Shown: positions 1 to 64,000 of the stretch, piece by piece
How the letters are laid out: each line of letters opens with the position of its first letter
Position numbering within the stretch: the stretch's first letter is position 1
DNA from: Allostreptomyces psammosilenae
GTDB lineage: Bacteria > Actinomycetota > Actinomycetes > Streptomycetales > Streptomycetaceae
Length of the DNA: 64,000 nt
Direction of reading: 5' to 3'
NCBI RefSeq assembly: GCF_013407765.1
Contig: NZ_JACBZD010000002.1
Coordinates: forward strand, 630,001 to 694,000
Notes under the pieces: generated by a model
Told to the model about the DNA's origin: nothing
Database searches by the model: none
The model's input: the letters and a program-made list of their open reading frames with translations, nothing else
Translations under genes and position numbers: made by a program

Positions 1-37
1 AGCCGCGTCTAGCTGGGTGGACGGGCGGGTCCCCGCG

Positions 38-73
38 CGGCCCGCGTCCCGGACGCCGCCGGGACGCGGGCCG
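38..73. terminator. Hairpin terminator downstream of the mutase gene
   Basis: Perfect inverted repeat with 15-bp arms (38-52 and 59-73) and a 6-nt loop, about 60 bp past the stop codon of the minus-strand mutase gene. Its position and stability suit a factor-independent terminator of the GC-hairpin type common in Streptomyces. There is no U-tract. Confidence 0.65.
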
Positions 74-103
74 CCGTCATGCCGTGGGGCGCGGGCCCCC
101 GGG

Positions 104-136
104 CCCGCCCCGCCTACAGCCCGCCCCGCCTACAGC
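104..136. repeat. 16-bp tandem duplication across a stop codon
   Basis: The 17-mer CCCGCCCCGCCTACAGC occurs at 104-120 and again at 120-136, a 16-bp period. The copy at 120-136 contains the mutase stop codon (130-132), so the end of the gene has been duplicated into the flank. It resembles the duplication at 47208-47234 at the end of the SDR gene. Confidence 0.8.
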
Positions 137-1902
137 CCGGCCGCGGCGGCCAGGTCGCGCTTGAGCGCATCCAGGGTCTCGGCGGCCAGCAGCCGGGCGG
201 AGGGCAGCGAGGAGGAGTCGGCCACCGGCACCACGACCTCCAGGTAGCACTTCAGCTTCGGCTCGGTGCCGGACGGCCGCACCACGACGCGGGCCTCGCG
301 CACCGCCGGTGCTCCGGCGGCGGACCCCTCCGCCCCGGCCATCCGGTAGCGCAGCCCGTCCGTCGGCGGCAGGCCCTCCACGCCCTTGGCCAGGTCGTCG
401 GTGACGATCACGTCCAGGCCGCCGAGCGCCGTCGGCGGCGTGTCGCGCAGCCGCTCCATCGCCGCCTGGATGATCCCGAGGTCGGTGACCCGCACGGAGA
501 GCTGGTCGGTGGCGTGCAGGCCGTACTCCAGCGCTATGTCGTCCAGCAGGTCCAGCAGGGTCCGGCCGGACCGCTTCAGCTCGGCCGCCAGCTCGGCGAC
601 CAGCAGCGCGGCGCTGATGCCGTCCTTGTCCTGCACCCCCTCCGGGTCGACGCAGTAGCCCAGCGCCTCCTCGTAGCCGTAGCGCAGCCCGGGCACCCGG
701 GCGATCCACTTGAAGCCGGTCAGGGTCTCCCCGTACGGCAGTCCGGCCGCCTCGGCGATCCGGGCCAGCAGGGAGGAGGAGACGATGGTGGTGGCGAAGG
801 CGCCCTCGGCCCGCTTGCCGACCAGGTGCACGCCGAGCAGCGCGCCCACCTCGTCGCCCCGCAGCATCCGCCAGCCACCGCCGCCGTCGGCCTCCGGCAC
901 GGCCACCGCGCAGCGGTCGGCGTCCGGGTCGTTGGCGATGATCAGGTCGGGACCGACCTGCTCGGCGGTGCGGAAGGCCAGGTCCATGGCGCCGGGCTCC
1001 TCCGGGTTGGGGAAGGCCACGGTCGGGAAGTCCGGGTCGGGCTCGGCCTGCTCAGCGACGACGGTGGGCGTCGGGAAGCCGGCGCGGGCGAAGGCGGCGG
1101 CCAGCACCGAGCGGCCCACGCCGTGCAGCGGGGTGTAGACGACGGAGACGTCGCGCGGGGAGCCGGGATCCACCACGGCCGCGGTCCGCTCCAGATAGGC
1201 GTCGACGATGCCCGGCGCGGCGTCGGCGACTCCCGGCCCGGCGGCGGAGGAGGTGGCGGCGGAGGCGGAGGAGGTGGCGGGGAGCACCTGCCAGCCGTCG
1301 GCGGCCAGCGGGACCGCGGCCAGCGGGCCGACGGCGGCGATCCGCTCGGCGATGGCGGCGTCGGCCGGCGGGACGATCTGCGAGCCGTCGCCCAGGTACA
1401 CCTTGTAGCCGTTGTCCTGCGGCGGGTTGTGACTCGCCGTCACCGCCACGCCGGCGACCGCGCCGAGGTGGCGCACGGCGAAGGCCAGCACGGGCGTGGG
1501 CAGCGGGTGCGGGAGCAGTGCGGCGCGCAGGCCGGCGCCGACCATCACGGCGGCGGTCGCCTCGGCGAAGTCGCGGGACTTGTGGCGGGCGTCGTAGCCG
1601 ATCACCACCAGTCCGGGCTCGTCGCCGGGGCGCTCGGCCACGTCCTTGAGGTAGGCGGCCAGGCCGGCGGCGGCCCGGATCACCACGGCGCGGTTCATCC
1701 GGTTCGGACCGGCGCCGAGGGCGCCGCGCAGTCCGGCGGTGCCGAAGCGGAGGGGCGCCGAGAAACGGTCGGCGAGCTCGGCGCGCGCCGCCGTGTCGCC
1801 GGCGGTGACGGCCGCCAGCAGGGCGTCCAGTTCCGCGCGGGTGTCGGGGTCCGGGTCCTCGGCCAGCCACGCTCGGGCCTGCCGGACGACGTCGTCCTGC
1901 AC
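130..1902 (-). CDS. Phospho-sugar mutase (phosphoglucomutase/phosphomannomutase family)
   Basis: Alpha-D-phosphohexomutase of 590 residues, which interconverts hexose 1- and 6-phosphates through a phosphoserine enzyme. All four family signatures are readable: the active-site serine loop TASHNPPQDNG, the metal loop NDPDADR, the sugar-binding segment around GYEEALGY, and the C-terminal phosphate-binding loop RPSGTEPK. The start is the GTG at 1900-1902, preceded by GAGGAG on the minus strand; the reading frame stays open upstream but lacks family sequence. The length fits the long bacterial group that includes B. subtilis PgcA. The gene lies downstream of a purine nucleoside phosphorylase on the same strand. 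Members of this group can also act on ribose 1-phosphate, so a role in salvaging the phosphorylase product is plausible but inferred. Substrate preference cannot be read from sequence. Confidence 0.93.
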   Translation of the reverse strand: MQDDVVRQARAWLAEDPDPDTRAELDALLAAVTAGDTAARAELADRFSAPLRFGTAGLRGALGAGPNRMNRAVVIRAAAGLAAYLKDVAERPGDEPGLVVIGYDARHKSRDFAEATAAVMVGAGLRAALLPHPLPTPVLAFAVRHLGAVAGVAVTASHNPPQDNGYKVYLGDGSQIVPPADAAIAERIAAVGPLAAVPLAADGWQVLPATSSASAATSSAAGPGVADAAPGIVDAYLERTAAVVDPGSPRDVSVVYTPLHGVGRSVLAAAFARAGFPTPTVVAEQAEPDPDFPTVAFPNPEEPGAMDLAFRTAEQVGPDLIIANDPDADRCAVAVPEADGGGGWRMLRGDEVGALLGVHLVGKRAEGAFATTIVSSSLLARIAEAAGLPYGETLTGFKWIARVPGLRYGYEEALGYCVDPEGVQDKDGISAALLVAELAAELKRSGRTLLDLLDDIALEYGLHATDQLSVRVTDLGIIQAAMERLRDTPPTALGGLDVIVTDDLAKGVEGLPPTDGLRYRMAGAEGSAAGAPAVREARVVVRPSGTEPKLKCYLEVVVPVADSSSLPSARLLAAETLDALKRDLAAAAGL

Positions 1903-2061
1903 TCGGTCACTCCTCGGTTGGTCGGGAACGGGCGGCGGCCGCGCGCCGGGTGGCGGGGCCGACCGCCCGGGGATTGTGGCAGAGGGCCCCGGGCGGTGCG
2001 GGCCGGCGGGGGAGGGGGACGGCTCGGTTACCCGCGCCGGGGCGTTCCAGACATGGCGGGT

Positions 2062-2090
2062 GGGGAGCCCCGTCCGCCGCGGGGCTCCCC
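2062..2090. terminator. Hairpin terminator after purine nucleoside phosphorylase
   Basis: Inverted repeat with 11-bp arms (2062-2072 and 2080-2090) and a 7-nt loop, about 70 bp past the stop of the minus-strand phosphorylase gene. It probably ends that transcript before the mutase gene, which has its own ribosome binding site. Confidence 0.65.
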
Positions 2091-2159
2091 GGGTATGACG
2101 GCCCGTCCCCCGCACGGGTTCACCGCGTCGGGGCCGGAAGTCCGTCGCCGCCGGGCTGC

Positions 2160-2969
2160 CTAGACGCGGGGCAGGATCTGCGAGAGCAGCTGGCCCATCC
2201 GGGCGGCGGAGTCGCGCCCGGCCTGGAGGACCTCCTCGTGGTTGAGGGGTTCCCCGGTCATGCCGGCGGCGAGGTTGGTCACCAGGGAGATGCCCAGCAC
2301 CTCCAGCCCGGCCTCGCGCGCGGCGATCGCCTCCAGGGTGGTGGACATGCCGACCAGGTCGCCGCCGATCGCGCGGACCATGCCGATCTCGGCCGGCGTC
2401 TCGTACTGCGGGCCGGAGAACTGGACGTAGACGCCCTCGTCCAGCGTCGGGTCGACCTCCCGGCACAGCGCGCGCAGCCGCGGGGAGTACAGGTCGGTGA
2501 GGTCGACGAAGTTGGCGCCGGTGAGCGGGGTGGCCCCGGAGAGGTTGATGTGGTCGCTGATCAGCACCGGCTGACCGGGGGCGTAGGAGAGCTTCAGGCC
2601 GCCGCAGCCGTTGGTGAGGACGACGGCGCGGCAGCCCGCGGCCGCCGCGGTGCGCACCCCGTGGGCGACGGCGGCGACGCCGTGGCCCTCGTAGAGGTGC
2701 GTCCGGCCCAGGAAGACCAGGGCGCGCAGTTCGCCCACGCGCACGGAGCGGATGCGGCCGGCGTGGCCGGCGACGGCGGGCGGGGGGAACCCGGGCAGGT
2801 CGGTGACGGGGAACTCGGCGTCCGGGGTGCCGAGCGCGTCGGCGGCGGGGACCCAGCCGGAGCCCATCACCAGCGCGACGTCGTGGTGCTGTGCGCCGGT
2901 GAGTTCACGCAGGCGGTCGGCGGCGCGCGCGGCGGCGGAGGCGGGGTCGTCGAAAGCAGTAACGTTCAC
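2160..2969 (-). CDS. Purine nucleoside phosphorylase
   Basis: Cytosolic enzyme of 269 residues that splits purine (deoxy)ribonucleosides with phosphate into base and (deoxy)ribose 1-phosphate. The N-terminal phosphate loop reads MGSGW, followed by the trimeric-PNP features HLYEGH, NGCGGL and FSGPQYETPAEI, and the closing GMSTTLEAIAA segment. The length matches trimeric PNPs of the PunA/DeoD-II type. The start is the GTG at 2967-2969: a TACCCT hexamer lies 6 nt upstream (2976-2981) with no ribosome binding site, as expected for a leaderless transcript. The gene sits between the sugar mutase and a gamma-glutamylcyclotransferase-like gene on the same strand. Product certainty is high; specificity (adenosine versus inosine/guanosine) favours 6-oxopurines by family only. 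Confidence 0.93.
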   Translation of the reverse strand: MNVTAFDDPASAAARAADRLRELTGAQHHDVALVMGSGWVPAADALGTPDAEFPVTDLPGFPPPAVAGHAGRIRSVRVGELRALVFLGRTHLYEGHGVAAVAHGVRTAAAAGCRAVVLTNGCGGLKLSYAPGQPVLISDHINLSGATPLTGANFVDLTDLYSPRLRALCREVDPTLDEGVYVQFSGPQYETPAEIGMVRAIGGDLVGMSTTLEAIAAREAGLEVLGISLVTNLAAGMTGEPLNHEEVLQAGRDSAARMGQLLSQILPRV

Positions 2970-3057
2970 GGGCCGAGGGTAGCCTGAGGGTCGGCTACGC
3001 GCGTAGAAGGTTGTCCGCCTGGTGGACCACCCACCGGCCCACGGGCAGCGGGGGGCA

Positions 3058-3513
3058 CTACCCCGGCAGGCAGGCCCGCTTGCGCAGCTGCATGACGTAG
3101 TCGTGCGGGGCGCCGGCGGACTCCGCGGCGTCCGCGATGCTGCCGAGGAAGCGGGCGGTGGGCAGGCCGCCCTCGTAGTCGTCGAGCACGTAGGTGAAGG
3201 CGGTCATCGGCCCCTCGGAGGTCTCCACCCGGATCCGCACCCGGCGGTAGAGGCCGAGCGGCACGCCCTCCCAGCCGTCCAGGGCGGCCTCGTCACCGGG
3301 CGCGACGTCGTACAGCGCCACGAAGACCTCGCTGCCGGGCTCCTCCGGCGCCTCCACGACCGTGACCAGCGCGCCCTCCCCGCCCACCTGGCCGCCGCCG
3401 AAGGTCAGCCGCCATCCGATGAGCCAGCCGGTGGCGCGCAGTGGTGAATGCGGGGCGCGGCGAGCCATCTGCCGCGCGTCGAGGTTGCCGGCATACGCGG
3501 CGTAGAGCGCCAT
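3058..3513 (-). CDS. Gamma-glutamylcyclotransferase-fold protein
   Basis: Protein of 151 residues with the GGCT/AIG2-like beta-barrel fold. The N-terminal YAAYAGNLD segment matches the YGSN-type substrate loop, and the central stretch VFVALYDVAPGDEAALDGWEG is typical of the family. The usual catalytic glutamate region lies around PEEPGSEVF, but I cannot assign it with certainty. Such enzymes release 5-oxoproline from gamma-glutamyl amines or peptides; the substrate here is unknown. The start is ATG 3511-3513, with TACGCT 6 nt upstream (3520-3525) and no ribosome binding site, so the gene is probably leaderless. It is divergent from the lpdA-like gene, with about 200 bp between them. Confidence 0.82.
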   Translation of the reverse strand: MALYAAYAGNLDARQMARRAPHSPLRATGWLIGWRLTFGGGQVGGEGALVTVVEAPEEPGSEVFVALYDVAPGDEAALDGWEGVPLGLYRRVRIRVETSEGPMTAFTYVLDDYEGGLPTARFLGSIADAAESAGAPHDYVMQLRKRACLPG

Positions 3514-3721
3514 GGCGTCAGCGTACGGGAGCGAATCCCTCCGGACGCGCAATGGCGGCCCGGGCGGGCGCCGCGGGACGGGCAGGTGGGGCCGTACGGG
3601 CGATTACGGCACAGCCCGGGACGCCTCGGGACACCCCGGGACAGCCCGCCCCACCTCGGTCGGCGCGCCCGGGTGGGAGGCGGCTGCCGGCGGGCGGACA
3701 CGGTGCGGAACAATGGAAATC

Positions 3722-5116
3722 GTGACTCGGATCGTGATTATCGGTGGCGGACCTGGCGGCTACGAGGCGGCGCTGGTGGCCGCGCAGCTCGGGGCGGAGG
3801 TGACCGTCATCGACCGCGACGGCTTCGGCGGCTCCTGCGTGATGACGGACTGCGTGCCGTCGAAGACGCTGATCGCCACCGCCGAGGTGATGACGGCGTT
3901 CGCGGCCGGCCACGAGGAACTGGGCATAAAGGTGGGCGACGGCACGCCGCCGGACGGCGTGGTCGGTGTCGACCTGGGCGTGGTGAACCGCCGGGTTAAG
4001 CGGCTGGCGCTGGCCCAGTCGGAGGACATCGCCCAGTCGGTGCGCCGGGCCGGCGCCCGGGTGGTGCACGGGACGGGCCGGCTGGAGGGGCCGGGCCGGG
4101 TCGTGGTGGCGCACAAGGACGGCGGCCTGGAGACCCTGGAGGCTGACACCGTCCTGATCGCCACCGGCGCGCACCCGCGGGAGCTGCCGGACGCGGCGCC
4201 GGACGGCGAGCGGATCCTGAGCTGGACCCAGGTGTACGACCTGGAGGAGCTGCCCGAGGAGCTGATCGTGGTCGGCTCCGGCGTCACCGGCGCCGAGTTC
4301 GCCGGCGCTTACCAGGCCCTCGGCTCGCGGGTGACGCTGGTCTCCAGCCGTGACCGGGTGCTGCCCGGCGAGGACCCGGACGCCGCGGCCGTGCTGGAGG
4401 ACGTCTTCCGCCGGCGCGGGATGACGGTGATGTCCCGCTCGCGCGCGTCCTCGGTCAAGCGGGTGGGCGACGGCGTGGAGGTGACCCTGGCGGACGGCCG
4501 GGTGGTGCGCGGTTCGCACTGCCTGATGGCCGTCGGCTCGATCCCGAACACCGCCGGGATGGGGCTGGAGGAGGCCGGCGTGAAGCTGTCCGAGTCCGGT
4601 CACGTGGAGGTGGACAAGGTCTCCCGGACGAGCGTGCCCGGGGTCTACGCGGCGGGCGACTGCACCGGCGTGCTGATGCTGGCCTCGGTGGCGGCGATGC
4701 AGGGCCGGATCGCCGTCTACCACGCCCTCGGCGAGGCGGTCACCCCGCTGCGGCTGAAGACCGTGGCGTCCAACGTGTTCACCGACCCGGAGATCGCCAC
4801 GGTGGGCGCCTCGCAGGCGGACATCGAGGCGGGCCGGATCGAGGCGCGGGCGGTCAAGCTGCCGCTGCCGCGCAACCCGCGGGCGAAGATGCAGGGCATC
4901 AAGGACGGCTTCATCAAGCTGTACTGCCGGCCGGGCACCGGCATCGTGGTGGGCGGCGTGGTGGTCGCGCCCAAGGCGAGCGAGCTGATCCACCCGGTGT
5001 CGCTGGCGGTCGACAACGGCCTCACGGTCACCCAGATCGCGCACTCCTTCACGGTGTACCCCTCGCTGTCCGGCTCGCTGGCCGAGGCGGCGCGGCAGCT
5101 GCAGATCACCACCTGA
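3722..5116 (+). CDS. lpdA: NAD(P)H-quinone dehydrogenase, LpdA-type flavoprotein disulfide reductase
   Basis: FAD-dependent oxidoreductase of 464 residues. It has the N-terminal GGGPGGYEAA dinucleotide fold, a second GSGVTGAEFAG fold for NAD(P)H, the GVYAAGDCTG FAD motif and the C-terminal dimerisation domain. The redox site reads GGSCVMTDCVPSK with both cysteines (C39 and C44). Many actinobacterial LpdA proteins lack the first cysteine. The catalytic His-Glu pair of true dihydrolipoamide dehydrogenases is not present: the C-terminus reads HSFTVYPSLSGS. This supports quinone reductase rather than E3 activity. The start is set at GTG 3722, 7 nt after AACAAT (3709-3714), a leaderless-like arrangement; the alternative ATG at 3713 would add three residues. 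Confidence 0.85.
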   Translation: MTRIVIIGGGPGGYEAALVAAQLGAEVTVIDRDGFGGSCVMTDCVPSKTLIATAEVMTAFAAGHEELGIKVGDGTPPDGVVGVDLGVVNRRVKRLALAQSEDIAQSVRRAGARVVHGTGRLEGPGRVVVAHKDGGLETLEADTVLIATGAHPRELPDAAPDGERILSWTQVYDLEELPEELIVVGSGVTGAEFAGAYQALGSRVTLVSSRDRVLPGEDPDAAAVLEDVFRRRGMTVMSRSRASSVKRVGDGVEVTLADGRVVRGSHCLMAVGSIPNTAGMGLEEAGVKLSESGHVEVDKVSRTSVPGVYAAGDCTGVLMLASVAAMQGRIAVYHALGEAVTPLRLKTVASNVFTDPEIATVGASQADIEAGRIEARAVKLPLPRNPRAKMQGIKDGFIKLYCRPGTGIVVGGVVVAPKASELIHPVSLAVDNGLTVTQIAHSFTVYPSLSGSLAEAARQLQITT

Positions 5117-5163
5117 GCCGCGGCCACGCCCCGCGTCGCCGGCCCCCGCCCGCTCCGCCGGAC

Positions 5164-5199
5164 GCGGCGCGTCACCGACGCGCCGCGGTGACGCGCCGC
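5164..5199. terminator. Hairpin terminator after lpdA
   Basis: Perfect 14-bp arms (5164-5177 and 5186-5199) with an 8-nt loop, 47 bp past the lpdA stop. A further copy of the GGCGCGTCACCG part follows at about 5209-5221, so alternative pairings are possible. The remaining space up to 5395 shows no gene. Confidence 0.65.
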
Positions 5200-5395
5200 A
5201 CGGGGGTCCGGCGCGTCACCGGAACGGGTGGTGTGCCGGGTGGCGCGCGGGGCCCCGGGGGGTGGCGCGCGGGCGCCGTCTGCGGTGGTGAGGGGGCCCA
5301 ATCCCGGCGCCGGGCGCTCTACCACAAGTCCTGCCGAGCATCGGACAACTTCGGCTACTCCGCGGAAACGGCTGAAAGCACTCGGTCATTCGCGT

Positions 5396-5401
5396 TACTG
5401 T
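5396..5401 (+). promoter_or_regulatory. Leaderless-type -10 box of the deoR-family gene
   Basis: TACTGT lies 7 nt before the GTG start at 5409, and no ribosome binding site is present. This is the same spacing as at many other genes in the window. The -35 region is not recognisable. Confidence 0.5.
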
Positions 5402-5408
5402 CAGTTCT

Positions 5409-6467
5409 GTGTTCGCAGCAGAACGTCGTCAACTCATCCTGGAAATGGTGCGGGCGAACGGCGCTGTCTCCCTGCGGGAGCTGGCCCGGGTCGTCCAGAC
5501 CTCCGAAGTGACGGTCCGCCGGGACGTCCGCGCGCTGGAGGCGGAGGGTCTGCTCGATCGCCGCCACGGTGGCGCGGTGCTGCCCGGTGGCCTGTCCCGA
5601 GAACCGAACTATCCGCACAAGACCCACCTCGCCACCGCGGAGAAGTCCGCGATCGCGGACCTGGCCGCCGGGCTGGTCGAGGAGGGGGACGCCGTGGTGG
5701 TCGGCGCCGGCACGACCACGCAGGAACTGGCCCGGCGGCTGGCCCGGGTGCCCGGCCTGACCGTCGTCACCAACTCGCTGCTGGTCGCGCAGGTGCTGGC
5801 GCACGCCAACCGGGTGGAGGTGGTGATGACCGGCGGCACCCTGCGGGGCTCCAACTACGCCCTGGTGGGCAGCGGCGCCGAGCAGTCGCTGGCCGGCCTG
5901 CGGGTGCGCCGCGCCTTCCTCTCCGGCAGCGGGCTGACCGCCGAGCGCGGGCTGTCCACCAGCAACATGCTGGCCGCGAGCGTGGACCGGGCGCTGGTGC
6001 AGGCGGCCGGCGAGGTCGTGGTGCTGGCCGACCACTCCAAGATCGGCACCGACACCATGTTCCAGACGGTCCCCACCGAGGCCATCACCCACCTGGTGAC
6101 CGACGAGCCGCCGCCCGGCCACCCGGCCGCCGCGCAACTGGAGGCGCTCGCCGACCGGGGCGTGGACGTGCTCCGCGCGCCGACCGGCGGCCACGACGGC
6201 CCGCCCGGCTCGGGATCGGGCTCCGCCCACGGGCACCTGGTCGCCGGGCAGCACGGCGCGTCCGCCGGCGCGCCCGGCCATCCGGTGGCCGGCCCGCACG
6301 GCGCGGCCCGCCGGGCCGACAGCACCTCGCTGCCGGGCCCGCGCCGCCCGGCCGGCCCGCTGGGCGGCCGTCCGACCGCGGAGGCGGGGCACCCGCTGCG
6401 CGGGGCCGAGCGCGGTGTCGACCACACCGGCCTGCGCGGCGACCTGGTCCACGACCGGCGGCGGTGA
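5409..6467 (+). CDS. DeoR/GlpR-family transcriptional regulator with a long disordered tail
   Basis: DNA-binding regulator of 352 residues. Residues 1-55 form the DeoR winged helix (ERRQLILEMV, SLRELARVVQTSEVTVRRD). The sugar-phosphate-sensing DeoRC domain follows: VVVGAGTTTQELARRL, VVTNSLLVAQVLA, MTGGTLRGSNYALVG, and ADHSKIG near residue 210. The domain ends at about residue 260. The last roughly 90 residues are a Gly/Pro/His/Ala-rich tail that I do not expect in this family. The GTG start is the only one that keeps the N-terminal helix, and TACTGT 7 nt upstream suggests a leaderless mRNA. DeoR regulators respond to phosphorylated sugars; the target here is unknown, though the mutase and nucleoside phosphorylase lie nearby. 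Confidence 0.9.
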   Translation: MFAAERRQLILEMVRANGAVSLRELARVVQTSEVTVRRDVRALEAEGLLDRRHGGAVLPGGLSREPNYPHKTHLATAEKSAIADLAAGLVEEGDAVVVGAGTTTQELARRLARVPGLTVVTNSLLVAQVLAHANRVEVVMTGGTLRGSNYALVGSGAEQSLAGLRVRRAFLSGSGLTAERGLSTSNMLAASVDRALVQAAGEVVVLADHSKIGTDTMFQTVPTEAITHLVTDEPPPGHPAAAQLEALADRGVDVLRAPTGGHDGPPGSGSGSAHGHLVAGQHGASAGAPGHPVAGPHGAARRADSTSLPGPRRPAGPLGGRPTAEAGHPLRGAERGVDHTGLRGDLVHDRRR

Positions 6468-6901
6468 CGCCCGGTCGTGGACCCGCCGCCGTCGCCTCCG
6501 GCGCACCGCCCGCCGCGCCGCCCGTCCCCGCGCCGCGCGTCACCCCGCGCGGCCCGCGCGGCGCAGCACCCGGGCCCCGCGCCCCGGGGCGGCGCGACCG
6601 TCCGCGCCCCGGGGCGGTGATCCCACGCCGCGGCCGGTGTGCGGTACCTCACCCGGTGCCGGGTCCCGCAGCGCCGGGCGCCGCCGTCCCGGGGCGTCCG
6701 TCGCCGCCGGGGCCGAGGCACGGATCGCCGTGCGGTGTCGGCGTTCCGGTGCAACCACGGCCGTCCGCGCCGCGTCCGTAACCTGCGTAACCACGCGGCC
6801 CGCGCCCTCCGGCGCCCGCGCCGCGCCACCGCCAGGTCTTCTCCGGCGGCGAGTAGGGTGTCGACCGTCCGCGGAACGGACGGACGTGGAAGGCGGATGC
6901 G
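6468..6901. other. Intergenic region with a 25-bp-period repeat
   Basis: 434 bp without a credible gene. CCGCGCCCCGGGGCGG occurs at 6577-6592 and 6602-6617; each copy contains the self-complementary GCCCCGGGGC. TAGGGT at about 6854-6859 could be the -10 box for the prenyl transferase gene, leaving a leader of about 40 nt that includes GGAAGG. Confidence 0.45.
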
Positions 6902-7663
6902 ATGCGGCTGCGCGACCTGGTGTACGGCCTGTACGGGCGCCGGGTCGAGGGGAGACTGGACCCCACCCGGGTGCCCCGGCACGTGGGGGTGATCCTGGAC
7001 GGCAACCGCCGCTGGGCGCGCACCGCCGGGAGCTCCACGGCTGAGGGGCACCGCAAGGGCGCCGACAAGATCCAGGAACTGCTCGGCTGGTGCGAGGAGA
7101 CCGGTGTCGAGGTGGTCACCCTGTGGCTGCTGTCCACCGACAACCTGAACCGGCCCCCGGAGGAACTGGCCCAGCTGCTGGAGATCATCGAGGACGCGGT
7201 GCGCGGCCTGGCCGAGACCGGACGCTGGCGCGTCCACCCCGTCGGCGCCCTGGACCTGCTGCCCGGCCGGACCCGCGAGGTGCTGCAGGAGGCCGAGCGG
7301 GCGACCGACGCCGTCCGCGGCCTCACCGTGAACGTGGCGGTCGGCTACGGCGGCCGGCAGGAGATCGCGCACGCCGTCCGCTCGCTGCTCAAGGAGCACG
7401 CGGCCACCGGCTCCTCCATCGAGGAACTCGCCGAGATCCTCGACGTCGAGCACATCGCCCAGCACCTCTACACCAAGGACCAGCCGGACCCGGACCTGAT
7501 CATCCGGACCTCGGGCGAGCAGCGGCTCTCCGGCTTCCTGCTCTGGCAGAGCGCCCACTCGGAGTTCTACTTCTGCGAGGCGTACTGGCCGGCCTTCCGC
7601 AAGGTCGACTTCCTCCGGGCGCTGCGCGACTACGCCGCCCGGCACCGCCGCTTCGGCGTCTGA
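6902..7663 (+). CDS. uppS: Isoprenyl transferase (cis-prenyl diphosphate synthase, UppS family)
   Basis: Cytosolic cis-prenyltransferase of 253 residues, which adds isopentenyl units in Z configuration to make the lipid carrier for cell-wall synthesis. The catalytic Asp and phosphate loop is VILDGNRRWA (D33). The substrate segment is LWLLSTDNLNRP, and the C-terminal PDLIIRTSGEQRLSGFLLWQ carries the conserved Arg and Ser residues and precedes the SEFYF-x-Y-W segment. The start is ATG 6902 with GGAAGG about 9 nt upstream; ATG at 6897 is out of frame. Streptomyces normally have two or more such genes making different chain lengths; the chain length cannot be read from sequence. The downstream PhoH gene is separated by 740 bp. 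Confidence 0.92.
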   Translation: MRLRDLVYGLYGRRVEGRLDPTRVPRHVGVILDGNRRWARTAGSSTAEGHRKGADKIQELLGWCEETGVEVVTLWLLSTDNLNRPPEELAQLLEIIEDAVRGLAETGRWRVHPVGALDLLPGRTREVLQEAERATDAVRGLTVNVAVGYGGRQEIAHAVRSLLKEHAATGSSIEELAEILDVEHIAQHLYTKDQPDPDLIIRTSGEQRLSGFLLWQSAHSEFYFCEAYWPAFRKVDFLRALRDYAARHRRFGV

Positions 7664-8404
7664 CCCCGCCCCGCCGCGCCCCGGCGGCGCCATCGGGTCG
7701 ACACGGCGACACGCCGACACGCCGGCACGCCGGCACACCCGGCCCGGACGCGGCTCCCGGGGGGGCCGACACGCCCGGGAGCGGACACGTCGCCAGGTCG
7801 ACATGGCGACGTCCCGGCCGCCGCGCCGCCCCACCACCCGCCTGGCCTGGGCGAGTTGGTGCGCCAGTGAACTCGGGGTGTCGTTAGGTCGACGGTTCGA
7901 TTCATCGAGCATGCCGTCAGCGGCACCGGGGAATAGAGGGATCGTGACCGGCGCCGGGCGGAACGCCCGCCACTGTGGGGGTGGTTCGCCACCTCCGACC
8001 ACCCCGCCCGTCGGCGGACGGGGCGGCGGCGCCGCGGTAACGGGCGGCGACAGGGCCGTCCGTCCGGGAGGCCCCTCCGTGCTCTTCGGCTCCAACCGTC
8101 CCGAAGCGCGGCGTCCACGAGGGTCGGCACCCGGCCCTCGGGCCGGTGCCCGGTTCCTCGTTCCACTCCGCGCTGTGCCGTCGCCGTCCCCGACCCCGCC
8201 GACCACCGGGATCCCCACGGTCCCGGGGTGTGGCGTGCCCGCGGACGGTCCGGGCCCGTGTGCCTGGCCCCCTCCCGCCCTCCGCCACCTCCCGCCCGAC
8301 CTGCGGCGGAGGCGAAGAGGAAGGGCGGGGCGGAGGACCGCGGCGCCAGGCGGAGTCATTCCGGGCGCGGGTGCGCGCCCCGCAAGGGGGTACGTCCACA
8401 CGTG
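7664..8404. other. Long intergenic region between uppS and phoH
   Basis: About 740 bp with no reading frame that looks coding. It contains a short tandem array of ACACGCCGGC-like units (about 7707-7740), three occurrences of GGTCGAC within 200 bp, and a hairpin at about 8126-8150 (GGCACC and GGCCC paired with GGGCC and GGTGCC). A GGTTCGATTC string at 7888-7897 is not part of a tRNA. Confidence 0.4.
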
Positions 8405-9736
8405 ATGGCCATGAAGAGCCGGCGAGGCAGCGATCGGCGCACCTATGTCCTGGACACCAGCGTGCTGCTGTCCGATCCCGGATCGATGGTCCGGTTCGAG
8501 GAGCACGAGGTGGTGCTCCCGGTGGTGGTGGTCTCCGAGCTGGAGGCCAAGCGGCACCACCCAGAACTGGGGTACTTCGCGCGGCAGGCGCTGCGCATGC
8601 TGGACGACTTCCGCGTCCGGTACGGCCGACTGGACGCGCCGATACCGGTGGGCGAACTGGGCGGCACCCTCCGGGTCGAGCTCAACCACTCCGACCCCTC
8701 GGTGCTGCCCCCGGGCTTCCGGCTGAGCGAGGCCGGCCGGTCCAGCGCCGACGACCGGATCCTGGCGGTCGCCCGCAACCTCCAGGCCGAGGGGTACGAC
8801 GTCACCGTCGTCTCCAAGGACCTCCCGATGCGGATCAAGGCGAGCGCGGTCGGCCTGCTCGCCGAGGAGTACCGGGCCGAACTGGCGGTGACCTCCGGCT
8901 GGACCGGGATGGCCGAGCTCCAGGTGACGGCGGAGCAGGTGGACACCCTCTTCGCCGAGGAGCGGCTGCGGCTGCCGGAGGCGGAGGACCTGCCGGTGCA
9001 CACCGGCCTGACCCTGGTCTCCACGCGCGGCAAGGCGCTGGGGCGGGTCACCGCGGACGGCGCGGTGCGGCTGGTGCGCGGCGACCGCTCGGCGTTCGGC
9101 CTGCACGGCCGCAGCGCGGAGCAGCGGATCGGCCTGGACCTGCTGCTCGACGACGACATCGGCATCGTCTCGCTCGGCGGACGGGCCGGCACCGGCAAGT
9201 CGGCGATGGCGTTGTGCGCCGGCCTGGAGGCGGTGCTGGAGCGCCGCAAGCACCGCAAGGTGATGGTGTTCCGGCCGCTGTACGCGGTGGGCGGGCAGGA
9301 GCTCGGCTACCTGCCGGGCACCGAGAGCGAGAAGATGAACCCCTGGGCGCAGGCGGTCTTCGACACGCTGTCGGCGGTGACCAGCGCCGAGGTGATCGAG
9401 GAGGTCGTGGAGCGCGGCATGCTGGAGGTGCTGCCGCTCACCCACATCCGCGGCCGCTCGCTGCACGACGCCTTCGTGATCGTCGACGAGGCGCAGTCGC
9501 TGGAGCGGAACGTGCTGCTCACCGTGCTGTCCCGGATCGGCTCCAACTCCAAGGTGGTGCTCACGCACGACGTGGCGCAGCGCGACAACCTGCGGGTGGG
9601 CCGGTACGACGGCGTGGTGGCGGTGGTGGAGAAGCTGAAGGGGCATCCGCTGTTCGCGCACGTCACGCTCACCCGGTCGGAGCGTTCGCCGATCGCCGCG
9701 CTGGTCACCGAGATGCTGGAGGACTTCCCGCGCTGA
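8405..9736 (+). CDS. PIN domain-PhoH ATPase (PhoH2 type)
   Basis: Protein of 443 residues combining an N-terminal PIN nuclease domain ([12 protein letters not shown], metal-binding Asp near residue 17, and further acidic residues in SADDRIL) with a C-terminal PhoH P-loop ATPase. Walker A is [11 protein letters not shown] (K265) and Walker B is [11 protein letters not shown]. Homologous PIN-PhoH proteins are ATP-dependent RNA helicase/ribonucleases; in mycobacteria the gene is preceded by an antitoxin-like gene. I see no small upstream gene here, only a 740-bp gap. The start is ATG 8405 (GTG at 8402 is also possible) with AAGGGGG about 13 nt upstream. A strong hairpin follows the gene. Confidence 0.9.
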
Positions 9737-9818
9737 CCGGGCCGGTCCGCCCCACGGGGCGTCGCCGTCAACCGGCGCCGTCCCCTTTCGGGGGACTTTT
9801 CGCGCGGACCGTCCGAGT

Positions 9819-9852
9819 GGGGAGGCGTCCCGATCCGTCGGGGCGCCTCCCC
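9819..9852. terminator. Hairpin terminator after the phoH gene
   Basis: Inverted repeat with 15-nt arms (9819-9833 and 9838-9852), one G-T pair and a 4-nt loop. A smaller hairpin, GTCCCC-tttc-GGGGGAC, precedes it at about 9780-9796. It closes the PhoH transcript before the long leader of the transglycosylase gene. Confidence 0.75.
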
Positions 9853-10017
9853 CGCGCATGCCCGGCCAAGTGGGCCCGGTGACGGAAACTCGGCACGTTA
9901 CCGAGTCGGGAGCAAGATCACAGGACCTCGCGTCGGACGTTCCAGGACACGGCCCGTGTGATGTTCGACACCCCTAGGGGAATTGCGCTCCCGGACGCGC
10001 GTGGGGCACAGTTTGGG

Positions 10018-10277
10018 TTCTGTCAGGCCCCGCATACGGCGAGAGCTGACGGTCGGGCCACCGATCCGTCACTTTGAGTGCACGTCAGAACTGAACACGG
10101 GATCAGCCGTATGCCGCCCGAGAACGAAGCGTCCCCGTCGTGGATGCGCCGGGCCCGTGCCGCCGACGGCTCGTAGGAGCGCGCCGCACCATCCCGCTCC
10201 CGCCGTCGCGGCCAGTGCCAGGGGCTCAACCCGTCCGCGCGGGCCAGCCGCCGCGGGCGCCGTCGGAAGGATTGCGA
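10018..10277 (+). promoter_or_regulatory. Candidate structured 5' leader of the lytic transglycosylase gene
   Basis: GCATACGGC (10032-10040) can pair perfectly with GCCGTATGC (10106-10114), and CTGACG (10046-10051) nested inside can pair with CGTCAG (10083-10088). That gives a two-helix folded element about 165 nt before the GTG start. Cell-wall hydrolase genes of actinobacteria are often controlled by c-di-AMP (ydaO) riboswitches. I could not match the conserved block order of that class, so I leave the class open. Confidence 0.4.
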
Positions 10278-11015
10278 GTGAGCCGGATCTCGGTCCGGGG
10301 AATCGCGGTGGTCTCGGCCACCGCGGTGACCGCCATGGGGGCGGTCGTCGGTCTCAACACCGGTGACCAGGTGAACCAGGCGCAGGCGATCGAGGTCGCC
10401 GACGCCACGCTCCTGGCGGACATCCCCGCGGGCAACCAGGCCCAGCTCGTCAGTGACAACGTCGTTCGGCAGGCCGAGGCACAGGCGGCCAGCGCCGAGG
10501 AGGCCGCCAAGCAGGCGGCCGAGGACGCCGCGCGCCGCGCGGCCGCCGAGGAGGCGGCCCGCAAGAAGGCCGAGGAGGAGCGCCGCCTCGCCGAGGAGCG
10601 CCGCCGGGCCGAGGAGGCCGCCGCCGCCGAGGCCGCCGCGGCCCGCGCCGCCGCGGAGGAGGCCAGCCGCTCGGAGAGCCGCTCCGACGTCGGCTCCGGC
10701 TCCTCCGGTGGCGGCAGCTACAGCGTCGCCGAGGTCCAGGCGATGGCGCAGTCGATCATCGGCGACGCCACCCAGTTCCAGTGCTTCAGCAACATCGTGA
10801 CCCGCGAGAGCGGCTGGAACTACACCGCGCAGAACCCGTCCTCCGGCGCCTACGGCCTCGTGCAGGCGCTGCCGGGCAGCAAGATGGCCTCGCACGGCGC
10901 CGACTGGCAGACCAACCCGGAGACCCAGATCCGCTGGGGCCTGGACTACATGAACGGCCGCTACGGCAGCCCGTGCGGCGCCTGGCAGTTCTGGCAGGCC
11001 AACCACTGGTACTGA
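10278..11015 (+). CDS. Secreted lytic transglycosylase (SLT domain) with Ala/Glu coiled coil
   Basis: Exported cell-wall hydrolase of 245 residues. An N-terminal signal segment (about residues 8-30) is followed by a charged Ala/Glu/Arg-rich region that should form a long coiled coil (about 60-135), a Ser/Gly linker, and a C-terminal SLT lysozyme-like domain. The catalytic glutamate is E177 in VTRESGWN. AYGLVQALPG and the terminal aromatic/Cys segment GSPCGAWQFWQ are typical of actinobacterial members. The start is GTG 10278 with GGAAGG 8 nt upstream. Such enzymes cleave peptidoglycan glycan strands, with roles in growth and spore germination by family. A structured leader precedes it and a perfect palindromic terminator follows. 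Confidence 0.9.
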   Translation: MSRISVRGIAVVSATAVTAMGAVVGLNTGDQVNQAQAIEVADATLLADIPAGNQAQLVSDNVVRQAEAQAASAEEAAKQAAEDAARRAAAEEAARKKAEEERRLAEERRRAEEAAAAEAAAARAAAEEASRSESRSDVGSGSSGGGSYSVAEVQAMAQSIIGDATQFQCFSNIVTRESGWNYTAQNPSSGAYGLVQALPGSKMASHGADWQTNPETQIRWGLDYMNGRYGSPCGAWQFWQANHWY

Positions 11016-11131
11016 GCCGCCCCCGCGGCCGCCGTCCGGGCCGGTCGGCGGCCCGCAGGTGCCGACCGCGCCAGGCGAGCCCCGCCCCGCACGCCTGCCA
11101 CGCCCCCGGTTCGCGCCGGGCGTGACTCCAC

Positions 11132-11169
11132 CGAGCCCCGGTGCCGGAACGTTCCGGCACCGGGGCTCG
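11132..11169. terminator. Perfect 38-bp palindromic terminator
   Basis: Two 19-nt arms (11132-11150 and 11151-11169) are exactly complementary with no spacer; the RNA would close with a small loop at the AACGTT centre. It lies 116 bp after the transglycosylase stop and is followed by TTCGTG. It is one of the strongest hairpins in the window. Confidence 0.8.
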
Positions 11170-11279
11170 TTCGTGCCCCTCGGGGATAAGCAGCCCCACA
11201 CGGGAAAGGTTCACCCCGGCGGATCGTGCTCGGGGCGATACCGTGACGTGGAATCCGACATCACGGACGGAGCAGGGCT

Positions 11280-12905
11280 ATGGCGCGGGTGGGCCGTTTC
11301 GGCTCCGGGCTGGCTGCCGCGATCGGGGCCTGGGCGGGCGCGCGGCTGGAGAGGCGCCGCCGGGAACTGGCCGGCGGCTACCTCAGGGGCATCGACGAGG
11401 GCGAACCGGGCGGCGACCGCCCGGCCGCCGCGGCGCGCCCCGACGCCGGGCCCTACCCGGCCGCCGCCGACGAAGCGGCCGGCGACCACGGCGCCGCGCC
11501 GGGACGGGAGCACGGCCGGCCCGCCGCCCCCGGCGCGCCGACGCCGGTCCGGGAGCGCGCCCCCGCCGAGGCGGTGCCCTGGGGCATGCGGGTCACCGCG
11601 GAGATCGCCTGGCGGCTGGTGGTCATCGCCGCCGCCCTCTACGTCCTGCTGCGCCTGATCACCATCCTGCAGCTGGTGGTGCTGGCCTTCGTGGTGGCGC
11701 TGCTGCTGGCCGCGCTGCTCCAGCCGACCGTGCTGCGGCTGCGCAAGCTCGGCATCCCGCGGGCGCCGGCCGCCGCGATAACGTTCATCGGCGGGCTGTC
11801 CTGCGTCGGGCTGGTGGGGTGGTTCGTCGGCTGGCAGGTCGAGGACAACATCGACGAGCTGACCGGCCGGGTGCAGGACGCCATCGAACAGCTGCGGGAC
11901 TGGATGGTCTCCGGCCCGCTGCACCTGACCGAGCAGCAGCTCACCGACTTCGTCGACCAGATCGGCGAGGCCGTCGGCAGCAACCAGGAGCGGCTGACCA
12001 GCTTCGGGGTGAGCACCGTCGCGGTCGCCATCGACGTGCTCACCGGCATGGTGCTGGCCGCCTTCATCACCTTCTTCCTGATCTACGACGGTGACCGGAT
12101 CTGGCGCTGGTGCGTGATGCTCTTCCCGCGCGGCACCCACGAGGCGCTGCGCGGCATGGGGCCGCGCGCCTGGTTCACCCTCACCCGCTATGTGCGCGGG
12201 ACGGTGATGGTCGCCTTCATCGACGCCCTCTTCATCGGCGTCGGGATCCAGATCCTCGGCGTGCCGCTGGCCGTGCCGCTGGCGGTGCTGATCTTCCTGG
12301 GCGCCTTCGTGCCGCTGGTCGGTGCCACGGTCAGCGGCGCCGTCGCGGTCGCCGTCGGCCTGGTCACCGACGGCCCGGTCACCGCGCTGCTGGTGCTGGC
12401 GGTGGTGCTGGGCGTGCAGCAGATCGAAGGGCACCTGCTCCAGCCGCTGATCCTCGGCCGGGCGGTCAAGGTGCACGCCCTCGCGGTGGTGCTGGCCGTC
12501 TCGGCCGGCACGCTGGTCGCCGGGATCGGGGGAGCGGTGGTGGCGGTGCCGCTGGTGGCGGTGCTGAACACCTGCGTGCTGTACCTGCGGGCGCACTACG
12601 CGGGCGAGGTGCCGCACACCGCCACCGCCGTGGCTCCGCTGGAGGGCGCCCTGGTGCGGGTCGGTCCGCCGCCGACCGGCGGGGCGGGGACTGCCGGCGG
12701 CCCGCGCGGTGCGGCGGGCAAGGGCGGTGCGGGCGGTGCCGGTGATGCGGGCGGTGGCGGCGGTACGACCACCGGGCCCGCGCGCCCCGGGGAGGCACCG
12801 GGCGGCGGCACGACCGGCGGCGTGTCCGGCGGCGCGTCCGGCGGTTCCGAACGCGACACGCCGTCCGGCGGCGGTCGCCCCGCCCCGCCGACCGACCGCG
12901 AGTGA
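11280..12905 (+). CDS. AI-2E family membrane protein (PF01594 type)
   Basis: Integral membrane protein of 541 residues. After an Ala/Arg/Pro-rich cytoplasmic N-terminus (about 1-100) come hydrophobic helices in the AI-2E/YdiK pattern: a pair at about 115-165, then VAIDVLTGMVLAAFITFFLIYDGDRIW, a cluster around FIDALFIGVGIQILG, LIFLGAFVPLVGATVSGAVAV, and a last pair containing QQIEGHLLQPLILGRAVKVH. That last motif is a family hallmark. The C-terminal roughly 100 residues are Gly/Ala/Pro-rich and look disordered. The start is ATG 11280 with GGAGCAGGG upstream. Family members have been reported as exporters of AI-2 or as Na+/H+ antiporters, so transport substrate is unassigned. Confidence 0.85.
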   Translation: MARVGRFGSGLAAAIGAWAGARLERRRRELAGGYLRGIDEGEPGGDRPAAAARPDAGPYPAAADEAAGDHGAAPGREHGRPAAPGAPTPVRERAPAEAVPWGMRVTAEIAWRLVVIAAALYVLLRLITILQLVVLAFVVALLLAALLQPTVLRLRKLGIPRAPAAAITFIGGLSCVGLVGWFVGWQVEDNIDELTGRVQDAIEQLRDWMVSGPLHLTEQQLTDFVDQIGEAVGSNQERLTSFGVSTVAVAIDVLTGMVLAAFITFFLIYDGDRIWRWCVMLFPRGTHEALRGMGPRAWFTLTRYVRGTVMVAFIDALFIGVGIQILGVPLAVPLAVLIFLGAFVPLVGATVSGAVAVAVGLVTDGPVTALLVLAVVLGVQQIEGHLLQPLILGRAVKVHALAVVLAVSAGTLVAGIGGAVVAVPLVAVLNTCVLYLRAHYAGEVPHTATAVAPLEGALVRVGPPPTGGAGTAGGPRGAAGKGGAGGAGDAGGGGGTTTGPARPGEAPGGGTTGGVSGGASGGSERDTPSGGGRPAPPTDRE

Positions 12906-13062
12906 GCCGAACGCGTCCCGAGGGTCCCCCTTCGCACACACCCGTCCGTCGAATCGTGTTCGATATTGACGCTTCCGTGGGCGGCTGATTGGCTTGGCGC
13001 GCCGTGGGGGAGAACCTGACGCCTCCCTCACGGCGCCACCGCCCACGTCCGGGAGAGAACCC

Positions 13063-13743
13063 ATGGAGCAGTTCGCCGCCACCGCCCACCTTCCCGAGAC
13101 GCCCCGCTGGACGCCCTCGGCGCCGGCGGACGCGGTGGAGGGCGCGGTGCCGGCCGGCGTCGCCGACGCCGACGCGGCGAGCCTCACCCTGGCCGCCGGG
13201 CCGCGCACCGACTGGTTCGCCGACCCCGCCGGGAAGGCGCTGTTCCACGACGCGCGGGCGCTGACCTTCGCCCCCGGCCCCGGCGACTACCAGCTCCTCG
13301 CCCGGGTGCGGGTCGACTTCGCCGCGACCTACGACGCCGGGGTGCTCGTGCTGTACGCCGGCGAGGACCGCTACGCCAAGCTGTGCTTCGAGTACTCGCC
13401 CGAGCACCGACCGATGGTCGTCTCGGTGGTCACCCGCCACGGCGCCTCCGACGACGCCAACGCCTTCCACGTCGAGGGCGACACCGTCTGGCTGCGGGTC
13501 TCCCGGACCGGCGCGGCCTTCGCCTTCCACGCCTCCACCGACGGCGAGCGCTGGGAGTTCGTCCGCTACTTCCGGCTCGACGGCGACGGCGACGCCACGC
13601 GCGACGGCGCCGGGACGCCGGAGACGGACCAGCCGCGGGCGGGCTTCATGGCGCAGTCGCCCACCGGGGAAGGCTGCCGGGCCACCTTCGACCAGGTGCG
13701 GTTCACCCGCGCCACGCTCGCCGACCTGCGCGACGGCAGCTGA
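13063..13743 (+). CDS. DUF1349 domain-containing protein
   Basis: Soluble protein of 226 residues spanned almost entirely by a DUF1349 concanavalin-like beta-sandwich. Typical segments are TDWFADPAGK, LLARVRVDF, YDAGVLVLYAGEDRYAKLCFEYS, VVTRHGASDDANAF, VWLRVSRTGAAFAFHASTDGERWEFVRYF and a GFMAQSPTGEGCRATFD end. Proteins of this type resemble yeast YMR315-neighbour/regulation-of-kinase-like sugar-binding folds, but no activity is established. There is no signal peptide. The start is ATG 13063 with GGGAGAG upstream. A bidirectional hairpin separates it from the convergent regulator gene. Confidence 0.82.
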   Translation: MEQFAATAHLPETPRWTPSAPADAVEGAVPAGVADADAASLTLAAGPRTDWFADPAGKALFHDARALTFAPGPGDYQLLARVRVDFAATYDAGVLVLYAGEDRYAKLCFEYSPEHRPMVVSVVTRHGASDDANAFHVEGDTVWLRVSRTGAAFAFHASTDGERWEFVRYFRLDGDGDATRDGAGTPETDQPRAGFMAQSPTGEGCRATFDQVRFTRATLADLRDGS

Positions 13744-13758
13744 CCCCCGCCGCACCGG

Positions 13759-13787
13759 ACCGGCCGGCGCGCCCGGCGCCGGCCGGT
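13759..13787. terminator. Bidirectional terminator between convergent genes
   Basis: Perfect 12-bp arms (13759-13770 and 13776-13787) with a 5-nt loop, in the 72-bp gap between the DUF1349 gene and the convergent MmyB-type regulator gene. Confidence 0.7.
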
Positions 13788-13815
13788 CGACGGCGCGCCG
13801 GTGTGCCGCGCGGGC

Positions 13816-14781
13816 TCAGCGGTGGGCCGCCAGCGCCTCGGCGGTGGCCGCGTCGGCCGGCAGGAAGGTCTCGATCGCCAGCTCCGAGACGGTCACGTCC
13901 ATCGGCGTGTTGAAGGTGGTCGCGGTGGAGAGGAACGCCAGCTCGGCGTCGCCGCACCGGATCCGCATCGGCAGCGCCAGCTCTCCGGCGCCCACCCCCG
14001 CCGAGCCGTAGGGCCCGGACACCTCCGGCTCGGGCGCCGGGTAGTGCCGCACCTCCTCGTACAGCCGGCGCAGCCGCGCCGAGTCCCGCAGCACCATCTG
14101 ACGCTCCACCCGGTCCAGCAGGTGCGCCCGCCACTGCCCCAGGTTGCGGATGCGCGGCGCCAGCCCGCGCGGATGCAGGGACAGCCGCACCGCGTTCATC
14201 GGCGGGCGCAGCAGCTCCGGATCCACCCCCTCCAGCAGCAGCGCCACGCCGGAGTTGGCCGCCAGCACGTCGTACCCGCCGTCGAAGAGCAGCGCCGGAT
14301 AGGGGGCGTAGGCGTCCAGCAGCCGCCGCACGCCCTCCTGGACCGGCGCCATCACCGGGTCGTCCAGCGGCGTGGCGGGGTAGCTGGGGGCGAAGCCGCC
14401 GGCCACCAGCAGGGCGTTGCGCTCCCGCACCGGGACGTCCAGCTGCTCGGCGAGCCGCAGCAGCATCTCCCGGCTCGGCTGCGAGCGGCCGGTCTCCACG
14501 AAGCTCAGGTGGCGGGCGGAGGTCTCCGCGCGCAGCGCCAGCTCCAGCTGGGTGAGCCGCCGCCTGGTCCGCCAGTGCCGCAGCAGCGCGCCCACCCGGG
14601 GGCCGCCCGCCGCCCGCTCGTCCACCGCCCCGTCGCCGGCGGGCGTCCCGCCCGCCGCCCTGCCGGTCGACCTGCCCGCCGGCCCGCCACCACCGGGCCG
14701 CGCGCCCGCAGCCGCCCTACCGCCCGGCCCGGTCATCGCCCGCGCGCCGTGCCCCACCCGTCCGATCGTCAGATCCACCAT
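13816..14781 (-). CDS. XRE-family regulator with MmyB-like ligand-binding domain
   Basis: Transcriptional regulator of 321 residues. A Gly/Pro-rich N-terminus (about 1-60) precedes a helix-turn-helix domain (LLRHWRTRRRLTQLELALRAETSARHLSFVETGRSQPS). The C-terminal PAS-like MmyB domain begins at about residue 150 (YPALLFDGGYDVLAANSG, RLSLHPRGLAPRIRNLGQW, FLSTATTFNTPMDVTVSELAIETFLP). The start is ATG 14779-14781 with GGGGAGG 6 nt upstream; an in-frame start 63 bp further upstream lacks a site. MmyB-type regulators of Streptomyces usually sit divergent to a single enzyme gene, and the ligand is thought to be a fatty acid or similar. Here the divergent partner is the NTF2-like gene at 14953. Confidence 0.9.
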   Translation of the reverse strand: MVDLTIGRVGHGARAMTGPGGRAAAGARPGGGGPAGRSTGRAAGGTPAGDGAVDERAAGGPRVGALLRHWRTRRRLTQLELALRAETSARHLSFVETGRSQPSREMLLRLAEQLDVPVRERNALLVAGGFAPSYPATPLDDPVMAPVQEGVRRLLDAYAPYPALLFDGGYDVLAANSGVALLLEGVDPELLRPPMNAVRLSLHPRGLAPRIRNLGQWRAHLLDRVERQMVLRDSARLRRLYEEVRHYPAPEPEVSGPYGSAGVGAGELALPMRIRCGDAELAFLSTATTFNTPMDVTVSELAIETFLPADAATAEALAAHR

Positions 14782-14952
14782 CAGGCCCTCCCCGGCCGGC
14801 GCCACCCGCCGCGCCTCGACCGCAGGCAGCCTACCGGCCGTCATGCCGCATTACCTGGGAGGGAATCGACCGGTCCCGGCCGCGCTGGGAGAGTCGTGGT
14901 GTCGCCGCCCCGCCGGGGCCGCGCACACCGCCACCGAGGAAGGGGAACCCCC

Positions 14953-15333
14953 GTGAACATCGACTTCGACGCCCTGGTCGACCGCTACATCGCCGCCTGG
15001 AACGAGACCGACGCGGACCGCCGACTGGCGGCCGTCAGCGAGCTGTGGGCCCAGGACGGCGGCTACACCGACCCGCTCGCCGACGTCACCGGCCCGGCGG
15101 CGGTGGCCGAGCTGATCGGCGCGGTACAGCAGCAGTTCCCGGGCCTGGAGTTCCGGCCCGGCCGCGCCGTGGACGGCCACCACAACACCGCCCGCTTCGG
15201 CTGGGAGCTGGCGCCGGCCGGCGACGCGGACGCGGAGCCGGTGGTGGTCGGCTTCGACGTCGCAGTCACCGGCCCGGACGGCCGGCTGCGGCAGGTCTAC
15301 GGCTTCCTGGACCGGGTGCCGGCCGGCGCCTGA
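14953..15333 (+). CDS. NTF2/SnoaL-like protein
   Basis: Small protein of 126 residues with the alpha+beta-barrel (SnoaL/NTF2) fold. It shows VDRYIAAWNETDADRRLAAVSELWAQDGGYTDPLADVTGPAAVAELI, a helix-rich first half ending in the TDP barrel entrance, then FRPGRAVDGHHNTARFGWEL and a closing strand with FLDRVP. Family members serve as cyclases, isomerases, ketosteroid-like binding proteins or hydrolases, so no reaction is assigned. The start is GTG 14953 with GAAGGGG about 7 nt upstream. It is transcribed divergently from the MmyB-type regulator with 171 bp between them, and is therefore its likely target. Confidence 0.85.
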   Translation: MNIDFDALVDRYIAAWNETDADRRLAAVSELWAQDGGYTDPLADVTGPAAVAELIGAVQQQFPGLEFRPGRAVDGHHNTARFGWELAPAGDADAEPVVVGFDVAVTGPDGRLRQVYGFLDRVPAGA

Positions 15334-15344
15334 ACCGCCGGCCC

Positions 15345-15382
15345 GTCGGCCGCCGGACTTCGGCGGTCGGCCGCCGGACTTC
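15345..15382. repeat. 21-bp-period tandem repeat between convergent genes
   Basis: GTCGGCCGCCGGACTTC occurs at 15345-15361 and 15366-15382, in the 54-bp gap between the NTF2-like gene and the convergent phosphatase gene. Confidence 0.75.
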
Positions 15383-15387
15383 TGCCG

Positions 15388-16560
15388 TCAGCCGTCCAGC
15401 TCGAACCAGACCACCTTGCCGCCCTGCGCCCGGGAGCTCCCCCAACGGGAGGCCACCAGCGACACCAGGGCCAGCCCGCGGCCGTGCTCCTCGTCCGCGT
15501 CGGCGAACCGCCGGCGCGGCAGGCGCGGGTCGTCGTCGCCCACCTCGCACCGCAGCATCCCCTCGCCGCGGTGCAGGTAGAGCGTCACCGGGCCCCGCGC
15601 GTAGCGGGCGGCGTTGGTGACCAGTTCGCTGACGGCCAGCTGGGTGGCGTCCGACAGGTCGCCCAGGCCCCACTCGCCCAGCGTGCGGCGGACCAGGCGG
15701 CGCGCCGCGGAGGCCGCGCGGGCGTCCGGCGTCAGCGCCCAGCGCGCCATGTCCCGGGCCGGCACGCCGTCCAGCGCGGCCACCAGCAGCGCGGCGTCGT
15801 CGTCCCGCGGCCCACGGCGCAGGGTGTCCAGCGCCGCCTGGCACAGCTCCTCCGGGCTGGGCCAGCGGAACCCCGGAGCCGCCGGCAGGTGCCCCTCCGG
15901 CGGCGCCCCCGCGCTCACTGCCAGCCAGGAACGCAGCTCCTCCAGGCCCTCCTCGGCCCCCCGCGCCCTGGTCTCCACCACGCCGTCGGTGACCAGCACC
16001 AGCACGTCCCCCGGGCGGGTGAACACGTCCAACTGCTCGAAGGCCGTCCCGCCCACCCCGATCGGCAGCCCGGGCGGGGGCCGCAGCAGCTCGCTGCGGC
16101 CGTCCGCGTGCAGCCACACGGCGGGCACGTGGCCGGCGTTGGACAGCTCGCACCGGCCCGACGCCGGGCTGTAGACCGCCATCAGACAGGTCGACAGGTG
16201 CCCCTCGCCCAGCCGCTGCGCCTGCTCGTCGAGGTGGTGCAGCACCTCCACCGGGGGCAGGTCCAGCATGGCGAGGGTCTGCGTGGTGGTGCGCAGCTGG
16301 CCCATCACCGCCGCGGAGGCCGGGCCGTGCCCCATGACGTCCCCGACCACCAGCGCGGTCCGTCCGCCCACCATCGGCACGGCGTCATACCAGTCGCCGC
16401 CCACCCCGGTGGTCCGGTCGGCCGGCAGGTAGCGGTGGGCGGTGCGCAGCCCCGCGGCGTCGGGCAGCCGGCCGGGCAGCAGGATGCGCTGGAGCAGCTC
16501 GGCCGTGCCGTCGCCGGTGCGGTCCCCGTGTCCGGTCTCGACGCGCACGTGGCGGCTCAC
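15388..16560 (-). CDS. SpoIIE/RsbU-type PP2C phosphatase fused to an HATPase_c (anti-sigma kinase-like) domain
   Basis: Regulatory protein of 390 residues with no sensory domain in front. The PP2C/SpoIIE domain (about 20-245) has the metal-binding aspartates in GVGGDWYDAV, VVGDVMGHGP, VTDGVVET and RDDDAALLVA. The HATPase domain (about 260-390) has the N-box AVSELVTNAARYA, a DDD segment and the G-box HGRGLALV, ending KVVWFEL as in RsbW-like kinases. Fusions like this are thought to combine dephosphorylation of an anti-anti-sigma factor with kinase or anti-sigma activity. The GTG start overlaps the stop of the upstream methyltransferase gene by 4 nt (GTGA), so the two are translationally coupled. 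Two much larger relatives lie at 48-54.7 kb. Confidence 0.92.
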   Translation of the reverse strand: MSRHVRVETGHGDRTGDGTAELLQRILLPGRLPDAAGLRTAHRYLPADRTTGVGGDWYDAVPMVGGRTALVVGDVMGHGPASAAVMGQLRTTTQTLAMLDLPPVEVLHHLDEQAQRLGEGHLSTCLMAVYSPASGRCELSNAGHVPAVWLHADGRSELLRPPPGLPIGVGGTAFEQLDVFTRPGDVLVLVTDGVVETRARGAEEGLEELRSWLAVSAGAPPEGHLPAAPGFRWPSPEELCQAALDTLRRGPRDDDAALLVAALDGVPARDMARWALTPDARAASAARRLVRRTLGEWGLGDLSDATQLAVSELVTNAARYARGPVTLYLHRGEGMLRCEVGDDDPRLPRRRFADADEEHGRGLALVSLVASRWGSSRAQGGKVVWFELDG

Positions 16561-17324
16561 CGCCGGCCGCAGTGCAGGAAGACCTGGACTTCCGGGGCGG
16601 TGTCCGAACCGAGCGGGGCGTAGCTGGCGGCGGACTCGTGCAGCACCGTGAAGCCGGCCTCCTCGACCAGCGCGCGCAGCTCCTCGCGGAGGTAGCCGCT
16701 GACCCGTATCCGGGTGCCGAGGAAGGGGATCGGCACGTAGTCCACGTCCGCCTCCACCATGGACAGGGCGAACAGCCCACCCGGACGCAGCAGGCCGTGC
16801 ACCGTGCGCAGCGCCCCGGGGATCTCCGCCCTGGGCAGCATCAGCAGGGAGAAGAAGGCCGTGGCCGCGTCGAAGGGCGCGCCGAGGCCGGCGGCGACCT
16901 CGGCCCGGCCGAGGTCGGCGATGTCCACCCGCTCGAAGCGGGCCTCCGGGACGGCCTTGCGGGCCAGGTTCAGCATGCCCTCGGAGATGTCCACGCCCAC
17001 CACGCGGTGGCCGGCGTCGACGAGCTGGCGGGCCGTCGGCACGCCGGTGCCGCAGCCCACGTCGAGCACCAGGCCGCCCGGGGAGAGTTCCCCGGCCAGC
17101 CAGGAGCCGGCCGCGATCTGCCCCGCCTTGTGCGGGAACGCCTCGTCGTAGCGGTCGCCGATGGCGTCGAACGCCTCGGCCTGCCCGCGGCGGTCCGGCC
17201 GCGGGGCGCCGGCGTCGACGGCGCCGCCGCCGGCGGGGCCGGGCACATCGCCGTCGGTGTCCTCCGCGCCGAGGGGGAGGGTGCCGTCCAGGGACCGCGG
17301 AGTGCTCCGCGTCGGGTTATCCAC
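16557..17324 (-). CDS. Class I SAM-dependent methyltransferase
   Basis: Methyltransferase of about 255 residues. The SAM site is VLDVGCGTGVPTARQL followed by the acidic VVGVDISEGML; later come VDIADL and FFSLLMLPRAEIPGALRTVHGLLRPGG, as in Methyltransf_25 proteins. The acceptor is unknown. The start is uncertain: GTG 17322-17324 is chosen, with GAGAGG somewhat far upstream. The first roughly 60 residues are low-complexity and may not all be translated. The stop overlaps the start of the phosphatase-HATPase gene, which suggests co-expression with a signalling protein. In-frame sequence further upstream is not protein-like. Confidence 0.82.
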   Translation of the reverse strand: MDNPTRSTPRSLDGTLPLGAEDTDGDVPGPAGGGAVDAGAPRPDRRGQAEAFDAIGDRYDEAFPHKAGQIAAGSWLAGELSPGGLVLDVGCGTGVPTARQLVDAGHRVVGVDISEGMLNLARKAVPEARFERVDIADLGRAEVAAGLGAPFDAATAFFSLLMLPRAEIPGALRTVHGLLRPGGLFALSMVEADVDYVPIPFLGTRIRVSGYLREELRALVEEAGFTVLHESAASYAPLGSDTAPEVQVFLHCGRR

Positions 17325-17678
17325 GCCTGCTCGCCGACCTCTCGCTGGGAAGGACGGCGGTGTCCAACCCGGGCTGGCCACCCGGTCGTGTCGGCACCGC
17401 CGGAGGCCCGGAGGCGGACACGCCGATCGACACGACGAAGCTGAGCGGATCGCCCCCGGTCCTGGACCGAACGCTAACGGAAGGGAGCCTAGGCCGTGGG
17501 GCGGTCCAGCGGGATTGTCCGTGGAGTCAAGCTGACGGCTCGATCCGATAACGGAACCGGAACGACAGCATCCGGTTGTCCGGCTGCCACGCCCACGCCG
17601 CCGCCCGCCCACCGCCCGCCCCCGGGTTCGAGGACTCGGGCGCACGCCCCCCGGGGGCGAGGGCTCACCGCCCGCCGA
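17325..17678. other. Intergenic region upstream of the methyltransferase gene
   Basis: 354 bp between the DUF402 and methyltransferase genes (both minus). I see no gene. It has a lower-GC patch at about 17505-17580 that would suit a promoter for the methyltransferase-phosphatase pair, but no clear hexamers. No strong hairpin was found. Confidence 0.35.
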
Positions 17679-18371
17679 TCACCGCCCCGGACGGTCCCAG
17701 TCCGCGGGCAGGGCCGGGACCGGCCAGGACGGGTCGGGGCGCCACTCGCGCCATCCCTGGTCGAACGGGGCTCCCCAGCGCCGCACCAGTTCCAGCGCGC
17801 GCTCCCCGGAGCGGCGGATGCGCGCCACGTCCGCCTCGTCGAACCGGCCGGCGGCGTGCGCCGACTCCAGCTCGTCCTCGTCCTTCCACTCCCAGCCGCC
17901 GTCCGCGCGCACCCACAGATCTAGCACCTGGTCCTCCTGGTCCACGCCCAGCGACCAGCGGTGGTGGCGCGTCTCCAGGTTGACGTACCACCCGCTGAAC
18001 ACCCAGCCCGGCTCCCAGAACAGCCACACCGACCACGGCTCGCCAGGACGCAGCACCTTGAGCACACCCGTGCCGTGCCAGGTCGACGGCGTGGCCCGCC
18101 GCGGCACCCGGAAGCGGTCGGCCAGCGGCAGCTCCCGCACGCTGCGGCCGTCCTCGGTGAGCGGGCGCATCAGCGGCGTGTCCGGCGCCAGCCAGGCGAC
18201 CAACTGCTCCGGGGTGTCCTCGACCACCGTCATCGGGCGGCAGTCCAGCACCCGCTCGCTTCCGTCGCCGTAGTAGCGCCACAGGATCTGCTGCCCCGGC
18301 CGCCAGTACTGCCGCCCGGCGCCGTCGTCCTCGCCGCCGGTGGTGGGGTGCGGGGTGTCCACGGTCGTCAT
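17679..18371 (-). CDS. DUF402 domain-containing protein (FomD-like)
   Basis: Protein of 230 residues with a DUF402/FomD-type beta-barrel in its middle: [32 protein letters not shown], then [21 protein letters not shown] and the metal-site-like [24 protein letters not shown]. FomD is a nucleotide hydrolase in fosfomycin biosynthesis. Many actinobacterial homologues are standalone and uncharacterised, so nucleotide hydrolysis is inference. The start is ATG 18369-18371, with TAGGAT 6 nt upstream (18378-18383) and no ribosome binding site, which looks leaderless. It is divergent from the class I fumarase gene across 127 bp. Confidence 0.85.
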
Positions 18372-18498
18372 GCCGCGATCCTATGAGGACGCCCGGCGCC
18401 CACGGCCGTGGCGCACCCCACACGCTGCGGTGTCGGGCGCCCATCTAGGCTGGCGGCGGCCGCCGCCGCCGAACCCCTGGACCGGAGGAACACCTGCC

Positions 18499-20142
<1,644 letters not shown>

Positions 20143-20220
20143 TTCGTCGCTGATACGTCGGGTGCAGGGGCGGATCCGTCGCGGCTGTCGCGGCGGATCC
20201 GCTGCGCGTGGTGCGCTCCC

Positions 20221-20249
20221 GAGGGCCCCGGTCTCCTGCCGGGGCCCTC
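20221..20249 (+). terminator. Terminator of the class I fumarase gene
   Basis: Perfect 11-bp arms (20221-20231 and 20239-20249) with a 7-nt loop, followed by GGGGTTT, 78 bp after the stop. An additional short inverted repeat around CGGATCCG (about 20171-20201) precedes it. Confidence 0.75.
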
Positions 20250-20326
20250 GGGGTTTCCGGCGTGCGGCTGGGGCCCCGGGGCCGGCGGCCGGCTCTGGCC
20301 CATCACCGTGGAATCCACCGAGTGGC

Positions 20327-20368
20327 GCGGAACTGGGGCCGGGTACCCGCGGAACTGGCGCCGGGTAC
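20327..20368. repeat. 22-bp-period tandem repeat
   Basis: A 20-bp unit starting GCGGAACTGG occurs at 20327-20346 and 20349-20368 with one difference. It lies directly before the 77-bp repeat array in the same intergenic space. Confidence 0.75.
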
Positions 20369-20385
20369 TCCAGATGGGCACGGCG

Positions 20386-20570
20386 CGCAAGGGGCATACC
20401 CGCGCCCTGTGGACAACCAAGCACCCCCCTTGTCACCAGGGGTAGCGCGCCGTGAGCTGACTTCGCAAGGGGGAACTTCTGCCTTGTGGATGACCCAGCG
20501 CCCCCCTTGTCACCAGGGGTAGCCCGCCATCGGCTCGCCCCGCAAGGGGGTTCTCCCGTCCTGTGGAGAA
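20386..20570. repeat. 77-bp-period tandem array carrying DnaA-box-like nonamers
   Basis: Nearly three copies of a unit repeat every 77 bp. Each copy has CGCAAGGGG(G) (20386, 20464, 20541) and a TGTGGANNA nonamer (20408-20416, 20485-20493, 20562-20570). Two copies share a perfect 23-bp block (20424-20446 and 20501-20523) containing CACCAGGGGTA. Read on the minus strand, the nonamers are TTGTCCACA, TCATCCACA and TTCTCCACA; the first is the preferred Streptomyces DnaA box. No gene lies in 20250-20860. The array is too short and lacks the spacers expected of a CRISPR. From 20585 to 20760 the plus strand is an extreme C-rich, G-poor tract. Confidence 0.7.
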
Positions 20571-20860
20571 CTCGGTCGCTCCTTCGCCGTCCTCCACCCC
20601 GCCCGCGCCGGCCCCCAACCCCCAACCCCCACCCCCCAACGCATCCCGCCCGCCGGCCCAACCCCCACCCCGCCAGCTGCCCGCACTCCGCCTGGCGCCC
20701 CACCCCACCCCACCCGACCCGCCACCCGGCGCCCTCCGGCCCGCCCCGCCCAAGCCTGGGGAGGCGGAATGGAACGCCCCGCCTCGGGTAGCCGGTGATG
20801 CCGAACGCGGCGGGGCGCGGGGCGCGCCACCGTGCCACGCCCGAGTGAGCAGGAGGCACG

Positions 20861-21568
20861 ATGATCATCCACGAGAAGCTGGTCCACCGGATCGCCTCCC
20901 GGGCCGGGCTGCCGAACACCGATGCCGTCCAGTCGGTGGTGCGCACCGTGCTGGGCGTCCTCGCCATCCGCCTGGACCCGCCCCTGCGCGTGCGCCTCCA
21001 GCGGGTCCTCCCGGGGCCGGAGCGCGACGCGGCGTGGGCGATCGTCCCGCCCGCCGACGCGGACGTGATCCGCTTCCTGCGGGACGTCGCCGACCACCTG
21101 CGGGTGTCACCGGAGCGCGCCCTGCGGCTCACCCAGGCCGTGCTCTCCGAAATCGCCGAGGGCGCCCCGGAGGCGGCGGCGGAGCTGCGCCGCGCCCTCC
21201 CCGACGACTACGCGCCGCTGTTCCAGGCCCCCGACCCGATGCCGGCCCGCAGCAACGCCGCCACCAACGCCCCGGCCGTGCTCAGCGACGCCGACGTGGC
21301 GGACGTGCTGGACCGGCTGACCGGGTGGAGCGGGGACCGCCACCGGCTGGTCCGGTCGGTGGGACTGCCGCTGGACCGGGTGCGCCCCCTGCTCAACCGG
21401 ATCGAGCGGGACACCCGGGACCTGCACCATCCACCGGACCACGAGGTGACCGACGACGGCGTCACCTTCGTCTGCCACACCCGCTCGGTGGACGGGGTGA
21501 CCGAGCTGGACGTGCTCACGGCCGAGCGGGTCGACGCCGCCGTCGAGGCCATCGGCTCCGGCGGCTGA
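20861..21568 (+). CDS. DUF2267 domain fused to a pterin-4a-carbinolamine dehydratase-like domain
   Basis: Protein of 235 residues in two parts. Residues 1-125 are a DUF2267 helical domain (RIASRAGLPNTDAVQSVVRTVLGVLAIRL, ending LPDDYAPLF). Residues 140-235 match the PCD/DCoH fold: LTGWSGDRHRLVRSVGLP, HHPPDHEVTDDGVTFVCHTRSVDGVTELDVLTAERVDA. The HHP motif, a second His (CHTRS) and the closing Asp of the dehydratase signature are present. The acidic residue four before the HHP histidines is Thr here, and the aromatic residue after it is missing, so activity is uncertain. The start is ATG 20861, with GAGCAGGAGG upstream. A second DUF2267 gene follows 74 bp downstream. Function of DUF2267 is unknown. 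Confidence 0.8.
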   Translation: MIIHEKLVHRIASRAGLPNTDAVQSVVRTVLGVLAIRLDPPLRVRLQRVLPGPERDAAWAIVPPADADVIRFLRDVADHLRVSPERALRLTQAVLSEIAEGAPEAAAELRRALPDDYAPLFQAPDPMPARSNAATNAPAVLSDADVADVLDRLTGWSGDRHRLVRSVGLPLDRVRPLLNRIERDTRDLHHPPDHEVTDDGVTFVCHTRSVDGVTELDVLTAERVDAAVEAIGSGG

Positions 21569-21642
21569 ATCCGCGCAGCCCGCACCAGCCCGGTCCGGCT
21601 TCCGAAGCTCCTGAACCCCGGCCCGTCGAGGACGGAGAACAC

Positions 21643-22011
21643 ATGAGGTACGACGAGTTCATCAGCGTCGTCGCGCGCCGCGCCGACGTGTCGCGCGAGC
21701 AGGCCAAGGTCCTCACCGACGCGACCCTGCGGACCCTCGCCGAGCGGCTGAGCGGCGACGAGGCCATGGACCTCGCCGCACAACTGCCCAGCGAACTGGA
21801 GGCCCCGCTCACCGTGCCGGATCCGCTCGCCGAGCGGTTCGGGCTGGACGAGTTCCTGGCCCGGGTCGGCGACCGGGCGGGCGTCGACCGGGAGCAGGCC
21901 CGGACGGCGGCGCGGGCGGTGCTCGCGGTGATCCACGAGTCGGTCGCCGAGGGGGAGTTCGCGCACGTGGTGGCCCAGCTCCCGCGCGAGTACGCCCCGG
22001 TGATCACCTGA
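21643..22011 (+). CDS. DUF2267 domain-containing protein
   Basis: Small helical protein of 122 residues built of two similar halves: DEFISVVARRADVSREQAKVLTDATLRTLAERLS and DEFLARVGDRAGVDREQARTAARAVLAVIHESVA. These are followed by AAQLPSELEAPL and VAQLPREYAPVI respectively, so the domain is an internal duplication. The start is ATG 21643 with GGAG 7 nt upstream. It probably shares a transcript with the DUF2267-PCD gene 74 bp upstream. No function is established; such proteins are often encoded near stress genes in actinobacteria. Confidence 0.85.
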   Translation: MRYDEFISVVARRADVSREQAKVLTDATLRTLAERLSGDEAMDLAAQLPSELEAPLTVPDPLAERFGLDEFLARVGDRAGVDREQARTAARAVLAVIHESVAEGEFAHVVAQLPREYAPVIT

Positions 22012-22335
22012 CACCGCACGGCCGAAGGGGCGTCCGACCGCCGCGGCCAGCCGCCCACGGCCTCCGTCAACGCCCCCCCGTCAACGCCACCCCCGGCAAC
22101 GCCACCCCCTCTGCTCCGCGTTCCGTGACGGCACGTCACCGCCGCGTGAGGGCCGCCCGCGCGGTGAGACGCGACTCACCCCACCGCCGCGGTGGTGTCG
22201 GGCTGCGGGCGCCGCCCGAGCCGTGACAATCGACGAGGACGGTTCCGCTCCCGTGGCGTGGACACGGAGCACGGACACGGGCCCGGGACCCGCGCGAAGC
22301 AACTGGCGACTTCCTCATCGTGGAGGCGGGACGGC
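22012..22335. other. Intergenic region with a short tandem repeat, upstream of fumC
   Basis: 324 bp. A degenerate 15-16-bp unit (GTCAACGCC plus a C-run) is repeated three times at about 22064-22110. The second half should hold the fumC promoter, but no clear hexamers are seen. No coding frame is convincing. Confidence 0.45.
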
Positions 22336-23733
22336 ATGGCAGAGCAGCACGGCGAGTACCGCGTGGAGCACGACTCGATGGGCGAGGTCCGGGTGCCCGC
22401 CGCCGCGAAGTGGCGCGCCCAGACCCAGCGGGCCGTGGAGAACTTCCCGATCTCCGGCCAGCGGCTGGAGCGCGCCCACATCGAGGCGCTGGCCCGGATC
22501 AAGTCGGCGGCGGCCGTGGTCAACGCCGAACTCGGCGTGCTGGAGGCGGACATGGCCGAGGCCATCCGGGCCGCGGCCGCGGAGGTGGCGGAGGGGCGCT
22601 GGGACGACCACTTCCCGGTGGACGTCTTCCAGACGGGCTCCGGCACCTCCTCGAACATGAACACCAACGAGGTGCTGGCGACGCTGGCCACCGAGCGCCT
22701 GGGCCGACCGGTGCACCCCAACGACCACGTCAACGCCAGCCAGTCCTCCAACGACGTCTTCCCCTCCTCGGTGCACGTCGCCGCCACCTCCGCGGTGGTG
22801 AACGACCTGGTTCCGGCGCTGGAGCACTTGGCCGCCGCCCTGGAGCGCAAGGCGGAGGAGTTCCGGGACGTCGTCAAGTCCGGCCGTACGCACCTGATGG
22901 ACGCCACCCCGGTAACCCTCGGGCAGGAGTTCGGCGGCTACGCGGCGCAGATCCGCTACGGGATCGAACGGCTGCGCGCGTCGCTGCCGCGGCTGGCCGA
23001 GCTGCCGCTCGGCGGCACGGCCGTCGGCACCGGCATCAACACCCCGCCGGGGTTCGCCGCCCGGGTCATCGAGGTCCTGGCCGGGGAGACCGGCCTGCCG
23101 CTGACCGAGGCGCGCGACCACTTCGAGGCGCAGGGGGCGCGGGACGGGCTGGTGGAGACGTCCGGGCAGCTGCGGACCATCGCGGTCGGGCTGGTGAAGA
23201 TCAGCAACGACCTGCGCTGGATGGGTTCCGGGCCGCGGACCGGGCTGGCTGAGATCCGGCTGCCGGACCTCCAGCCGGGGTCGTCGATCATGCCGGGCAA
23301 GGTCAACCCGGTGATCCCGGAGGCGGCCGTGATGGTGGCCGCGCAGGTGATCGGGAACGACGCGGCGATCGCCTTCGCCGGCTCCACCGGCTCCTTCGAG
23401 CTGAACGTGGCGATGCCGGTGATGGCGCGGGACCTGCTGGAGTCGATCCGGTTGCTCGCCAACGTCTCGCGGCTGCTCGCCGACCGGTGCGTGGACGGCA
23501 TCGAGGCGGACGTGGAGCGGACCCGCGAGTACGCCGAGTCGTCGCCCTCGGTGGTGACGCCGCTGAACCGCTACATCGGGTACGAGGAGGCGGCGAAGGT
23601 GGCCAAGCAGGCGCTGGCGGAGCGGCGGACCATCCGCGAGGTGGTGATCGCCCGCGGCTACCTGGAGCAGGGCAAGCTCACCGAGGAGCAGCTCGACGCC
23701 GCCTTGGACGTCCTGGGGATGACCCACCCGTAG
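22336..23733 (+). CDS. fumC: Class II fumarate hydratase
   Basis: Heat- and oxygen-stable, cofactor-free fumarase of 465 residues from the aspartase/fumarase superfamily. The signature [12 protein letters not shown], with the catalytic serine loop, is at about residue 315. The upstream conserved segments are [28 protein letters not shown] and [20 protein letters not shown]. It converts fumarate to malate as a homotetramer. The start is ATG 22336 with GGAGG about 10 nt upstream. It partners the class I enzyme encoded at 18499, a pairing that I recall as usual in Streptomyces. Tandem repeats follow the stop. Confidence 0.96.
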
Positions 23734-23736
23734 CCG

Positions 23737-23889
23737 GCGGGCCTGCCGTGGCCCGCGGGCCTGCCGTGGCGAGCGGATCGGCCGTGGCTCGCGGGTGGTT
23801 CGGCGTCACCTCTGAACGCATCTGTCACCTCCGCAGCACCCGTAACGCCCGGCCCCGCCCATCACCTCGGCAGCACCCGTAGCGCCCGG
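23737..23889. repeat. Two tandem repeat families downstream of fumC
   Basis: GCGGGCCTGCCGTGGC occurs at 23737-23752 and 23755-23770, with a degenerate third copy just after. A separate 28-bp unit beginning TCACCTC occurs at 23825-23852 and 23862-23889 with two differences (37-bp period). Both lie in the 380-bp gap between fumC and the DUF1707 gene. That gap also has TTATCCACA at 23934-23942 and a 15-nt odd palindrome of AAGGGGG and CCCCCTT at 23985-23999. Confidence 0.7.
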
Positions 23890-24101
23890 AACAGGAGATG
23901 CCCGACGCCCCGTGGGCCACGGGTTATCCACAGGCTCGAACGGGGGACTCCCGCCGCTGATCACTTCTGTGAGAGCGTGGAAACAAGGGGGTCCCCCTTC
24001 GGGCCCCCTGGGGGTGTTTCCGGTGTTCCCCGTCGGGGATCCCGGGGGAACTCCGGGCCGTGCCCCTCCTCAGGGAGGGTGTCGGCGCGCCCGCCGGTGG
24101 C

Positions 24102-24107
24102 TATGGT
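24102..24107 (+). promoter_or_regulatory. Leaderless-type -10 box of the DUF1707 gene
   Basis: TATGGT lies 6 nt before the GTG start at 24114, with no ribosome binding site between, so transcription should start at the start codon. Confidence 0.5.
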
Positions 24108-24113
24108 CTCCCC

Positions 24114-24827
24114 GTGGACGACAGCCCTGAGAACCCGACTCCCCACAAGCCCGCCAAGGTGGCGCGGTCGCACGATCCTGCGCTGGATCTGCGGGTCTCC
24201 GACGCCGATCGGGACGCCGTCGCGGAGCTGCTGCGGGACGCCTACGCGGAGGGGCGGCTGAACCAGGAGGAGTTCGCCGAGCGCCTGGAGGCGGCCTTCC
24301 AGGCCAGGACGGGCCGGGAGCTCGCGCCGCTCACCGGCGACCTGCCGGTCGGTCCGTGGCGGCCCGGCGTGCAGTCCGTGCCGCTCGCCGAACCCACCGC
24401 CGCGCCCGCCCCGCACGAGCCGGTGGAGCCGCTGCCGCCGAAGACGTCGCCCAACATCGTGGCGATCTTCGGCGGCGCCAACCGCAGCGGGCGCTGGCGC
24501 GTCCCGGCGCTCACCAACGTGGTGGCGATCTTCGGCGGCGTGGAGCTGGACCTCACCCAGTCCGTGCTGGAGGCCCGCGAGGTGGAGATCCGGGTCTGCG
24601 CGATCTTCGGCGGCGTGGAGATCAAGGTGCCGGAGAACGTCTCCGTCCAGCGCAGTGGGGGCGTGGCCGTTTTCGGCGGGTTCGAGGTGCGCGAGTACGT
24701 CTCCGACATCCCCGGCGGGCCGGTGGTGCGGATCACCGGCACGGCCATCTTCGGCGGCGTCGCGGTCAAGCGGGCGCTGGGCGCGCAGCTGAAGGAGTGG
24801 TGGCGCAGGCTGCACGGCGGCGGCTGA
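24114..24827 (+). CDS. DUF1707 / LiaF-like cell-envelope protein
   Basis: Protein of 237 residues. A DUF1707 segment at about 20-72 (LRVSDADRDAVAELLRDAYAEGRLNQEEFAERLEAA) is followed by a Pro-rich linker. A C-terminal repeat region then has VAIFGGANR, VAIFGGVEL, CAIFGGVEI, VAVFGGFEV and TAIFGGVAV spaced regularly, as in LiaF-C-like beta-helical domains. There is no transmembrane helix, unlike LiaF itself. LiaF-like proteins restrain envelope-stress two-component systems, but none is encoded nearby. The GTG start follows TATGGT by 6 nt and is probably leaderless. The WhiB gene lies 226 bp downstream on the same strand. Confidence 0.85.
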   Translation: MDDSPENPTPHKPAKVARSHDPALDLRVSDADRDAVAELLRDAYAEGRLNQEEFAERLEAAFQARTGRELAPLTGDLPVGPWRPGVQSVPLAEPTAAPAPHEPVEPLPPKTSPNIVAIFGGANRSGRWRVPALTNVVAIFGGVELDLTQSVLEAREVEIRVCAIFGGVEIKVPENVSVQRSGGVAVFGGFEVREYVSDIPGGPVVRITGTAIFGGVAVKRALGAQLKEWWRRLHGGG

Positions 24828-25053
24828 GCGGCCCGCGCCGAGGGGTGCGGCGGGGCCTCGCCGCGGAGCAAGCAACTGACTTGATGTCAGCTGCGTGGCG
24901 CATAGATGAGGTTCGGTCCGGGTAAGGCTCAGATCACGCCGTTGTGCGTCGAGTCGCGTGCGACCGCCAGCGCGTGCCGGCGCGTGCCCGCGCATGTGCG
25001 GGGGCAGGCGGCGCAGCGGCGAGCAGTCCGCCGAGCTGCCTCAGGAGTGTGCC

Positions 25054-25464
25054 GTGCCGCATCCGTTCGACGGCCCCGGGGAGTCCTCACCCGGGTCCAC
25101 GCCGCTCGCGACCGCCCGCGGGTCGTTGCTCCCCCTGACGGGCGGGGGCATTCCCGGTCAGGCGTCCCGCCGCACCGAATCGCCGCAGCCGGGTGCCTGG
25201 CACCTGGAGGCCGCGTGCCGGCGCGACGAGGCGGGGCTGTTCTTCGCGCCCTCCAAGGAGCCGACCGCGGCCCGGCTCTCCCGGGAGGAGAGCGCGAAGC
25301 GGGTGTGCGGACGCTGCCCGGTGCTGCTGGACTGCCGGGAGCACGCGCTGTCGCAGCCGGAGCCCTATGGCGTGTGGGGCGGGTTGACGGCGGCCGAACG
25401 CCGGGTGCTGCTCTCCCGGCGCCGCAGGAGGCGTGCCAGCGAGGTGCACGCCGCCGCCGGCTGA
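25054..25464 (+). CDS. WhiB-family iron-sulfur transcription factor
   Basis: Protein of 136 residues with the four cluster cysteines C55, C85, C88 and C94 (C-x29-C-x2-C-x5-C), the GVWGGL beta-turn at about 106-111 and a basic C-terminal tail (RRRRRRASE). WhiB proteins carry a redox- or NO-sensitive [4Fe-4S] cluster and bind the principal sigma factor to control development or metabolism. The start is GTG 25054 with AGGAG 7 nt upstream; the frame is open for 96 bp upstream, but that sequence is Cys/Arg-rich and not family-like. From memory, Streptomyces carry a Wbl gene (wblI in S. coelicolor) in this neighbourhood beside the fumarases and glpX; I cannot verify the orthology. Convergent with glpX. 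Confidence 0.92.
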   Translation: MPHPFDGPGESSPGSTPLATARGSLLPLTGGGIPGQASRRTESPQPGAWHLEAACRRDEAGLFFAPSKEPTAARLSREESAKRVCGRCPVLLDCREHALSQPEPYGVWGGLTAAERRVLLSRRRRRRASEVHAAAG

Positions 25465-25474
25465 CCGATCGCCG

Positions 25475-25531
25475 GGCCGGTCGCGCGGAACGATCGCTGG
25501 CCGGTCGCGCGGAACGATCCCGCGGAACGAT
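25475..25531. repeat. 24-bp-period tandem repeat between the whiB-like gene and glpX
   Basis: A 21-bp unit starting GGCCGGTCGC and ending GGAACGATC is found at 25475-25495 and 25499-25519, and the part CGCGGAACGATC again at about 25520-25531. It lies in the gap between convergent genes. Confidence 0.75.
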
Positions 25532-25573
25532 CGCCAGGCCGGTCGGGCCGTCCGCCCGGCCGGCAGCCCGATG

Positions 25574-25610
25574 CTCGGCCGGCGGCACCCCAGGGGCGCC
25601 GCCGGCCGAG
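25574..25610. terminator. Bidirectional terminator between whiB-like gene and glpX
   Basis: Perfect 13-bp arms (25574-25586 and 25598-25610), with an inner CCCC/GGGG that can extend the helix. It lies 6 bp from the glpX stop and about 110 bp after the whiB-like stop. Confidence 0.8.
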
Positions 25611-25615
25611 GTGGG

Positions 25616-26650
25616 TCAGCGGGCGTGCTCGAAGTCGATGGCGCTGTAGGCGCGCAGCTTGCGCAGCTGGTGCTCGCTGTCGATCTGCCGGATCGTCCCG
25701 CTCTTGGAGCGCATCACCAGCGAGCTGGTGTACGCCTTCTCGGCGCGGTAGCGCACGCCCGGCAGCAGGTCGCCGCCGGTGATCCCGGTGGCGACGAAGA
25801 ACACGTTGTCGCCGGTGACCAGGTCGTCGGTGGTCAGCACCCGGCTGAGGTCGTGCCCGGCCTCCACCGCCTTGGCGCGCTCCTCGTCGTCCCGCGGCCA
25901 CAGCCGGCCCTGGATCGTCCCGCCGAGGCACTTGACGGCGCAGGCGGTGATGATGCCCTCCGGGGTGCCGCCGATGCCGAGCAGCAGGTCCACGCCGGTG
26001 CCCTCGCGGACGGCGGCGATCGCGCCGGCCACGTCGCCGTCGGAGATGAACTTGATCCGGGCGCCGGTCTCCCGGATCTCCCGCACGATCCGCTCGTGGC
26101 GGGGGCGGTCCAGGATGACGACCGTGACGTCCTCCGGGGTGCCCCGCTTGGCCCGGGCGACCCGCCGGATGTTGGCGGCGACGGGCGCCTCGATGTCCAC
26201 GGCGTCCGCCGCCTCCGGGCCGGTGACCAGCTTCTCCATGTAGAACACGGCGGACGGGTCGAACATCGAGCCGCGCTCGGCGACGGCCAGCACGGACAGC
26301 GCGTTGGCCATGCCCTTGGCGGTCAGCGTGGTGCCGTCGATCGGGTCCACGGCGACGTCGCACTCCGCGCCGGTCCCGTCGCCCACCCGCTCGCCGTTGT
26401 AGAGCATCGGGGCTTCGTCCTTCTCGCCCTCGCCGATGACGACGACGCCGTTCATCGACACGGTCTGGACGAGGGTGCGCATGGCGTTGACGGCCGCGCC
26501 GTCCGCGCCGTTCTTGTCCCCACGCCCGACCCAGCGGCCGGCGGCCATGGCGGCGGCCTCGGTCACCCGCACGAGTTCGAGGGCCAGGTTGCGGTCGGGG
26601 GCCTCCGGGGCAACTTCGAGTTGCGGTGGGAGGGCGTGCTGTTCGGTCAT
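25616..26650 (-). CDS. glpX: Class II fructose-1,6-bisphosphatase
   Basis: Gluconeogenic phosphatase of 344 residues that converts fructose 1,6-bisphosphate to fructose 6-phosphate with Mg2+ or Mn2+. The metal and phosphate site is [13 protein letters not shown]; upstream are the conserved acidic residues in [12 protein letters not shown] and [34 protein letters not shown] is also typical of GlpX. The start is ATG 26648-26650 with AAAGG about 13 nt upstream. The only fructose bisphosphatase of most actinobacteria is of this type, so the gene is likely required for gluconeogenic growth. Single-gene unit, convergent with the WhiB gene. Confidence 0.96.
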
Positions 26651-26900
26651 CGCCTGCCGTACCTTTCTGTACGTCGAGGCCGGTTTGAGGGTGCTTGGAT
26701 CGTACCCACGTGCGATTACGGCAAGGGTTGGCGTGGCGCGAACTGGTCACCCCGGGCGCGGGCCGGGTGCGCGGGACCCCACCGGCGGTGCGACCGGCCC
26801 CGCGCTCCCCGCCCGCCGGCCGTCGCTCAGCCGCCCCCGGCCGCCGATCAGCCGCCCCCAGCCACCGATCGGCCGTGGCCCGGCCGCCGATCGCGGTCGC

Positions 26901-28715
26901 TCAGCCGTCGGTCAGCCGCCCGCCGTCCACCCACACCACCCGGCCGGCCAGGGCCTCGGCGTCGGCGCGGTCGTGGGTGACCAGGAGGCACACGCCGTCG
27001 AACGCCCTCAGGTGCGCCGCCAGCTCCTCCCGCACCGCGCTCCGGGTGGCCGGGTCCAGGGCGGACAGCGGTTCGTCGAGCAGCAGCAACCGGGGCCGCC
27101 GGGCCAGCGCGCGGGCGAGCGCGACCCGCTGGCCCTGGCCGCCGGAGAGCTCGCCGGGCCGACGCGCCGCGAGGTCGGCCAGGCCCAGCCGGTGCAGCCA
27201 CTCCTCGGCCCGCCGGCGGGCGTCCGCGCGCGGTACCCCGGCCGCCCGCGGCCCGTAGGCGACGTTCTCCACCGCGTTCAGGTGCGGGAAGAGCGCCCCG
27301 TCCTGCGGCACCCAGCCGACCGGCCGGGCGTGTGGCGCCAGCCCGTCCAACCGGACCCCGTCCAGTTCCACGGTCGCCCGGGCGGGCGCGGGCAGGCCGG
27401 CGAGCGCGCGCAGCAGCGTGGTCTTGCCGGCGCCGCTGGGGCCGAGCACGGCGACGACCTCCCCGGGGGCGGCGGTGAGCTCGGCGGTGAGCAGCCCCTC
27501 CGTCCGCACCCGGAGGGCGACGGGCGGCGCGGAGGAGGCGGGCCGGCCGGCAAGCGAACGGGGGGACGGGCGGGCGGGCGGAGCGATGGGGAAGGGGGAG
27601 GGGGAGGGGGAGGGGGCCGACGGCTCCGAGGACGGTCGCCGATCGTCCGCCCCGCCGCGCCCGTCGCGCCCGCCACGCCCGCCGCGCCCGCGCCGGCCGA
27701 GCCCGCGCCGCGTCGCGGCGCCCAGCGGCGAGACCCACCGGCCGCGCAGCGCCACCAGCACGGCCGCGGAGACGGCGAGCAGCAGCAGGCTGACCGCCAC
27801 CGCCGCGTCCGGATCCTGCTGCAGCATCAGGTAGACCGCCAGCGGCAGGGTCTGGGTGGCGCCGGGCAGGTTGCCGGCGAAGGTGATGGTGGCTCCGAAC
27901 TCGCCGAGCGCCCGCGCCCAGGCCAGCGCGGCACCGGCCGCCACCGCCGGGCCCACCAGCGGCAGCACCACGGTCGCGAACACCCGCAGCGGTCGGGCGC
28001 CCAGGCTGGCGGCGGCCTCCTCGTAACGGCGGTCCAGCCCGGCCAGGGCCCCCTCCACCGAGAGCACCAGGAACGGCAGGGCGACGAACGCCGCCGCCAG
28101 CACCGCGCCCGGCAGCGAGAAGGTCAGCCGCACCCCGAGCCACTCCAGCACCCCGCCGAGCAGGCCGTTGCGCCCGAAGGCCAGCAGCAGCGCCACCCCG
28201 CCGACCACCGGCGGGAGCACCAGCGGCAGCATCACCACTGCCCGCACCAGCCCCTTGCCCGGGAACTCCACCCGGGCCAGCAGCCAGGCCAGCGGGACCC
28301 CGAGCAGCAGGGCGGCGGCCACCGCGCCGAAGGAGCACCACAGCGAGACCTGCAGCGCCTGGAGCACCGTGGGATCGGCGAGCAGCCCACCGAGCTCCCG
28401 CCACGGCGCGCGCACCAGCAGCCCGGCCAGCGGCAGCACCACCAGGAGCAGCGCCAGCAGCGCGGGGACCAGCAGCAGCGCGGGCGGCCGGACCCGGGCG
28501 GGGCCGGGCAGCGGCGCAGGGCTGGGCAGCGGCGCGGCGCCGGGCGGTGCCCAGCTCGTGGCCGGCCCGCCGGGCCCTCCGGACGGGCGCTCCGCCCGGC
28601 CGGCCTGCTCGGCCAGCCTGGCCTGCTCGTCCCGCCCGGCCAGCCCGGCCTGCTCGTCGTGGTCGGCGGCCCTCCGGTCGGCGTCCCGGGCGGAGGAGGG
28701 GTGGTGGCCGCTCAC
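26901..28715 (-). CDS. modBC: Fused molybdate ABC transporter permease-ATPase (ModB-ModC)
   Basis: Single polypeptide of 604 residues. Residues 1-70 are a cytoplasmic Pro/Ala-rich extension. The ModB-type permease spans about 75-335 with the EAA loop AAASLGARPLRVFATVVLPLVGPA and GEFGATITFAGN. After a Gly/Arg/Ser/Pro-rich linker (about 340-395) comes the ModC-type ATPase: Walker A GPSGAGKTT, Q-loop VPQDGALF, signature LSGGQGQR, Walker B LLLLDEPLSALD and the switch histidine in VTHDRADA. The ATPase stops there and lacks the C-terminal TOBE domain of ModC; a TOBE domain is instead supplied by the regulator gene at 29614. The GTG start overlaps the modA stop by 4 nt. Imports molybdate together with ModA. 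Confidence 0.93.
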   Translation of the reverse strand: MSGHHPSSARDADRRAADHDEQAGLAGRDEQARLAEQAGRAERPSGGPGGPATSWAPPGAAPLPSPAPLPGPARVRPPALLLVPALLALLLVVLPLAGLLVRAPWRELGGLLADPTVLQALQVSLWCSFGAVAAALLLGVPLAWLLARVEFPGKGLVRAVVMLPLVLPPVVGGVALLLAFGRNGLLGGVLEWLGVRLTFSLPGAVLAAAFVALPFLVLSVEGALAGLDRRYEEAAASLGARPLRVFATVVLPLVGPAVAAGAALAWARALGEFGATITFAGNLPGATQTLPLAVYLMLQQDPDAAVAVSLLLLAVSAAVLVALRGRWVSPLGAATRRGLGRRGRGGRGGRDGRGGADDRRPSSEPSAPSPSPSPFPIAPPARPSPRSLAGRPASSAPPVALRVRTEGLLTAELTAAPGEVVAVLGPSGAGKTTLLRALAGLPAPARATVELDGVRLDGLAPHARPVGWVPQDGALFPHLNAVENVAYGPRAAGVPRADARRRAEEWLHRLGLADLAARRPGELSGGQGQRVALARALARRPRLLLLDEPLSALDPATRSAVREELAAHLRAFDGVCLLVTHDRADAEALAGRVVWVDGGRLTDG

Positions 28716-29617
28716 GGGGCGGTGAAGCCGTACTCGCGCAGGACGTCCTGGGCCTCCGCGTCGCTGAGCCAGTCCACGAACTCCTGGGCCGCCTCGGGAT
28801 GGTCACCGGAGCGCACGGTCGCCGCCGGGTACGCGGCGCTGACGTTCTGCTCGGCCGGGACGTCCACGCGGGTCACCTCCTCGCCGGCCGCGACGGCGTC
28901 CGTGCGGTAGACGATGCCCGCGTCCGCCTCGCCCAGCCGGACCCGGGTCAGCACGGAGCGGACGTCCTGCTCCAGCGAGCGCGGGGTGACCGACACCCCG
29001 GCCGCCGTCAGCGCCTGCTGGGCGTAGCCGCCCGCGGGCACCTCCGGCGCGGCCAGCACCACGTCCAGGTCGTCCCGGGCCAGGTCGGCCAGGCCGGTGA
29101 TCCCCTCCGGGTTGCCGGGCCGGACGACCACCGCCAGCTCGTTGCGGGCGAAGACGGCGGGTTCGCCGACCAGGTCCGCCGCCTCCAGCCGGTCCATGGT
29201 GGCGGTGTCGGCGGTGGCGATGACGTCGGCCGGCGCGCCCTGCTCGATCTGCGCGGCCAGCGCCTGGGAGCCAGCGAAGGAGAAGGTCACCTCGGCGCCC
29301 GGGTGGTCCGCCCGGTAGGTCTCGCCCAGCTCGGTGAAGGCGTCGGTGAGCGAGGCGGCGGCGAGCACGGTCAGCGTGGCGCCCTGGGCGCCACCGTCGC
29401 TCCCCGAGGCCGCGCCCGCGGCGCCGGGGTCGGCCGCGCAGCCGGTGACGGCGGCGGCCAGCAGGGCCGTCGCCAGCGCGCCGGCCGCCGCGGCCGGGCC
29501 CCGCCGGCTCCGTCGGCGCCGGCGGGGGAGCGGGTGGGCGGTCACGCGAGCCTCACCGGTCATGGGAGCCTCACCGGCCATGGGAGCCTCACCGGCCAGG
29601 GAAACCTCACCGGTCAT
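28712..29617 (-). CDS. modA: Molybdate-binding lipoprotein with repeated start region
   Basis: Substrate-binding protein of the molybdate ABC transporter, up to 301 residues. The signal region RRRRRSRRG plus hydrophobic stretch ends in the lipobox VTGC. The mature protein has the ModA segments LTVLAAASLTDAFTELG, VTFSFAGSQALAAQIEQGAPADV and the C-terminal AAQEFVDWLSDAEAQDVLREYGF. The coordinates use the ATG that overlaps the stop of the upstream gene (ATGA at 29614-29617). The first codons are an 18-bp tandem repeat, so ATGs at 29581 and 29563 and a GTG at 29545 are also in frame and each follows a GGTGAGG-type ribosome site. The true N-terminus is therefore ambiguous. The stop overlaps the modBC start. 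Confidence 0.92.
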   Translation of the reverse strand: MTGEVSLAGEAPMAGEAPMTGEARVTAHPLPRRRRRSRRGPAAAAGALATALLAAAVTGCAADPGAAGAASGSDGGAQGATLTVLAAASLTDAFTELGETYRADHPGAEVTFSFAGSQALAAQIEQGAPADVIATADTATMDRLEAADLVGEPAVFARNELAVVVRPGNPEGITGLADLARDDLDVVLAAPEVPAGGYAQQALTAAGVSVTPRSLEQDVRSVLTRVRLGEADAGIVYRTDAVAAGEEVTRVDVPAEQNVSAAYPAATVRSGDHPEAAQEFVDWLSDAEAQDVLREYGFTAP

Positions 29618-29622
29618 GGGAG
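29551..29622 (-). repeat. 18-bp tandem repeat containing ribosome site and start codon
   Basis: Four tandem copies (29551-29568, 29569-29586, 29587-29604, 29605-29622) of a unit that on the minus strand reads CTCCCATGACCGGTGAGG with small changes. The unit length of six codons keeps the frame. Each copy has GGTGAGG 5 nt from the next start; three have ATG and one has CTG. A fifth, partial copy leads to the GTG at 29545. Confidence 0.85.
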
Positions 29623-30006
29623 CCTCACGAAGACGTCGGTGGACTTCACCGAGGCGATCGCCTCGACCCCCGGTTCCAGCCCCAGCTCCTCCACGGCCTC
29701 CCGGGTGAGCAGCGAGACCACCCGGTGCGGGCCGGCCTGGATCTCCACCTGGGCGGCCACGTCGCCGAGCACCACCCGGGTGACGATGCCGGGGAAGGCG
29801 TTGCGCGGCGAGGACGTCCGCTCGATCTCGGTGGCGCCCTCGGCGGCCAGCCGGACCGCGAAGGCGGCGAGGTCGGCGCCGTCCACCACCCGGTGCCCGT
29901 GCTGTTCGCGGGTGGTGGGCAGCCGGCCGGCGTCGGCCCAGCGCCGCAGGGTGTCGGGGCTCACGCCGAGCAGCTGCGCCGCGCGGCCGATTCGGTAGTT
30001 CGGCAT
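29614..30006 (-). CDS. MerR-like HTH / TOBE molybdate-responsive regulator
   Basis: Protein of 130 residues. The N-terminal MerR/Xis-type helix-turn-helix is YRIGRAAQLLGVSPDTLRRWADAGRLPTTREQHGHRVV. The C-terminal TOBE (molbindin) domain is about 65-130: RNAFPGIVTRVVLGDVAAQVEIQAGPHRVVSLLTREAVEELGLEPGVEAIASVKSTDV, the pattern that binds molybdate oxyanions. It is placed first in the mod operon, with its stop overlapping the modA start (ATGA). It could repress the operon when molybdate is bound, or store molybdate; both are inference from domain content. The start is ATG 30004-30006, 6 nt after TAGCCT (30013-30018), with no ribosome site. An inverted repeat upstream at 30038-30055 is a candidate binding site. 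Confidence 0.88.
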   Translation of the reverse strand: MPNYRIGRAAQLLGVSPDTLRRWADAGRLPTTREQHGHRVVDGADLAAFAVRLAAEGATEIERTSSPRNAFPGIVTRVVLGDVAAQVEIQAGPHRVVSLLTREAVEELGLEPGVEAIASVKSTDVFVRLP

Positions 30007-30037
30007 GTGCCAAGGCTAGGGCCTGAATGCCTGGCGT

Positions 30038-30055
30038 ATGCGGGGGTTTCCGCAT
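30038..30055. promoter_or_regulatory. Candidate operator in the mod operon promoter region
   Basis: ATGCGG-N6-CCGCAT inverted repeat, 20 bp upstream of the -10 box (30013-30018) of the leaderless HTH-TOBE gene, in the gap to the divergent DUF4245 gene. Its placement over the -35 region suits repression or activation. No known ModE consensus is claimed. Confidence 0.35.
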
Positions 30056-30138
30056 TCTGGGCTCGTGGATGCGGGAATCGGGCCGGTCATCTCCCGTCGC
30101 AGGGGGTGGTGCACGGCCGCGCGGGGCCATGGGGGACC

Positions 30139-30669
30139 ATGGGAGGCGTGGCGAAGAAACGCGGTAGGGAGACGGTGCGGGACATGGTGTTCTCGCTCGG
30201 CGCCGTCGGCATCGTGGTGGCGGCGATGATCGCCGTCGCCCCGCACGAGGAGACCGACCCGGTACGGCCGGTGGACTACACGGTGGACCTCCAGGCGGCC
30301 CGCCGCAGCGCCCCGTACCCGGTGCTGGCGCCCGAGGGGCTGCCGGAGCGCTGGCGCGCCACCTCGGTGCGGTTCGACGGCGCCGATCCGAACGCGACCA
30401 CCTGGCACCTGGGGTTCATCAACCCGCAGGAGGAGTACGCCGCCGTCGAGCAGTCCAACGGGCCGGAGCAGGGCTTCCTCGACGAGGTGCTGCGCGGCGG
30501 GGAGGACGACGGCACCGCCGTGGTCGAGGGCGAGGAGTGGCGCCGCCTGCAGGGTGACCGGTACCGCGGGCTGGTGCGCCAGGACGCCGAAGGGGTGACC
30601 ACGGCCGTGCTGGGCACGGCGCCGTACGAGCAGCTGGCCGAGCTGGCCGGGGCGCTGGAGCACTCCTGA
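30139..30669 (+). CDS. DUF4245 membrane-anchored protein
   Basis: Protein of 176 residues. The N-terminus is basic (KKRGRETVRDMVFS), then there is one transmembrane helix (about 16-38) and an extracytoplasmic DUF4245 domain: YTVDLQAARRSAPYPVLAPEGLPERWRATSVRFDG, TWHLGFINPQEEYAAVEQSNG. Such proteins are widespread in actinobacteria and of unknown function. The start is taken as ATG 30139 with GGGGGA upstream; GTG 30148 would shorten it by three residues. It is divergent from the mod operon and followed by an 18-bp palindrome. Confidence 0.85.
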   Translation: MGGVAKKRGRETVRDMVFSLGAVGIVVAAMIAVAPHEETDPVRPVDYTVDLQAARRSAPYPVLAPEGLPERWRATSVRFDGADPNATTWHLGFINPQEEYAAVEQSNGPEQGFLDEVLRGGEDDGTAVVEGEEWRRLQGDRYRGLVRQDAEGVTTAVLGTAPYEQLAELAGALEHS

Positions 30670-31052
30670 CCGACCCGGCGGGGGACGCGGACCGCCGCCC
30701 CCGCAGGGCCGGCGCGCGCCGGCCGGCCGATGCCGCCCGGCGGGCGCCGTACGGCCCTGGCTCCCGCCGTCCCGTGGCCCGGTGCCGGCGCGCACCCGCC
30801 GACCCGTGGTGGTTTGCCCCTTTCGTCGTGTATGGCGGCGTTCGCGGCTTCGGTGTGGGCAGAAGTGTCCGCCCGGCGTCGAGTGTTCGTCGAACGCCGG
30901 CCCGCCCGCGCCGCCGCCGGCCTTGACGGCGCGTGGGGTCGGTGCCTCAATGGCAAGCCGGACGGGTCCAGGCCCGTCCGTGACGGTCCACTCGGAACCG
31001 ATGCCCGGCCACCCGTTCTGTTCCCGCCCTCCATTCCCGTGACTGGAGTGAC
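30670..31052. other. Intergenic region with a palindrome
   Basis: 383 bp. GGCCGGCGCGCGCCGGCC (30707-30724) is a perfect 18-bp palindrome 38 bp after the DUF4245 stop and may terminate it. The rest should contain the promoter of the large secreted protein gene, but I cannot assign hexamers. No coding frame is convincing. Confidence 0.4.
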
Positions 31053-34000
31053 ATGAACGTGGCAAGGTCCGACGCCGCCCGCCCACCCCGCGCCCGCGCG
31101 GCCGAGCGCCGCACCAGGACGAGGGGCCCACGACTCGGCGCCCTGCTGGCCGGTCTGCTCCTCGCGCTCCCCACCGCCGCCCTGCCCACCTCGGCCCAGG
31201 CGGCCCCCGTCGCCGCACCCCTCCCCGCCGCCTCCACCCCCGCCGCCTCCACCCCCACGGGGCCCGCCGCCGGGCCCGCGGTGGTGCCCGACCCCGCCGA
31301 CTACCAGCAGGTCACCCTGGCCAAGGGCGTCGCGGAGACCGGCGAACCCATGTCCCTGGACGTCCTGCCGGACGGCTCCGTGCTGCACACCTCGCGCGAC
31401 GGCACGGTCCGCCTCACCTCCCCGGAGGGCACCACCACCGTCGCCGGCCGCCTCGACGTCTACACCCACGACGAGGAGGGCCTGCAGGGCGTCGCCGCCG
31501 ACCCGGACTTCGCCCGGAACCGCCACGTCTTCCTCTACTACGCCCCGGCGATGGACACCCCGCCCGGTGACGCCCCCGCCGACGGCACCGCCGCCGACTG
31601 GCCGGCCTGGGAAGGCGTCAACCGGCTGTCCCGGTTCACCCTGCGCCCCGACGGCACCCTCGACCTCGCCTCCGAGCGGCGCGTCCTCGACATCCCCGCC
31701 GACCGCGGCATCTGCTGCCACGTCGGCGGCGACATCGACTTCGACGCCGCCGGGAACCTCTACCTGTCCACCGGGGACGACACCAACCCCTTCGCCTCCG
31801 ACGGCTACTCGCCGATCGACGAGCGGGCCGGCCGCAACCCCTCCTTCGACGCCCAGCGCACCTCCGCCAACACCAACGACCTGCGCGGCAAGATCCTGCG
31901 GATCAAGGTGCGGCCCAACGGCACGTACACCATCCCCCGGGGCAACCTCTTCCCCCGCGGCACTCCCGGCACCCGGCCGGAGATCTACGCGATGGGCTTC
32001 CGCAACCCCTTCCGGATGTCCGTCGACGCCGCCACCGGAGTGGTCTACGTCGGCGACTACGGGCCCGACGCCGCCTCCGCCGACCCCACCCGCGGGCCCG
32101 GCGGGCAGGTGGAGTTCAACCGGATCACCGCCCCCGGCAACTTCGGCTGGCCCTACTGCACCGGGGAGAACACCCCCGAGGAGACCTACCTCGCCCACGA
32201 CTTCGCCACCGGGACCTCCGGCGAGCGCTACGACTGCGCCGGCGGCGCCACCAACGACTCCCCGCGCAACACCGGCCTGACCCGGCTCCCGCCCGCGCAG
32301 CCGGCCTGGATCACCTACGACGACTGCTCCGTCCCCGAGTTCGGCTGCGGATCGGAGTCCCCGATGGGCGGCCCGGTCTACCGCTACGACGCCGACTCCG
32401 ACTCGGCGGTGAAGTTCCCCGAGGAACTCGACGGCCACTTCTTCGCCGGCGAGTACGGCCGGCGCTGGATCCGCACCATCGGGGTGGGCGACGACGGCGC
32501 CGCGTCGACGATCTCGCCCTTCCCGTGGAGCGGCACCCAGGTGATGGACATGGCCTTCGGGCCGGACGGCGCCCTGTACGTGCTGGACTACGGCACCGGC
32601 TTCTTCAACGGCGACCACAACTCCGCCCTGTACCGGATCGAGTACGTCGACGCCGGCGACCGCAGCCCGGTGGCCAGCGCGGAGGCGGCCACCACCTCCG
32701 GCCCCGTCCCGCTGACCGTCGCCTTCAGCGCCGCCGGCAGCGCCGACCCCGAGGGCACGCCGCTCGCCTACTCCTGGGACTTCGGCGACGGCAGCCCCGC
32801 CTCCACCGAACCCGACCCGACCCACGTCTACACCTCGGTGGGCACCTACACCGCCACGCTCACCGTCACCGACGCGGCCGGGCTGACCGCCACCGACAGC
32901 GTGACCGTCACCGCCGGAAACACCGCGCCGTCGGTCACCGTCACCGTGCCGGCCGACGGGCAGCTCTTCGAGTTCGGCGACCCCGTCCCCTTCGAGGTCA
33001 CCGTCACCGATCCGGAGGACGGCCCCGTCGACTGCTCCCGGGTCAGGGTCAGCTACATCCTCGGCCACGACAGCCACGGTCACGGCCTGGCCGAGACGTA
33101 CGGCTGCTCCGGCACCATCCAGACCCCGGTCGACGGCGAACACGACCCGAACGCCAACATCTTCGGCATCATCGACGCCAGCTACACCGACCACGGCGCG
33201 CCCGGCCTGCCGCCGCTGACCGGCGGGGACCAGAGCCTGCTGCAGCCCCGACACCGCCAGGCCGAGCACCACACGGCCTCCTCGGGCGTCGGGATCATCG
33301 GCAAGGCCGGAGCCGAGGGCGGCGCCACGGTGGGCGACATCCACCACGGCGACTGGATCGCCTTCCGCCCCTACCTGCTCTCCGGCGCCGACACCCTCAC
33401 CGCCCGGGTCTCCTCCGGCGGGGTCGGCGGAAACCTGGAGGTCCGGGCCGGCTCGCCCACCGGGACGCTGCTCGGCTCCGTGCCGGTGCCGGTCACCGGC
33501 GGCTGGGAGACCTTCACCACGGTCAGCACCCCGCTGGCCGGGCTGCCCACCGCCACCACCACCCTCTACCTGGTCTTCACCGGGGGCGGCGGCGCCCTGT
33601 TCGACCTGGACGCCTTCACGCTGGCCCGGACCGGCACCGCGTTGTTCGACGGGACGGCCCAGAGCCTGGCCCGGTGGCGCCAGGCCGGGCCCGGCGCCTT
33701 CACCCTCGGCGCCGACGGCACCATCACCTCCTCCGGGGGGATGGGCCTGCTGTGGTACGCGGAGCGGGAGTACTCCTCCTACTCGCTGACCATGGACTGG
33801 CGGATGGCCGGCGACGACAACTCCGGCGTCTTCGTCGGCTTCCCGGCCAGCGACGACCCCTGGACGGCGGTGAACAACGGCTACGAGATCCAGATCGATG
33901 CCACCGACGCCCCGGACCGCACCACCGGAGCCGTCTACTCCTTCCAGAGCGCCGACCTCGCCGCCCGCGACGCGGCGCTGCGCCCGCCGGGGGAGTGGAA

Positions 34001-34181
34001 CCGCTACGAGATCCGGGTGGAGGGCGAGCGGCTGCGGGTCTACCTGAACGGCAGCCTGATCAACGACTTCACCAGCACCGACCCGGCCCGGAGCCTGGCC
34101 GACGGGTACGTGGGCATCCAGAACCACGGTGACGGGGACGAGGTCTCCTTCCGGGACATCCGGATCCGGGAACTCGGCTAG
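31053..34181 (+). CDS. Secreted multi-domain PQQ-type sugar dehydrogenase-like protein (GSDH propeller, PKD, CBM, DUF1080)
   Basis: Exported protein of 1042 residues. A signal peptide ends near AQAAP (about residue 51). Residues about 80-535 form a GSDH-type six-bladed propeller as in soluble glucose/sorbosone dehydrogenases: MSLDVLPDGSVLHTSRDGTV, EGLQGVAADPDF, NDLRGKILRIKV, GFRNPFRMSVD, NRITAPGNFGWPYC, and GPDGALYVLDYG. A PKD domain follows (about 545-625; YSWDFGDGSP). Then comes a region with Cys and HDSHGH, a CBM6-like sandwich (about 735-850), and a 3-keto-disaccharide hydrolase-like DUF1080 domain at the end (about 865-1042). The set suggests extracellular oxidation or binding of polysaccharide. 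The cofactor and substrate are unproven. ATG 31053 is the only start keeping the signal peptide. Confidence 0.88.
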   Translation: MNVARSDAARPPRARAAERRTRTRGPRLGALLAGLLLALPTAALPTSAQAAPVAAPLPAASTPAASTPTGPAAGPAVVPDPADYQQVTLAKGVAETGEPMSLDVLPDGSVLHTSRDGTVRLTSPEGTTTVAGRLDVYTHDEEGLQGVAADPDFARNRHVFLYYAPAMDTPPGDAPADGTAADWPAWEGVNRLSRFTLRPDGTLDLASERRVLDIPADRGICCHVGGDIDFDAAGNLYLSTGDDTNPFASDGYSPIDERAGRNPSFDAQRTSANTNDLRGKILRIKVRPNGTYTIPRGNLFPRGTPGTRPEIYAMGFRNPFRMSVDAATGVVYVGDYGPDAASADPTRGPGGQVEFNRITAPGNFGWPYCTGENTPEETYLAHDFATGTSGERYDCAGGATNDSPRNTGLTRLPPAQPAWITYDDCSVPEFGCGSESPMGGPVYRYDADSDSAVKFPEELDGHFFAGEYGRRWIRTIGVGDDGAASTISPFPWSGTQVMDMAFGPDGALYVLDYGTGFFNGDHNSALYRIEYVDAGDRSPVASAEAATTSGPVPLTVAFSAAGSADPEGTPLAYSWDFGDGSPASTEPDPTHVYTSVGTYTATLTVTDAAGLTATDSVTVTAGNTAPSVTVTVPADGQLFEFGDPVPFEVTVTDPEDGPVDCSRVRVSYILGHDSHGHGLAETYGCSGTIQTPVDGEHDPNANIFGIIDASYTDHGAPGLPPLTGGDQSLLQPRHRQAEHHTASSGVGIIGKAGAEGGATVGDIHHGDWIAFRPYLLSGADTLTARVSSGGVGGNLEVRAGSPTGTLLGSVPVPVTGGWETFTTVSTPLAGLPTATTTLYLVFTGGGGALFDLDAFTLARTGTALFDGTAQSLARWRQAGPGAFTLGADGTITSSGGMGLLWYAEREYSSYSLTMDWRMAGDDNSGVFVGFPASDDPWTAVNNGYEIQIDATDAPDRTTGAVYSFQSADLAARDAALRPPGEWNRYEIRVEGERLRVYLNGSLINDFTSTDPARSLADGYVGIQNHGDGDEVSFRDIRIRELG

Positions 34182-34227
34182 CCGGCACCCGCCCCGCCGA
34201 ACCCGGGGACGCCGAACCCGGAACGTC

Positions 34228-34268
34228 GAACGGCCCGCGGACGCGTGCGTCGCGTCCGCGGGCCGTTC
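34228..34268. terminator. Strong bidirectional terminator
   Basis: Perfect 18-bp arms (34228-34245 and 34251-34268) with a 5-nt loop, between the convergent secreted dehydrogenase-like and nitroreductase genes. Confidence 0.85.
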
Positions 34269-34296
34269 GGCGGTGGCCGCCCGTCCGGGCACGTCC

Positions 34297-34887
34297 TCAC
34301 AGGACGGTGACGACCTCGTCGAAGTCCAGGCGCGGCAGGCGCGGGCGGAAGGCGTCCTCGGCCGGGTGGCCGATGTTGACCACGGCCAGCGCCCGGTGGT
34401 CGTCGTCGAAGAACTCCTTGGTGGCGGCCGCGGCGTCGAAGCCGGTCATCGGGCCGGCGGCCAGGCCCGCCGCGCGGACGGCCATGATGAAGTAGCCGAC
34501 CTGGAGCCAGCCGTTGGCGATCGCGGAGGCCTCACGGGCCGCGGGATCGGCGAAGAGGTCCTTGGCGCCGGGGAAGTGCGGGAAGACCTTCGGCAGCTCC
34601 TCGTGGAACTCCAGGTCGGCGGCGAGGACGGCGACCAGCGGAGCGGCGGCCGTCTTCTTGCGGTTGCCCTCGGCGAGCAGCGGGACGAGCCGGTCGCGGT
34701 TGCCGTTGCGGCCGATCAGCACCACGCGCAGCGGCTGCTGGTTCATCGCGGTGGGCGGGAACTTGAACAGCTCGTGGATGGTGCGGATCTGCTCGTCGGT
34801 CACCGGCTCGTCGGTGAAGGAGTTGGCCGTGTGGGCTTCGCTGAACAGCAGGGCGCGCGCGTCGTCGGCAAGCACGGGGAGTGACAT
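34297..34887 (-). CDS. Nitroreductase-family protein (RutE/HadB-like)
   Basis: FMN-dependent oxidoreductase of 196 residues. The FMN phosphate site region is SFTDEPVTDEQIRTIHELFKFPPTAMNQQPLRVVLI. The following AIANGWLQVGYFIMAVRAAGLAAGPMTGFD and the closing VVNIGHPAEDAFRPRLPRLDFDEVV match malonic semialdehyde reductase (RutE)-like members. Substrates of this group range from malonic semialdehyde to nitroaromatics, and no rut operon is present. The start is ATG 34885-34887 with AAGGA 7 nt upstream. An imperfect palindrome at 34936-34953, in an unusually AT-rich patch, may be the operator. Confidence 0.88.
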   Translation of the reverse strand: MSLPVLADDARALLFSEAHTANSFTDEPVTDEQIRTIHELFKFPPTAMNQQPLRVVLIGRNGNRDRLVPLLAEGNRKKTAAAPLVAVLAADLEFHEELPKVFPHFPGAKDLFADPAAREASAIANGWLQVGYFIMAVRAAGLAAGPMTGFDAAAATKEFFDDDHRALAVVNIGHPAEDAFRPRLPRLDFDEVVTVL

Positions 34888-34935
34888 GGTGATCCTTCGC
34901 TGGTGGGCGTGCGGGTGGGGCGGCCGCTGAGTCGA

Positions 34936-34953
34936 TAGTAGATGATTCAACTA
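34936..34953. promoter_or_regulatory. Candidate operator upstream of the nitroreductase gene
   Basis: TAGTAGATGATTCAACTA, an imperfect palindrome (12 of 18 positions symmetric, ends TAGT/ACTA) about 50 bp before the nitroreductase start. It resembles the TAGTTGA/TCAACTA half-sites bound by some MarR-type repressors. No regulator gene is adjacent. Confidence 0.35.
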
Positions 34954-34985
34954 AACGCGTCCGATAGCGGCCAATGTGACCCTGG

Positions 34986-35327
34986 TCACTGCCCCGTGCC
35001 GTTCGGCCCGCCCGCGCCGTTGGGACCCCCCGCGCCGTTCGGCCCGTCCGCCTCCCGCTCCGCCGCCAGCACCGCGTCCAGCCGCGCCCGGGCGCCCTCC
35101 AGCCGGCTCCGGCAGAGCGCCGCCAGCTCCTCCCCGCGCTCCCACAGCCGCAGCGACTCCTCCAGCGGGACGCCGCCCACCTCCAGCCGCCGCACCACGT
35201 CCAGCAGCTCGTCGCGCGCCTGCTCGTAGCTGAGCGCCTCGCCCGCCGCCTCGCCCGCGGCCTGGGCCGCCTCGCTGGCGGCCCGCTCACGCCGCTCCCG
35301 CTGTCCCTGCTCCTGTGCCTTCGCCAT
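34986..35327 (-). CDS. xseB: Exodeoxyribonuclease VII small subunit
   Basis: Small subunit of 113 residues. The helical core LSYEQARDELLDVVRRLEVGGVPLEESLRLWERGEELAALCRSRLEGARARLD is the family signature. It is flanked by a charged N-terminus and a C-terminal repeat of Pro-Asn-Gly-Ala-Gly-Gly units. XseB binds XseA to form the enzyme that degrades single-stranded DNA to short oligonucleotides. The start is ATG 35325-35327, 7 nt after TACCCT (35335-35340) with no ribosome binding site. It may therefore have its own promoter although it lies only 37 bp behind xseA. Confidence 0.93.
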   Translation of the reverse strand: MAKAQEQGQRERRERAASEAAQAAGEAAGEALSYEQARDELLDVVRRLEVGGVPLEESLRLWERGEELAALCRSRLEGARARLDAVLAAEREADGPNGAGGPNGAGGPNGTGQ

Positions 35328-35364
35328 GCCGGCCAGGGTAGAAGACGGCACGGACGGCCCAGGC

Positions 35365-36693
35365 TCAGTCGCCGCCGGAGCCCTCCGCCTCCGGCCGCGC
35401 GCCCCCGTCCCCGGAGCCCGCGTCGCCCGCCCCCGCGTCGCCGGCACCCGCCGCCGCGTGGCCGCCAGTGCCCGCACCCCCGCCGCCGTCGGCCACCAGC
35501 ACCGCGAACTCACCGCCCGACACCCGGGCGCGCAGCCGCTCGTCGCCCGCCAGCACCCCCGGATCCCGCACCACCGCCCCGTCCGCCCGCTGCAGCACGG
35601 CGTAACCGCGCTCCAACGTGGCCGCCGGCGACAGCGCCAGCACCCGCGCCCGGGTGTGCTCCAGCCCGTGCAGCTCCCGGTCCAGCAGGTGGTCCAGCAC
35701 CCGGCGCGCCCGGTCCACCAGCCGGTCGGTCTCCTCCGCGCGGTCCCGCAGCATCCGGTGCGGATCCGCCAGCACCGGCCGGCTGCGCAGGGCCGCCAGG
35801 CCGTGCGCCTCGCGGTCCAGCAGCGCCGCCAGGCAGCGCCGACCGCGCTCGCGCAGCTGCGCCACCCGGTGCAGCTCCTCGGAGACGTCCGGCACCACCT
35901 TCTTGGCGGCGTCGGTCGGGGTGGAGGCGCGCAGGTCGGCGACCAGGTCGAGCAGCGGCGAGTCCGGCTCGTGGCCGATGGCGCTGACCACCGGCGTGCG
36001 GCAGTCGGCCACCGCCCGCACCAACTGCTCGTCGGAGAACGGCAGCAGGTCCTCGACGCTGCCCCCGCCGCGCGCCACGATGATCACCTCCACCGCCTCC
36101 AGCGCGTCCAGCTCCCGCACGGCGGCGATCACCTGCGGCACGGCGTGCACGCCCTGCACGGCCACGTTGCGCACCTCGAAGCGCACCGCCGGCCAGCGCT
36201 TGCGGGCGTTCTCCAGCACGTCCCGCTCGGCGGCCGAGGCCCGTCCGCAGACCAGGCCCACCACGCCGGGCAGGAACGGCAGCGGGCGCTTGCGCTCGGC
36301 GGCGAACAGGCCCTCGGCGGCCAGCGTCCGGCGCAGCCGCTCCAGGCGGGCCAGGAGTTCCCCGATGCCGACCAGGCGGATCTCCACGGCGCGCAGCGAG
36401 AGCTGCCCCCGCGCCCGGTACCACTCCGGCTTGGCGTGCACGATGACCCGGGCGCCCTGCTCCACCGAGTCGGCGACGCCGTCGAAGATCTCCCGGTAGC
36501 AGGTCACCGTGATGGAGACGTCGGCCGAGGTGTCGCGCAGCGTCATGAAGACCATGGAGGCGCCGGGGCGGCGGCTGACCTGGGTGACCTGCCCCTCCAC
36601 CCAGACCGCGCCGAGCCGGTCGATCCACTGCCCGATCAGCTCGCTGACCCGTCCGACCCGGATGGGGTGCTCCGCCGAGGTCTCAAGTGCCAT
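35365..36693 (-). CDS. xseA: Exodeoxyribonuclease VII large subunit
   Basis: Catalytic subunit of 442 residues. The N-terminal OB-fold is about 10-100 ([41 protein letters not shown]). The catalytic region contains [87 protein letters not shown], then a long helical arm. The last 40 residues are Gly/Ala-rich. The start is ATG 36691-36693, 7 nt after TACGCT (36701-36706), without a ribosome site, so it looks leaderless. It forms a pair with xseB and is divergent from ispH. Confidence 0.95.
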
Positions 36694-36790
36694 GGCGCCG
36701 AGCGTAGCCCGCCCCTCGGACGGCCGGCGGCGGCTTCGGCCGCGCGGGCCGCCGGGCGAGCGGGGTGCGGGCCGCGGGGTGCGCGGGGGT

Positions 36791-36837
36791 GAGCGGGGCG
36801 CTGGGGTGCGCGGGCGCGAGCGGGGCGCTGGGGTGCG
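36791..36837. repeat. 27-bp-period G-rich tandem repeat between xseA and ispH
   Basis: GAGCGGGGCGCTGGGGTGCG occurs at 36791-36810 and 36818-36837; a more distant copy begins at about 36758. The G-runs lie on the ispH sense strand in the divergent promoter region. Confidence 0.75.
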
Positions 36838-36898
36838 TGGGATGGGGCGCCACGCCGTCCGCCGCGGCGAAGGGGCCTCCACCCGTACGATGGGACGC

Positions 36899-37864
36899 AT
36901 GTCTTCCACGCGTCGCGTCCTGCTCGCCGCCCCCCGTGGTTACTGCGCGGGGGTGGACCGTGCCGTCATCACCGTGGAGAAGGCGCTGGCCCTCTACGGC
37001 CCGCCGATCTACGTCCGCAAGGAGATCGTGCACAACAAGTACGTGGTGGCCACGCTCCGCGAGAAGGGCGCGATCTTCGTCGACGAGACGGAGGAGGTGC
37101 CCGAGGGCGCCATCGTGATCTTCTCCGCCCACGGCGTCGCCCCGATCGTGCACGAGGAGGCCGCCGCGCGGAACCTCCGCACCATCGACGCCACCTGCCC
37201 GCTGGTCACCAAGGTGCACAACGAGGCCAAGCGGTTCGCCAGGGAGGACTACGACATCCTGCTGATCGGCCACGAGGGCCACGAGGAGGTCATCGGCACC
37301 TCCGGCGAGGCCCCCGAGCACATCACCCTGGTCGACGGCCCGGACGACGTGGAGAACGTCGAGGTGCGCGACCCCTCCAAGGTCGTCTGGCTCTCCCAGA
37401 CCACGCTGTCGGTCGACGAGACCAACGCCACCGTCGACCGGCTGAAGCAGAAGTTCCCCCTGCTCATCGACCCTCCGAGCGACGACATCTGCTACGCGAC
37501 GCAGAACCGCCAGGTGGCCGTGAAGCAGATCGCGGCCGAGTCCGACCTGGTGATCGTGGTGGGCTCGCGCAACTCCTCCAACTCGGTCCGGCTGGCCGAG
37601 GTGGCCCTGGAGGCCGGCGCCGGCGCCTCGCACCTGGTCGACGGCGCGGAGGAGATCGAGGAGTCCTGGCTGGAGGGCGTCGGCACGGTCGGCGTGACCA
37701 GCGGCGCCTCCGTCCCCGAGGTGCTGGTCGACGGCGTGCTGCGGTACCTCGCCGAGCACGGCTTCGGGCAGGTGGAGGTGGTGACCTCCGCGGAGGAGCG
37801 CCTTCAGTTCTCGCTGCCCAAGGAGCTCCGCCGCGACCTGCGCGCGGCCGAACCGGTCGGCTGA
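36899..37864 (+). CDS. ispH: 4-hydroxy-3-methylbut-2-enyl diphosphate reductase
   Basis: Last enzyme of the MEP isoprenoid pathway, 321 residues, producing IPP and DMAPP with a [4Fe-4S] cluster. The three cluster cysteines are C16 (APRGYCAGV), C100 ([10 protein letters not shown]) and C198 (CYATQNRQ). The substrate-binding histidines lie in FSAHGVAP and LIGHEGHEE, and SRNSSNS is also conserved. The start is ATG 36899, 7 nt after TACGAT (36886-36891) without a ribosome site, so it is probably leaderless; ATG 36890 lies within the proposed promoter. It supplies precursors for the prenyl transferase encoded at 6902. Divergent from xseA. Confidence 0.96.
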
Positions 37865-38131
37865 GCGAACCTTCGCCCCTGGCGGGGGAATCTCCCCGCC
37901 TTTTCCAAGATCACGTTCTGGCTCGCCAGTTGAGATGACGGCCCGTCGGTATTCTGCCGGCGGGCCGTCGTGTGTTCCGGATCCCACGGGGTAGGCCTCG
38001 GTGAAGCCGGACATAGCGGATAAACCGTGCGTTTACTTCTTGGAAACTGCGACCGGGGGTGTCGCATCATGCGTTAAAGACGTAGATTTTCCTCGCACAC
38101 TCATCCGGCAACTGGCTTACAAGGGGCAAAG

Positions 38132-38884
38132 GTGAACGTACTCGGCATCGACATCGGCGGGTCCGGCATCAAGGGCGCGCCGGTCGATCTCGACCGTGGC
38201 GACCTGATCACCGAGCGCTTCAAGGTCCTGACCCCCAAGCCCTCCACGCCGGAGGCGGTCACGGACGCGGTCCGCCAGGTCGTGGAGCACTTCGAGTGGA
38301 CCGGCCCGGTCGGCATCACCTTCCCCGGCGTCGTGGTGGACGGGGTGACCCGCTCGGCGGCCAACGTCGACAAGTCGTGGATCGGCTTCCACGCCGCGGA
38401 GACCTTCTCCAAGACCATCGACCTGCCCGTCACCATGCTCAACGACGCGGACGCCGCCGGCGTCGCCGAGATGGCCTTCGGCGCGGGCAAGGGCCACCGC
38501 GGCCTCGCCCTGATGCTCACCTTCGGCACCGGCATCGGCTCGGCGCTCTTCGTGGACGGCACCCTCGTCCCCAACACCGAGCTCGGCCACCTGGAGCTGG
38601 ACGGCTACGACGCCGAGAAGCGGGCCTCCTCCGCGGTCAAGGACAACGAGGAGCTCAGCTACCCCGAGTGGGCGGAGCGCGTGGAGCGCTACCTGCAGCA
38701 CGTCGAGATGCTGTTCTCCCCGACCCGGATCATCATCGGGGGCGGCATCAGCCGGAAGTGGGACAAGTTCATCCCGCTGCTCAAGGGCATCCAGGCGGAG
38801 ATCGTCCCCGCCGACCTGCGCAACAACGCCGGAATCGTCGGCGCCGCCATGGCGGCCGCCAGCGCCCAGCGCAGCGCCGAGTAA
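38132..38884 (+). CDS. ppgK: Polyphosphate glucokinase (ROK family)
   Basis: Cytosolic kinase of 250 residues that phosphorylates glucose with polyphosphate or ATP. The phosphate-1 motif is LGIDIGGSGIKGAPVDL. PVGITFPGVVVDGV, the catalytic Asp in MLNDADAAGVAEMAFG, LTFGTGIGSALFVDG and the glucose-binding Glu/His segment NTELGHLELDG follow. SPTRIIIGGGISRKWDKFIPLL is the distinguishing PpgK end. The GTG start (38132) is preceded by AAGGGGCAAAG. The 267-bp gap to ispH has an AT-richer stretch around 38020-38095, suitable for a promoter. Confidence 0.95.
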   Translation: MNVLGIDIGGSGIKGAPVDLDRGDLITERFKVLTPKPSTPEAVTDAVRQVVEHFEWTGPVGITFPGVVVDGVTRSAANVDKSWIGFHAAETFSKTIDLPVTMLNDADAAGVAEMAFGAGKGHRGLALMLTFGTGIGSALFVDGTLVPNTELGHLELDGYDAEKRASSAVKDNEELSYPEWAERVERYLQHVEMLFSPTRIIIGGGISRKWDKFIPLLKGIQAEIVPADLRNNAGIVGAAMAAASAQRSAE

Positions 38885-39010
38885 CGTTCCGCCCCCGTGG
38901 CGGTCCGCGGGCGGGTCCACACCCAGGCCCGCCCCACCGCACCCCCCGCCACACCGCCCGCCGCGTCGTCGCCCCTGACCCCAGGGGCGCCGGCCCCCAG
39001 GCCCCTACCC

Positions 39011-39050
39011 CCGGAACCTGACCACCGGGCCCGGAACCTGACCACCAGGC
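39011..39050. repeat. 20-bp tandem duplication
   Basis: CCGGAACCTGACCACCGGGC at 39011-39030 is repeated at 39031-39050 with a single change, in the gap between convergent ppgK and DUF6542 genes. Confidence 0.8.
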
Positions 39051-39073
39051 CCCCGACCCCCGGGCCCCGACCC

Positions 39074-39847
39074 TCAGGCCTGCCGCCGCCCCCCGCGCGC
39101 CCCGCCCGACTGGGCCGCATGGGTCTGCGCCTGGGCGTGCGCCTGTGCCTGAGCCGCCCTGCGGGCCGCCACCCGCAGCGCGCGCCGGCGCAGCAGCGCC
39201 AGCAGCACGCACACCGCCGTGCCCCCGTACAGCCAGCCCGCCAGCTCGCTCAGCGCGCTCACCAGGGCCAGCACCCGCCCGGCCAGGCCAGCGCCGCCCG
39301 AGGTAGCCACCAGGGCCAGGGCGAAGGCCAGCGGCGCCGCGATCGGCGCGGCGGCCAGGTCCGCGTCCCGCACCCGCGCCGCGCACCAGGCGCTGGTCAG
39401 CACGAACACCAGCCCGAAGAGCACCCCGGGCCCGTCGAACACCAGCCGGTCCAGCCAGGCCGCGCCCACCGACACCAGCACGAGCAGCACGCCGACACCG
39501 GACGGCGTCAGCCGCACCGGCGCCGGCCGCCGTCCCCCCGCCGGCCGCTGACCCACCGGCCGCCGACCGCCCCCCGTGCCCCCGCCGCGCGACTCCATCC
39601 CCGCTCCCCCCTTGGCTCCCCCCTTGCCGGCACGCTCCCGCGGGCCGGCCTCCCCCGCCGCGTTCTCCGCCCGCCGCCGCGGGCGCGCCAGCATGGCCGC
39701 GGAAGCCCCCGACGGCCGCGGCAGGGCACCCTGCGCCTGCCGCACGCCCCGCGGCCCTCGCGCGGGCCGAGCAACCAGGCTCTCGGGGGGCGGCGGCATC
39801 GGGGGGATGGATGCGGTCTCACGTCCGGCGGTACGTCGTTGCTCCAC
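39074..39847 (-). CDS. DUF6542-type membrane protein
   Basis: Protein of 257 residues. The first roughly 115 residues are Arg/Gly/Pro-rich and likely disordered. Four hydrophobic segments follow (RLTPSGVGVLLVLVSVGAAWLDRLV; VLFGLVFVLTSAWCAARV; AAPIAAPLAFALALVAT; LVSALSELAGWLYGGTAVCVLLALL), and the end is Ala/Gln/His-rich. This is the usual layout of the uncharacterised DUF6542 proteins of Streptomyces. The start is GTG 39845-39847, 6 nt after TACGTT (39854-39859), with no ribosome binding site. It is divergent from ychF. No function is known. Confidence 0.8.
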   Translation of the reverse strand: MEQRRTAGRETASIPPMPPPPESLVARPARGPRGVRQAQGALPRPSGASAAMLARPRRRAENAAGEAGPRERAGKGGAKGGAGMESRGGGTGGGRRPVGQRPAGGRRPAPVRLTPSGVGVLLVLVSVGAAWLDRLVFDGPGVLFGLVFVLTSAWCAARVRDADLAAAPIAAPLAFALALVATSGGAGLAGRVLALVSALSELAGWLYGGTAVCVLLALLRRRALRVAARRAAQAQAHAQAQTHAAQSGGARGGRRQA

Positions 39848-40096
39848 GCCCCCAACGTACGTTCCCCGTCCCGGCCACCCGCGACGGCGCGACACGACAG
39901 GCCCGGGCGTCACCCGAATTGTCGGCAAAGATCCTCACCGGATCTTCGGCCCGGACGGCCGCCCCCGTCCCGCCTCCGGTCGGCCGCGCGGAGCGCGGGG
40001 ATGCCCCGGGCGAAGTCGTAGACTTGACGGTCGGCCCTGGCCGCCGCGTCGGCGAAGGCCACCTCCGCGCCGTCACTGACCACGGGAAGTCGCCAC

Positions 40097-41157
<1,061 letters not shown>

Positions 41158-41170
<13 letters not shown>

Positions 41171-41193
41171 GCGGACGAGGTGGCACCACGTCG
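41158..41193 (+). repeat. Left direct repeat of the ychF island (putative attL)
   Basis: CTTCAACGTCTGAGCGGAC (41158-41176) is identical to 44908-44926. Similarity continues to 41193/44943, 36 bp with 4 single mismatches in total. The left copy holds the last ychF codons (Phe-Asn-Val-stop). The offset is exactly 3,750 bp. Such repeats at a conserved gene end are typical of site-specific integration. Confidence 0.75.
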
Positions 41194-41220
41194 GCGGCGT
41201 GACAAACCGTAGTGAGATGT

Positions 41221-41248
41221 GGGGTCCGACTCTTCGGAGTCGGACCCC
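41221..41248 (+). terminator. Terminator after ychF, inside the island
   Basis: Perfect 12-bp arms (41221-41232 and 41237-41248) closed by a TTCG tetraloop, 50 bp past the ychF stop. Because it lies inside the left direct repeat, it belongs to the inserted segment and insulates the island genes from ychF transcription. Confidence 0.85.
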
Positions 41249-41268
41249 TGGTGTGTCCCGCCTCGTCC

Positions 41269-41274
41269 TATGAT
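41269..41274 (+). promoter_or_regulatory. -10 box of the island operon
   Basis: TATGAT lies 7 nt before the GTG at 41282 and is the best -10 match among the leaderless genes in this window. It would start transcription at the first codon of the HEPN-like gene. Confidence 0.5.
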
Positions 41275-41281
41275 CCCTTGG

Positions 41282-41794
41282 GTGTCGGGGACTTCAGGAA
41301 CATCATCGGGATCTTCGTCAACGGCTTCGGCTGAGCACCACTATGCTCATGCCGCCGGTCGGCACTACAGGGACGCTATCTACCTCCAGGACGGCGGCCG
41401 CCTGCCTAACGCCGATTACCACTTCGGCTTCGCGGTGGAGTGCGCCCTGAAGAGTCTGTTGCTCAGGTTCACGGTCGCCACCATGGCCCCCAAGAAGCAG
41501 GGGAAGCCTGCAGTGAAACCCTGGGTGCCGGATCCGATCACGGGCAGAGTGAGCCATGAGTACGGCCATTTGCCGTGGGTCGCGGCCGATGTCGCTCTGC
41601 TGACGCATGGGCGGTCCGCGGCACGGTTGTCGGCCGCACTGGGGAACCTCACTGCCTTCGACTCGTGGTCAGTCGACCAGCGTTACCTCGACGGGGCCGG
41701 AGTTGTCGAAGCCGATGTGTTGCAGCGGCGTACCGTGGCGCAAGAGATCCTCGTCCTGCACGAGCAGGCCCTGATCACCGGAAGGCTCCAGTGA
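41282..41794 (+). CDS. HEPN-like protein, first gene of the three-gene island
   Basis: All-helical protein of about 170 residues. HYAHAAGRHYRDAIYLQDGGR, LPNADYHFGFAVECALKSLL, the central HEYGHLPWVAADV and the late WSVDQRYLDG then QRRTVAQEILVLHEQAL follow the pattern of stand-alone HEPN proteins. An Rx6H combination (GRVSHEYGH) could be the ribonuclease motif of HEPN toxins, but its placement is not typical enough to be sure. The start is GTG 41282 after TATGAT; ATG 41270 is possible. Its stop overlaps the GTG start of the KGGVGR ATPase gene (GTGA at 41791), so the two are coupled. HEPN proteins in conflict systems are usually RNA-cleaving effectors or their scaffolds; the role here is inferred. 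Confidence 0.7.
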   Translation: MSGTSGTSSGSSSTASAEHHYAHAAGRHYRDAIYLQDGGRLPNADYHFGFAVECALKSLLLRFTVATMAPKKQGKPAVKPWVPDPITGRVSHEYGHLPWVAADVALLTHGRSAARLSAALGNLTAFDSWSVDQRYLDGAGVVEADVLQRRTVAQEILVLHEQALITGRLQ

Positions 41795-43176
41795 ATCTGC
41801 CTCCTGCCCCGGTCCGGTTCGACGACGCCCGCCCCCGTGCCCTGGCCATCGCCTACGACGTGGCTGCCGAAGGCATGGAGGTGCTGCTCGTACGGGATGT
41901 GTTGGGCCGTTTCGCGCTCGTGGTCGACGACCGCGAGAGGGATGTGCCGGCTGACCGGGTGCTCGCTTGGAGTGAACGGCTCACCTCAGACCTGCAGCGG
42001 TACGCCGCTGACAGGCCTCTGCTTCGTGCCTCGGGGCTGTTTTCGGCCGACGCCCTGCTCGGCTCCGAGCGTGCCCAGCCGGCCCCGCGGCGCGTACCAG
42101 CCGGTGGCTACGGCAGTGTCCGTCTGCTGGACAACACCGTGGTGGGGGAGGACTGGGCCCAGGTGTCCACTCCAACTGCCGAGAGGGACGGCTCGCGCAC
42201 CCACCGCACCGCCTTGTACGGATTCAAGGGTGGCGTCGGTCGGACCACGGCTACCGCTGTCCTCGCCCGTCACCTCGCCGACCGGGGACATGTCGTCCTC
42301 GTTGTGGACCTAGATCTGGAGTCTCCGGGCGCTGGCCCTCTCCTGGCCGCCGGGGCGCGCCTGCCCCGACACGGCATCGTCGACCAACTCGTCGAGGCCG
42401 CCGTGGGCAACGCGGACGGACTGGAATTGGTGGCCCCGAGCGGGTACGCACCTCGTGGTGGCTGGGGGGAGCTATGGGTGGCCCCGGCACGCGGCCGGGG
42501 CACCGACGAATGCCCTTACTCCTATGTCGACAAGCTCAACAGGGTGTATGCCGATATTCCCGGCATGGACTTCGCTGACCGCCTGGCTGCCGCGGTTCGT
42601 ACCTGCGAGGACGCCGTAGCCTGGGAGGGTGAGAGCGGCCGCCGTCCCGATGTGGTCCTCCTCGACAGTCGGGCTGGGATCCATGACATCGCCGCTGTCA
42701 CTATCTCTCGACTCTGTGACCTCGCCCTGCTTTTCGGCGCGGACAACAGCCAGACCTGGGGTGGATACGGAGACCTGTTCGCGGCCTGGCATTCCTCCGG
42801 GCAGGCCCGTGCGATTCGGGAAAAACTCCGCATGGTCGCCTCCATGGTCCCGGACTCGCCGCAGCGCCCTATGAGCGCCTATCTGGAGTCGTTCCGCGAA
42901 CACTCCTGGGAGTGCTTCTCGCTCCTGTACGACGACGACGTGCCGGAGCCGGAGACCGGTCGGCTTATTCCCGGAGCCTTCTCCCCGTCGCTGGAGGACG
43001 ATTCGGCCCCGCACCACCCGATCCCCATCCTGTTCGAGCCCGGCCTGGTGGGCCTGGATGCGGACAGCGCGCCCGGCTGGCAGGACCGCGCCTTCGTGCG
43101 TGCCGCCTACCGTGACTTCCTGACCACCGCAACACTCTTGATCACTGCCGACCCGCAGAGCGACGAAGGACCCTGA
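41791..43176 (+). CDS. KGGVGR-variant ParA/MinD-type ATPase, second island gene
   Basis: Protein of 461 residues. Residues 1-130 form an N-terminal region of unknown fold (PVRFDDARPRALAIAYDVAAEGMEVLLVRD, RFALVVDDRERDVPADRVL). The SIMIBI/ParA-like ATPase begins with YGFKGGVGRTTATAVLARHLA at residue 143. The deviant Walker A keeps the signature Lys146, but the usual P-loop Lys is Arg151. Next are VLVVDLDLESPGAG and a Walker B-like VVLLDSRAGIHD, then LFGADNSQTWGGY. I recall this as a family distinguished by its KGGVGR motif, found near nucleases and HEPN proteins in variable regions; no role is established. It overlaps the HEPN-like gene by 4 nt and the next gene by 1 nt (TGATG). Codon use is more relaxed than in ychF. 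Confidence 0.78.
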   Translation: MNLPPAPVRFDDARPRALAIAYDVAAEGMEVLLVRDVLGRFALVVDDRERDVPADRVLAWSERLTSDLQRYAADRPLLRASGLFSADALLGSERAQPAPRRVPAGGYGSVRLLDNTVVGEDWAQVSTPTAERDGSRTHRTALYGFKGGVGRTTATAVLARHLADRGHVVLVVDLDLESPGAGPLLAAGARLPRHGIVDQLVEAAVGNADGLELVAPSGYAPRGGWGELWVAPARGRGTDECPYSYVDKLNRVYADIPGMDFADRLAAAVRTCEDAVAWEGESGRRPDVVLLDSRAGIHDIAAVTISRLCDLALLFGADNSQTWGGYGDLFAAWHSSGQARAIREKLRMVASMVPDSPQRPMSAYLESFREHSWECFSLLYDDDVPEPETGRLIPGAFSPSLEDDSAPHHPIPILFEPGLVGLDADSAPGWQDRAFVRAAYRDFLTTATLLITADPQSDEGP

Positions 43177-44648
43177 TGACGACCGCAATGGGCGCAGAGG
43201 AATACCGCGAGCTGCTTTCGGCAGCGCTGCCCGAGGCGACGGACGCCGACACGCTCCTTCCGAACCTGCACACCTTGTTCACTCCGGACAGCCACCGTGT
43301 GGCGCTCTACGTCGACAGCACCGTGGTACGCGGCGGGCGAGGCGTAGGCAAGACTTTCTGGTATCGCTCGCTACTCGATGAGACTCTGCGGCAGGTCGCC
43401 GCCGAGGAGTACAGCATCGATCGGCTGCGCCGGCTCACCGTCTCCCCCGGGTACGGGGCGGCCGTCGAGCCGGAACTGTACCCAGGCACGGGCGTCCTTC
43501 GGCAGCTAGTGGAGGAGCGCGTGCGGCCCTACGACCTGTGGTACGCCGTGCTGCTGACGGCCCTCGGCCAGTCCGAGCTGCGCGATCTTCCGGATTGGCG
43601 CGACCGCGTCGCCTGGGTCCGCAGCAACCCTGGCGCGGCGGAACGCACGGTGCAACAGGCTGATCGGGCGGCGCAGCAGGACGGCATCACCCACCTGGTG
43701 ATCTTCGATGCTCTGGAGCATCTCCACCGGGTTCGTGCCCAGGCCGACCGCCTTGTCGGCGGCATCTTGGAACTCGCTCTTGCTATGCGCCTAGGCACGC
43801 GTAACATCCGCTGCAAGGTGTTCATCCGCCCCGACATGTTCGACGGCGCGCTCCTCCAATTCCCCGACGCCTCCAAGCTGACGGCCAACGCCGCCAGTCT
43901 GACCTGGTCCAATGCCAACCTGTACGGACTGCTCTTTCACTACATGGGCAACCACGACAGTGAGTATGCAGAACGCTTCCGTGGTCTCACGGACGGTTGG
44001 GAAACCGACGCCTTCGGCCGCCGCCACATTCCGCCCGCGCTGCTCAGGGGCGATGAACGCTATCAGGCTGAGCAGTTCGCGCGGATCGCCGGCCCTTACA
44101 TGGGTGCTAACTACCGCAAGGGCAATACCTACACTTGGCTGCCCAACCATCTGATGGACGGTGTTGAGCAGGTCAGCCCGCGCAGCTTCCTCAGTGCCTT
44201 GAACAAGGCGGTCGCTGAGACGCGTGGTACATACGCGGGCCATGAGTACGCCCTACACCACGAGGGCATCCGCCGAGGGGTGCAGATCGCCTCCGAGACC
44301 CGGGTGCGGGAGGTCGGCGAGGACATGCCGTGGGTGCGCTTGGCTGTTGATCCGCTGGCCGGCCGACAAGTCCCTATTGATCAGGACATGGTCACGCAGC
44401 TGTGGCGCGATGCACGGCTGACCGACCTCCTGCGCGAGGAGGCGGAGAGGTATGACGTCGGGGGCGAGGAGGACACTGTCGTCCGCACCGGCCCCCGCTA
44501 TCCGGACGACCCGGACCGCCTGATCGAGGAACTGATCGCCCTCGGCGTGATGCGCCGCCGCCGCGACGGACGCATCGACCTGCCAGACGTGTACCGGATC
44601 GCCTTCAACATCGGCCGCAAGGGTGGAGTGCCGAGGGTGGCGGGCTGA
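43176..44648 (+). CDS. P-loop NTPase (Sll1717/STAND-like), third island gene
   Basis: Protein of 490 residues. Walker A GGRGVGKTFWYRSLL has Lys59, Walker B is THLVIFDALEHL (Asp178), and a following arginine-rich strand RCKVFIRPDMFD resembles the sensor segment of STAND/KAP-like ATPases. The C-terminal half is helical (VSPRSFLSALNKAV, LRDLLREEAERYDV-like) and ends in a winged-helix-like stretch (RLIEELIALGVMRRRRDGRIDLPDVYRIAFNIGRKG). This is the layout of orphan ATPases that I associate with the Sll1717 family, which act as sensor or switch modules next to effectors. No nuclease or protease motif was seen in it. ATG 43176 shares one base with the preceding stop, so all three genes form one operon. 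Confidence 0.75.
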   Translation: MTTAMGAEEYRELLSAALPEATDADTLLPNLHTLFTPDSHRVALYVDSTVVRGGRGVGKTFWYRSLLDETLRQVAAEEYSIDRLRRLTVSPGYGAAVEPELYPGTGVLRQLVEERVRPYDLWYAVLLTALGQSELRDLPDWRDRVAWVRSNPGAAERTVQQADRAAQQDGITHLVIFDALEHLHRVRAQADRLVGGILELALAMRLGTRNIRCKVFIRPDMFDGALLQFPDASKLTANAASLTWSNANLYGLLFHYMGNHDSEYAERFRGLTDGWETDAFGRRHIPPALLRGDERYQAEQFARIAGPYMGANYRKGNTYTWLPNHLMDGVEQVSPRSFLSALNKAVAETRGTYAGHEYALHHEGIRRGVQIASETRVREVGEDMPWVRLAVDPLAGRQVPIDQDMVTQLWRDARLTDLLREEAERYDVGGEEDTVVRTGPRYPDDPDRLIEELIALGVMRRRRDGRIDLPDVYRIAFNIGRKGGVPRVAG

Positions 44649-44658
44649 GGCTTAGCCA

Positions 44659-44742
44659 TCATCCAGACGCTTCGGTGCCCTTCTCGAAGGCGTAGAGGCT
44701 GATGAGGAAGGTCCAGAAGAAGCACAGGAACAGCCTTGGGTA
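44659..44742 (-). pseudogene. Possible relic of a membrane protein gene end
   Basis: A minus-strand frame of 27 codons between two stops reads LFLCFFWTFLISLYAFEKGTEASG, which looks like a last transmembrane helix and tail. It has no start codon and no upstream continuation. It lies between the P-loop gene and the right direct repeat. This could be chance. Confidence 0.25.
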
Positions 44743-44907
44743 TCAGGGAGGGATGGCGGGCGGTCCCAGTTTGGGCGTACGTCCTCCAAAGCCGAGGAGC
44801 CTCAGGGTCGTGTAGTGCTGGGATCGCACTCCCTTGTGGGGACGGTGCTGGACTTCTACGTCACGTCCACGTGTGCGCAGGTGACGGCTCCGTGTTAGAC
44901 ATCCCTC

Positions 44908-44943
44908 CTTCAACGTCTGAGCGGACCAGGTGACACCCTGTCG
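44908..44943 (+). repeat. Right direct repeat of the ychF island (putative attR)
   Basis: Near-copy of 41158-41193 that encodes the same Phe-Asn-Val-stop as the end of ychF but is not attached to any ychF-like upstream sequence. The first 19 bases are identical and four mismatches lie in the rest. It marks the downstream border of the atypical segment. Confidence 0.75.
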
Positions 44944-45038
44944 CTGAACCGGCGAACGTGTGGATCGGAAGAGGCCGTGCTCCGTGCTCCAGGGAACATG
45001 GCCCCTTCCGCGTTCGCGTGCCGAGTCGGTGCCGGCTC

Positions 45039-45620
45039 TCAGGTTCTGCGGGGCGGGGTGAGCTTGTCGAGGTCGAGGCTGATCTCGAAGGGCACCGGGC
45101 GCCGGAGCGACCCCCGGAAGATTCCGGCGGGCGCGTAGGCGCGGGTCGGTTCGTCGAGCTCGTAGACGTGGACCACGGGCGAGCCGTCCTCGTCTTCGAT
45201 GCACCAGTAGTGCGGGATACCGGCTTCCGCGTACTTGCGGAGCTTGACGGTGCGGTCCCGGTGGGCGGACTCGGGGGAGACCACCTCGACGACGAGGCGG
45301 ACCTCGTCCGGTCCGAACCAGGTGCGGACGCTGTCGAAGTCGGCCGTCGTCACCAGAAGATCCGGCTCTGGCCGGTTGCGCTCGTCGAGTTTGATCGTCA
45401 TCTCGCGGCCGACCCTGACGTCGGCGGGAGCCCGCTCCATGAGGGCGACCGTCAGCCCGGTGACCAGCCGGCCGTGCCACGACCGCTGCGGGGACAGCCT
45501 GAAGACGAGGGCTCCGTCGATCAGTTCCGTGTGGCGGGGCGCCTCGGGAAGGCGGTCCAGATCCTCCGCGAACCAGCCTTCGGCGCGCGGCGGGCGCATC
45601 CAGTCGGGCAGTGCGGTCAT
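45039..45620 (-). CDS. Uma2-family (DUF820) restriction-endonuclease-like protein
   Basis: Protein of 193 residues with the PD-(D/E)xK fold of the Uma2 family. The entry segment is HTELIDGALVFRLSPQRSWHGRLV, the first acidic metal ligand is in RPEPDLLVTTADFD, and the core is RLVVEVVSPESAHRDRTVKLRKYAEAGIPHYWCIE. These proteins are extremely numerous in Streptomyces and cyanobacteria; their DNA targets are unknown. The start is ATG 45618-45620, 6 nt after TACGGT (45627-45632), with no ribosome site. It is the first gene outside the right border of the island, and since such genes are often mobile it may or may not belong to the same variable locus. Confidence 0.88.
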   Translation of the reverse strand: MTALPDWMRPPRAEGWFAEDLDRLPEAPRHTELIDGALVFRLSPQRSWHGRLVTGLTVALMERAPADVRVGREMTIKLDERNRPEPDLLVTTADFDSVRTWFGPDEVRLVVEVVSPESAHRDRTVKLRKYAEAGIPHYWCIEDEDGSPVVHVYELDEPTRAYAPAGIFRGSLRRPVPFEISLDLDKLTPPRRT

Positions 45621-45791
45621 GGCTCGACCGTAGTGACTCGCGGAGGGCTGGACCACGAGATCGTTCGCGGGCCAGGCGATTTCGCGCCGGGGTGGTCCCG
45701 ACGGGCCACCGCCGGAGGTGGCTGCGCGGGTGGGGCGGAGTTGAGTATCCGTACTCATGCGCGGGGCGGCGGGGGCGGTGACCATGCCGGT

Positions 45792-46085
45792 ATGAGCGCA
45801 CCGATACCGAGTTCCCGCACGACGACGGCCTACTTCGCGCAGGCGGTCGCCTCCTTCATCGTCTCCGGCCTCGCCGTCGCCATCGGGGTCGCCTACCTGC
45901 CGGTGGACGCATGGGTCCGCGCCTTCCTCGGACTGGGGGCGCTGTACCTGGTGACCTCCTCGTTCACGCTGGCCAAGTGCGTCCGGGACCGCCAGGAGGA
46001 GAGCCAGGTCTCCACCCGCGTCGACCAGGCACGCCTGGACAAGCTGCTGACCGAGCACGACCCGTACCGGGTGGACGTGGGGTAG
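45792..46085 (+). CDS. YiaA/YiaB two-helix membrane protein
   Basis: Small inner membrane protein of 97 residues with two transmembrane helices: AYFAQAVASFIVSGLAVAIGVAYL and WVRAFLGLGALYLVTSSFTLA. A cytoplasmic tail ending VDQARLDKLLTEHDPYRVD follows. This is the PF05360-type pattern. Function is unknown. The start is ATG 45792; no ribosome site stands out. The gene is divergent from Uma2 with 171 bp between them. Confidence 0.88.
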   Translation: MSAPIPSSRTTTAYFAQAVASFIVSGLAVAIGVAYLPVDAWVRAFLGLGALYLVTSSFTLAKCVRDRQEESQVSTRVDQARLDKLLTEHDPYRVDVG

Positions 46086-46476
46086 GGGAGCCGGGCTGTT
46101 TGGCGCGCACATGCCGATAAGGGAGCCCAGGGGGACCCCCTATTTCTACGATTCCACGGTTTCTCGGCGTGCCGCAGCCCCCCAAATCGCGCCTGTGGAT
46201 AACTCGTCGGGCGGGGGCCATGGATTCCTGATGGATTGCATGGGCATGGACGGATTCCGGGAGAGCTGCGCCTGGATGGGGGAGGGGGCGGTGCGGCGGT
46301 CCGGGGGGGCGGGGCGGGACGGGAGCGGGGCGGGTCGGGGCCGGGGAGGGGGTGGAGTCCGGGGGCCTGGTGGGCCGTTCGTGGTGATCGGGGGGCGGGT
46401 ACGCATGGACGGCGCCGGGAGGGTTACCCGTGTCGGCCAGCAGTCGGGATGGCAGACACGGGAGAGGAGCGGGCGC
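46086..46476. other. G-run-rich intergenic region upstream of the SDR gene
   Basis: 391 bp. From about 46275 to 46400 the plus strand carries more than ten runs of four or more G, giving strong G-quadruplex potential on the coding strand of the SDR gene. TTATCCACA, a DnaA-box-like nonamer, occurs on the minus strand at 46194-46202. No gene is convincing, although TACGAT at about 46147 could be a -10 box. Confidence 0.5.
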
Positions 46477-47223
46477 GTGGAGAGCACGGTGCGGCTCAAC
46501 CTGGCCGGCAGGACGGCGCTGGTGACGGGGGGTGCGCGCGGCCTGGGGGCGGCGATCTGCCGTCGGCTGGCCGCCGCCGGCGCGGCCCTGTGGGTGCTGG
46601 ACGTCCGCCGTGAGCAGGCGGAGAAGCTCTGCCGGGAGCTGGTGGACGACGGCGCCCGGGCGCACCCCGTGCACGCCGACATCCGGGACGCCGGGGAGGT
46701 GGCCCGCATCGTGCGGGAGGTCCACGAGGAGGCCGGCGCGGTGGACGTCCTGGTGAACAACGCGGGGGTGGACGTCTCCAAGCCGATCGAGCACCTCACG
46801 GCCGAGGAGGCGGGCTTCGTGATCACCACGAACCTCCTCGGGCCGGTGCACCTGTGTCTGGAGGTGTACCGGCGGATGGTCCGCGCGGGCGGCGGCCACA
46901 TCGTGAACATCCTGTCCACGGCGGCGAACCGCACCTGGACCGAGGCCGGTCCCTACGCCGCCAGCAAGACGGGCCTGCGCGCCTTCACCCACACGCTGTT
47001 CCAGGAGGCGCAGCGGGACTGCGTCGGCGTCGGGGTCACCGGGGTGATCGCCGGCGGCATGGAGACGCCGTTCGTGACCGAGCGCTTCCCGGACGCGGAC
47101 ACCTCCAAGCTGCAGGACCCGGCCATCGTGGCGGAGACCGTGCTGTTCGCCCTCTCGGTGCCGGCCACCAGCGTGGTGCCGGAGCTGGTGGTGGTGCCGC
47201 GCACCGAGACGTCGTGGCCGTGA
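46477..47223 (+). CDS. Short-chain dehydrogenase/reductase
   Basis: NAD(P)-dependent oxidoreductase of 248 residues, classical SDR. The cofactor glycine motif is TGGARGLGAAI, then NNAGVDVS, the catalytic Ser in VNILSTAAN, and YAASKTGL with catalytic Tyr and Lys. The C-terminus MVVPRTETSWP-type end lacks a membrane segment. The start is GTG 46477 with GGAGAGGAG 7-8 nt upstream. The last codons are tandemly duplicated across the stop (47208-47234). The substrate is unknown. Confidence 0.9.
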   Translation: MESTVRLNLAGRTALVTGGARGLGAAICRRLAAAGAALWVLDVRREQAEKLCRELVDDGARAHPVHADIRDAGEVARIVREVHEEAGAVDVLVNNAGVDVSKPIEHLTAEEAGFVITTNLLGPVHLCLEVYRRMVRAGGGHIVNILSTAANRTWTEAGPYAASKTGLRAFTHTLFQEAQRDCVGVGVTGVIAGGMETPFVTERFPDADTSKLQDPAIVAETVLFALSVPATSVVPELVVVPRTETSWP

Positions 47224-47234
47224 CGTCGTGGCCG
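47208..47234. repeat. 14-bp tandem duplication across the SDR stop codon
   Basis: GACGTCGTGGCCG occurs at 47208-47220 (inside the gene) and 47222-47234 (after the TGA at 47221-47223). It resembles the duplication at the mutase gene end. Confidence 0.8.
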
Positions 47235-47358
47235 GGAGGGCTCCGGCCAGCCGGGACCCTCGGGCGGCCGGGACCGATCAGATCCGGCCAAGATCGAAAA
47301 AGTAGCGACAGAGACATGACAGCTGTGTGCGCCCGTCGGGGCGGGTGAGGGCACCGCC

Positions 47359-47364
47359 TAGGCT
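47359..47364 (+). promoter_or_regulatory. Leaderless-type -10 box of the NUDIX gene
   Basis: TAGGCT lies 7 nt before the ATG at 47372, with no ribosome binding site. Confidence 0.5.
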
Positions 47365-47371
47365 GGCGGGC

Positions 47372-47857
47372 ATGCCTGAACATCGGACCGGTCCCGAGGT
47401 CAGCCCGCCGGCGGCGCCGGCAGCCCGTGTGGTGGTGGCGGGGGCCCTGCTGCGCGGTGGCCGGTTGCTGGCCGCCCGCCGCAGCGCGCCGGCCGCGCTC
47501 GCCGGTGGCTGGGAGCTGCCCGGCGGCAAGGTGGAGCCGGACGAGCTGCCCGAGCAGGCGCTGGTGCGGGAGTTGCGCGAGGAACTGGGCGTGCTGGTGC
47601 GCCCGCTGCGCCGCCTGCCCGGCGCCTGGCCCATCCGGGCCGGCCTGGTGCTGCACGTGTGGACGGTGGAGCTGCTGGCCGGCGAGCCGGAGCCGCTGGA
47701 GGACCACAGCGAGGTGCGCTGGCTGGAGCCGGCCGAGGTGCCCCTCCTCGCCTGGCTGCCGCAGGACGTCGAGCCGGTGCGGCTGCTGCTCGCCGAACTG
47801 GGTGCCCCGGAGCACGCCCGCGCGCCGTTCGACTCGGTATTTCGCCCCGAACTGTAA
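47372..47857 (+). CDS. NUDIX hydrolase (MutT-like nucleotide pyrophosphohydrolase)
   Basis: Protein of 161 residues. The Nudix box reads GGKVEPDELPEQALVRELREELGV, with the REL-x-EE-x-G metal-binding core intact. The flanking VVAGALLRGGRLLAARRSAPAALAGGWELP and the later HVWTVELLAGEPEPLEDHSEVRWLEPAEVP are typical of MutT/CtpA-like sanitising enzymes that hydrolyse oxidised (deoxy)nucleoside triphosphates. Its substrate is inferred. The start is ATG 47372, 7 nt after TAGGCT (47359-47364), with no ribosome site. The gap of 163 bp to the next gene includes a rare AT-rich patch directly behind the stop (about 47855-47880). Confidence 0.9.
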   Translation: MPEHRTGPEVSPPAAPAARVVVAGALLRGGRLLAARRSAPAALAGGWELPGGKVEPDELPEQALVRELREELGVLVRPLRRLPGAWPIRAGLVLHVWTVELLAGEPEPLEDHSEVRWLEPAEVPLLAWLPQDVEPVRLLLAELGAPEHARAPFDSVFRPEL

Positions 47858-48019
47858 TAAAACAGGTAAATCAGTACATCCTGGAAGGCGAGCGGAGGGA
47901 CGGCGGGCGGCGCCGAGCGGTTCCGGACGCTCCGGATCGGACCTCGTCGCGGGACGACCGGCGCGAGGATGGCCGGCGGGCCCGGTACCACGAGGCGGAG
48001 GCGGAAAGGGGCACGGTCG

Positions 48020-50890
48020 ATGGACGAGCCGACCAGCCCGGATCCGGACCGCCCCGCGACGGCGCCCGTCCCCGCGACGGCGCCCGACTCCACGGAAACC
48101 GCCCCGGCGCACGCGGGGGCCGACCCCACGCCCGGACCGGCCCCGGCCCCCGACCCGGCCGCCGAATCCCGGCGGGAAGGGGGCCAGGGGTGGGCGCTGG
48201 AGACCCACCCGGAGAGCCAGTCCAGCCTGTTCAGCTTCGTGAACTTCGCCGTCGTGGTCTGCGACCCCCGAGGCCGGGTGGTGCTGTGGAGCCGGGCGGC
48301 CGAGGACCTCCTCGGCTGGCCGGCGCCGCTGATGATCGGCCGCAGGATCACCGAACTCATCCCCGTCACCATCGGCCCCGAGCAGGGCGGCGAGCTCCAG
48401 GACCTCATCCTGCGCACCGGCCACTGGAGCGGCACCTTCCCCATGCTGCACCGCGACGGCCGGGTGGTCCTCATCGAGTCCCGGGTGTCCCTCCTGGAGG
48501 ACGGCGACGGCAGCCCGCTGCTGCTCGCCGCCTTCGCCGAGGCCGCCGCCCTGCGCCGGGTCGAACACGACCTCGCCCTGCGCGACGGCCTGATCGAGTC
48601 GTCGCCGGTCGCCATCGGCTTCTACGACACCGACCTGCGCTTCATCTCGCTCAACCGGGCGATGGCCGACCTCACCGGCGCGCCGGTGGAGGACCACATC
48701 GGCCGCACGCTCAGCGAGGTGGTCGGCGACACCCCGCAGTCCCGCCGACTGCAGGCACTCCAGGCCCAGGTGGTGCGCACCGGTGAACCGGTCGTCGACC
48801 ACATCACCGAGGGGGCCGCCGCCCACCGGGGCGGCGAGTACCGCTCCGTCTCCTACCACCGCATCGACGACCAGCACGGCCGTCCGATCGGCGTGTCCGC
48901 GCTGATCCTGGACGTCACCGAACGCCAGCGGGCGATCCAGCGGGTGGAGGCGGCCCGGCGCCGGCTCGCCCTGCTCAACCAGATCGGGGCGCGGATCAGC
49001 GACCTGCTCGACGGCCGCCGGATCGCCCAGGAGCTGGCCTCCGCCCTCGTCCCGGCGCTCGCCGACCACACCGAGGTGCTGCTCTACCCCAGCGTCCCGG
49101 CCGGCGGGGACCTCCCCGAGCGGCCCGACCCCGGTGTGCGGCTGATCCAGTACGGCGCCGCCTCCGTCATCCGGGTCACCCCCGAGGAGCGGCGCGACCT
49201 CGCCGTCTGGCAGATGCTGGAGGACGACGGCCCGTTCTCCCGCACCATGCTCGGCGCCCGCCCCGAGGTGCTGCACGGCGTGGACAACGTCGTGCGGGAC
49301 TTCGGGGACTTCAGCGCCCGCGCGGACTACGCCCACCGGCACGAGGTCGACTCCATGGCCGTGCTGCCCCTGCGGGTGCGCGGCAGCGTGCTCGGGGTGC
49401 TGCTGGTCGGCCGCTCCCGGGGGCGGCGCCACCTGGACGAGGACGACGTGGCCTTCGCGATGGAGGTCGCCGACCGCGCCGCCACCGCCCTGGACAACGC
49501 CCGCCTGTACGCGCGCGAGCGGGACACCGCGCTCACCCTGCAGCGCAGCCTGCTGCCGCAGGCCGTGCCGCAGCCGATGGGCATGGAGATCGCCTACCGC
49601 TACGTGCCGGCCGCCGTCGGCGCCGAGGCCGGCGGCGACTGGTTCGACGTCATCGAGCTGCCGGGCGGACGGGTGGCGCTGGTGGTCGGCGACGTCACCG
49701 GTCACGGCCTGCGCGCCGCCGCCACCATGGGGCGGCTGCGGACGGCCGTGCGCACGCTGGCCGGGCTGGACCTGCCGCCCGACGAGGTGCTGCGCCACGT
49801 GCACGGACTCGTCGACGACCTGGCCCTGTCGCCGGACGAGGCGCTGCTCGCCACCTGCCTCTACGCCGTCTACGACCCGGCCACCCGGCGGTGCACCATG
49901 GCCCGGGCCGGCCACATGCCGCCGATCATCGTCGAGGGCCAGCCGACCCAGCGCTCCGTGGCCGACTGGGAGGACGCCTGGCCCGGCGGCTTCGGCCCGG
50001 CGACGCCCGGATCCGCAGCCCGGTCCGAGTCCGATCTCGGACCGCGCCCCGGAACGACCGACCGGGCCGGGCCGACCGACCGGGCCGGAACGGCGGGAGG
50101 GCCCGGGCCGGCGGCGGCCGGCGGCGAGGCGGCCGGAGTGGCCGGAGTGGCCGGAGGGGCCGGAGCGGCCGGAGGGGCCACCCCGTGCGGACCCGCCCCG
50201 GAGGGGACGAGCCACCCGACCACCCGGGAGGTGACCACGCCGGCGGGCGTGCCGCTGGGCGTCGGCGGCGTCCGGTTCGTCTCCGAGGAGATCGAGCTGG
50301 CGGACGGCAGCTGGCTGGTGCTCTACACCGACGGCCTGGTGGAGACCCGCGGCGAGGACCTGGTCACCGGGGTGCGGCGACTGCGGGACTGCCTGGAGCG
50401 CCCCTACGAGTCCATCGAGCAGGCCTGCGAGACCGTGCTCACCTCGCTGCGCCCCGGCCACCAGCCGAACGACGACACCGCGCTGCTGATCGCCCGGGTC
50501 GGCGGCCTGCCCGAGCACGCCATGGCCAGCTGGACCCTCGTCGTGGAGCCCCGGGTGGTCGGCCGCGCGCGCCGGCTGGTGCGGGACACCCTGGTCGAGT
50601 GGCGGCTGACCGTCCTGCTGGAGACCGCCGAACTGCTGGTCAGCGAACTGGTCACCAACGCGCTGCGGTACGCCGGCAGTCCGATCCTGCTGCGGATGCG
50701 GCGCGGCCGGACGCTGCTGGTGGAAGTCGGCGACCCGCTGCCGGACCCGCCCCGGGAACGCGCCACCTCCGAGCGCGACGAGGGCGGCCGGGGCATCCAG
50801 CTGGTCGCCGCGCTCTCCCGTGCCTGGGGGACCCGGTTCAGCGGGGCCGGCAAGGTGGTCTGGTTCGAACTGGACATGCCACGCCGTTAG
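48020..50890 (+). CDS. PAS-PAS-GAF-SpoIIE phosphatase-HATPase regulator
   Basis: Signalling protein of 956 residues. A Pro/Ala-rich start is followed by a PAS domain (about 70-180; VNFAVVVCDPRGRVVLWSRAAEDLLG), a second PAS (about 190-305; SSPVAIGFYDTDLRFISLNRAMADLTGA), a GAF domain (about 320-500) and a SpoIIE/PP2C domain (from about 525) with GGDWFDVI, VVGDVTGHGLRA, YTDGLVET and NDDTALLIA. The C-terminal HATPase (about 820-950) has LVSELVTNALRYAG and GGRGIQLV. An Ala/Gly-rich insert of about 85 residues (49990-50230) splits the phosphatase domain before its PLGVGG strand. The start is ATG 48020 with AAAGGGG 8 nt upstream. It probably senses small molecules or redox state and acts on anti-anti-sigma factors; no partner gene is adjacent. 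Confidence 0.92.
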   Translation: MDEPTSPDPDRPATAPVPATAPDSTETAPAHAGADPTPGPAPAPDPAAESRREGGQGWALETHPESQSSLFSFVNFAVVVCDPRGRVVLWSRAAEDLLGWPAPLMIGRRITELIPVTIGPEQGGELQDLILRTGHWSGTFPMLHRDGRVVLIESRVSLLEDGDGSPLLLAAFAEAAALRRVEHDLALRDGLIESSPVAIGFYDTDLRFISLNRAMADLTGAPVEDHIGRTLSEVVGDTPQSRRLQALQAQVVRTGEPVVDHITEGAAAHRGGEYRSVSYHRIDDQHGRPIGVSALILDVTERQRAIQRVEAARRRLALLNQIGARISDLLDGRRIAQELASALVPALADHTEVLLYPSVPAGGDLPERPDPGVRLIQYGAASVIRVTPEERRDLAVWQMLEDDGPFSRTMLGARPEVLHGVDNVVRDFGDFSARADYAHRHEVDSMAVLPLRVRGSVLGVLLVGRSRGRRHLDEDDVAFAMEVADRAATALDNARLYARERDTALTLQRSLLPQAVPQPMGMEIAYRYVPAAVGAEAGGDWFDVIELPGGRVALVVGDVTGHGLRAAATMGRLRTAVRTLAGLDLPPDEVLRHVHGLVDDLALSPDEALLATCLYAVYDPATRRCTMARAGHMPPIIVEGQPTQRSVADWEDAWPGGFGPATPGSAARSESDLGPRPGTTDRAGPTDRAGTAGGPGPAAAGGEAAGVAGVAGGAGAAGGATPCGPAPEGTSHPTTREVTTPAGVPLGVGGVRFVSEEIELADGSWLVLYTDGLVETRGEDLVTGVRRLRDCLERPYESIEQACETVLTSLRPGHQPNDDTALLIARVGGLPEHAMASWTLVVEPRVVGRARRLVRDTLVEWRLTVLLETAELLVSELVTNALRYAGSPILLRMRRGRTLLVEVGDPLPDPPRERATSERDEGGRGIQLVAALSRAWGTRFSGAGKVVWFELDMPRR

Positions 50891-51632
50891 ACCGACCCGG
50901 GACGCCCAGCGGCATCCCGCGGCGATCCGGGGGATCCAGGGCCCCACGGCCGCCCACGGGCCCGGCCCACGGAGCCGGCCCACCGGTGGTCGATGGACGC
51001 CCGACGGCGTCGGACCCCGGCCGGGCCGTGCGGGGCGGTACGGCCCGGGAGGTCCACGTGGCACGCCGGGCGCGGGGCGGCGCAGCGAGGCACGCCGGGC
51101 GCAACGGCCCGCACCCGGCGCGGCACGAAGGGTGCCGAGGCGGCCACGGTCGGGAAACGGGCCAGCCACGACGCGGACTCGCCGCGGCGACGGAACGGTC
51201 ACGAAGTGGCCGCGAAGCGGTGACGGCGCGGCGCGTCGGGCCGCCACCCGGGGGCCCGGGAGCGCCCCCGGCCGGCCAGCCGACCGCCCCCCGGGCCACC
51301 GCCCGGCCGTGCCGAACCCCCGTCCGACCTGGCACGCCGCATCCGGCGCGGCGCGCGCTGACGGCCCCTCCGGCCGCGCGGCGGGCCGCCGCAGAGGCGG
51401 CCGGCCCGGCCCGGCACCCCGCCGCCGACCGGGCGTCCACGCCACCGGTGCGCCGCGGCGACGGCGGCGGCCGCGCCGGGCCGCCCGACGCGGGCCGGAA
51501 TCGATCGGTTCCCGTCATCCCTGTGCGCCGCGCGGTGAATGATGAATACTCGACAGCGACCGGACACGTCGTGGTGGACGGCAGTGCCCGTCGAGGCGAC
51601 GGCGGACACTGGCGGCCAGAAGGGACGGAGCG
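50891..51632. other. Long intergenic region between the two phosphatase genes
   Basis: 742 bp, very GC-rich. I see no gene: frames on both strands are Arg/Ala/Pro-rich and lack domain patterns. A lower-GC patch at about 51530-51560 (TGAATACTC) is the likeliest promoter region for the downstream gene. Confidence 0.4.
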
Positions 51633-54600
51633 TTGAGCGAGGAGTCCGTGCGGCGAACCCCGCCGAGTGGGACCGGGCGTGCGCCCGGCCCGGCCGCCGC
51701 GTCGTCCGCGGCCCGCCCCAGGGGGACCGCCGGACGGGCACAGCCGCACTCCGCGGACCGGGTGACGCGCCCACAGTCGTCGCGCCCGGAGGGGGCGGCC
51801 GCCCAGGGCGGCGGCGAGATCCGCGCCGGGAGCACCGGCGCGGCCGCCGGCCCGGGCAACGAAACCGGCTCGGGCAACCACACCGGCCCCGGCGCCGGCC
51901 CCGCACAGGTGGCCAGATTGGGCGCGGCCACCGGCCCTGACGCCGGGCAGCCCGCCACCACCGCCGACGCCCTCCTCGGCCCGACCGTCAGCACCGACGG
52001 CGACCTGATCACCCGCGCCTCGCTGTGGGGCCACAGCGGCCCCGGCACGCTCTACGACCACGTCCGGATGGCCTCCTTCGCCCTCGACACCGACGGCCGC
52101 ATCGAGCACTGGAGCGACCGCGCCGCCGAACTGTTCGGCGCCAAGGCCGAGGAGGTGCTCGGCCGGGACCCGGTCGCCACCTTCGTCCCCGCCGAGCTGC
52201 GCCAGCGCGCCCGCGAACGCGTCGCCGAGGCCCGCGCCGGTGCCGGCTGGATCGGCACCGCCCCCTACCGCGACGCCTCCGGCGCCGAGGGCGTGGCCGA
52301 GCTGTACCTGATGCCCGCGCAGAACGCGGCCGGCGACGGCTCGGCCGTCTGCGTCGCCCTGGACGTCACCACGCTGCGCCGGGTGGAGACCGACCTGGTC
52401 GCCACCAACGCCCTGTTCGGCCAGGCGCCCATCGGCTTCGCCATCATCGACCCGCAGCTGCGGCTGGTCCGGGTGAACGAGCGCTTCGCCGAGATCACCG
52501 GCGTCCCCGCCGCCGCGCACGTCGGCCGCGCCGTGCGCGACCTGCTGGCCCCCTTCGAGGTGGACCGCGTCGAGGTGGCGCTGCGCCAGGTCGCCAAGTC
52601 CGGCACCCCGGTGCTGGACATGCCGGTCAGCATGCCGGTCGCCCCCGGCACCGGCCGGGCCGCCGCCCCCGCCGGCATCACCCGCCGCTACGCCGTCTCG
52701 CTGTACCGGCTGGACGCCGCCAGCGACCGCCCGATCGGCGTCGCCGCCCTGATCAACGACCTGCCGGGGCGGCAACCCGCCGAACGCGAGGCCGACTCCG
52801 CCCGCCGCAACCTCGCCCTGCTCAACGAGGCCGGCCGGCACATCGGCAGCACCCTGGACCTGGAGACCACCGCCCGCGAGCTGCTCGACGTGGCCGTCCC
52901 GCAGTTCTGCGACATCGCCGCCGTGGACCTGTACGAGGCCCTGCTGGTCGGCGGCGAGGTGACCGAGGCGGAGCGGGCCGACGGCTCCGCCACGCTGCGC
53001 CGCATGGCCGAGGCGTCCGCCCTCGGCCCGATCGGCCACCCCGGCGTGGCCCGCGACGACGACGGCCCGCGCTCGGTGGAGGCCGGAGGCACGCTCTGCT
53101 ACCCGCCCGGCTCGGCCTTCGGGCGGGCGCTGCGCACCGGCCGCGCCACCCGGCTCTCCTTCGACCACCCCTCGGCCGCCGTCCGCCCGTCCCCGGACCT
53201 CGGGTACGCCCCGGACCAGCCACCCGCCGCCCCGGCCGCCGACCCCCTGCTCGCCGGCCGGCTGCCGGCCACCACCCCGGCCCAGGCCACCACCCCGGCC
53301 CAGGCCGCCTCCCCCGAGCTGCTCCGCCGGGTCGGCGTCGGCCCCGGCGTGCACTCCACCCTGGTGGTGCCGCTGGTGGCCCGGGAGACCGTGCTCGGCC
53401 TCGCGCTGTTCTCCCGGGTGCGCGGCAGCGAGCCGTTCGACGCCCGGGACCGCGCCATGGGCGCGGAGCTCGCCAGCCGCGCCGCGGTCTGCATCGACAA
53501 CGCCAGGCTGTACCGGCGCGAGCACGAGCGCGCGCTGATCCTCCAGCGCAGCCTGCTGCCGCCGGGCGACGCCGAGCCCTCCGGCCTGGACATCGCCTGC
53601 CGCTACCTGCCCGGCAGCGCCTCCAGCGAGGTCGGCGGCGACTGGTTCGACGTGATCCCGCTGCCCGGGCACCGCACCGCGCTGGTGGTCGGCGACGTGG
53701 TCGGCCGCGGTCTCCAGGCCGCCGTCACCATGGGGCAGCTGCGCACCGCCGTGCGCACCCTGGCCATGCTGGACATGGAGCCGGCCGAGGTGCTGGGCGC
53801 CCTTGACGAGATCACCCGGGGGCTGAGCGGCGCCGACCGCACCGCCACCGCCGGCTCCGGCGACCCCACCGGGGAGATCGGCTGGAGCGAGAAGTACTTC
53901 GCCACCTGCGTCTACGCCGTCTACGACCCGGTCACCCGGCAGGCCACCATCGCCAACGCCGGCCACCTGCCGCCGGTGCTGGTGCAGGAGGGCGAGCCGC
54001 CGCTGATGCTGGACATCCCCGAGGGGCTGCCGCTCGGCGTCGGCGGCGAGCCGTTCGAGGAGGTCGTGGTGGAGCTGCCGCACGGCGCCCTGCTCGGCAT
54101 GTACACCGACGGCCTGGTGGAGTCCCGGGAGCACAGCCTGGAGGACGGCCTGGACGCGCTGCGCCGCGTGCTGGCCGACCCGGCGCCCTCCCTGGAGGAC
54201 GTCTGCGACCACGTGGTCGGCCGGCTCGCCGGGCACCACGGCGAGGACGACATCGCGCTGCTGATGGCCCGGGTGAAGTCGATCGGGGCCGACGGGGTGG
54301 GCGACTGGACGCTGCCGCCGGAGCTGACCTCGGTCGCCCGGGCGCGTGAGCTGACCCGCGACCGGCTGCGCGAGTGGGGCCTGGAGGACCTGGTGGACAC
54401 CGCGGAGCTGCTGGTCAGCGAGGTGGTGACGAACGCCCTGCGGCACGGCGACGGCTCGATCCGGCTGCGTCTGCTGCTCGACCGGACGCTGGTGTGCGAG
54501 GTGTGGGACGGCGCGCTGGCCCAGCCGAGGCAGCGTCGCGCCCGCGACACCGACGAGGGCGGGCGGGGCCTGCAGCTGGTCAGCATGCTGGCCGAACGCT

Positions 54601-54668
54601 GGGGGAGCCGGCGCACCCCGAAGGGGAAGACGGTCTGGTTCGAGCTGGTCCTGCCGGTCGGGCGGTAG
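51633..54668 (+). CDS. Second PAS-PAS-GAF-SpoIIE phosphatase-HATPase regulator
   Basis: Paralogue-like protein of about 1011 residues. A low-complexity N-terminus (about 1-125) precedes PAS (about 135-240; MASFALDTDGRIEHWSDRAAELFG), PAS (about 260-370; GQAPIGFAIIDPQLRLVRVNERFAEITG), GAF (about 395-630), SpoIIE (about 650-885) and HATPase (about 890-1010; LLVSEVVTNALRHGDG, EGGRGLQLVSMLAERWG). Phosphatase motifs are VGGDWFDVIPL, VVGDVVGRGLQA, YTDGLVES and GEDDIALLMA; the usual GHG of the second motif is GRG here. The start is uncertain: a TTG at 51633 after GGGACGGAG, or a GTG at 51648. Located 742 bp after its relative. It is probably a sigma-factor control protein by domain content. Confidence 0.9.
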   Translation: MSEESVRRTPPSGTGRAPGPAAASSAARPRGTAGRAQPHSADRVTRPQSSRPEGAAAQGGGEIRAGSTGAAAGPGNETGSGNHTGPGAGPAQVARLGAATGPDAGQPATTADALLGPTVSTDGDLITRASLWGHSGPGTLYDHVRMASFALDTDGRIEHWSDRAAELFGAKAEEVLGRDPVATFVPAELRQRARERVAEARAGAGWIGTAPYRDASGAEGVAELYLMPAQNAAGDGSAVCVALDVTTLRRVETDLVATNALFGQAPIGFAIIDPQLRLVRVNERFAEITGVPAAAHVGRAVRDLLAPFEVDRVEVALRQVAKSGTPVLDMPVSMPVAPGTGRAAAPAGITRRYAVSLYRLDAASDRPIGVAALINDLPGRQPAEREADSARRNLALLNEAGRHIGSTLDLETTARELLDVAVPQFCDIAAVDLYEALLVGGEVTEAERADGSATLRRMAEASALGPIGHPGVARDDDGPRSVEAGGTLCYPPGSAFGRALRTGRATRLSFDHPSAAVRPSPDLGYAPDQPPAAPAADPLLAGRLPATTPAQATTPAQAASPELLRRVGVGPGVHSTLVVPLVARETVLGLALFSRVRGSEPFDARDRAMGAELASRAAVCIDNARLYRREHERALILQRSLLPPGDAEPSGLDIACRYLPGSASSEVGGDWFDVIPLPGHRTALVVGDVVGRGLQAAVTMGQLRTAVRTLAMLDMEPAEVLGALDEITRGLSGADRTATAGSGDPTGEIGWSEKYFATCVYAVYDPVTRQATIANAGHLPPVLVQEGEPPLMLDIPEGLPLGVGGEPFEEVVVELPHGALLGMYTDGLVESREHSLEDGLDALRRVLADPAPSLEDVCDHVVGRLAGHHGEDDIALLMARVKSIGADGVGDWTLPPELTSVARARELTRDRLREWGLEDLVDTAELLVSEVVTNALRHGDGSIRLRLLLDRTLVCEVWDGALAQPRQRRARDTDEGGRGLQLVSMLAERWGSRRTPKGKTVWFELVLPVGR

Positions 54669-54688
54669 GACCAGCGGGCGGAGGGGGG

Positions 54689-55054
54689 TCAGATCCTGCG
54701 GAGGGCGTCCGCGAGGAGTTCCCGCCGGCTTTCGATCTCGGGGAGGATCTCCTTCTGAGCCAGCGCGACCGCTGTCACGATGATGTTGATCTTGAGATCG
54801 GCCAGCGGCTTGTGAGCGAGTCGGTCGCGGAGGCGGATCGGGTCCCGGAACGCACGTGTGGTCGTCTCCACCACTTCGGTGTACTGCTTCAGCGCTTCAC
54901 CGAAGCACAGCATCCGGTATGCGAGTGCGTGGGCCTCCACGCTGCCCGCCGCGATGGTGTGGGTCGTCAGCTGCTGCGCGGCGAAGAGCGCTTCGCGGGC
55001 GTTGTCCAGATGCTCCTGGAGTCGGATCTGCAGGAGCCTCCGTTCCGGAGTCAT
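54689..55054 (-). CDS. HepT-like HEPN protein (putative RNase toxin)
   Basis: All-helical protein of 121 residues. LLQIRLQEHLDNAREALFAAQQL, HALAYRMLCFGEALKQYTEVVETTTRAF and RLRDRLAHKPLADLKINIIVTAVALAQKEILPEI follow the HepT/DUF86 pattern. The Rx4-6H toxin motif can be read in RLRDRLAH (Arg-x4-5-His). HepT proteins are ribonuclease toxins or substrates of AMP-transferring partners in HEPN-MNT modules. The ATG start overlaps the stop of the upstream partner gene (ATGA at 55051-55054). It lies between a large signalling gene (convergent) and typA, outside the ychF island. Confidence 0.78.
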   Translation of the reverse strand: MTPERRLLQIRLQEHLDNAREALFAAQQLTTHTIAAGSVEAHALAYRMLCFGEALKQYTEVVETTTRAFRDPIRLRDRLAHKPLADLKINIIVTAVALAQKEILPEIESRRELLADALRRI

Positions 55055-55335
55055 GCCGCCCACCTCTCCGGGCGCAGCCACTCCCGCGGCGTCCAGGTCA
55101 GCGGCTCGTCAGCGGTGTACGGCGTGACCTCGACCGCCACGCCGTAGATCTCCTCGATGTCATCCTCGAAGTGGAAGACGTCGAAGTAGCTGCGTCCCTC
55201 GGACACGTCGACCTCGGCGACCAGTTCTCCCGGCTCCCGGCCGAGGCCGAAGTTCCGCAGACCGTGGCGAGCGCCGATCTTGGTGAGTATGGCGGCGTTC
55301 TCCCGCAGGAAATCGTCGCTAGCTGTAGGTGCCAT
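55051..55335 (-). CDS. Degenerate nucleotidyltransferase-like partner of the HepT-like protein
   Basis: Protein of 94 residues. ENAAILTKIGARHGLRNFGLGREPGELVAEVDV then FEDDIEEIYGVAVEVTP follows the secondary structure of MNT antitoxins. Those normally have GS-x9-10-SDxD; here the serine is Leu and the first acidic pair reads AE-V-D. Transferase activity is therefore doubtful. It is encoded directly before the HepT-like gene with a 4-nt overlap, the normal HEPN-MNT order. The start is ATG 55333-55335, 7 nt after TACGCT (55343-55348), with no ribosome site. It could bind the HepT-like protein without modifying it. Assignment to the MNT fold is by pattern and context only. Confidence 0.6.
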   Translation of the reverse strand: MAPTASDDFLRENAAILTKIGARHGLRNFGLGREPGELVAEVDVSEGRSYFDVFHFEDDIEEIYGVAVEVTPYTADEPLTWTPREWLRPERWAA

Positions 55336-55469
55336 GTAGCCAAGCGTAGAGCATCTCCGCGGCCCCGTACCATGGGAAACGCCGTGGCTGAGCCGGCCCG
55401 GCACGTGGCCGCGTCCGCACGCACCGTAGCGGGGCCACCCCACCACACCGGGAGACTTGACCGCTCGCC

Positions 55470-57335
55470 ATGCCCACGCGCAATGACATCCGCAACGTCG
55501 CCATCGTCGCCCACGTCGACCACGGCAAAACCACCCTCGTCGACGCCATGCTCCGCCAGGCGGGCGCCTTCGCCGCGCACCAGCAGGTCGACGAACGGGT
55601 CATGGACTCCGGCGACCTGGAGCGCGAGAAGGGCATCACCATCCTCGCGAAGAACACCGCCGTGCAGTACCACCCCAAGGACGGCGGGGCTCCGGTCACC
55701 ATCAACATCATCGACACCCCCGGCCACGCCGACTTCGGCGGTGAGGTCGAGCGCGGCCTGTCCATGGTGGACGCGGTGGTGCTGCTGGTGGACGCCTCCG
55801 AGGGTCCGCTGCCGCAGACCCGGTTCGTGCTGCGCAAGGCGCTGGCGGCCAAGCTGCCGGTGATCCTGTGCATCAACAAGGTGGACCGCCCGGACGCCCG
55901 GATCGCCGAGGTGGTGGACGAGACCTACGAGCTGTTCATGGACCTCGACGCCACCGAGGACCAGATCGAGTTCCCGATCGTCTACGCCTGCGCCCGGGAC
56001 GGCCGGGCCTCCCTGGAGCGTCCGGCGAACGGCGCGGTGCCGGACAGCCCGGACCTGGAGCCGTTCTTCCGCACCCTGCTGGAGACCGTGCCCGCGCCCA
56101 CCTACGAGGAGGGCGCCCCGCTGCAGGCGCACGTCACCAACCTGGACGCCTCCAACTTCCTCGGCCGGATCGCGCTGTGCCGGGTGCACCAGGGCACCAT
56201 CCGCAAGGGCCAGCAGGTGGCCTGGTGCCGGCACGACGGCACGATCGAGCGGGTGAAGATCACCGAGCTGCTGATGACCGAGGCGCTGGACCGCAAGCCG
56301 GCCGAGCAGGCCGGTCCGGGCGACATCATCGCCATCGCCGGCATCCCGGACATCATGATCGGCGACACCCTGGCGGACCCGGACGACCCGCGTCCGCTCC
56401 CGCTGATCACGGTGGACGAGCCGGCGATCTCCATGACGATCGGCACCAACACCTCCCCGCTGGTCGGCCGGGGCAAGCGCGGCACCAAGGTGACCGCCCG
56501 CCTGGTCAAGGACCGGTTGGACAAGGAGCTGGTCGGCAACGTCTCGATGCGGGTGCTGCCCACCGACCGGCCGGACGCCTGGGAGGTGCAGGGCCGCGGT
56601 GAGCTGGCGCTGGCCATCCTGGTCGAGCAGATGCGCCGGGAGGACTACGAGCTGACCGTCGGCAAGCCGCAGGTGGTCACCAGGGAGATCGACGGCAAGG
56701 TGCACGAGCCGGTCGAGCGGCTGACCGTGGACGCCCCCGAGGAGTACCTCGGCGCGATCACCCAGCTGCTGGCGGTGCGCAAGGGCCGCATGGAGACCAT
56801 GACCAACCACGGCACCGGCTGGATCCGGATGGAGTTCCTGGTGCCCTCGCGCGGCCTGATCGGCTTCAGGACCGAGTTCCTGACCGAGACCCGCGGCACC
56901 GGCATCGCCCACCACGTCTTCGAGGGCTACGAGCCGTGGTTCGGCGAGCTGCGCACCCGTCCGAGCGGTTCGCTGGTGGCCGACCGCGCCGGCGCCGTCA
57001 CCGGCTTCGCCATGATCAACCTCCAGGAGCGCGGCACGCTCTTCGTGGAGCCGGCGACCGAGGTGTACGAGGGCATGATCGTCGGCGAGAACTCCCGCGC
57101 CGACGACATGGACGTCAACATCACCAAGGAGAAGAAGCTCACCAACATGCGGTCCTCGACCGCGGACGAGACGGAGAAGATCATCCCGCCGCGCAAGCTC
57201 TCGCTGGAGCAGGCGCTGGAGTTCTGTCGCGAGGACGAGTGCGTGGAGGTCACCCCGGACACCGTCCGCATCCGCAAGGTGGTGCTGAACGCCGCCGAGC
57301 GCGCCCGCAAGCGGTCGCGCGCCACCAAGGGCTGA
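55470..57335 (+). CDS. typA: Translational GTPase TypA/BipA
   Basis: Ribosome-associated GTPase of 621 residues. G1 is [10 protein letters not shown], switch/G2 EREKGITI, G3 [10 protein letters not shown] and G4 NKVD. Domain II follows ([21 protein letters not shown]), then the EF-G-like domains and the TypA-specific C-terminus ([57 protein letters not shown]). TypA helps 50S subunit assembly and stress adaptation. ATG 55470 is the only reasonable start. It is followed by two hairpins and a 540-bp gap before the peptide transporter operon. Confidence 0.96.
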
Positions 57336-57352
57336 ACAAGGACCGAACCAAG

Positions 57353-57379
57353 GGCGGAACCGGCGGGAGTGGTTCCGCC
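57353..57379 (+). terminator. First terminator after typA
   Basis: Perfect 9-bp arms (57353-57361 and 57371-57379) with a 9-nt loop, 17 bp past the typA stop. Confidence 0.65.
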
Positions 57380-57419
57380 GGTGGTCCACACATCGGCTGA
57401 CTGATCATCAGTCGGCAGC

Positions 57420-57451
57420 GGGGCCGTCGCGTCGGGTGACGCGGCGGCCCC
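57420..57451 (+). terminator. Second terminator after typA
   Basis: 14-bp arms (57420-57433 and 57438-57451) with one G-T pair and a GGGT loop, followed by GTGGTGTTT. Together with the hairpin at 57353 it insulates the transporter operon. Confidence 0.8.
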
Positions 57452-57549
57452 GTGGTGTTTCGGGGGTATGAACTCCGATCTTTTTCCGAACCGATCGTCG
57501 TACACGCCAGCCCAACGCGCGTAGACTGCCCCATCAAGCGGGAGGTACC

Positions 57550-57679
57550 GTCCGGTAGGACGCTGTTCGGTGAGTGTCCGCTGAGCGGGGCTAAGTGTCC
57601 GCTAGGCGAACACATCGTCCGGTTTGGCGGCGTCTACCCCGGTTGTCAAATGTCCGAAATTTGGACTTTTGGCTATAAC
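57550..57679 (+). promoter_or_regulatory. Candidate control region of the peptide transporter operon
   Basis: Contains GTCC-N4-GGAC (57550-57561), two direct repeats AGTGTCCGCT exactly 21 bp apart (57573-57582 and 57594-57603), and the near-palindrome GTCCGAAATTTGGAC (57652-57666). TATAAC (57674-57679) lies 17 bp after TGTCCG (57651-57656) and is a possible -10 box. The segment from 57640 to 57700 is unusually AT-rich. This would give a leader of about 200 nt before the ATG at 57880. Confidence 0.4.
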
Positions 57680-57879
57680 GTGTGATCGAAACGAGACGTT
57701 TTGGATACTGCGTTGCGGCTGGGGCGGCGGATAGTGGTGCCAACTGTGCTCGGGTCAATGGGTCAGGCGCGCCAGCGTCCCGGCTCACGAGCGGAGGGCT
57801 CCCGACACGGACCGCAAGGGGGCGGGACGTGCCGGAAGAACTCATCGTTCAGTCAGTGATGCCCCAAGGAGGCAACCCC

Positions 57880-59499
57880 ATGCGTGGAGCCAAGCGCGCC
57901 AAGTGGGTCGTGGGAGCGGTGGCCGTCGCGCTGGCCGCCACGGCCTGCGGCGGTGGTAGCGGTGACGGTGGCGGCGGCGAGGAGCCGGTCAGCATCGGCA
58001 TCTCCGAGCCGAAGCACCTGATCCCGTCCACCACCACGGAGACCGAGGGCTCCCAGGTCCTCTCGGCGCTCTTCACGCCGCTGGTGGAGTTCGACGAGAA
58101 CAACGAGCCGTTCGAGGTGGCGGCCGAGTCGATCGAGCCGAACGAGGACAACACCGTCTGGACGGTGAAGCTCAAGCCGGGCATGAAGTTCCACGACGGG
58201 ACGGACGTCACGTCCGACTCGTACATCAACGCGTGGAACTACGGCGCCTACGGCCCCAACGCCCACGACGGCAACTACTTCTTCAACTTCATCCAGGGCT
58301 ACGACGCCCTGAACCCGGCCGACCCGGACGGTGAGGGCGAGCAGACCGCCCCCGAGCCCACCACCGACAAGCTGTCCGGCCTGGTGAGGGTGGACGACAC
58401 CACCTTCGAGATCCACCTGAACGCGCCGTTCTCCGGCTTCAAGTCGGTCCTCGGGTACACCGCCTTCTACCCGCTGCCGGACGCCGCCTTCGAGGACATC
58501 GAGGCCTACGAGCAGGCCCCGATCGGCAACGGCCCCTTCAAGATGGTCGGCGAGTGGCAGCACGACCAGCTGATCCAGGTCGAGGCGTTCGAGGACTACA
58601 CCTACACCGACAAGCCGCTGGTCGACAAGATCGACTTCAAGATCTACCAGTCCGAGGACACCCAGTACAACGACCTCATCGCGGGCGAGCTGGACGTCGT
58701 CAAGAAGATCCCGACGACCCAGCTGGCCGCCGCCGAGAGCGAGCTCGGCGACCGCCTGCAGATGTTCGAGGCGTCCGCGTACCAGATGCTGGCCTTCCCC
58801 ACCTACCAGGAGGAGTACAGCAACGTCGAGGTCCGCCGGGCGATCTCCATGGCGATCGACCGCGACGCGATCTCCGAGACGATCTTCCAGGGCTCCGAGG
58901 TTCCCGCCCGCTCCTTCGTCTCCCCGGTCGTCGCCGGCTACCGCGAGAACACCTGCGGCGAGTGGTGCGAGTTCGACCCCGAGCGCGCCCGCGAGATGTA
59001 CGAGGCGGCCGGCGGCCCGGACACCATCAACATCGGCTACAACGCCGACGGTGGCCACAAGGAGTGGGTGGACGCCACCTGCAACCAGCTGAACACCAAC
59101 CTCGGCGTGCAGTGCAACGGCACCCCGGTGGCCAAGTTCGCCGAGCTGCTGACCCAGGTCGAGGAGAAGTCCTTCTCCGGCATGTTCCGCATGGGCTGGG
59201 TCATGGACTACCCGTCCATGGAGAACTACCTCGGCCCGCTGTACTCGACCAACGGCTCCTCGAACTACTACGGCTACAGCAACCCCGAGTTCGACCAGCT
59301 GGTCGAGGAGGGCCGCCAGGCGCCGACCGAGGAAGAGGCCATCGCCAAGTGGCAGCAGGCCGAGGACATCCTGGCGCAGGACCTGCCGGCGATCCCGCTG
59401 CGCACCGTCACCAACCCGACGGGCTTCTCGGAGAACGTCACCGGTGTGCACCTGGACCTGTTCGACCGGGTCGACGTGCTGACGATCGACCGGGCCTGA
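57880..59499 (+). CDS. Oligopeptide-binding lipoprotein of an ABC transporter
   Basis: Extracytoplasmic substrate-binding protein of 539 residues (SBP_bac_5 family). The signal peptide ends at a lipobox ATACGGG (lipidated Cys near residue 24). Then VSIGISEPKHLIPSTTTETEGSQVLSALFTPLVEFDENNEP, KPGMKFHDGTDVTS and the SMAIDRDAISETIFQGSEVPARSFVSPV segment are typical of DppA/OppA. ATG 57880 has AAGGAGG 8 nt upstream. It heads a five-gene operon (binding protein, two permeases, two ATPases). In Streptomyces the BldK transporter of this class imports a peptide signal needed for aerial growth and lies beside typA, as I recall. Whether this is BldK or its neighbour cannot be told here. Confidence 0.93.
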   Translation: MRGAKRAKWVVGAVAVALAATACGGGSGDGGGGEEPVSIGISEPKHLIPSTTTETEGSQVLSALFTPLVEFDENNEPFEVAAESIEPNEDNTVWTVKLKPGMKFHDGTDVTSDSYINAWNYGAYGPNAHDGNYFFNFIQGYDALNPADPDGEGEQTAPEPTTDKLSGLVRVDDTTFEIHLNAPFSGFKSVLGYTAFYPLPDAAFEDIEAYEQAPIGNGPFKMVGEWQHDQLIQVEAFEDYTYTDKPLVDKIDFKIYQSEDTQYNDLIAGELDVVKKIPTTQLAAAESELGDRLQMFEASAYQMLAFPTYQEEYSNVEVRRAISMAIDRDAISETIFQGSEVPARSFVSPVVAGYRENTCGEWCEFDPERAREMYEAAGGPDTINIGYNADGGHKEWVDATCNQLNTNLGVQCNGTPVAKFAELLTQVEEKSFSGMFRMGWVMDYPSMENYLGPLYSTNGSSNYYGYSNPEFDQLVEEGRQAPTEEEAIAKWQQAEDILAQDLPAIPLRTVTNPTGFSENVTGVHLDLFDRVDVLTIDRA

Positions 59500-59578
59500 C
59501 GCGGCACTGACACATCAGCTGGCGTAACGGCGGGGGCAGCCACCACACTGCCCCCGCCGTTTCCCACGAGGAGGACCC

Positions 59579-60505
59579 ATGGGGCGGTACGTCGTCAGGC
59601 GTATCCTGCAGATGATCCCGGTGTTCATCGGGGCGACATTCATCGTGTACTGGCTGGTCACCGCCATCGGCGGCGACCCCGTGCAGAACCTGTACGGCGA
59701 GCGGCCCGTGCCGGACACCGTCCGGGCCGAGCTCACCGAGCAGTACCACCTCAACGACCCGTTCCTGCTGCAGTACTGGTACTACATCAGCGACCTGGTC
59801 AGAGGCGACTTCGGTGAGAGCATCAACGGCGGCCGCCCCATCGCCGACATGATCCTGGAGGCGTGGCCGCACACCCTGCGCCTGGTCGCCGTCGCCGTGA
59901 TCTTCGAGGTCCTCGTCGGGGTCTCCGCCGGCGTGCTCGCCGGCATCCGCCGCGGCGGCTTCTGGGACAACCTGGTCCTCGTCTCCACGCTGACCGTCGT
60001 CTCCATCCCGGTCTTCGTCATCGGCAGCGTCGCCCAGGTCTACCTGGCCCGCGAGTGGGGCTGGTTCCCCACCTCCAGCACCACCGACGGCTTCCGCAGC
60101 TACCTGCTGCCCGGCATGGTGCTGGGCGCGCTCTCCCTCGCGTACGTGGCCCGGCTCACCCGCGCCTCCATCGCGGAGAACCTGCGCTCGGACTTCATCC
60201 GCACCGCCCGGGCCAAGGGACTGCCGCCCTCCCGGGTCATCGGGGTGCACGTGCTGCGCAACTCGCTCATCCCGGTCGTCACCTTCCTCGGCACCGACGT
60301 CGGCTCCTTCATGGGCGGGGCGATCGTCACCGAGGGCATCTTCAACATCCCCGGTGTCGGCTTCAACATCAAAAGGGCCCTGGAGGTCGAGGACGGACCC
60401 ACCATGGTCGGCTTCGTCAGCCTGATCGTGGTGATCTACCTCGTCACCAGCCTGCTCGTCGACCTGATGTACGCCCTGCTCGACCCGAGGATCCGCTATG
60501 AGTGA
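59579..60505 (+). CDS. Oligopeptide ABC transporter permease (DppB/OppB type)
   Basis: Inner membrane permease of 308 residues with six transmembrane helices. The start MGRYVVRRILQMIPVFIGATFIVYWLV is the family N-terminus. VPDTVRAELTEQYHLNDPFLLQYWYYISDLVRGDFGES and the EAA loop DFIRTARAKGLPPSRVIGVHVLRNSLIPVV (contact with the ATPase) are classical. The start is ATG 59579 with GAGGAGG 5 nt upstream, 79 bp after the binding-protein gene. Its end overlaps the next permease gene by 8 nt. Confidence 0.95.
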   Translation: MGRYVVRRILQMIPVFIGATFIVYWLVTAIGGDPVQNLYGERPVPDTVRAELTEQYHLNDPFLLQYWYYISDLVRGDFGESINGGRPIADMILEAWPHTLRLVAVAVIFEVLVGVSAGVLAGIRRGGFWDNLVLVSTLTVVSIPVFVIGSVAQVYLAREWGWFPTSSTTDGFRSYLLPGMVLGALSLAYVARLTRASIAENLRSDFIRTARAKGLPPSRVIGVHVLRNSLIPVVTFLGTDVGSFMGGAIVTEGIFNIPGVGFNIKRALEVEDGPTMVGFVSLIVVIYLVTSLLVDLMYALLDPRIRYE

Positions 60506-61487
60506 CCTGACCCCCACCGGCCGCGCCACCCGCGCCCCGCACAACGTCGAGGACACCGCCCCCGGCTCGGAGTCGATCGAGGCGGAGGCCGCCACCGCGA
60601 CGCCGCCGCCCAGCGGCACCCCCACCCCCGGCCGCGACCAGGCCCGCAGCCAGCTCCAGATCGCCCTCGGCGACCTGATCCGCAGCCCGCTGTTCCTGGT
60701 CTCGCTGGTCTGCATGGCCTTCCTCGCCGTGGTCGCGGTCTTCCCCGGCCTGTTCACCAACGCCAACCCGGCCGCCTGCGACCTGGGCAACTCCATGGCC
60801 GGACCGAGCGACGGCCACCCCTTCGGCTACGACTTCCAGGGCTGCGACCTGTACGCGCGCACCGTCTACGGCGCCCGCAACTCCATCGCGGTCGGCCTGC
60901 TGGCCACCCTGCTCTCCGCCATCGTCGGCGGCCTGCTCGGCATCCTCGGCGGCTACTTCGGCGGCTGGCTGGACACCCTGCTCTCCTGGGTCACCAACAT
61001 CTTCTTCGGGCTGCCGCTGCTGCTCGGCGCCATCGTGATACTGAACTCCCTCGGCCGCCCCGAGGGAGTGTGGGGCGTCACCCTCGCCCTCGGCGCCTTC
61101 GGCTGGATGGCCGTGGCCCGCATGATGCGGGCCTCCGTGATGGTGGTGAAGAACCAGGACTACGTGGTGGCCGCGAAGTCCCTCGGCGCCGGCACCGGCC
61201 GGATGATGCTCCGGCACGTCCTGCCGAACTCGCTCACCTCGCTGATCGTCTACTCCACGATCCTGCTGGGCGTGACCATCGCGGCCGAGGCCACCCTGAG
61301 CTTCCTCGGCGCCGGCATCCAGCCGCCCGCCATCTCCTGGGGCGTGATGATCTCCGAGGCCCAGGCCCGCATCAGCACCGACGCCCGTCCGCTGCTGATC
61401 CCCGCCGCCGCGCTGAGCTTCACCGTGCTGACCTTCATCATGCTCGGCGAGGCGGTCCGCGACGCCCTCGACCCCAAGCTCCGCTAA
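60498..61487 (+). CDS. Oligopeptide ABC transporter permease (DppC/OppC type)
   Basis: Inner membrane permease of 329 residues. A Pro/Ala-rich cytoplasmic N-terminus (about 1-55) precedes the DppC core: SPLFLVSLVCMAFLAVVAVFPGLF, GHPFGYDFQGCDLYARTVYGARNS, and the EAA loop VVAAKSLGAGTGRMMLRHVLPNSLTSLI. A final FLGEAVRDALDPKLR-type end is standard. It overlaps the DppB-type gene by 8 nt, which implies translational coupling. Confidence 0.95.
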   Translation: MSDLTPTGRATRAPHNVEDTAPGSESIEAEAATATPPPSGTPTPGRDQARSQLQIALGDLIRSPLFLVSLVCMAFLAVVAVFPGLFTNANPAACDLGNSMAGPSDGHPFGYDFQGCDLYARTVYGARNSIAVGLLATLLSAIVGGLLGILGGYFGGWLDTLLSWVTNIFFGLPLLLGAIVILNSLGRPEGVWGVTLALGAFGWMAVARMMRASVMVVKNQDYVVAAKSLGAGTGRMMLRHVLPNSLTSLIVYSTILLGVTIAAEATLSFLGAGIQPPAISWGVMISEAQARISTDARPLLIPAAALSFTVLTFIMLGEAVRDALDPKLR

Positions 61488-61503
61488 AGAGGCGATCAGT
61501 AAC

Positions 61504-62592
61504 ATGGCAACCCCGAAGACCACCGCCCCCGGCGGAGCGACCTCCCCGCAGGTCGGCGGACTGCGCCAGGCCGACGGCTGGACCGGCCCGCTGCTGGAGG
61601 TCCGCGACCTCCACGTGGAGTTCCACACCCGCGAGGGCGTCGCCAAGGCCGTCAACGGCGTCAACTACAGCGTGGGCGCCGGCGAGACGCTCGCCGTGCT
61701 CGGCGAGTCCGGCTCCGGCAAGTCCGTCACCGCCCAGGCCATCATGGGCATCCTCGACATGCCCCCCGGCCGGATCCCGCGCGGCGAGATCCTCTACCGC
61801 GGCCAGGACCTGCTCAAGATGAGCGAGGACCAGCGCCGCAAGGTGCGCGGCAGCCGCATCGCCATGATCTTCCAGGACGCGCTGTCCTCCCTCAACCCGG
61901 TGCTGAGCGTCGGCTACCAGCTCGGCGAGATGTTCCGGGTGCACCGCGGCATGTCCAAGAAGGACGCCCGCGCCAAGGCCGTCGAGCTGATGGACCGGGT
62001 GCGCATCCCGGCCGCCAAGCAGCGGGTTGGCGACTACCCGCACCAGTTCTCCGGCGGCATGCGGCAGCGCATCATGATCGCCATGGCGATGGCCCTGGAG
62101 CCCGAGCTGATCATCGCCGACGAGCCCACCACCGCCCTGGACGTCACCGTCCAGGCCCAGGTGATGGACCTGCTCGCCGAGCTCCAGCGCGAGCACAACA
62201 TGGGCCTGATCCTGATCACCCACGACCTCGGCGTGGTGGCCGACGTCGCCGACAAGATCGCCGTGATGTACGCCGGCCGCATCGTGGAGACCGCCCCGGT
62301 CCACGAGCTGTACGCCCGCCCGGCCCACCCCTACACCAGGGGCCTGCTGGACTCCATCCCCCGGCTGGACCGCAAGGGCCAGGAGCTCTACGCCATCTCG
62401 GGCCTGCCCCCCAACCTGCTGCGGATCCCCTCCGGCTGCGCCTTCAACCCGCGCTGCACGCAGGCCAGGGACGTCTGCCGCACCGACGTGCCCCGGCTGG
62501 AGCCGGTGAGCGGCCCGGACGGGCAGGAGATGCCCGGCCGCCACAGCGCCTGCCACTTCTGGAAGGAGACCCTCGATGGCGCCCACGCCTGA
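61504..62592 (+). CDS. Oligopeptide ABC transporter ATPase (DppD/OppD type)
   Basis: ATPase of 362 residues. Walker [13 protein letters not shown]-loop [12 protein letters not shown], signature FSGGMRQR, Walker [14 protein letters not shown] and switch His in ITHDLGVVA. The C-terminal oligo_HPY extension contains CAFNPRC, CRTDVP and HSAC cysteines, expected to bind an iron-sulfur cluster in this class. The start is ATG 61504 with GAGGCGATC upstream. It overlaps the next ATPase gene by 17 nt. Confidence 0.95.
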
Positions 62593-63655
62593 GTCCACGC
62601 CCGCGGTCGACGTGACCAAGCCGGGCCGCGGCGAGCCCATCCTCCAGGTGCGCGACCTGGTCAAGCACTTCCCGCTCACCCAGGGCATCCTGTTCCGCCG
62701 CCAGGTCGGCGCCGTGCGCGCCGTCGACGGCGTCAGCTTCGACCTGCTGCGCGGCGAGACCCTCGGCATCGTCGGCGAGTCCGGCTGCGGCAAGTCCACC
62801 GTGGCCAAGCTGCTGATGAACCTGGAGAAGCCCACCTCCGGCCAGGTGCTCTACAAGGGCCAGGACATCTCCAAGCTGAGCGGCCGGGCCCTCAAGGCCG
62901 TCCGCCGCAACATCCAGATGGTGTTCCAGGACCCGTACACCTCGCTCAACCCCCGGATGACGGTCGGCGACATCATCGGCGAGCCCTTCGACATCCACCC
63001 GGAGGCCGCACCCAAGGGAGACCGCCGGCGCGCCGTCCAGGACCTGCTGGACACCGTCGGCCTCAACCCGGAGCACATCAACCGCTACCCGCACCAGTTC
63101 TCCGGCGGACAGCGCCAGCGCATCGGCATCGCCCGCGGCCTGGCCCTCAAGCCGGAGATCATCATCGCCGACGAGCCGGTCTCCGCGCTCGACGTCTCGG
63201 TGCAGGCGCAGGTCGTCAACCTGCTGGAGAAGCTGCAGGACGAGTTCGACCTCTCCTACGTCTTCATCGCCCACGACCTGTCCGTGGTCCGGCACATCTC
63301 CGACCGGGTCGGCGTGATGTACCTGGGCAAGATGGCCGAGATCGGCACCGACACCCAGATCTACGACCACCCCACCCACCCCTACACCCAGGCCCTGCTG
63401 TCCGCCGTGCCGGTGCCGGACCCGGCGGGCCGCGAGGGCCGGGAGCGGATCATCCTGACCGGCGACGTGCCCTCCCCGGCCAACCCGCCGTCCGGCTGCC
63501 GCTTCCGCACCCGCTGCTGGAAGGCCGAGGACCGCTGCGCCACCGAGGTGCCGCTGCTGGCCGTGCCGAGCGGGCTGAAGGGCCCGGCCGCGCACGAGAG
63601 CGCCTGCCACTTCGCCTCCGAGCGCGAGGAAGCGACCGCCGGCGCCACGCGCTGA
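62576..63655 (+). CDS. Oligopeptide ABC transporter ATPase (DppF/OppF type)
   Basis: Partner ATPase of 359 residues. Walker [13 protein letters not shown]-loop [13 protein letters not shown], signature FSGGQRQR, Walker [13 protein letters not shown], switch His in IAHDLSVV, and an oligo_HPY end ([21 protein letters not shown]). It starts at ATG 62576 inside the preceding gene. It is the last gene of the operon, with a strong hairpin 14 bp after the stop. Confidence 0.95.
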
Positions 63656-63668
63656 CACCCCGGCGCAG

Positions 63669-63700
63669 GAGGGGCCCGGTTCGTCCGAACCGGGCCCCTC
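63669..63700. terminator. Terminator of the peptide transporter operon
   Basis: Perfect 15-bp arms (63669-63683 and 63686-63700) with a 2-nt centre, followed by TTGCC. It lies between the operon and the convergent peptidase gene and can serve both. Confidence 0.85.
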
Positions 63701-63734
63701 TTGCCGTGCTTGCTCGCTCCGACGAGCGCCTGGC

Positions 63735-64000
63735 TCAGGCCAGCGCCTTCTTCAGGAAGTCGACCTGGAGCAGCAGCAGGTTCTCCGCCACCTGCTCCTG
63801 CGGGGTCATGTGGGTGACGCCGGTGAGCGGCAGCACGGTGTGCGGGCGCCCGGCGGCCAGCAGCGCGCCGGACAGCCGGAGCGAGTGGGCCACCACCACG
63901 TTGTCGTCCGCCATGCCGTGGATGATCATCAGCGGGCGCTCCAGCTTCGCCGCGTCGGCCACGATCGAGTTGGCGTCGTACACCTCCGGGTGCTCGTCCG
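63735..64000 (-). CDS. C-terminal part of an S9-type (prolyl oligopeptidase-like) peptidase, cut by the window edge
   Basis: Only the last 88 or so codons are in the window; the frame runs open past position 64000. LERPLMIIHGMADDNVVVAHSLRLSGALLAAG carries the catalytic Asp (HGMADDNV), and the catalytic His is in LPLTGVTHM. The order and spacing match dipeptidyl-peptidase/acylaminoacyl-peptidase alpha/beta-hydrolases of family S9. The catalytic Ser should lie outside. It is convergent with the peptide transporter operon; a peptidase beside a peptide importer fits, but the link is only by position. Confidence 0.85.
   Translation of the reverse strand, partial: DEHPEVYDANSIVADAAKLERPLMIIHGMADDNVVVAHSLRLSGALLAAGRPHTVLPLTGVTHMTPQEQVAENLLLLQVDFLKKALA

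Follow-up and report, generated by a model that had tools for sequence, protein, structure and literature searches.

Gene Organization of the modA Locus

The window (the whole 64-kb stretch of DNA from the soil bacterium Allostreptomyces psammosilenae that was analyzed) contains a minus-strand operon in which a regulator gene is followed by the genes of a molybdate ABC transporter:

29614..30006, minus strand: regulator of 130 aa with a MerR-type HTH and a TOBE (Mop-like) domain
28712..29617, minus strand: modA, encoding the substrate-binding lipoprotein of a molybdate ABC transporter, 301 aa when read from the first ATG
29438..29440, minus strand: lipobox cysteine of ModA (AVTGC), by inspection of the sequence
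26901..28715, minus strand: modB-modC fusion (permease and ATPase), with a GTGA overlap with the modA stop

The modA product, which begins with MTGEVSLAGEAPMAGEAPMTGEARVTAHPLPRRRRRSRRGPAAAAGALATALLAAAVTGC when counted from the first ATG, matches TIGR01256 with 155.7 bits (curated cut-off 62.5), and the Mop model matches the regulator below its cut-off. At both gene junctions the stop and the next start share bases (regulator TGA with modA ATG, modA TGA with modB-modC GTG), an arrangement that would be expected of ATGA/GTGA translational coupling. The ModB-ModC fusion (26901-28715) is a single protein of 604 aa, in which a TOBE domain was not detected; in this operon it is the MerR-type regulator that carries the domain. 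Within its N-terminal region, the fusion contains a second in-frame minisatellite (28589-28658), in addition to the junction array described below, for which TRF reports periods of 18 and 27 with scores of 68 and 90, respectively.

On the 5′ side of the regulator (30007-30075, minus strand), recurring GCATNTGC / TTGCANATGC boxes are found ~25-30 bases apart, and the same boxes occur upstream of the regulator in loci L007-L009, L011, L015, L016, L020, L023, L042, and L059; in its strict form, the first box is matched in 16 of 97 loci. A -10-like hexamer (TAxxxT) lies a few bases 5′ of the regulator ATG, which has no SD (duplex -2.5). Boxes and hexamer together suggest that the regulator gene has an operator of the MerR type and that its mRNA is leaderless.

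Tandem Array at the Regulator/modA Junction

The junction between the regulator and modA is occupied by a tandem repeat with a period of 18 bp (29539-29628, minus strand; 5.0 copies, 86% matches), to which TRF assigns a score of 131. Thirty dinucleotide-shuffled copies of the window gave a score of at most 84, and therefore the array is not a product of chance. The minus-strand sequence of the junction is GTCTTC-GTGAGGCTCCCATGACCG-GTGAGGTTTCCCTGGCCG-GTGAGGCTCCCATGGCCG-GTGAGGCTCCCATGACCG-GTGAGGCTCGCGTGACCG-CCCACCC, which divides into five units:

29611..29628, minus strand: unit 1, GTGAGGCTCCCATGACCG, ancestral SD and ATG 29617, overlapping the regulator TGA
29593..29610, minus strand: unit 2, GTGAGGTTTCCCTGGCCG, decayed, with CTG 29599 where a start is expected
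29575..29592, minus strand: unit 3, GTGAGGCTCCCATGGCCG, ATG 29581, SD duplex -8.5 kcal/mol
29557..29574, minus strand: unit 4, GTGAGGCTCCCATGACCG, ATG 29563, SD duplex -8.5 kcal/mol
29539..29556, minus strand: unit 5, GTGAGGCTCGCGTGACCG, GTG 29545, SD duplex -7.6 kcal/mol

Unit 1, which holds the end of the MerR/TOBE regulator, is identical to unit 4 over all 18 bp. The first-pass annotation had described modA as beginning with four tandem copies of a ribosome-site/start unit; the 18-bp minus-strand repeat is as it described, but TRF delimits five units, the second of them with CTG. The four in-frame starts that it listed (ATG at 29617, 29581, and 29563, and GTG at 29545) are all present in one frame, and the first of them does overlap the regulator TGA (29616-29614). 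The GGTGAGG sequence said to precede each start is found in units 2-5, whereas unit 1 carries CGTGAGG.

The array contributes 24 extra residues (MTGEVSLAGEAPMAGEAPMTGEAR) ahead of the lipobox signal peptide of ModA, so that the lipobox cysteine falls at residue 60 when counted from the unit-1 ATG and at residue 36 from the unit-5 GTG. Since the array lies ahead of the lipobox (VTGC, by inspection), the mature lipoprotein would be unchanged, in agreement with the annotation. One could suppose that the repeat was selected as a peptide, a GEAPM[A/T] repeat in the n-region, and not as a set of start sites, as the period of 18 preserves the frame, the encoded repeat is acidic, and other proteins (L129 and L133) also have repeats at the N terminus. 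We regard this as very improbable, given that the peptide would be removed together with the signal peptide and is encoded in no relative.

Repeat Background in the Genome

Tandem repeats were surveyed by TRF in 2.05 Mb, or 31% of the 6.65-Mb genome, with 1,531 genes predicted by a simple codon model. Non-overlapping arrays with a period of 9-60, a score of at least 60, and at least 2.5 copies number 573, including 44 with a score of 131 or higher. Eleven of the 573 span a predicted start, and the modA array is the only one that forms a ladder of SDs and starts. The repeat process is ordinary in this genome, and placement at a start is uncommon. Further copies of the array were sought in the same genome; the other hits matched weakly the GC-rich, Arg-coding sequence that flanks it, and none was another copy. 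The window's top-scoring tandem repeat lies elsewhere (20404-20571; 77-bp unit, 2.2 copies, score 203) and contains TTGTCACCAGGGG.

Ancestry of the Junction

The regulator is present in 96 of 100 relatives, and in most Streptomyces modA is not immediately downstream of it. The nearest relatives (L007-L009) are three species of one genus (Yinghuangia, L007). Their junctions read ACCGTGGAGCTGACGTGA in L007, ACCGTGGAGTTGCCGTGA in L008, and ACTGTGGAGCTGCCATGA in L009, compared with TTCGTGAGGCTCCCATGA here. The stop-start overlap is conserved among all four (ATGA 29617-29614 in Allostreptomyces, NTGA in L007-L009), and the three relatives combine it with a single SD unit (GTGGAGCTGACGTGA in L007, GTGGAGCTGCCATGA in L009). 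No repeat was found at the orthologous junction in L007-L009, and no 18-bp ladder follows the regulator in any other junction read, so the repeat is not maintained in related species, and the array is known from one genome of the genus Allostreptomyces. The first-pass annotation had named a constant copy number across related species as evidence against its proposal; the result does not fit this cleanly, as the array is absent from the relatives and not constant in them.

The single unit of the relatives indicates that unit 1 is the original one and that units 2-5 were gained in the Allostreptomyces lineage. With one unit and no repeat in the nearest relatives, the array is best described as a lineage-specific minisatellite over a start that is predicted to be translationally coupled.

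Initiation Strength of the Units

The SD:anti-SD duplex energy is -5.7 kcal/mol for unit 1 and -7.8 kcal/mol for unit 2, which has no start, and units 3-5 reach -8.5, -8.5, and -7.6 kcal/mol. For comparison, the sequences preceding 1,504 predicted genes have a median of -8.3, and those preceding internal ATG/GTG codons a median of -5.2. The claim that each start has a usable ribosome site thus holds; units 3-5 lie near the gene median and by the SD measure are ordinary initiation sites, and unit 1 is weaker and would rely more on coupling. Initiation at multiple modA units is plausible as judged from these energies. A sequestering RNA structure was also considered and is not supported (fold z-score -1.45, with 17 of 200 shuffles as stable).

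Alternatively, a single start may be used, most likely that of unit 4 or 5, in which case the units upstream of it would form a leader that is seldom or never translated, and the ladder would have no effect. A signal sequence counted from unit 4 or 5 would comprise 35-41 residues, whereas counting from unit 1 extends it to 59, four of them acidic and placed ahead of the Arg-rich n-region, and in Yinghuangia the cysteine lies ~24 residues from the overlapping start. The start picked by the simple gene caller is the unit-4 ATG (29563), and the weakest SD is that of unit 1. Yet the conserved stop-start overlap favors reinitiation at unit 1, and the SDs of units 3, 4, and 5 are nearly equal; we consider the use of one start unlikely.

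Start Ladders in Other Genomes of the Family

We scanned 396 genomes of the family for three consecutive GAGG-N5-RTG units with a period of 18. The pattern occurs in 42 of them, compared with ~46 for the reversed control pattern, a near-equality that rules out enrichment, and most of the arrays sit away from gene starts. Thirty loci were examined for ladders, so that the ladder count is a lower bound: besides modA, at least three 18-bp ladders are located at overlapping stop-start junctions (gene names are from reading the translations, without a family search):

L137: upstream gene ending in RRIFAVARRNP, GTGA overlap; about six units, two of them decayed to GCG
L152: dipeptide-type permease followed by an ATPase, TGATG overlap; five units, with a decayed start (GTT)
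L134: FtsX-like permease followed by an ABC ATPase, GTGA overlap; five GTGAGC units

A single unit was observed in the sister species of L137 and in the relatives of L134. For L152, ~19 relatives whose junction is readable and likewise shows the TGATG overlap carry one unit each, and one further relative has an ATG just past the stop. Three candidates were rejected: in L129 and L133 the repeat lies downstream of the start and codes for an N-terminal part of the protein, and L146 proved on examination of the locus not to be a gene-start ladder.

The same search at periods 16, 17, 19, and 20 gave 22 and 3 matches, one of them at a start. This locus (L315 in genome G404, minus strand, ~1500-1560) carries a 16-bp ladder (GGAGGGGCTCATGACC) where a gene begins, and reading from the first start meets a stop after 11 codons. 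Its earlier starts are out of frame and terminate at a TGA overlapping a later ATG, and the last start alone opens the gene. A search for relatives of L315 returned no locus covering the junction at high identity. Among start ladders of periods 16-20, the ratio of in-frame to frame-breaking cases is 4:1, compared with 33:48 for intergenic arrays of period 18 and of neighboring periods; the difference is not significant (binomial p ~0.095, computed by hand) and can only hint at use of the upstream starts and retention of the frame. In L312 and L326, 16-bp tandem repeats run across the 3′ end of a gene, so that its stop-codon region is multiplied, a mirror image of the start ladder.

Start ladders thus arise sporadically and repeatedly at unrelated coupled junctions, decay, and lack conservation. 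These observations bear on the proposal of the first-pass annotation that gain or loss of units alters the number of initiation sites and thereby tunes the ModA level. Such an expression dial, a counterpart at the level of translation to repeat-based contingency loci, would be in keeping with the four in-frame starts (the SDs of three are close to the gene median), with the position of the array at a coupled junction, and with the identical units, which favor slippage. Against it, the relatives carry a single unit and are not variable, the start of unit 2 is lost, and comparable ladders elsewhere decay, one of them with a 16-bp period that breaks the frame. Tuning by repeat number is not borne out by these comparisons, and we think it quite unlikely.

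Discussion

We consider it probable that the modA array is a lineage-specific minisatellite at a coupled junction, with multi-site initiation yielding one mature ModA and with largely neutral redundancy. The 18 bp across the regulator/modA junction, comprising the last regulator codons with the SD, the ATGA overlap, and the first modA codons, would have been duplicated in tandem from one unit to five, presumably via replication slippage or unequal exchange. The six-codon periodicity preserves the modA reading frame, and the added residues, which precede the lipoprotein signal peptide, would be cleaved off with it, so that the change could be tolerated. Ribosomes finishing the regulator may reinitiate at unit 1, and units 3-5 may initiate independently, giving rise to several precursors of one mature ModA, in which case the redundancy of starts would be largely neutral. 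The lost start in unit 2, the single-unit relatives, the decay elsewhere, and the out-of-frame ladder seem to fit tolerated growth better than a maintained dial. Selection for several starts, or turnover in the recent past, would also be in keeping with the four intact starts out of five with near-median SDs and with the identity of units 1 and 4.

The array resembles the coding minisatellites and VNTRs of high-GC actinobacteria in being a lineage-specific tandem repeat with imperfect copies and a period of 18 bp, a multiple of three, of a kind present by the hundreds in this genome. It differs from them in that the unit includes an SD and a start codon at an operon junction, as in one ladder among 573 arrays. 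In contrast to the usual ATGA/GTGA coupled starts, that of modA has three further copies of itself downstream, each with a start. In repeat-based contingency loci such as Haemophilus lic1, which have several upstream ATGs, the repeats shift the frame and switch expression; the modA array likewise consists of 5′-end tandem repeats with several possible starts, but its period keeps the frame, and it has been seen in a single genome. Bacterial N-terminal proteoforms that stem from alternative starts (PMC11005335) involve several in-frame initiation sites in one gene; the alternative sites of modA are distinct in having arisen by tandem duplication of the first site. Open-access full text contained no description that we could find of duplicated or tandem ribosome-binding or start-site ladders, which is weak evidence of novelty.

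There is a slim chance that start ladders constitute a recurrent, overlooked kind of repeat, formed by slippage that time and again multiplies the SD/start unit in frame at the stop-start overlaps of operons, whose extra starts adjust the ratio of neighboring subunits and leave the mature protein untouched. Should initiation really occur at several sites, an operon could cheaply alter its subunit ratios by gaining or losing a six-codon unit. Even neutral ladders would provide natural experiments on the number of tandem initiation sites that a coupled gene can tolerate. Automatic annotation of start sites is arbitrary at such ladders, as for modA, with its four candidate starts over 72 bases.
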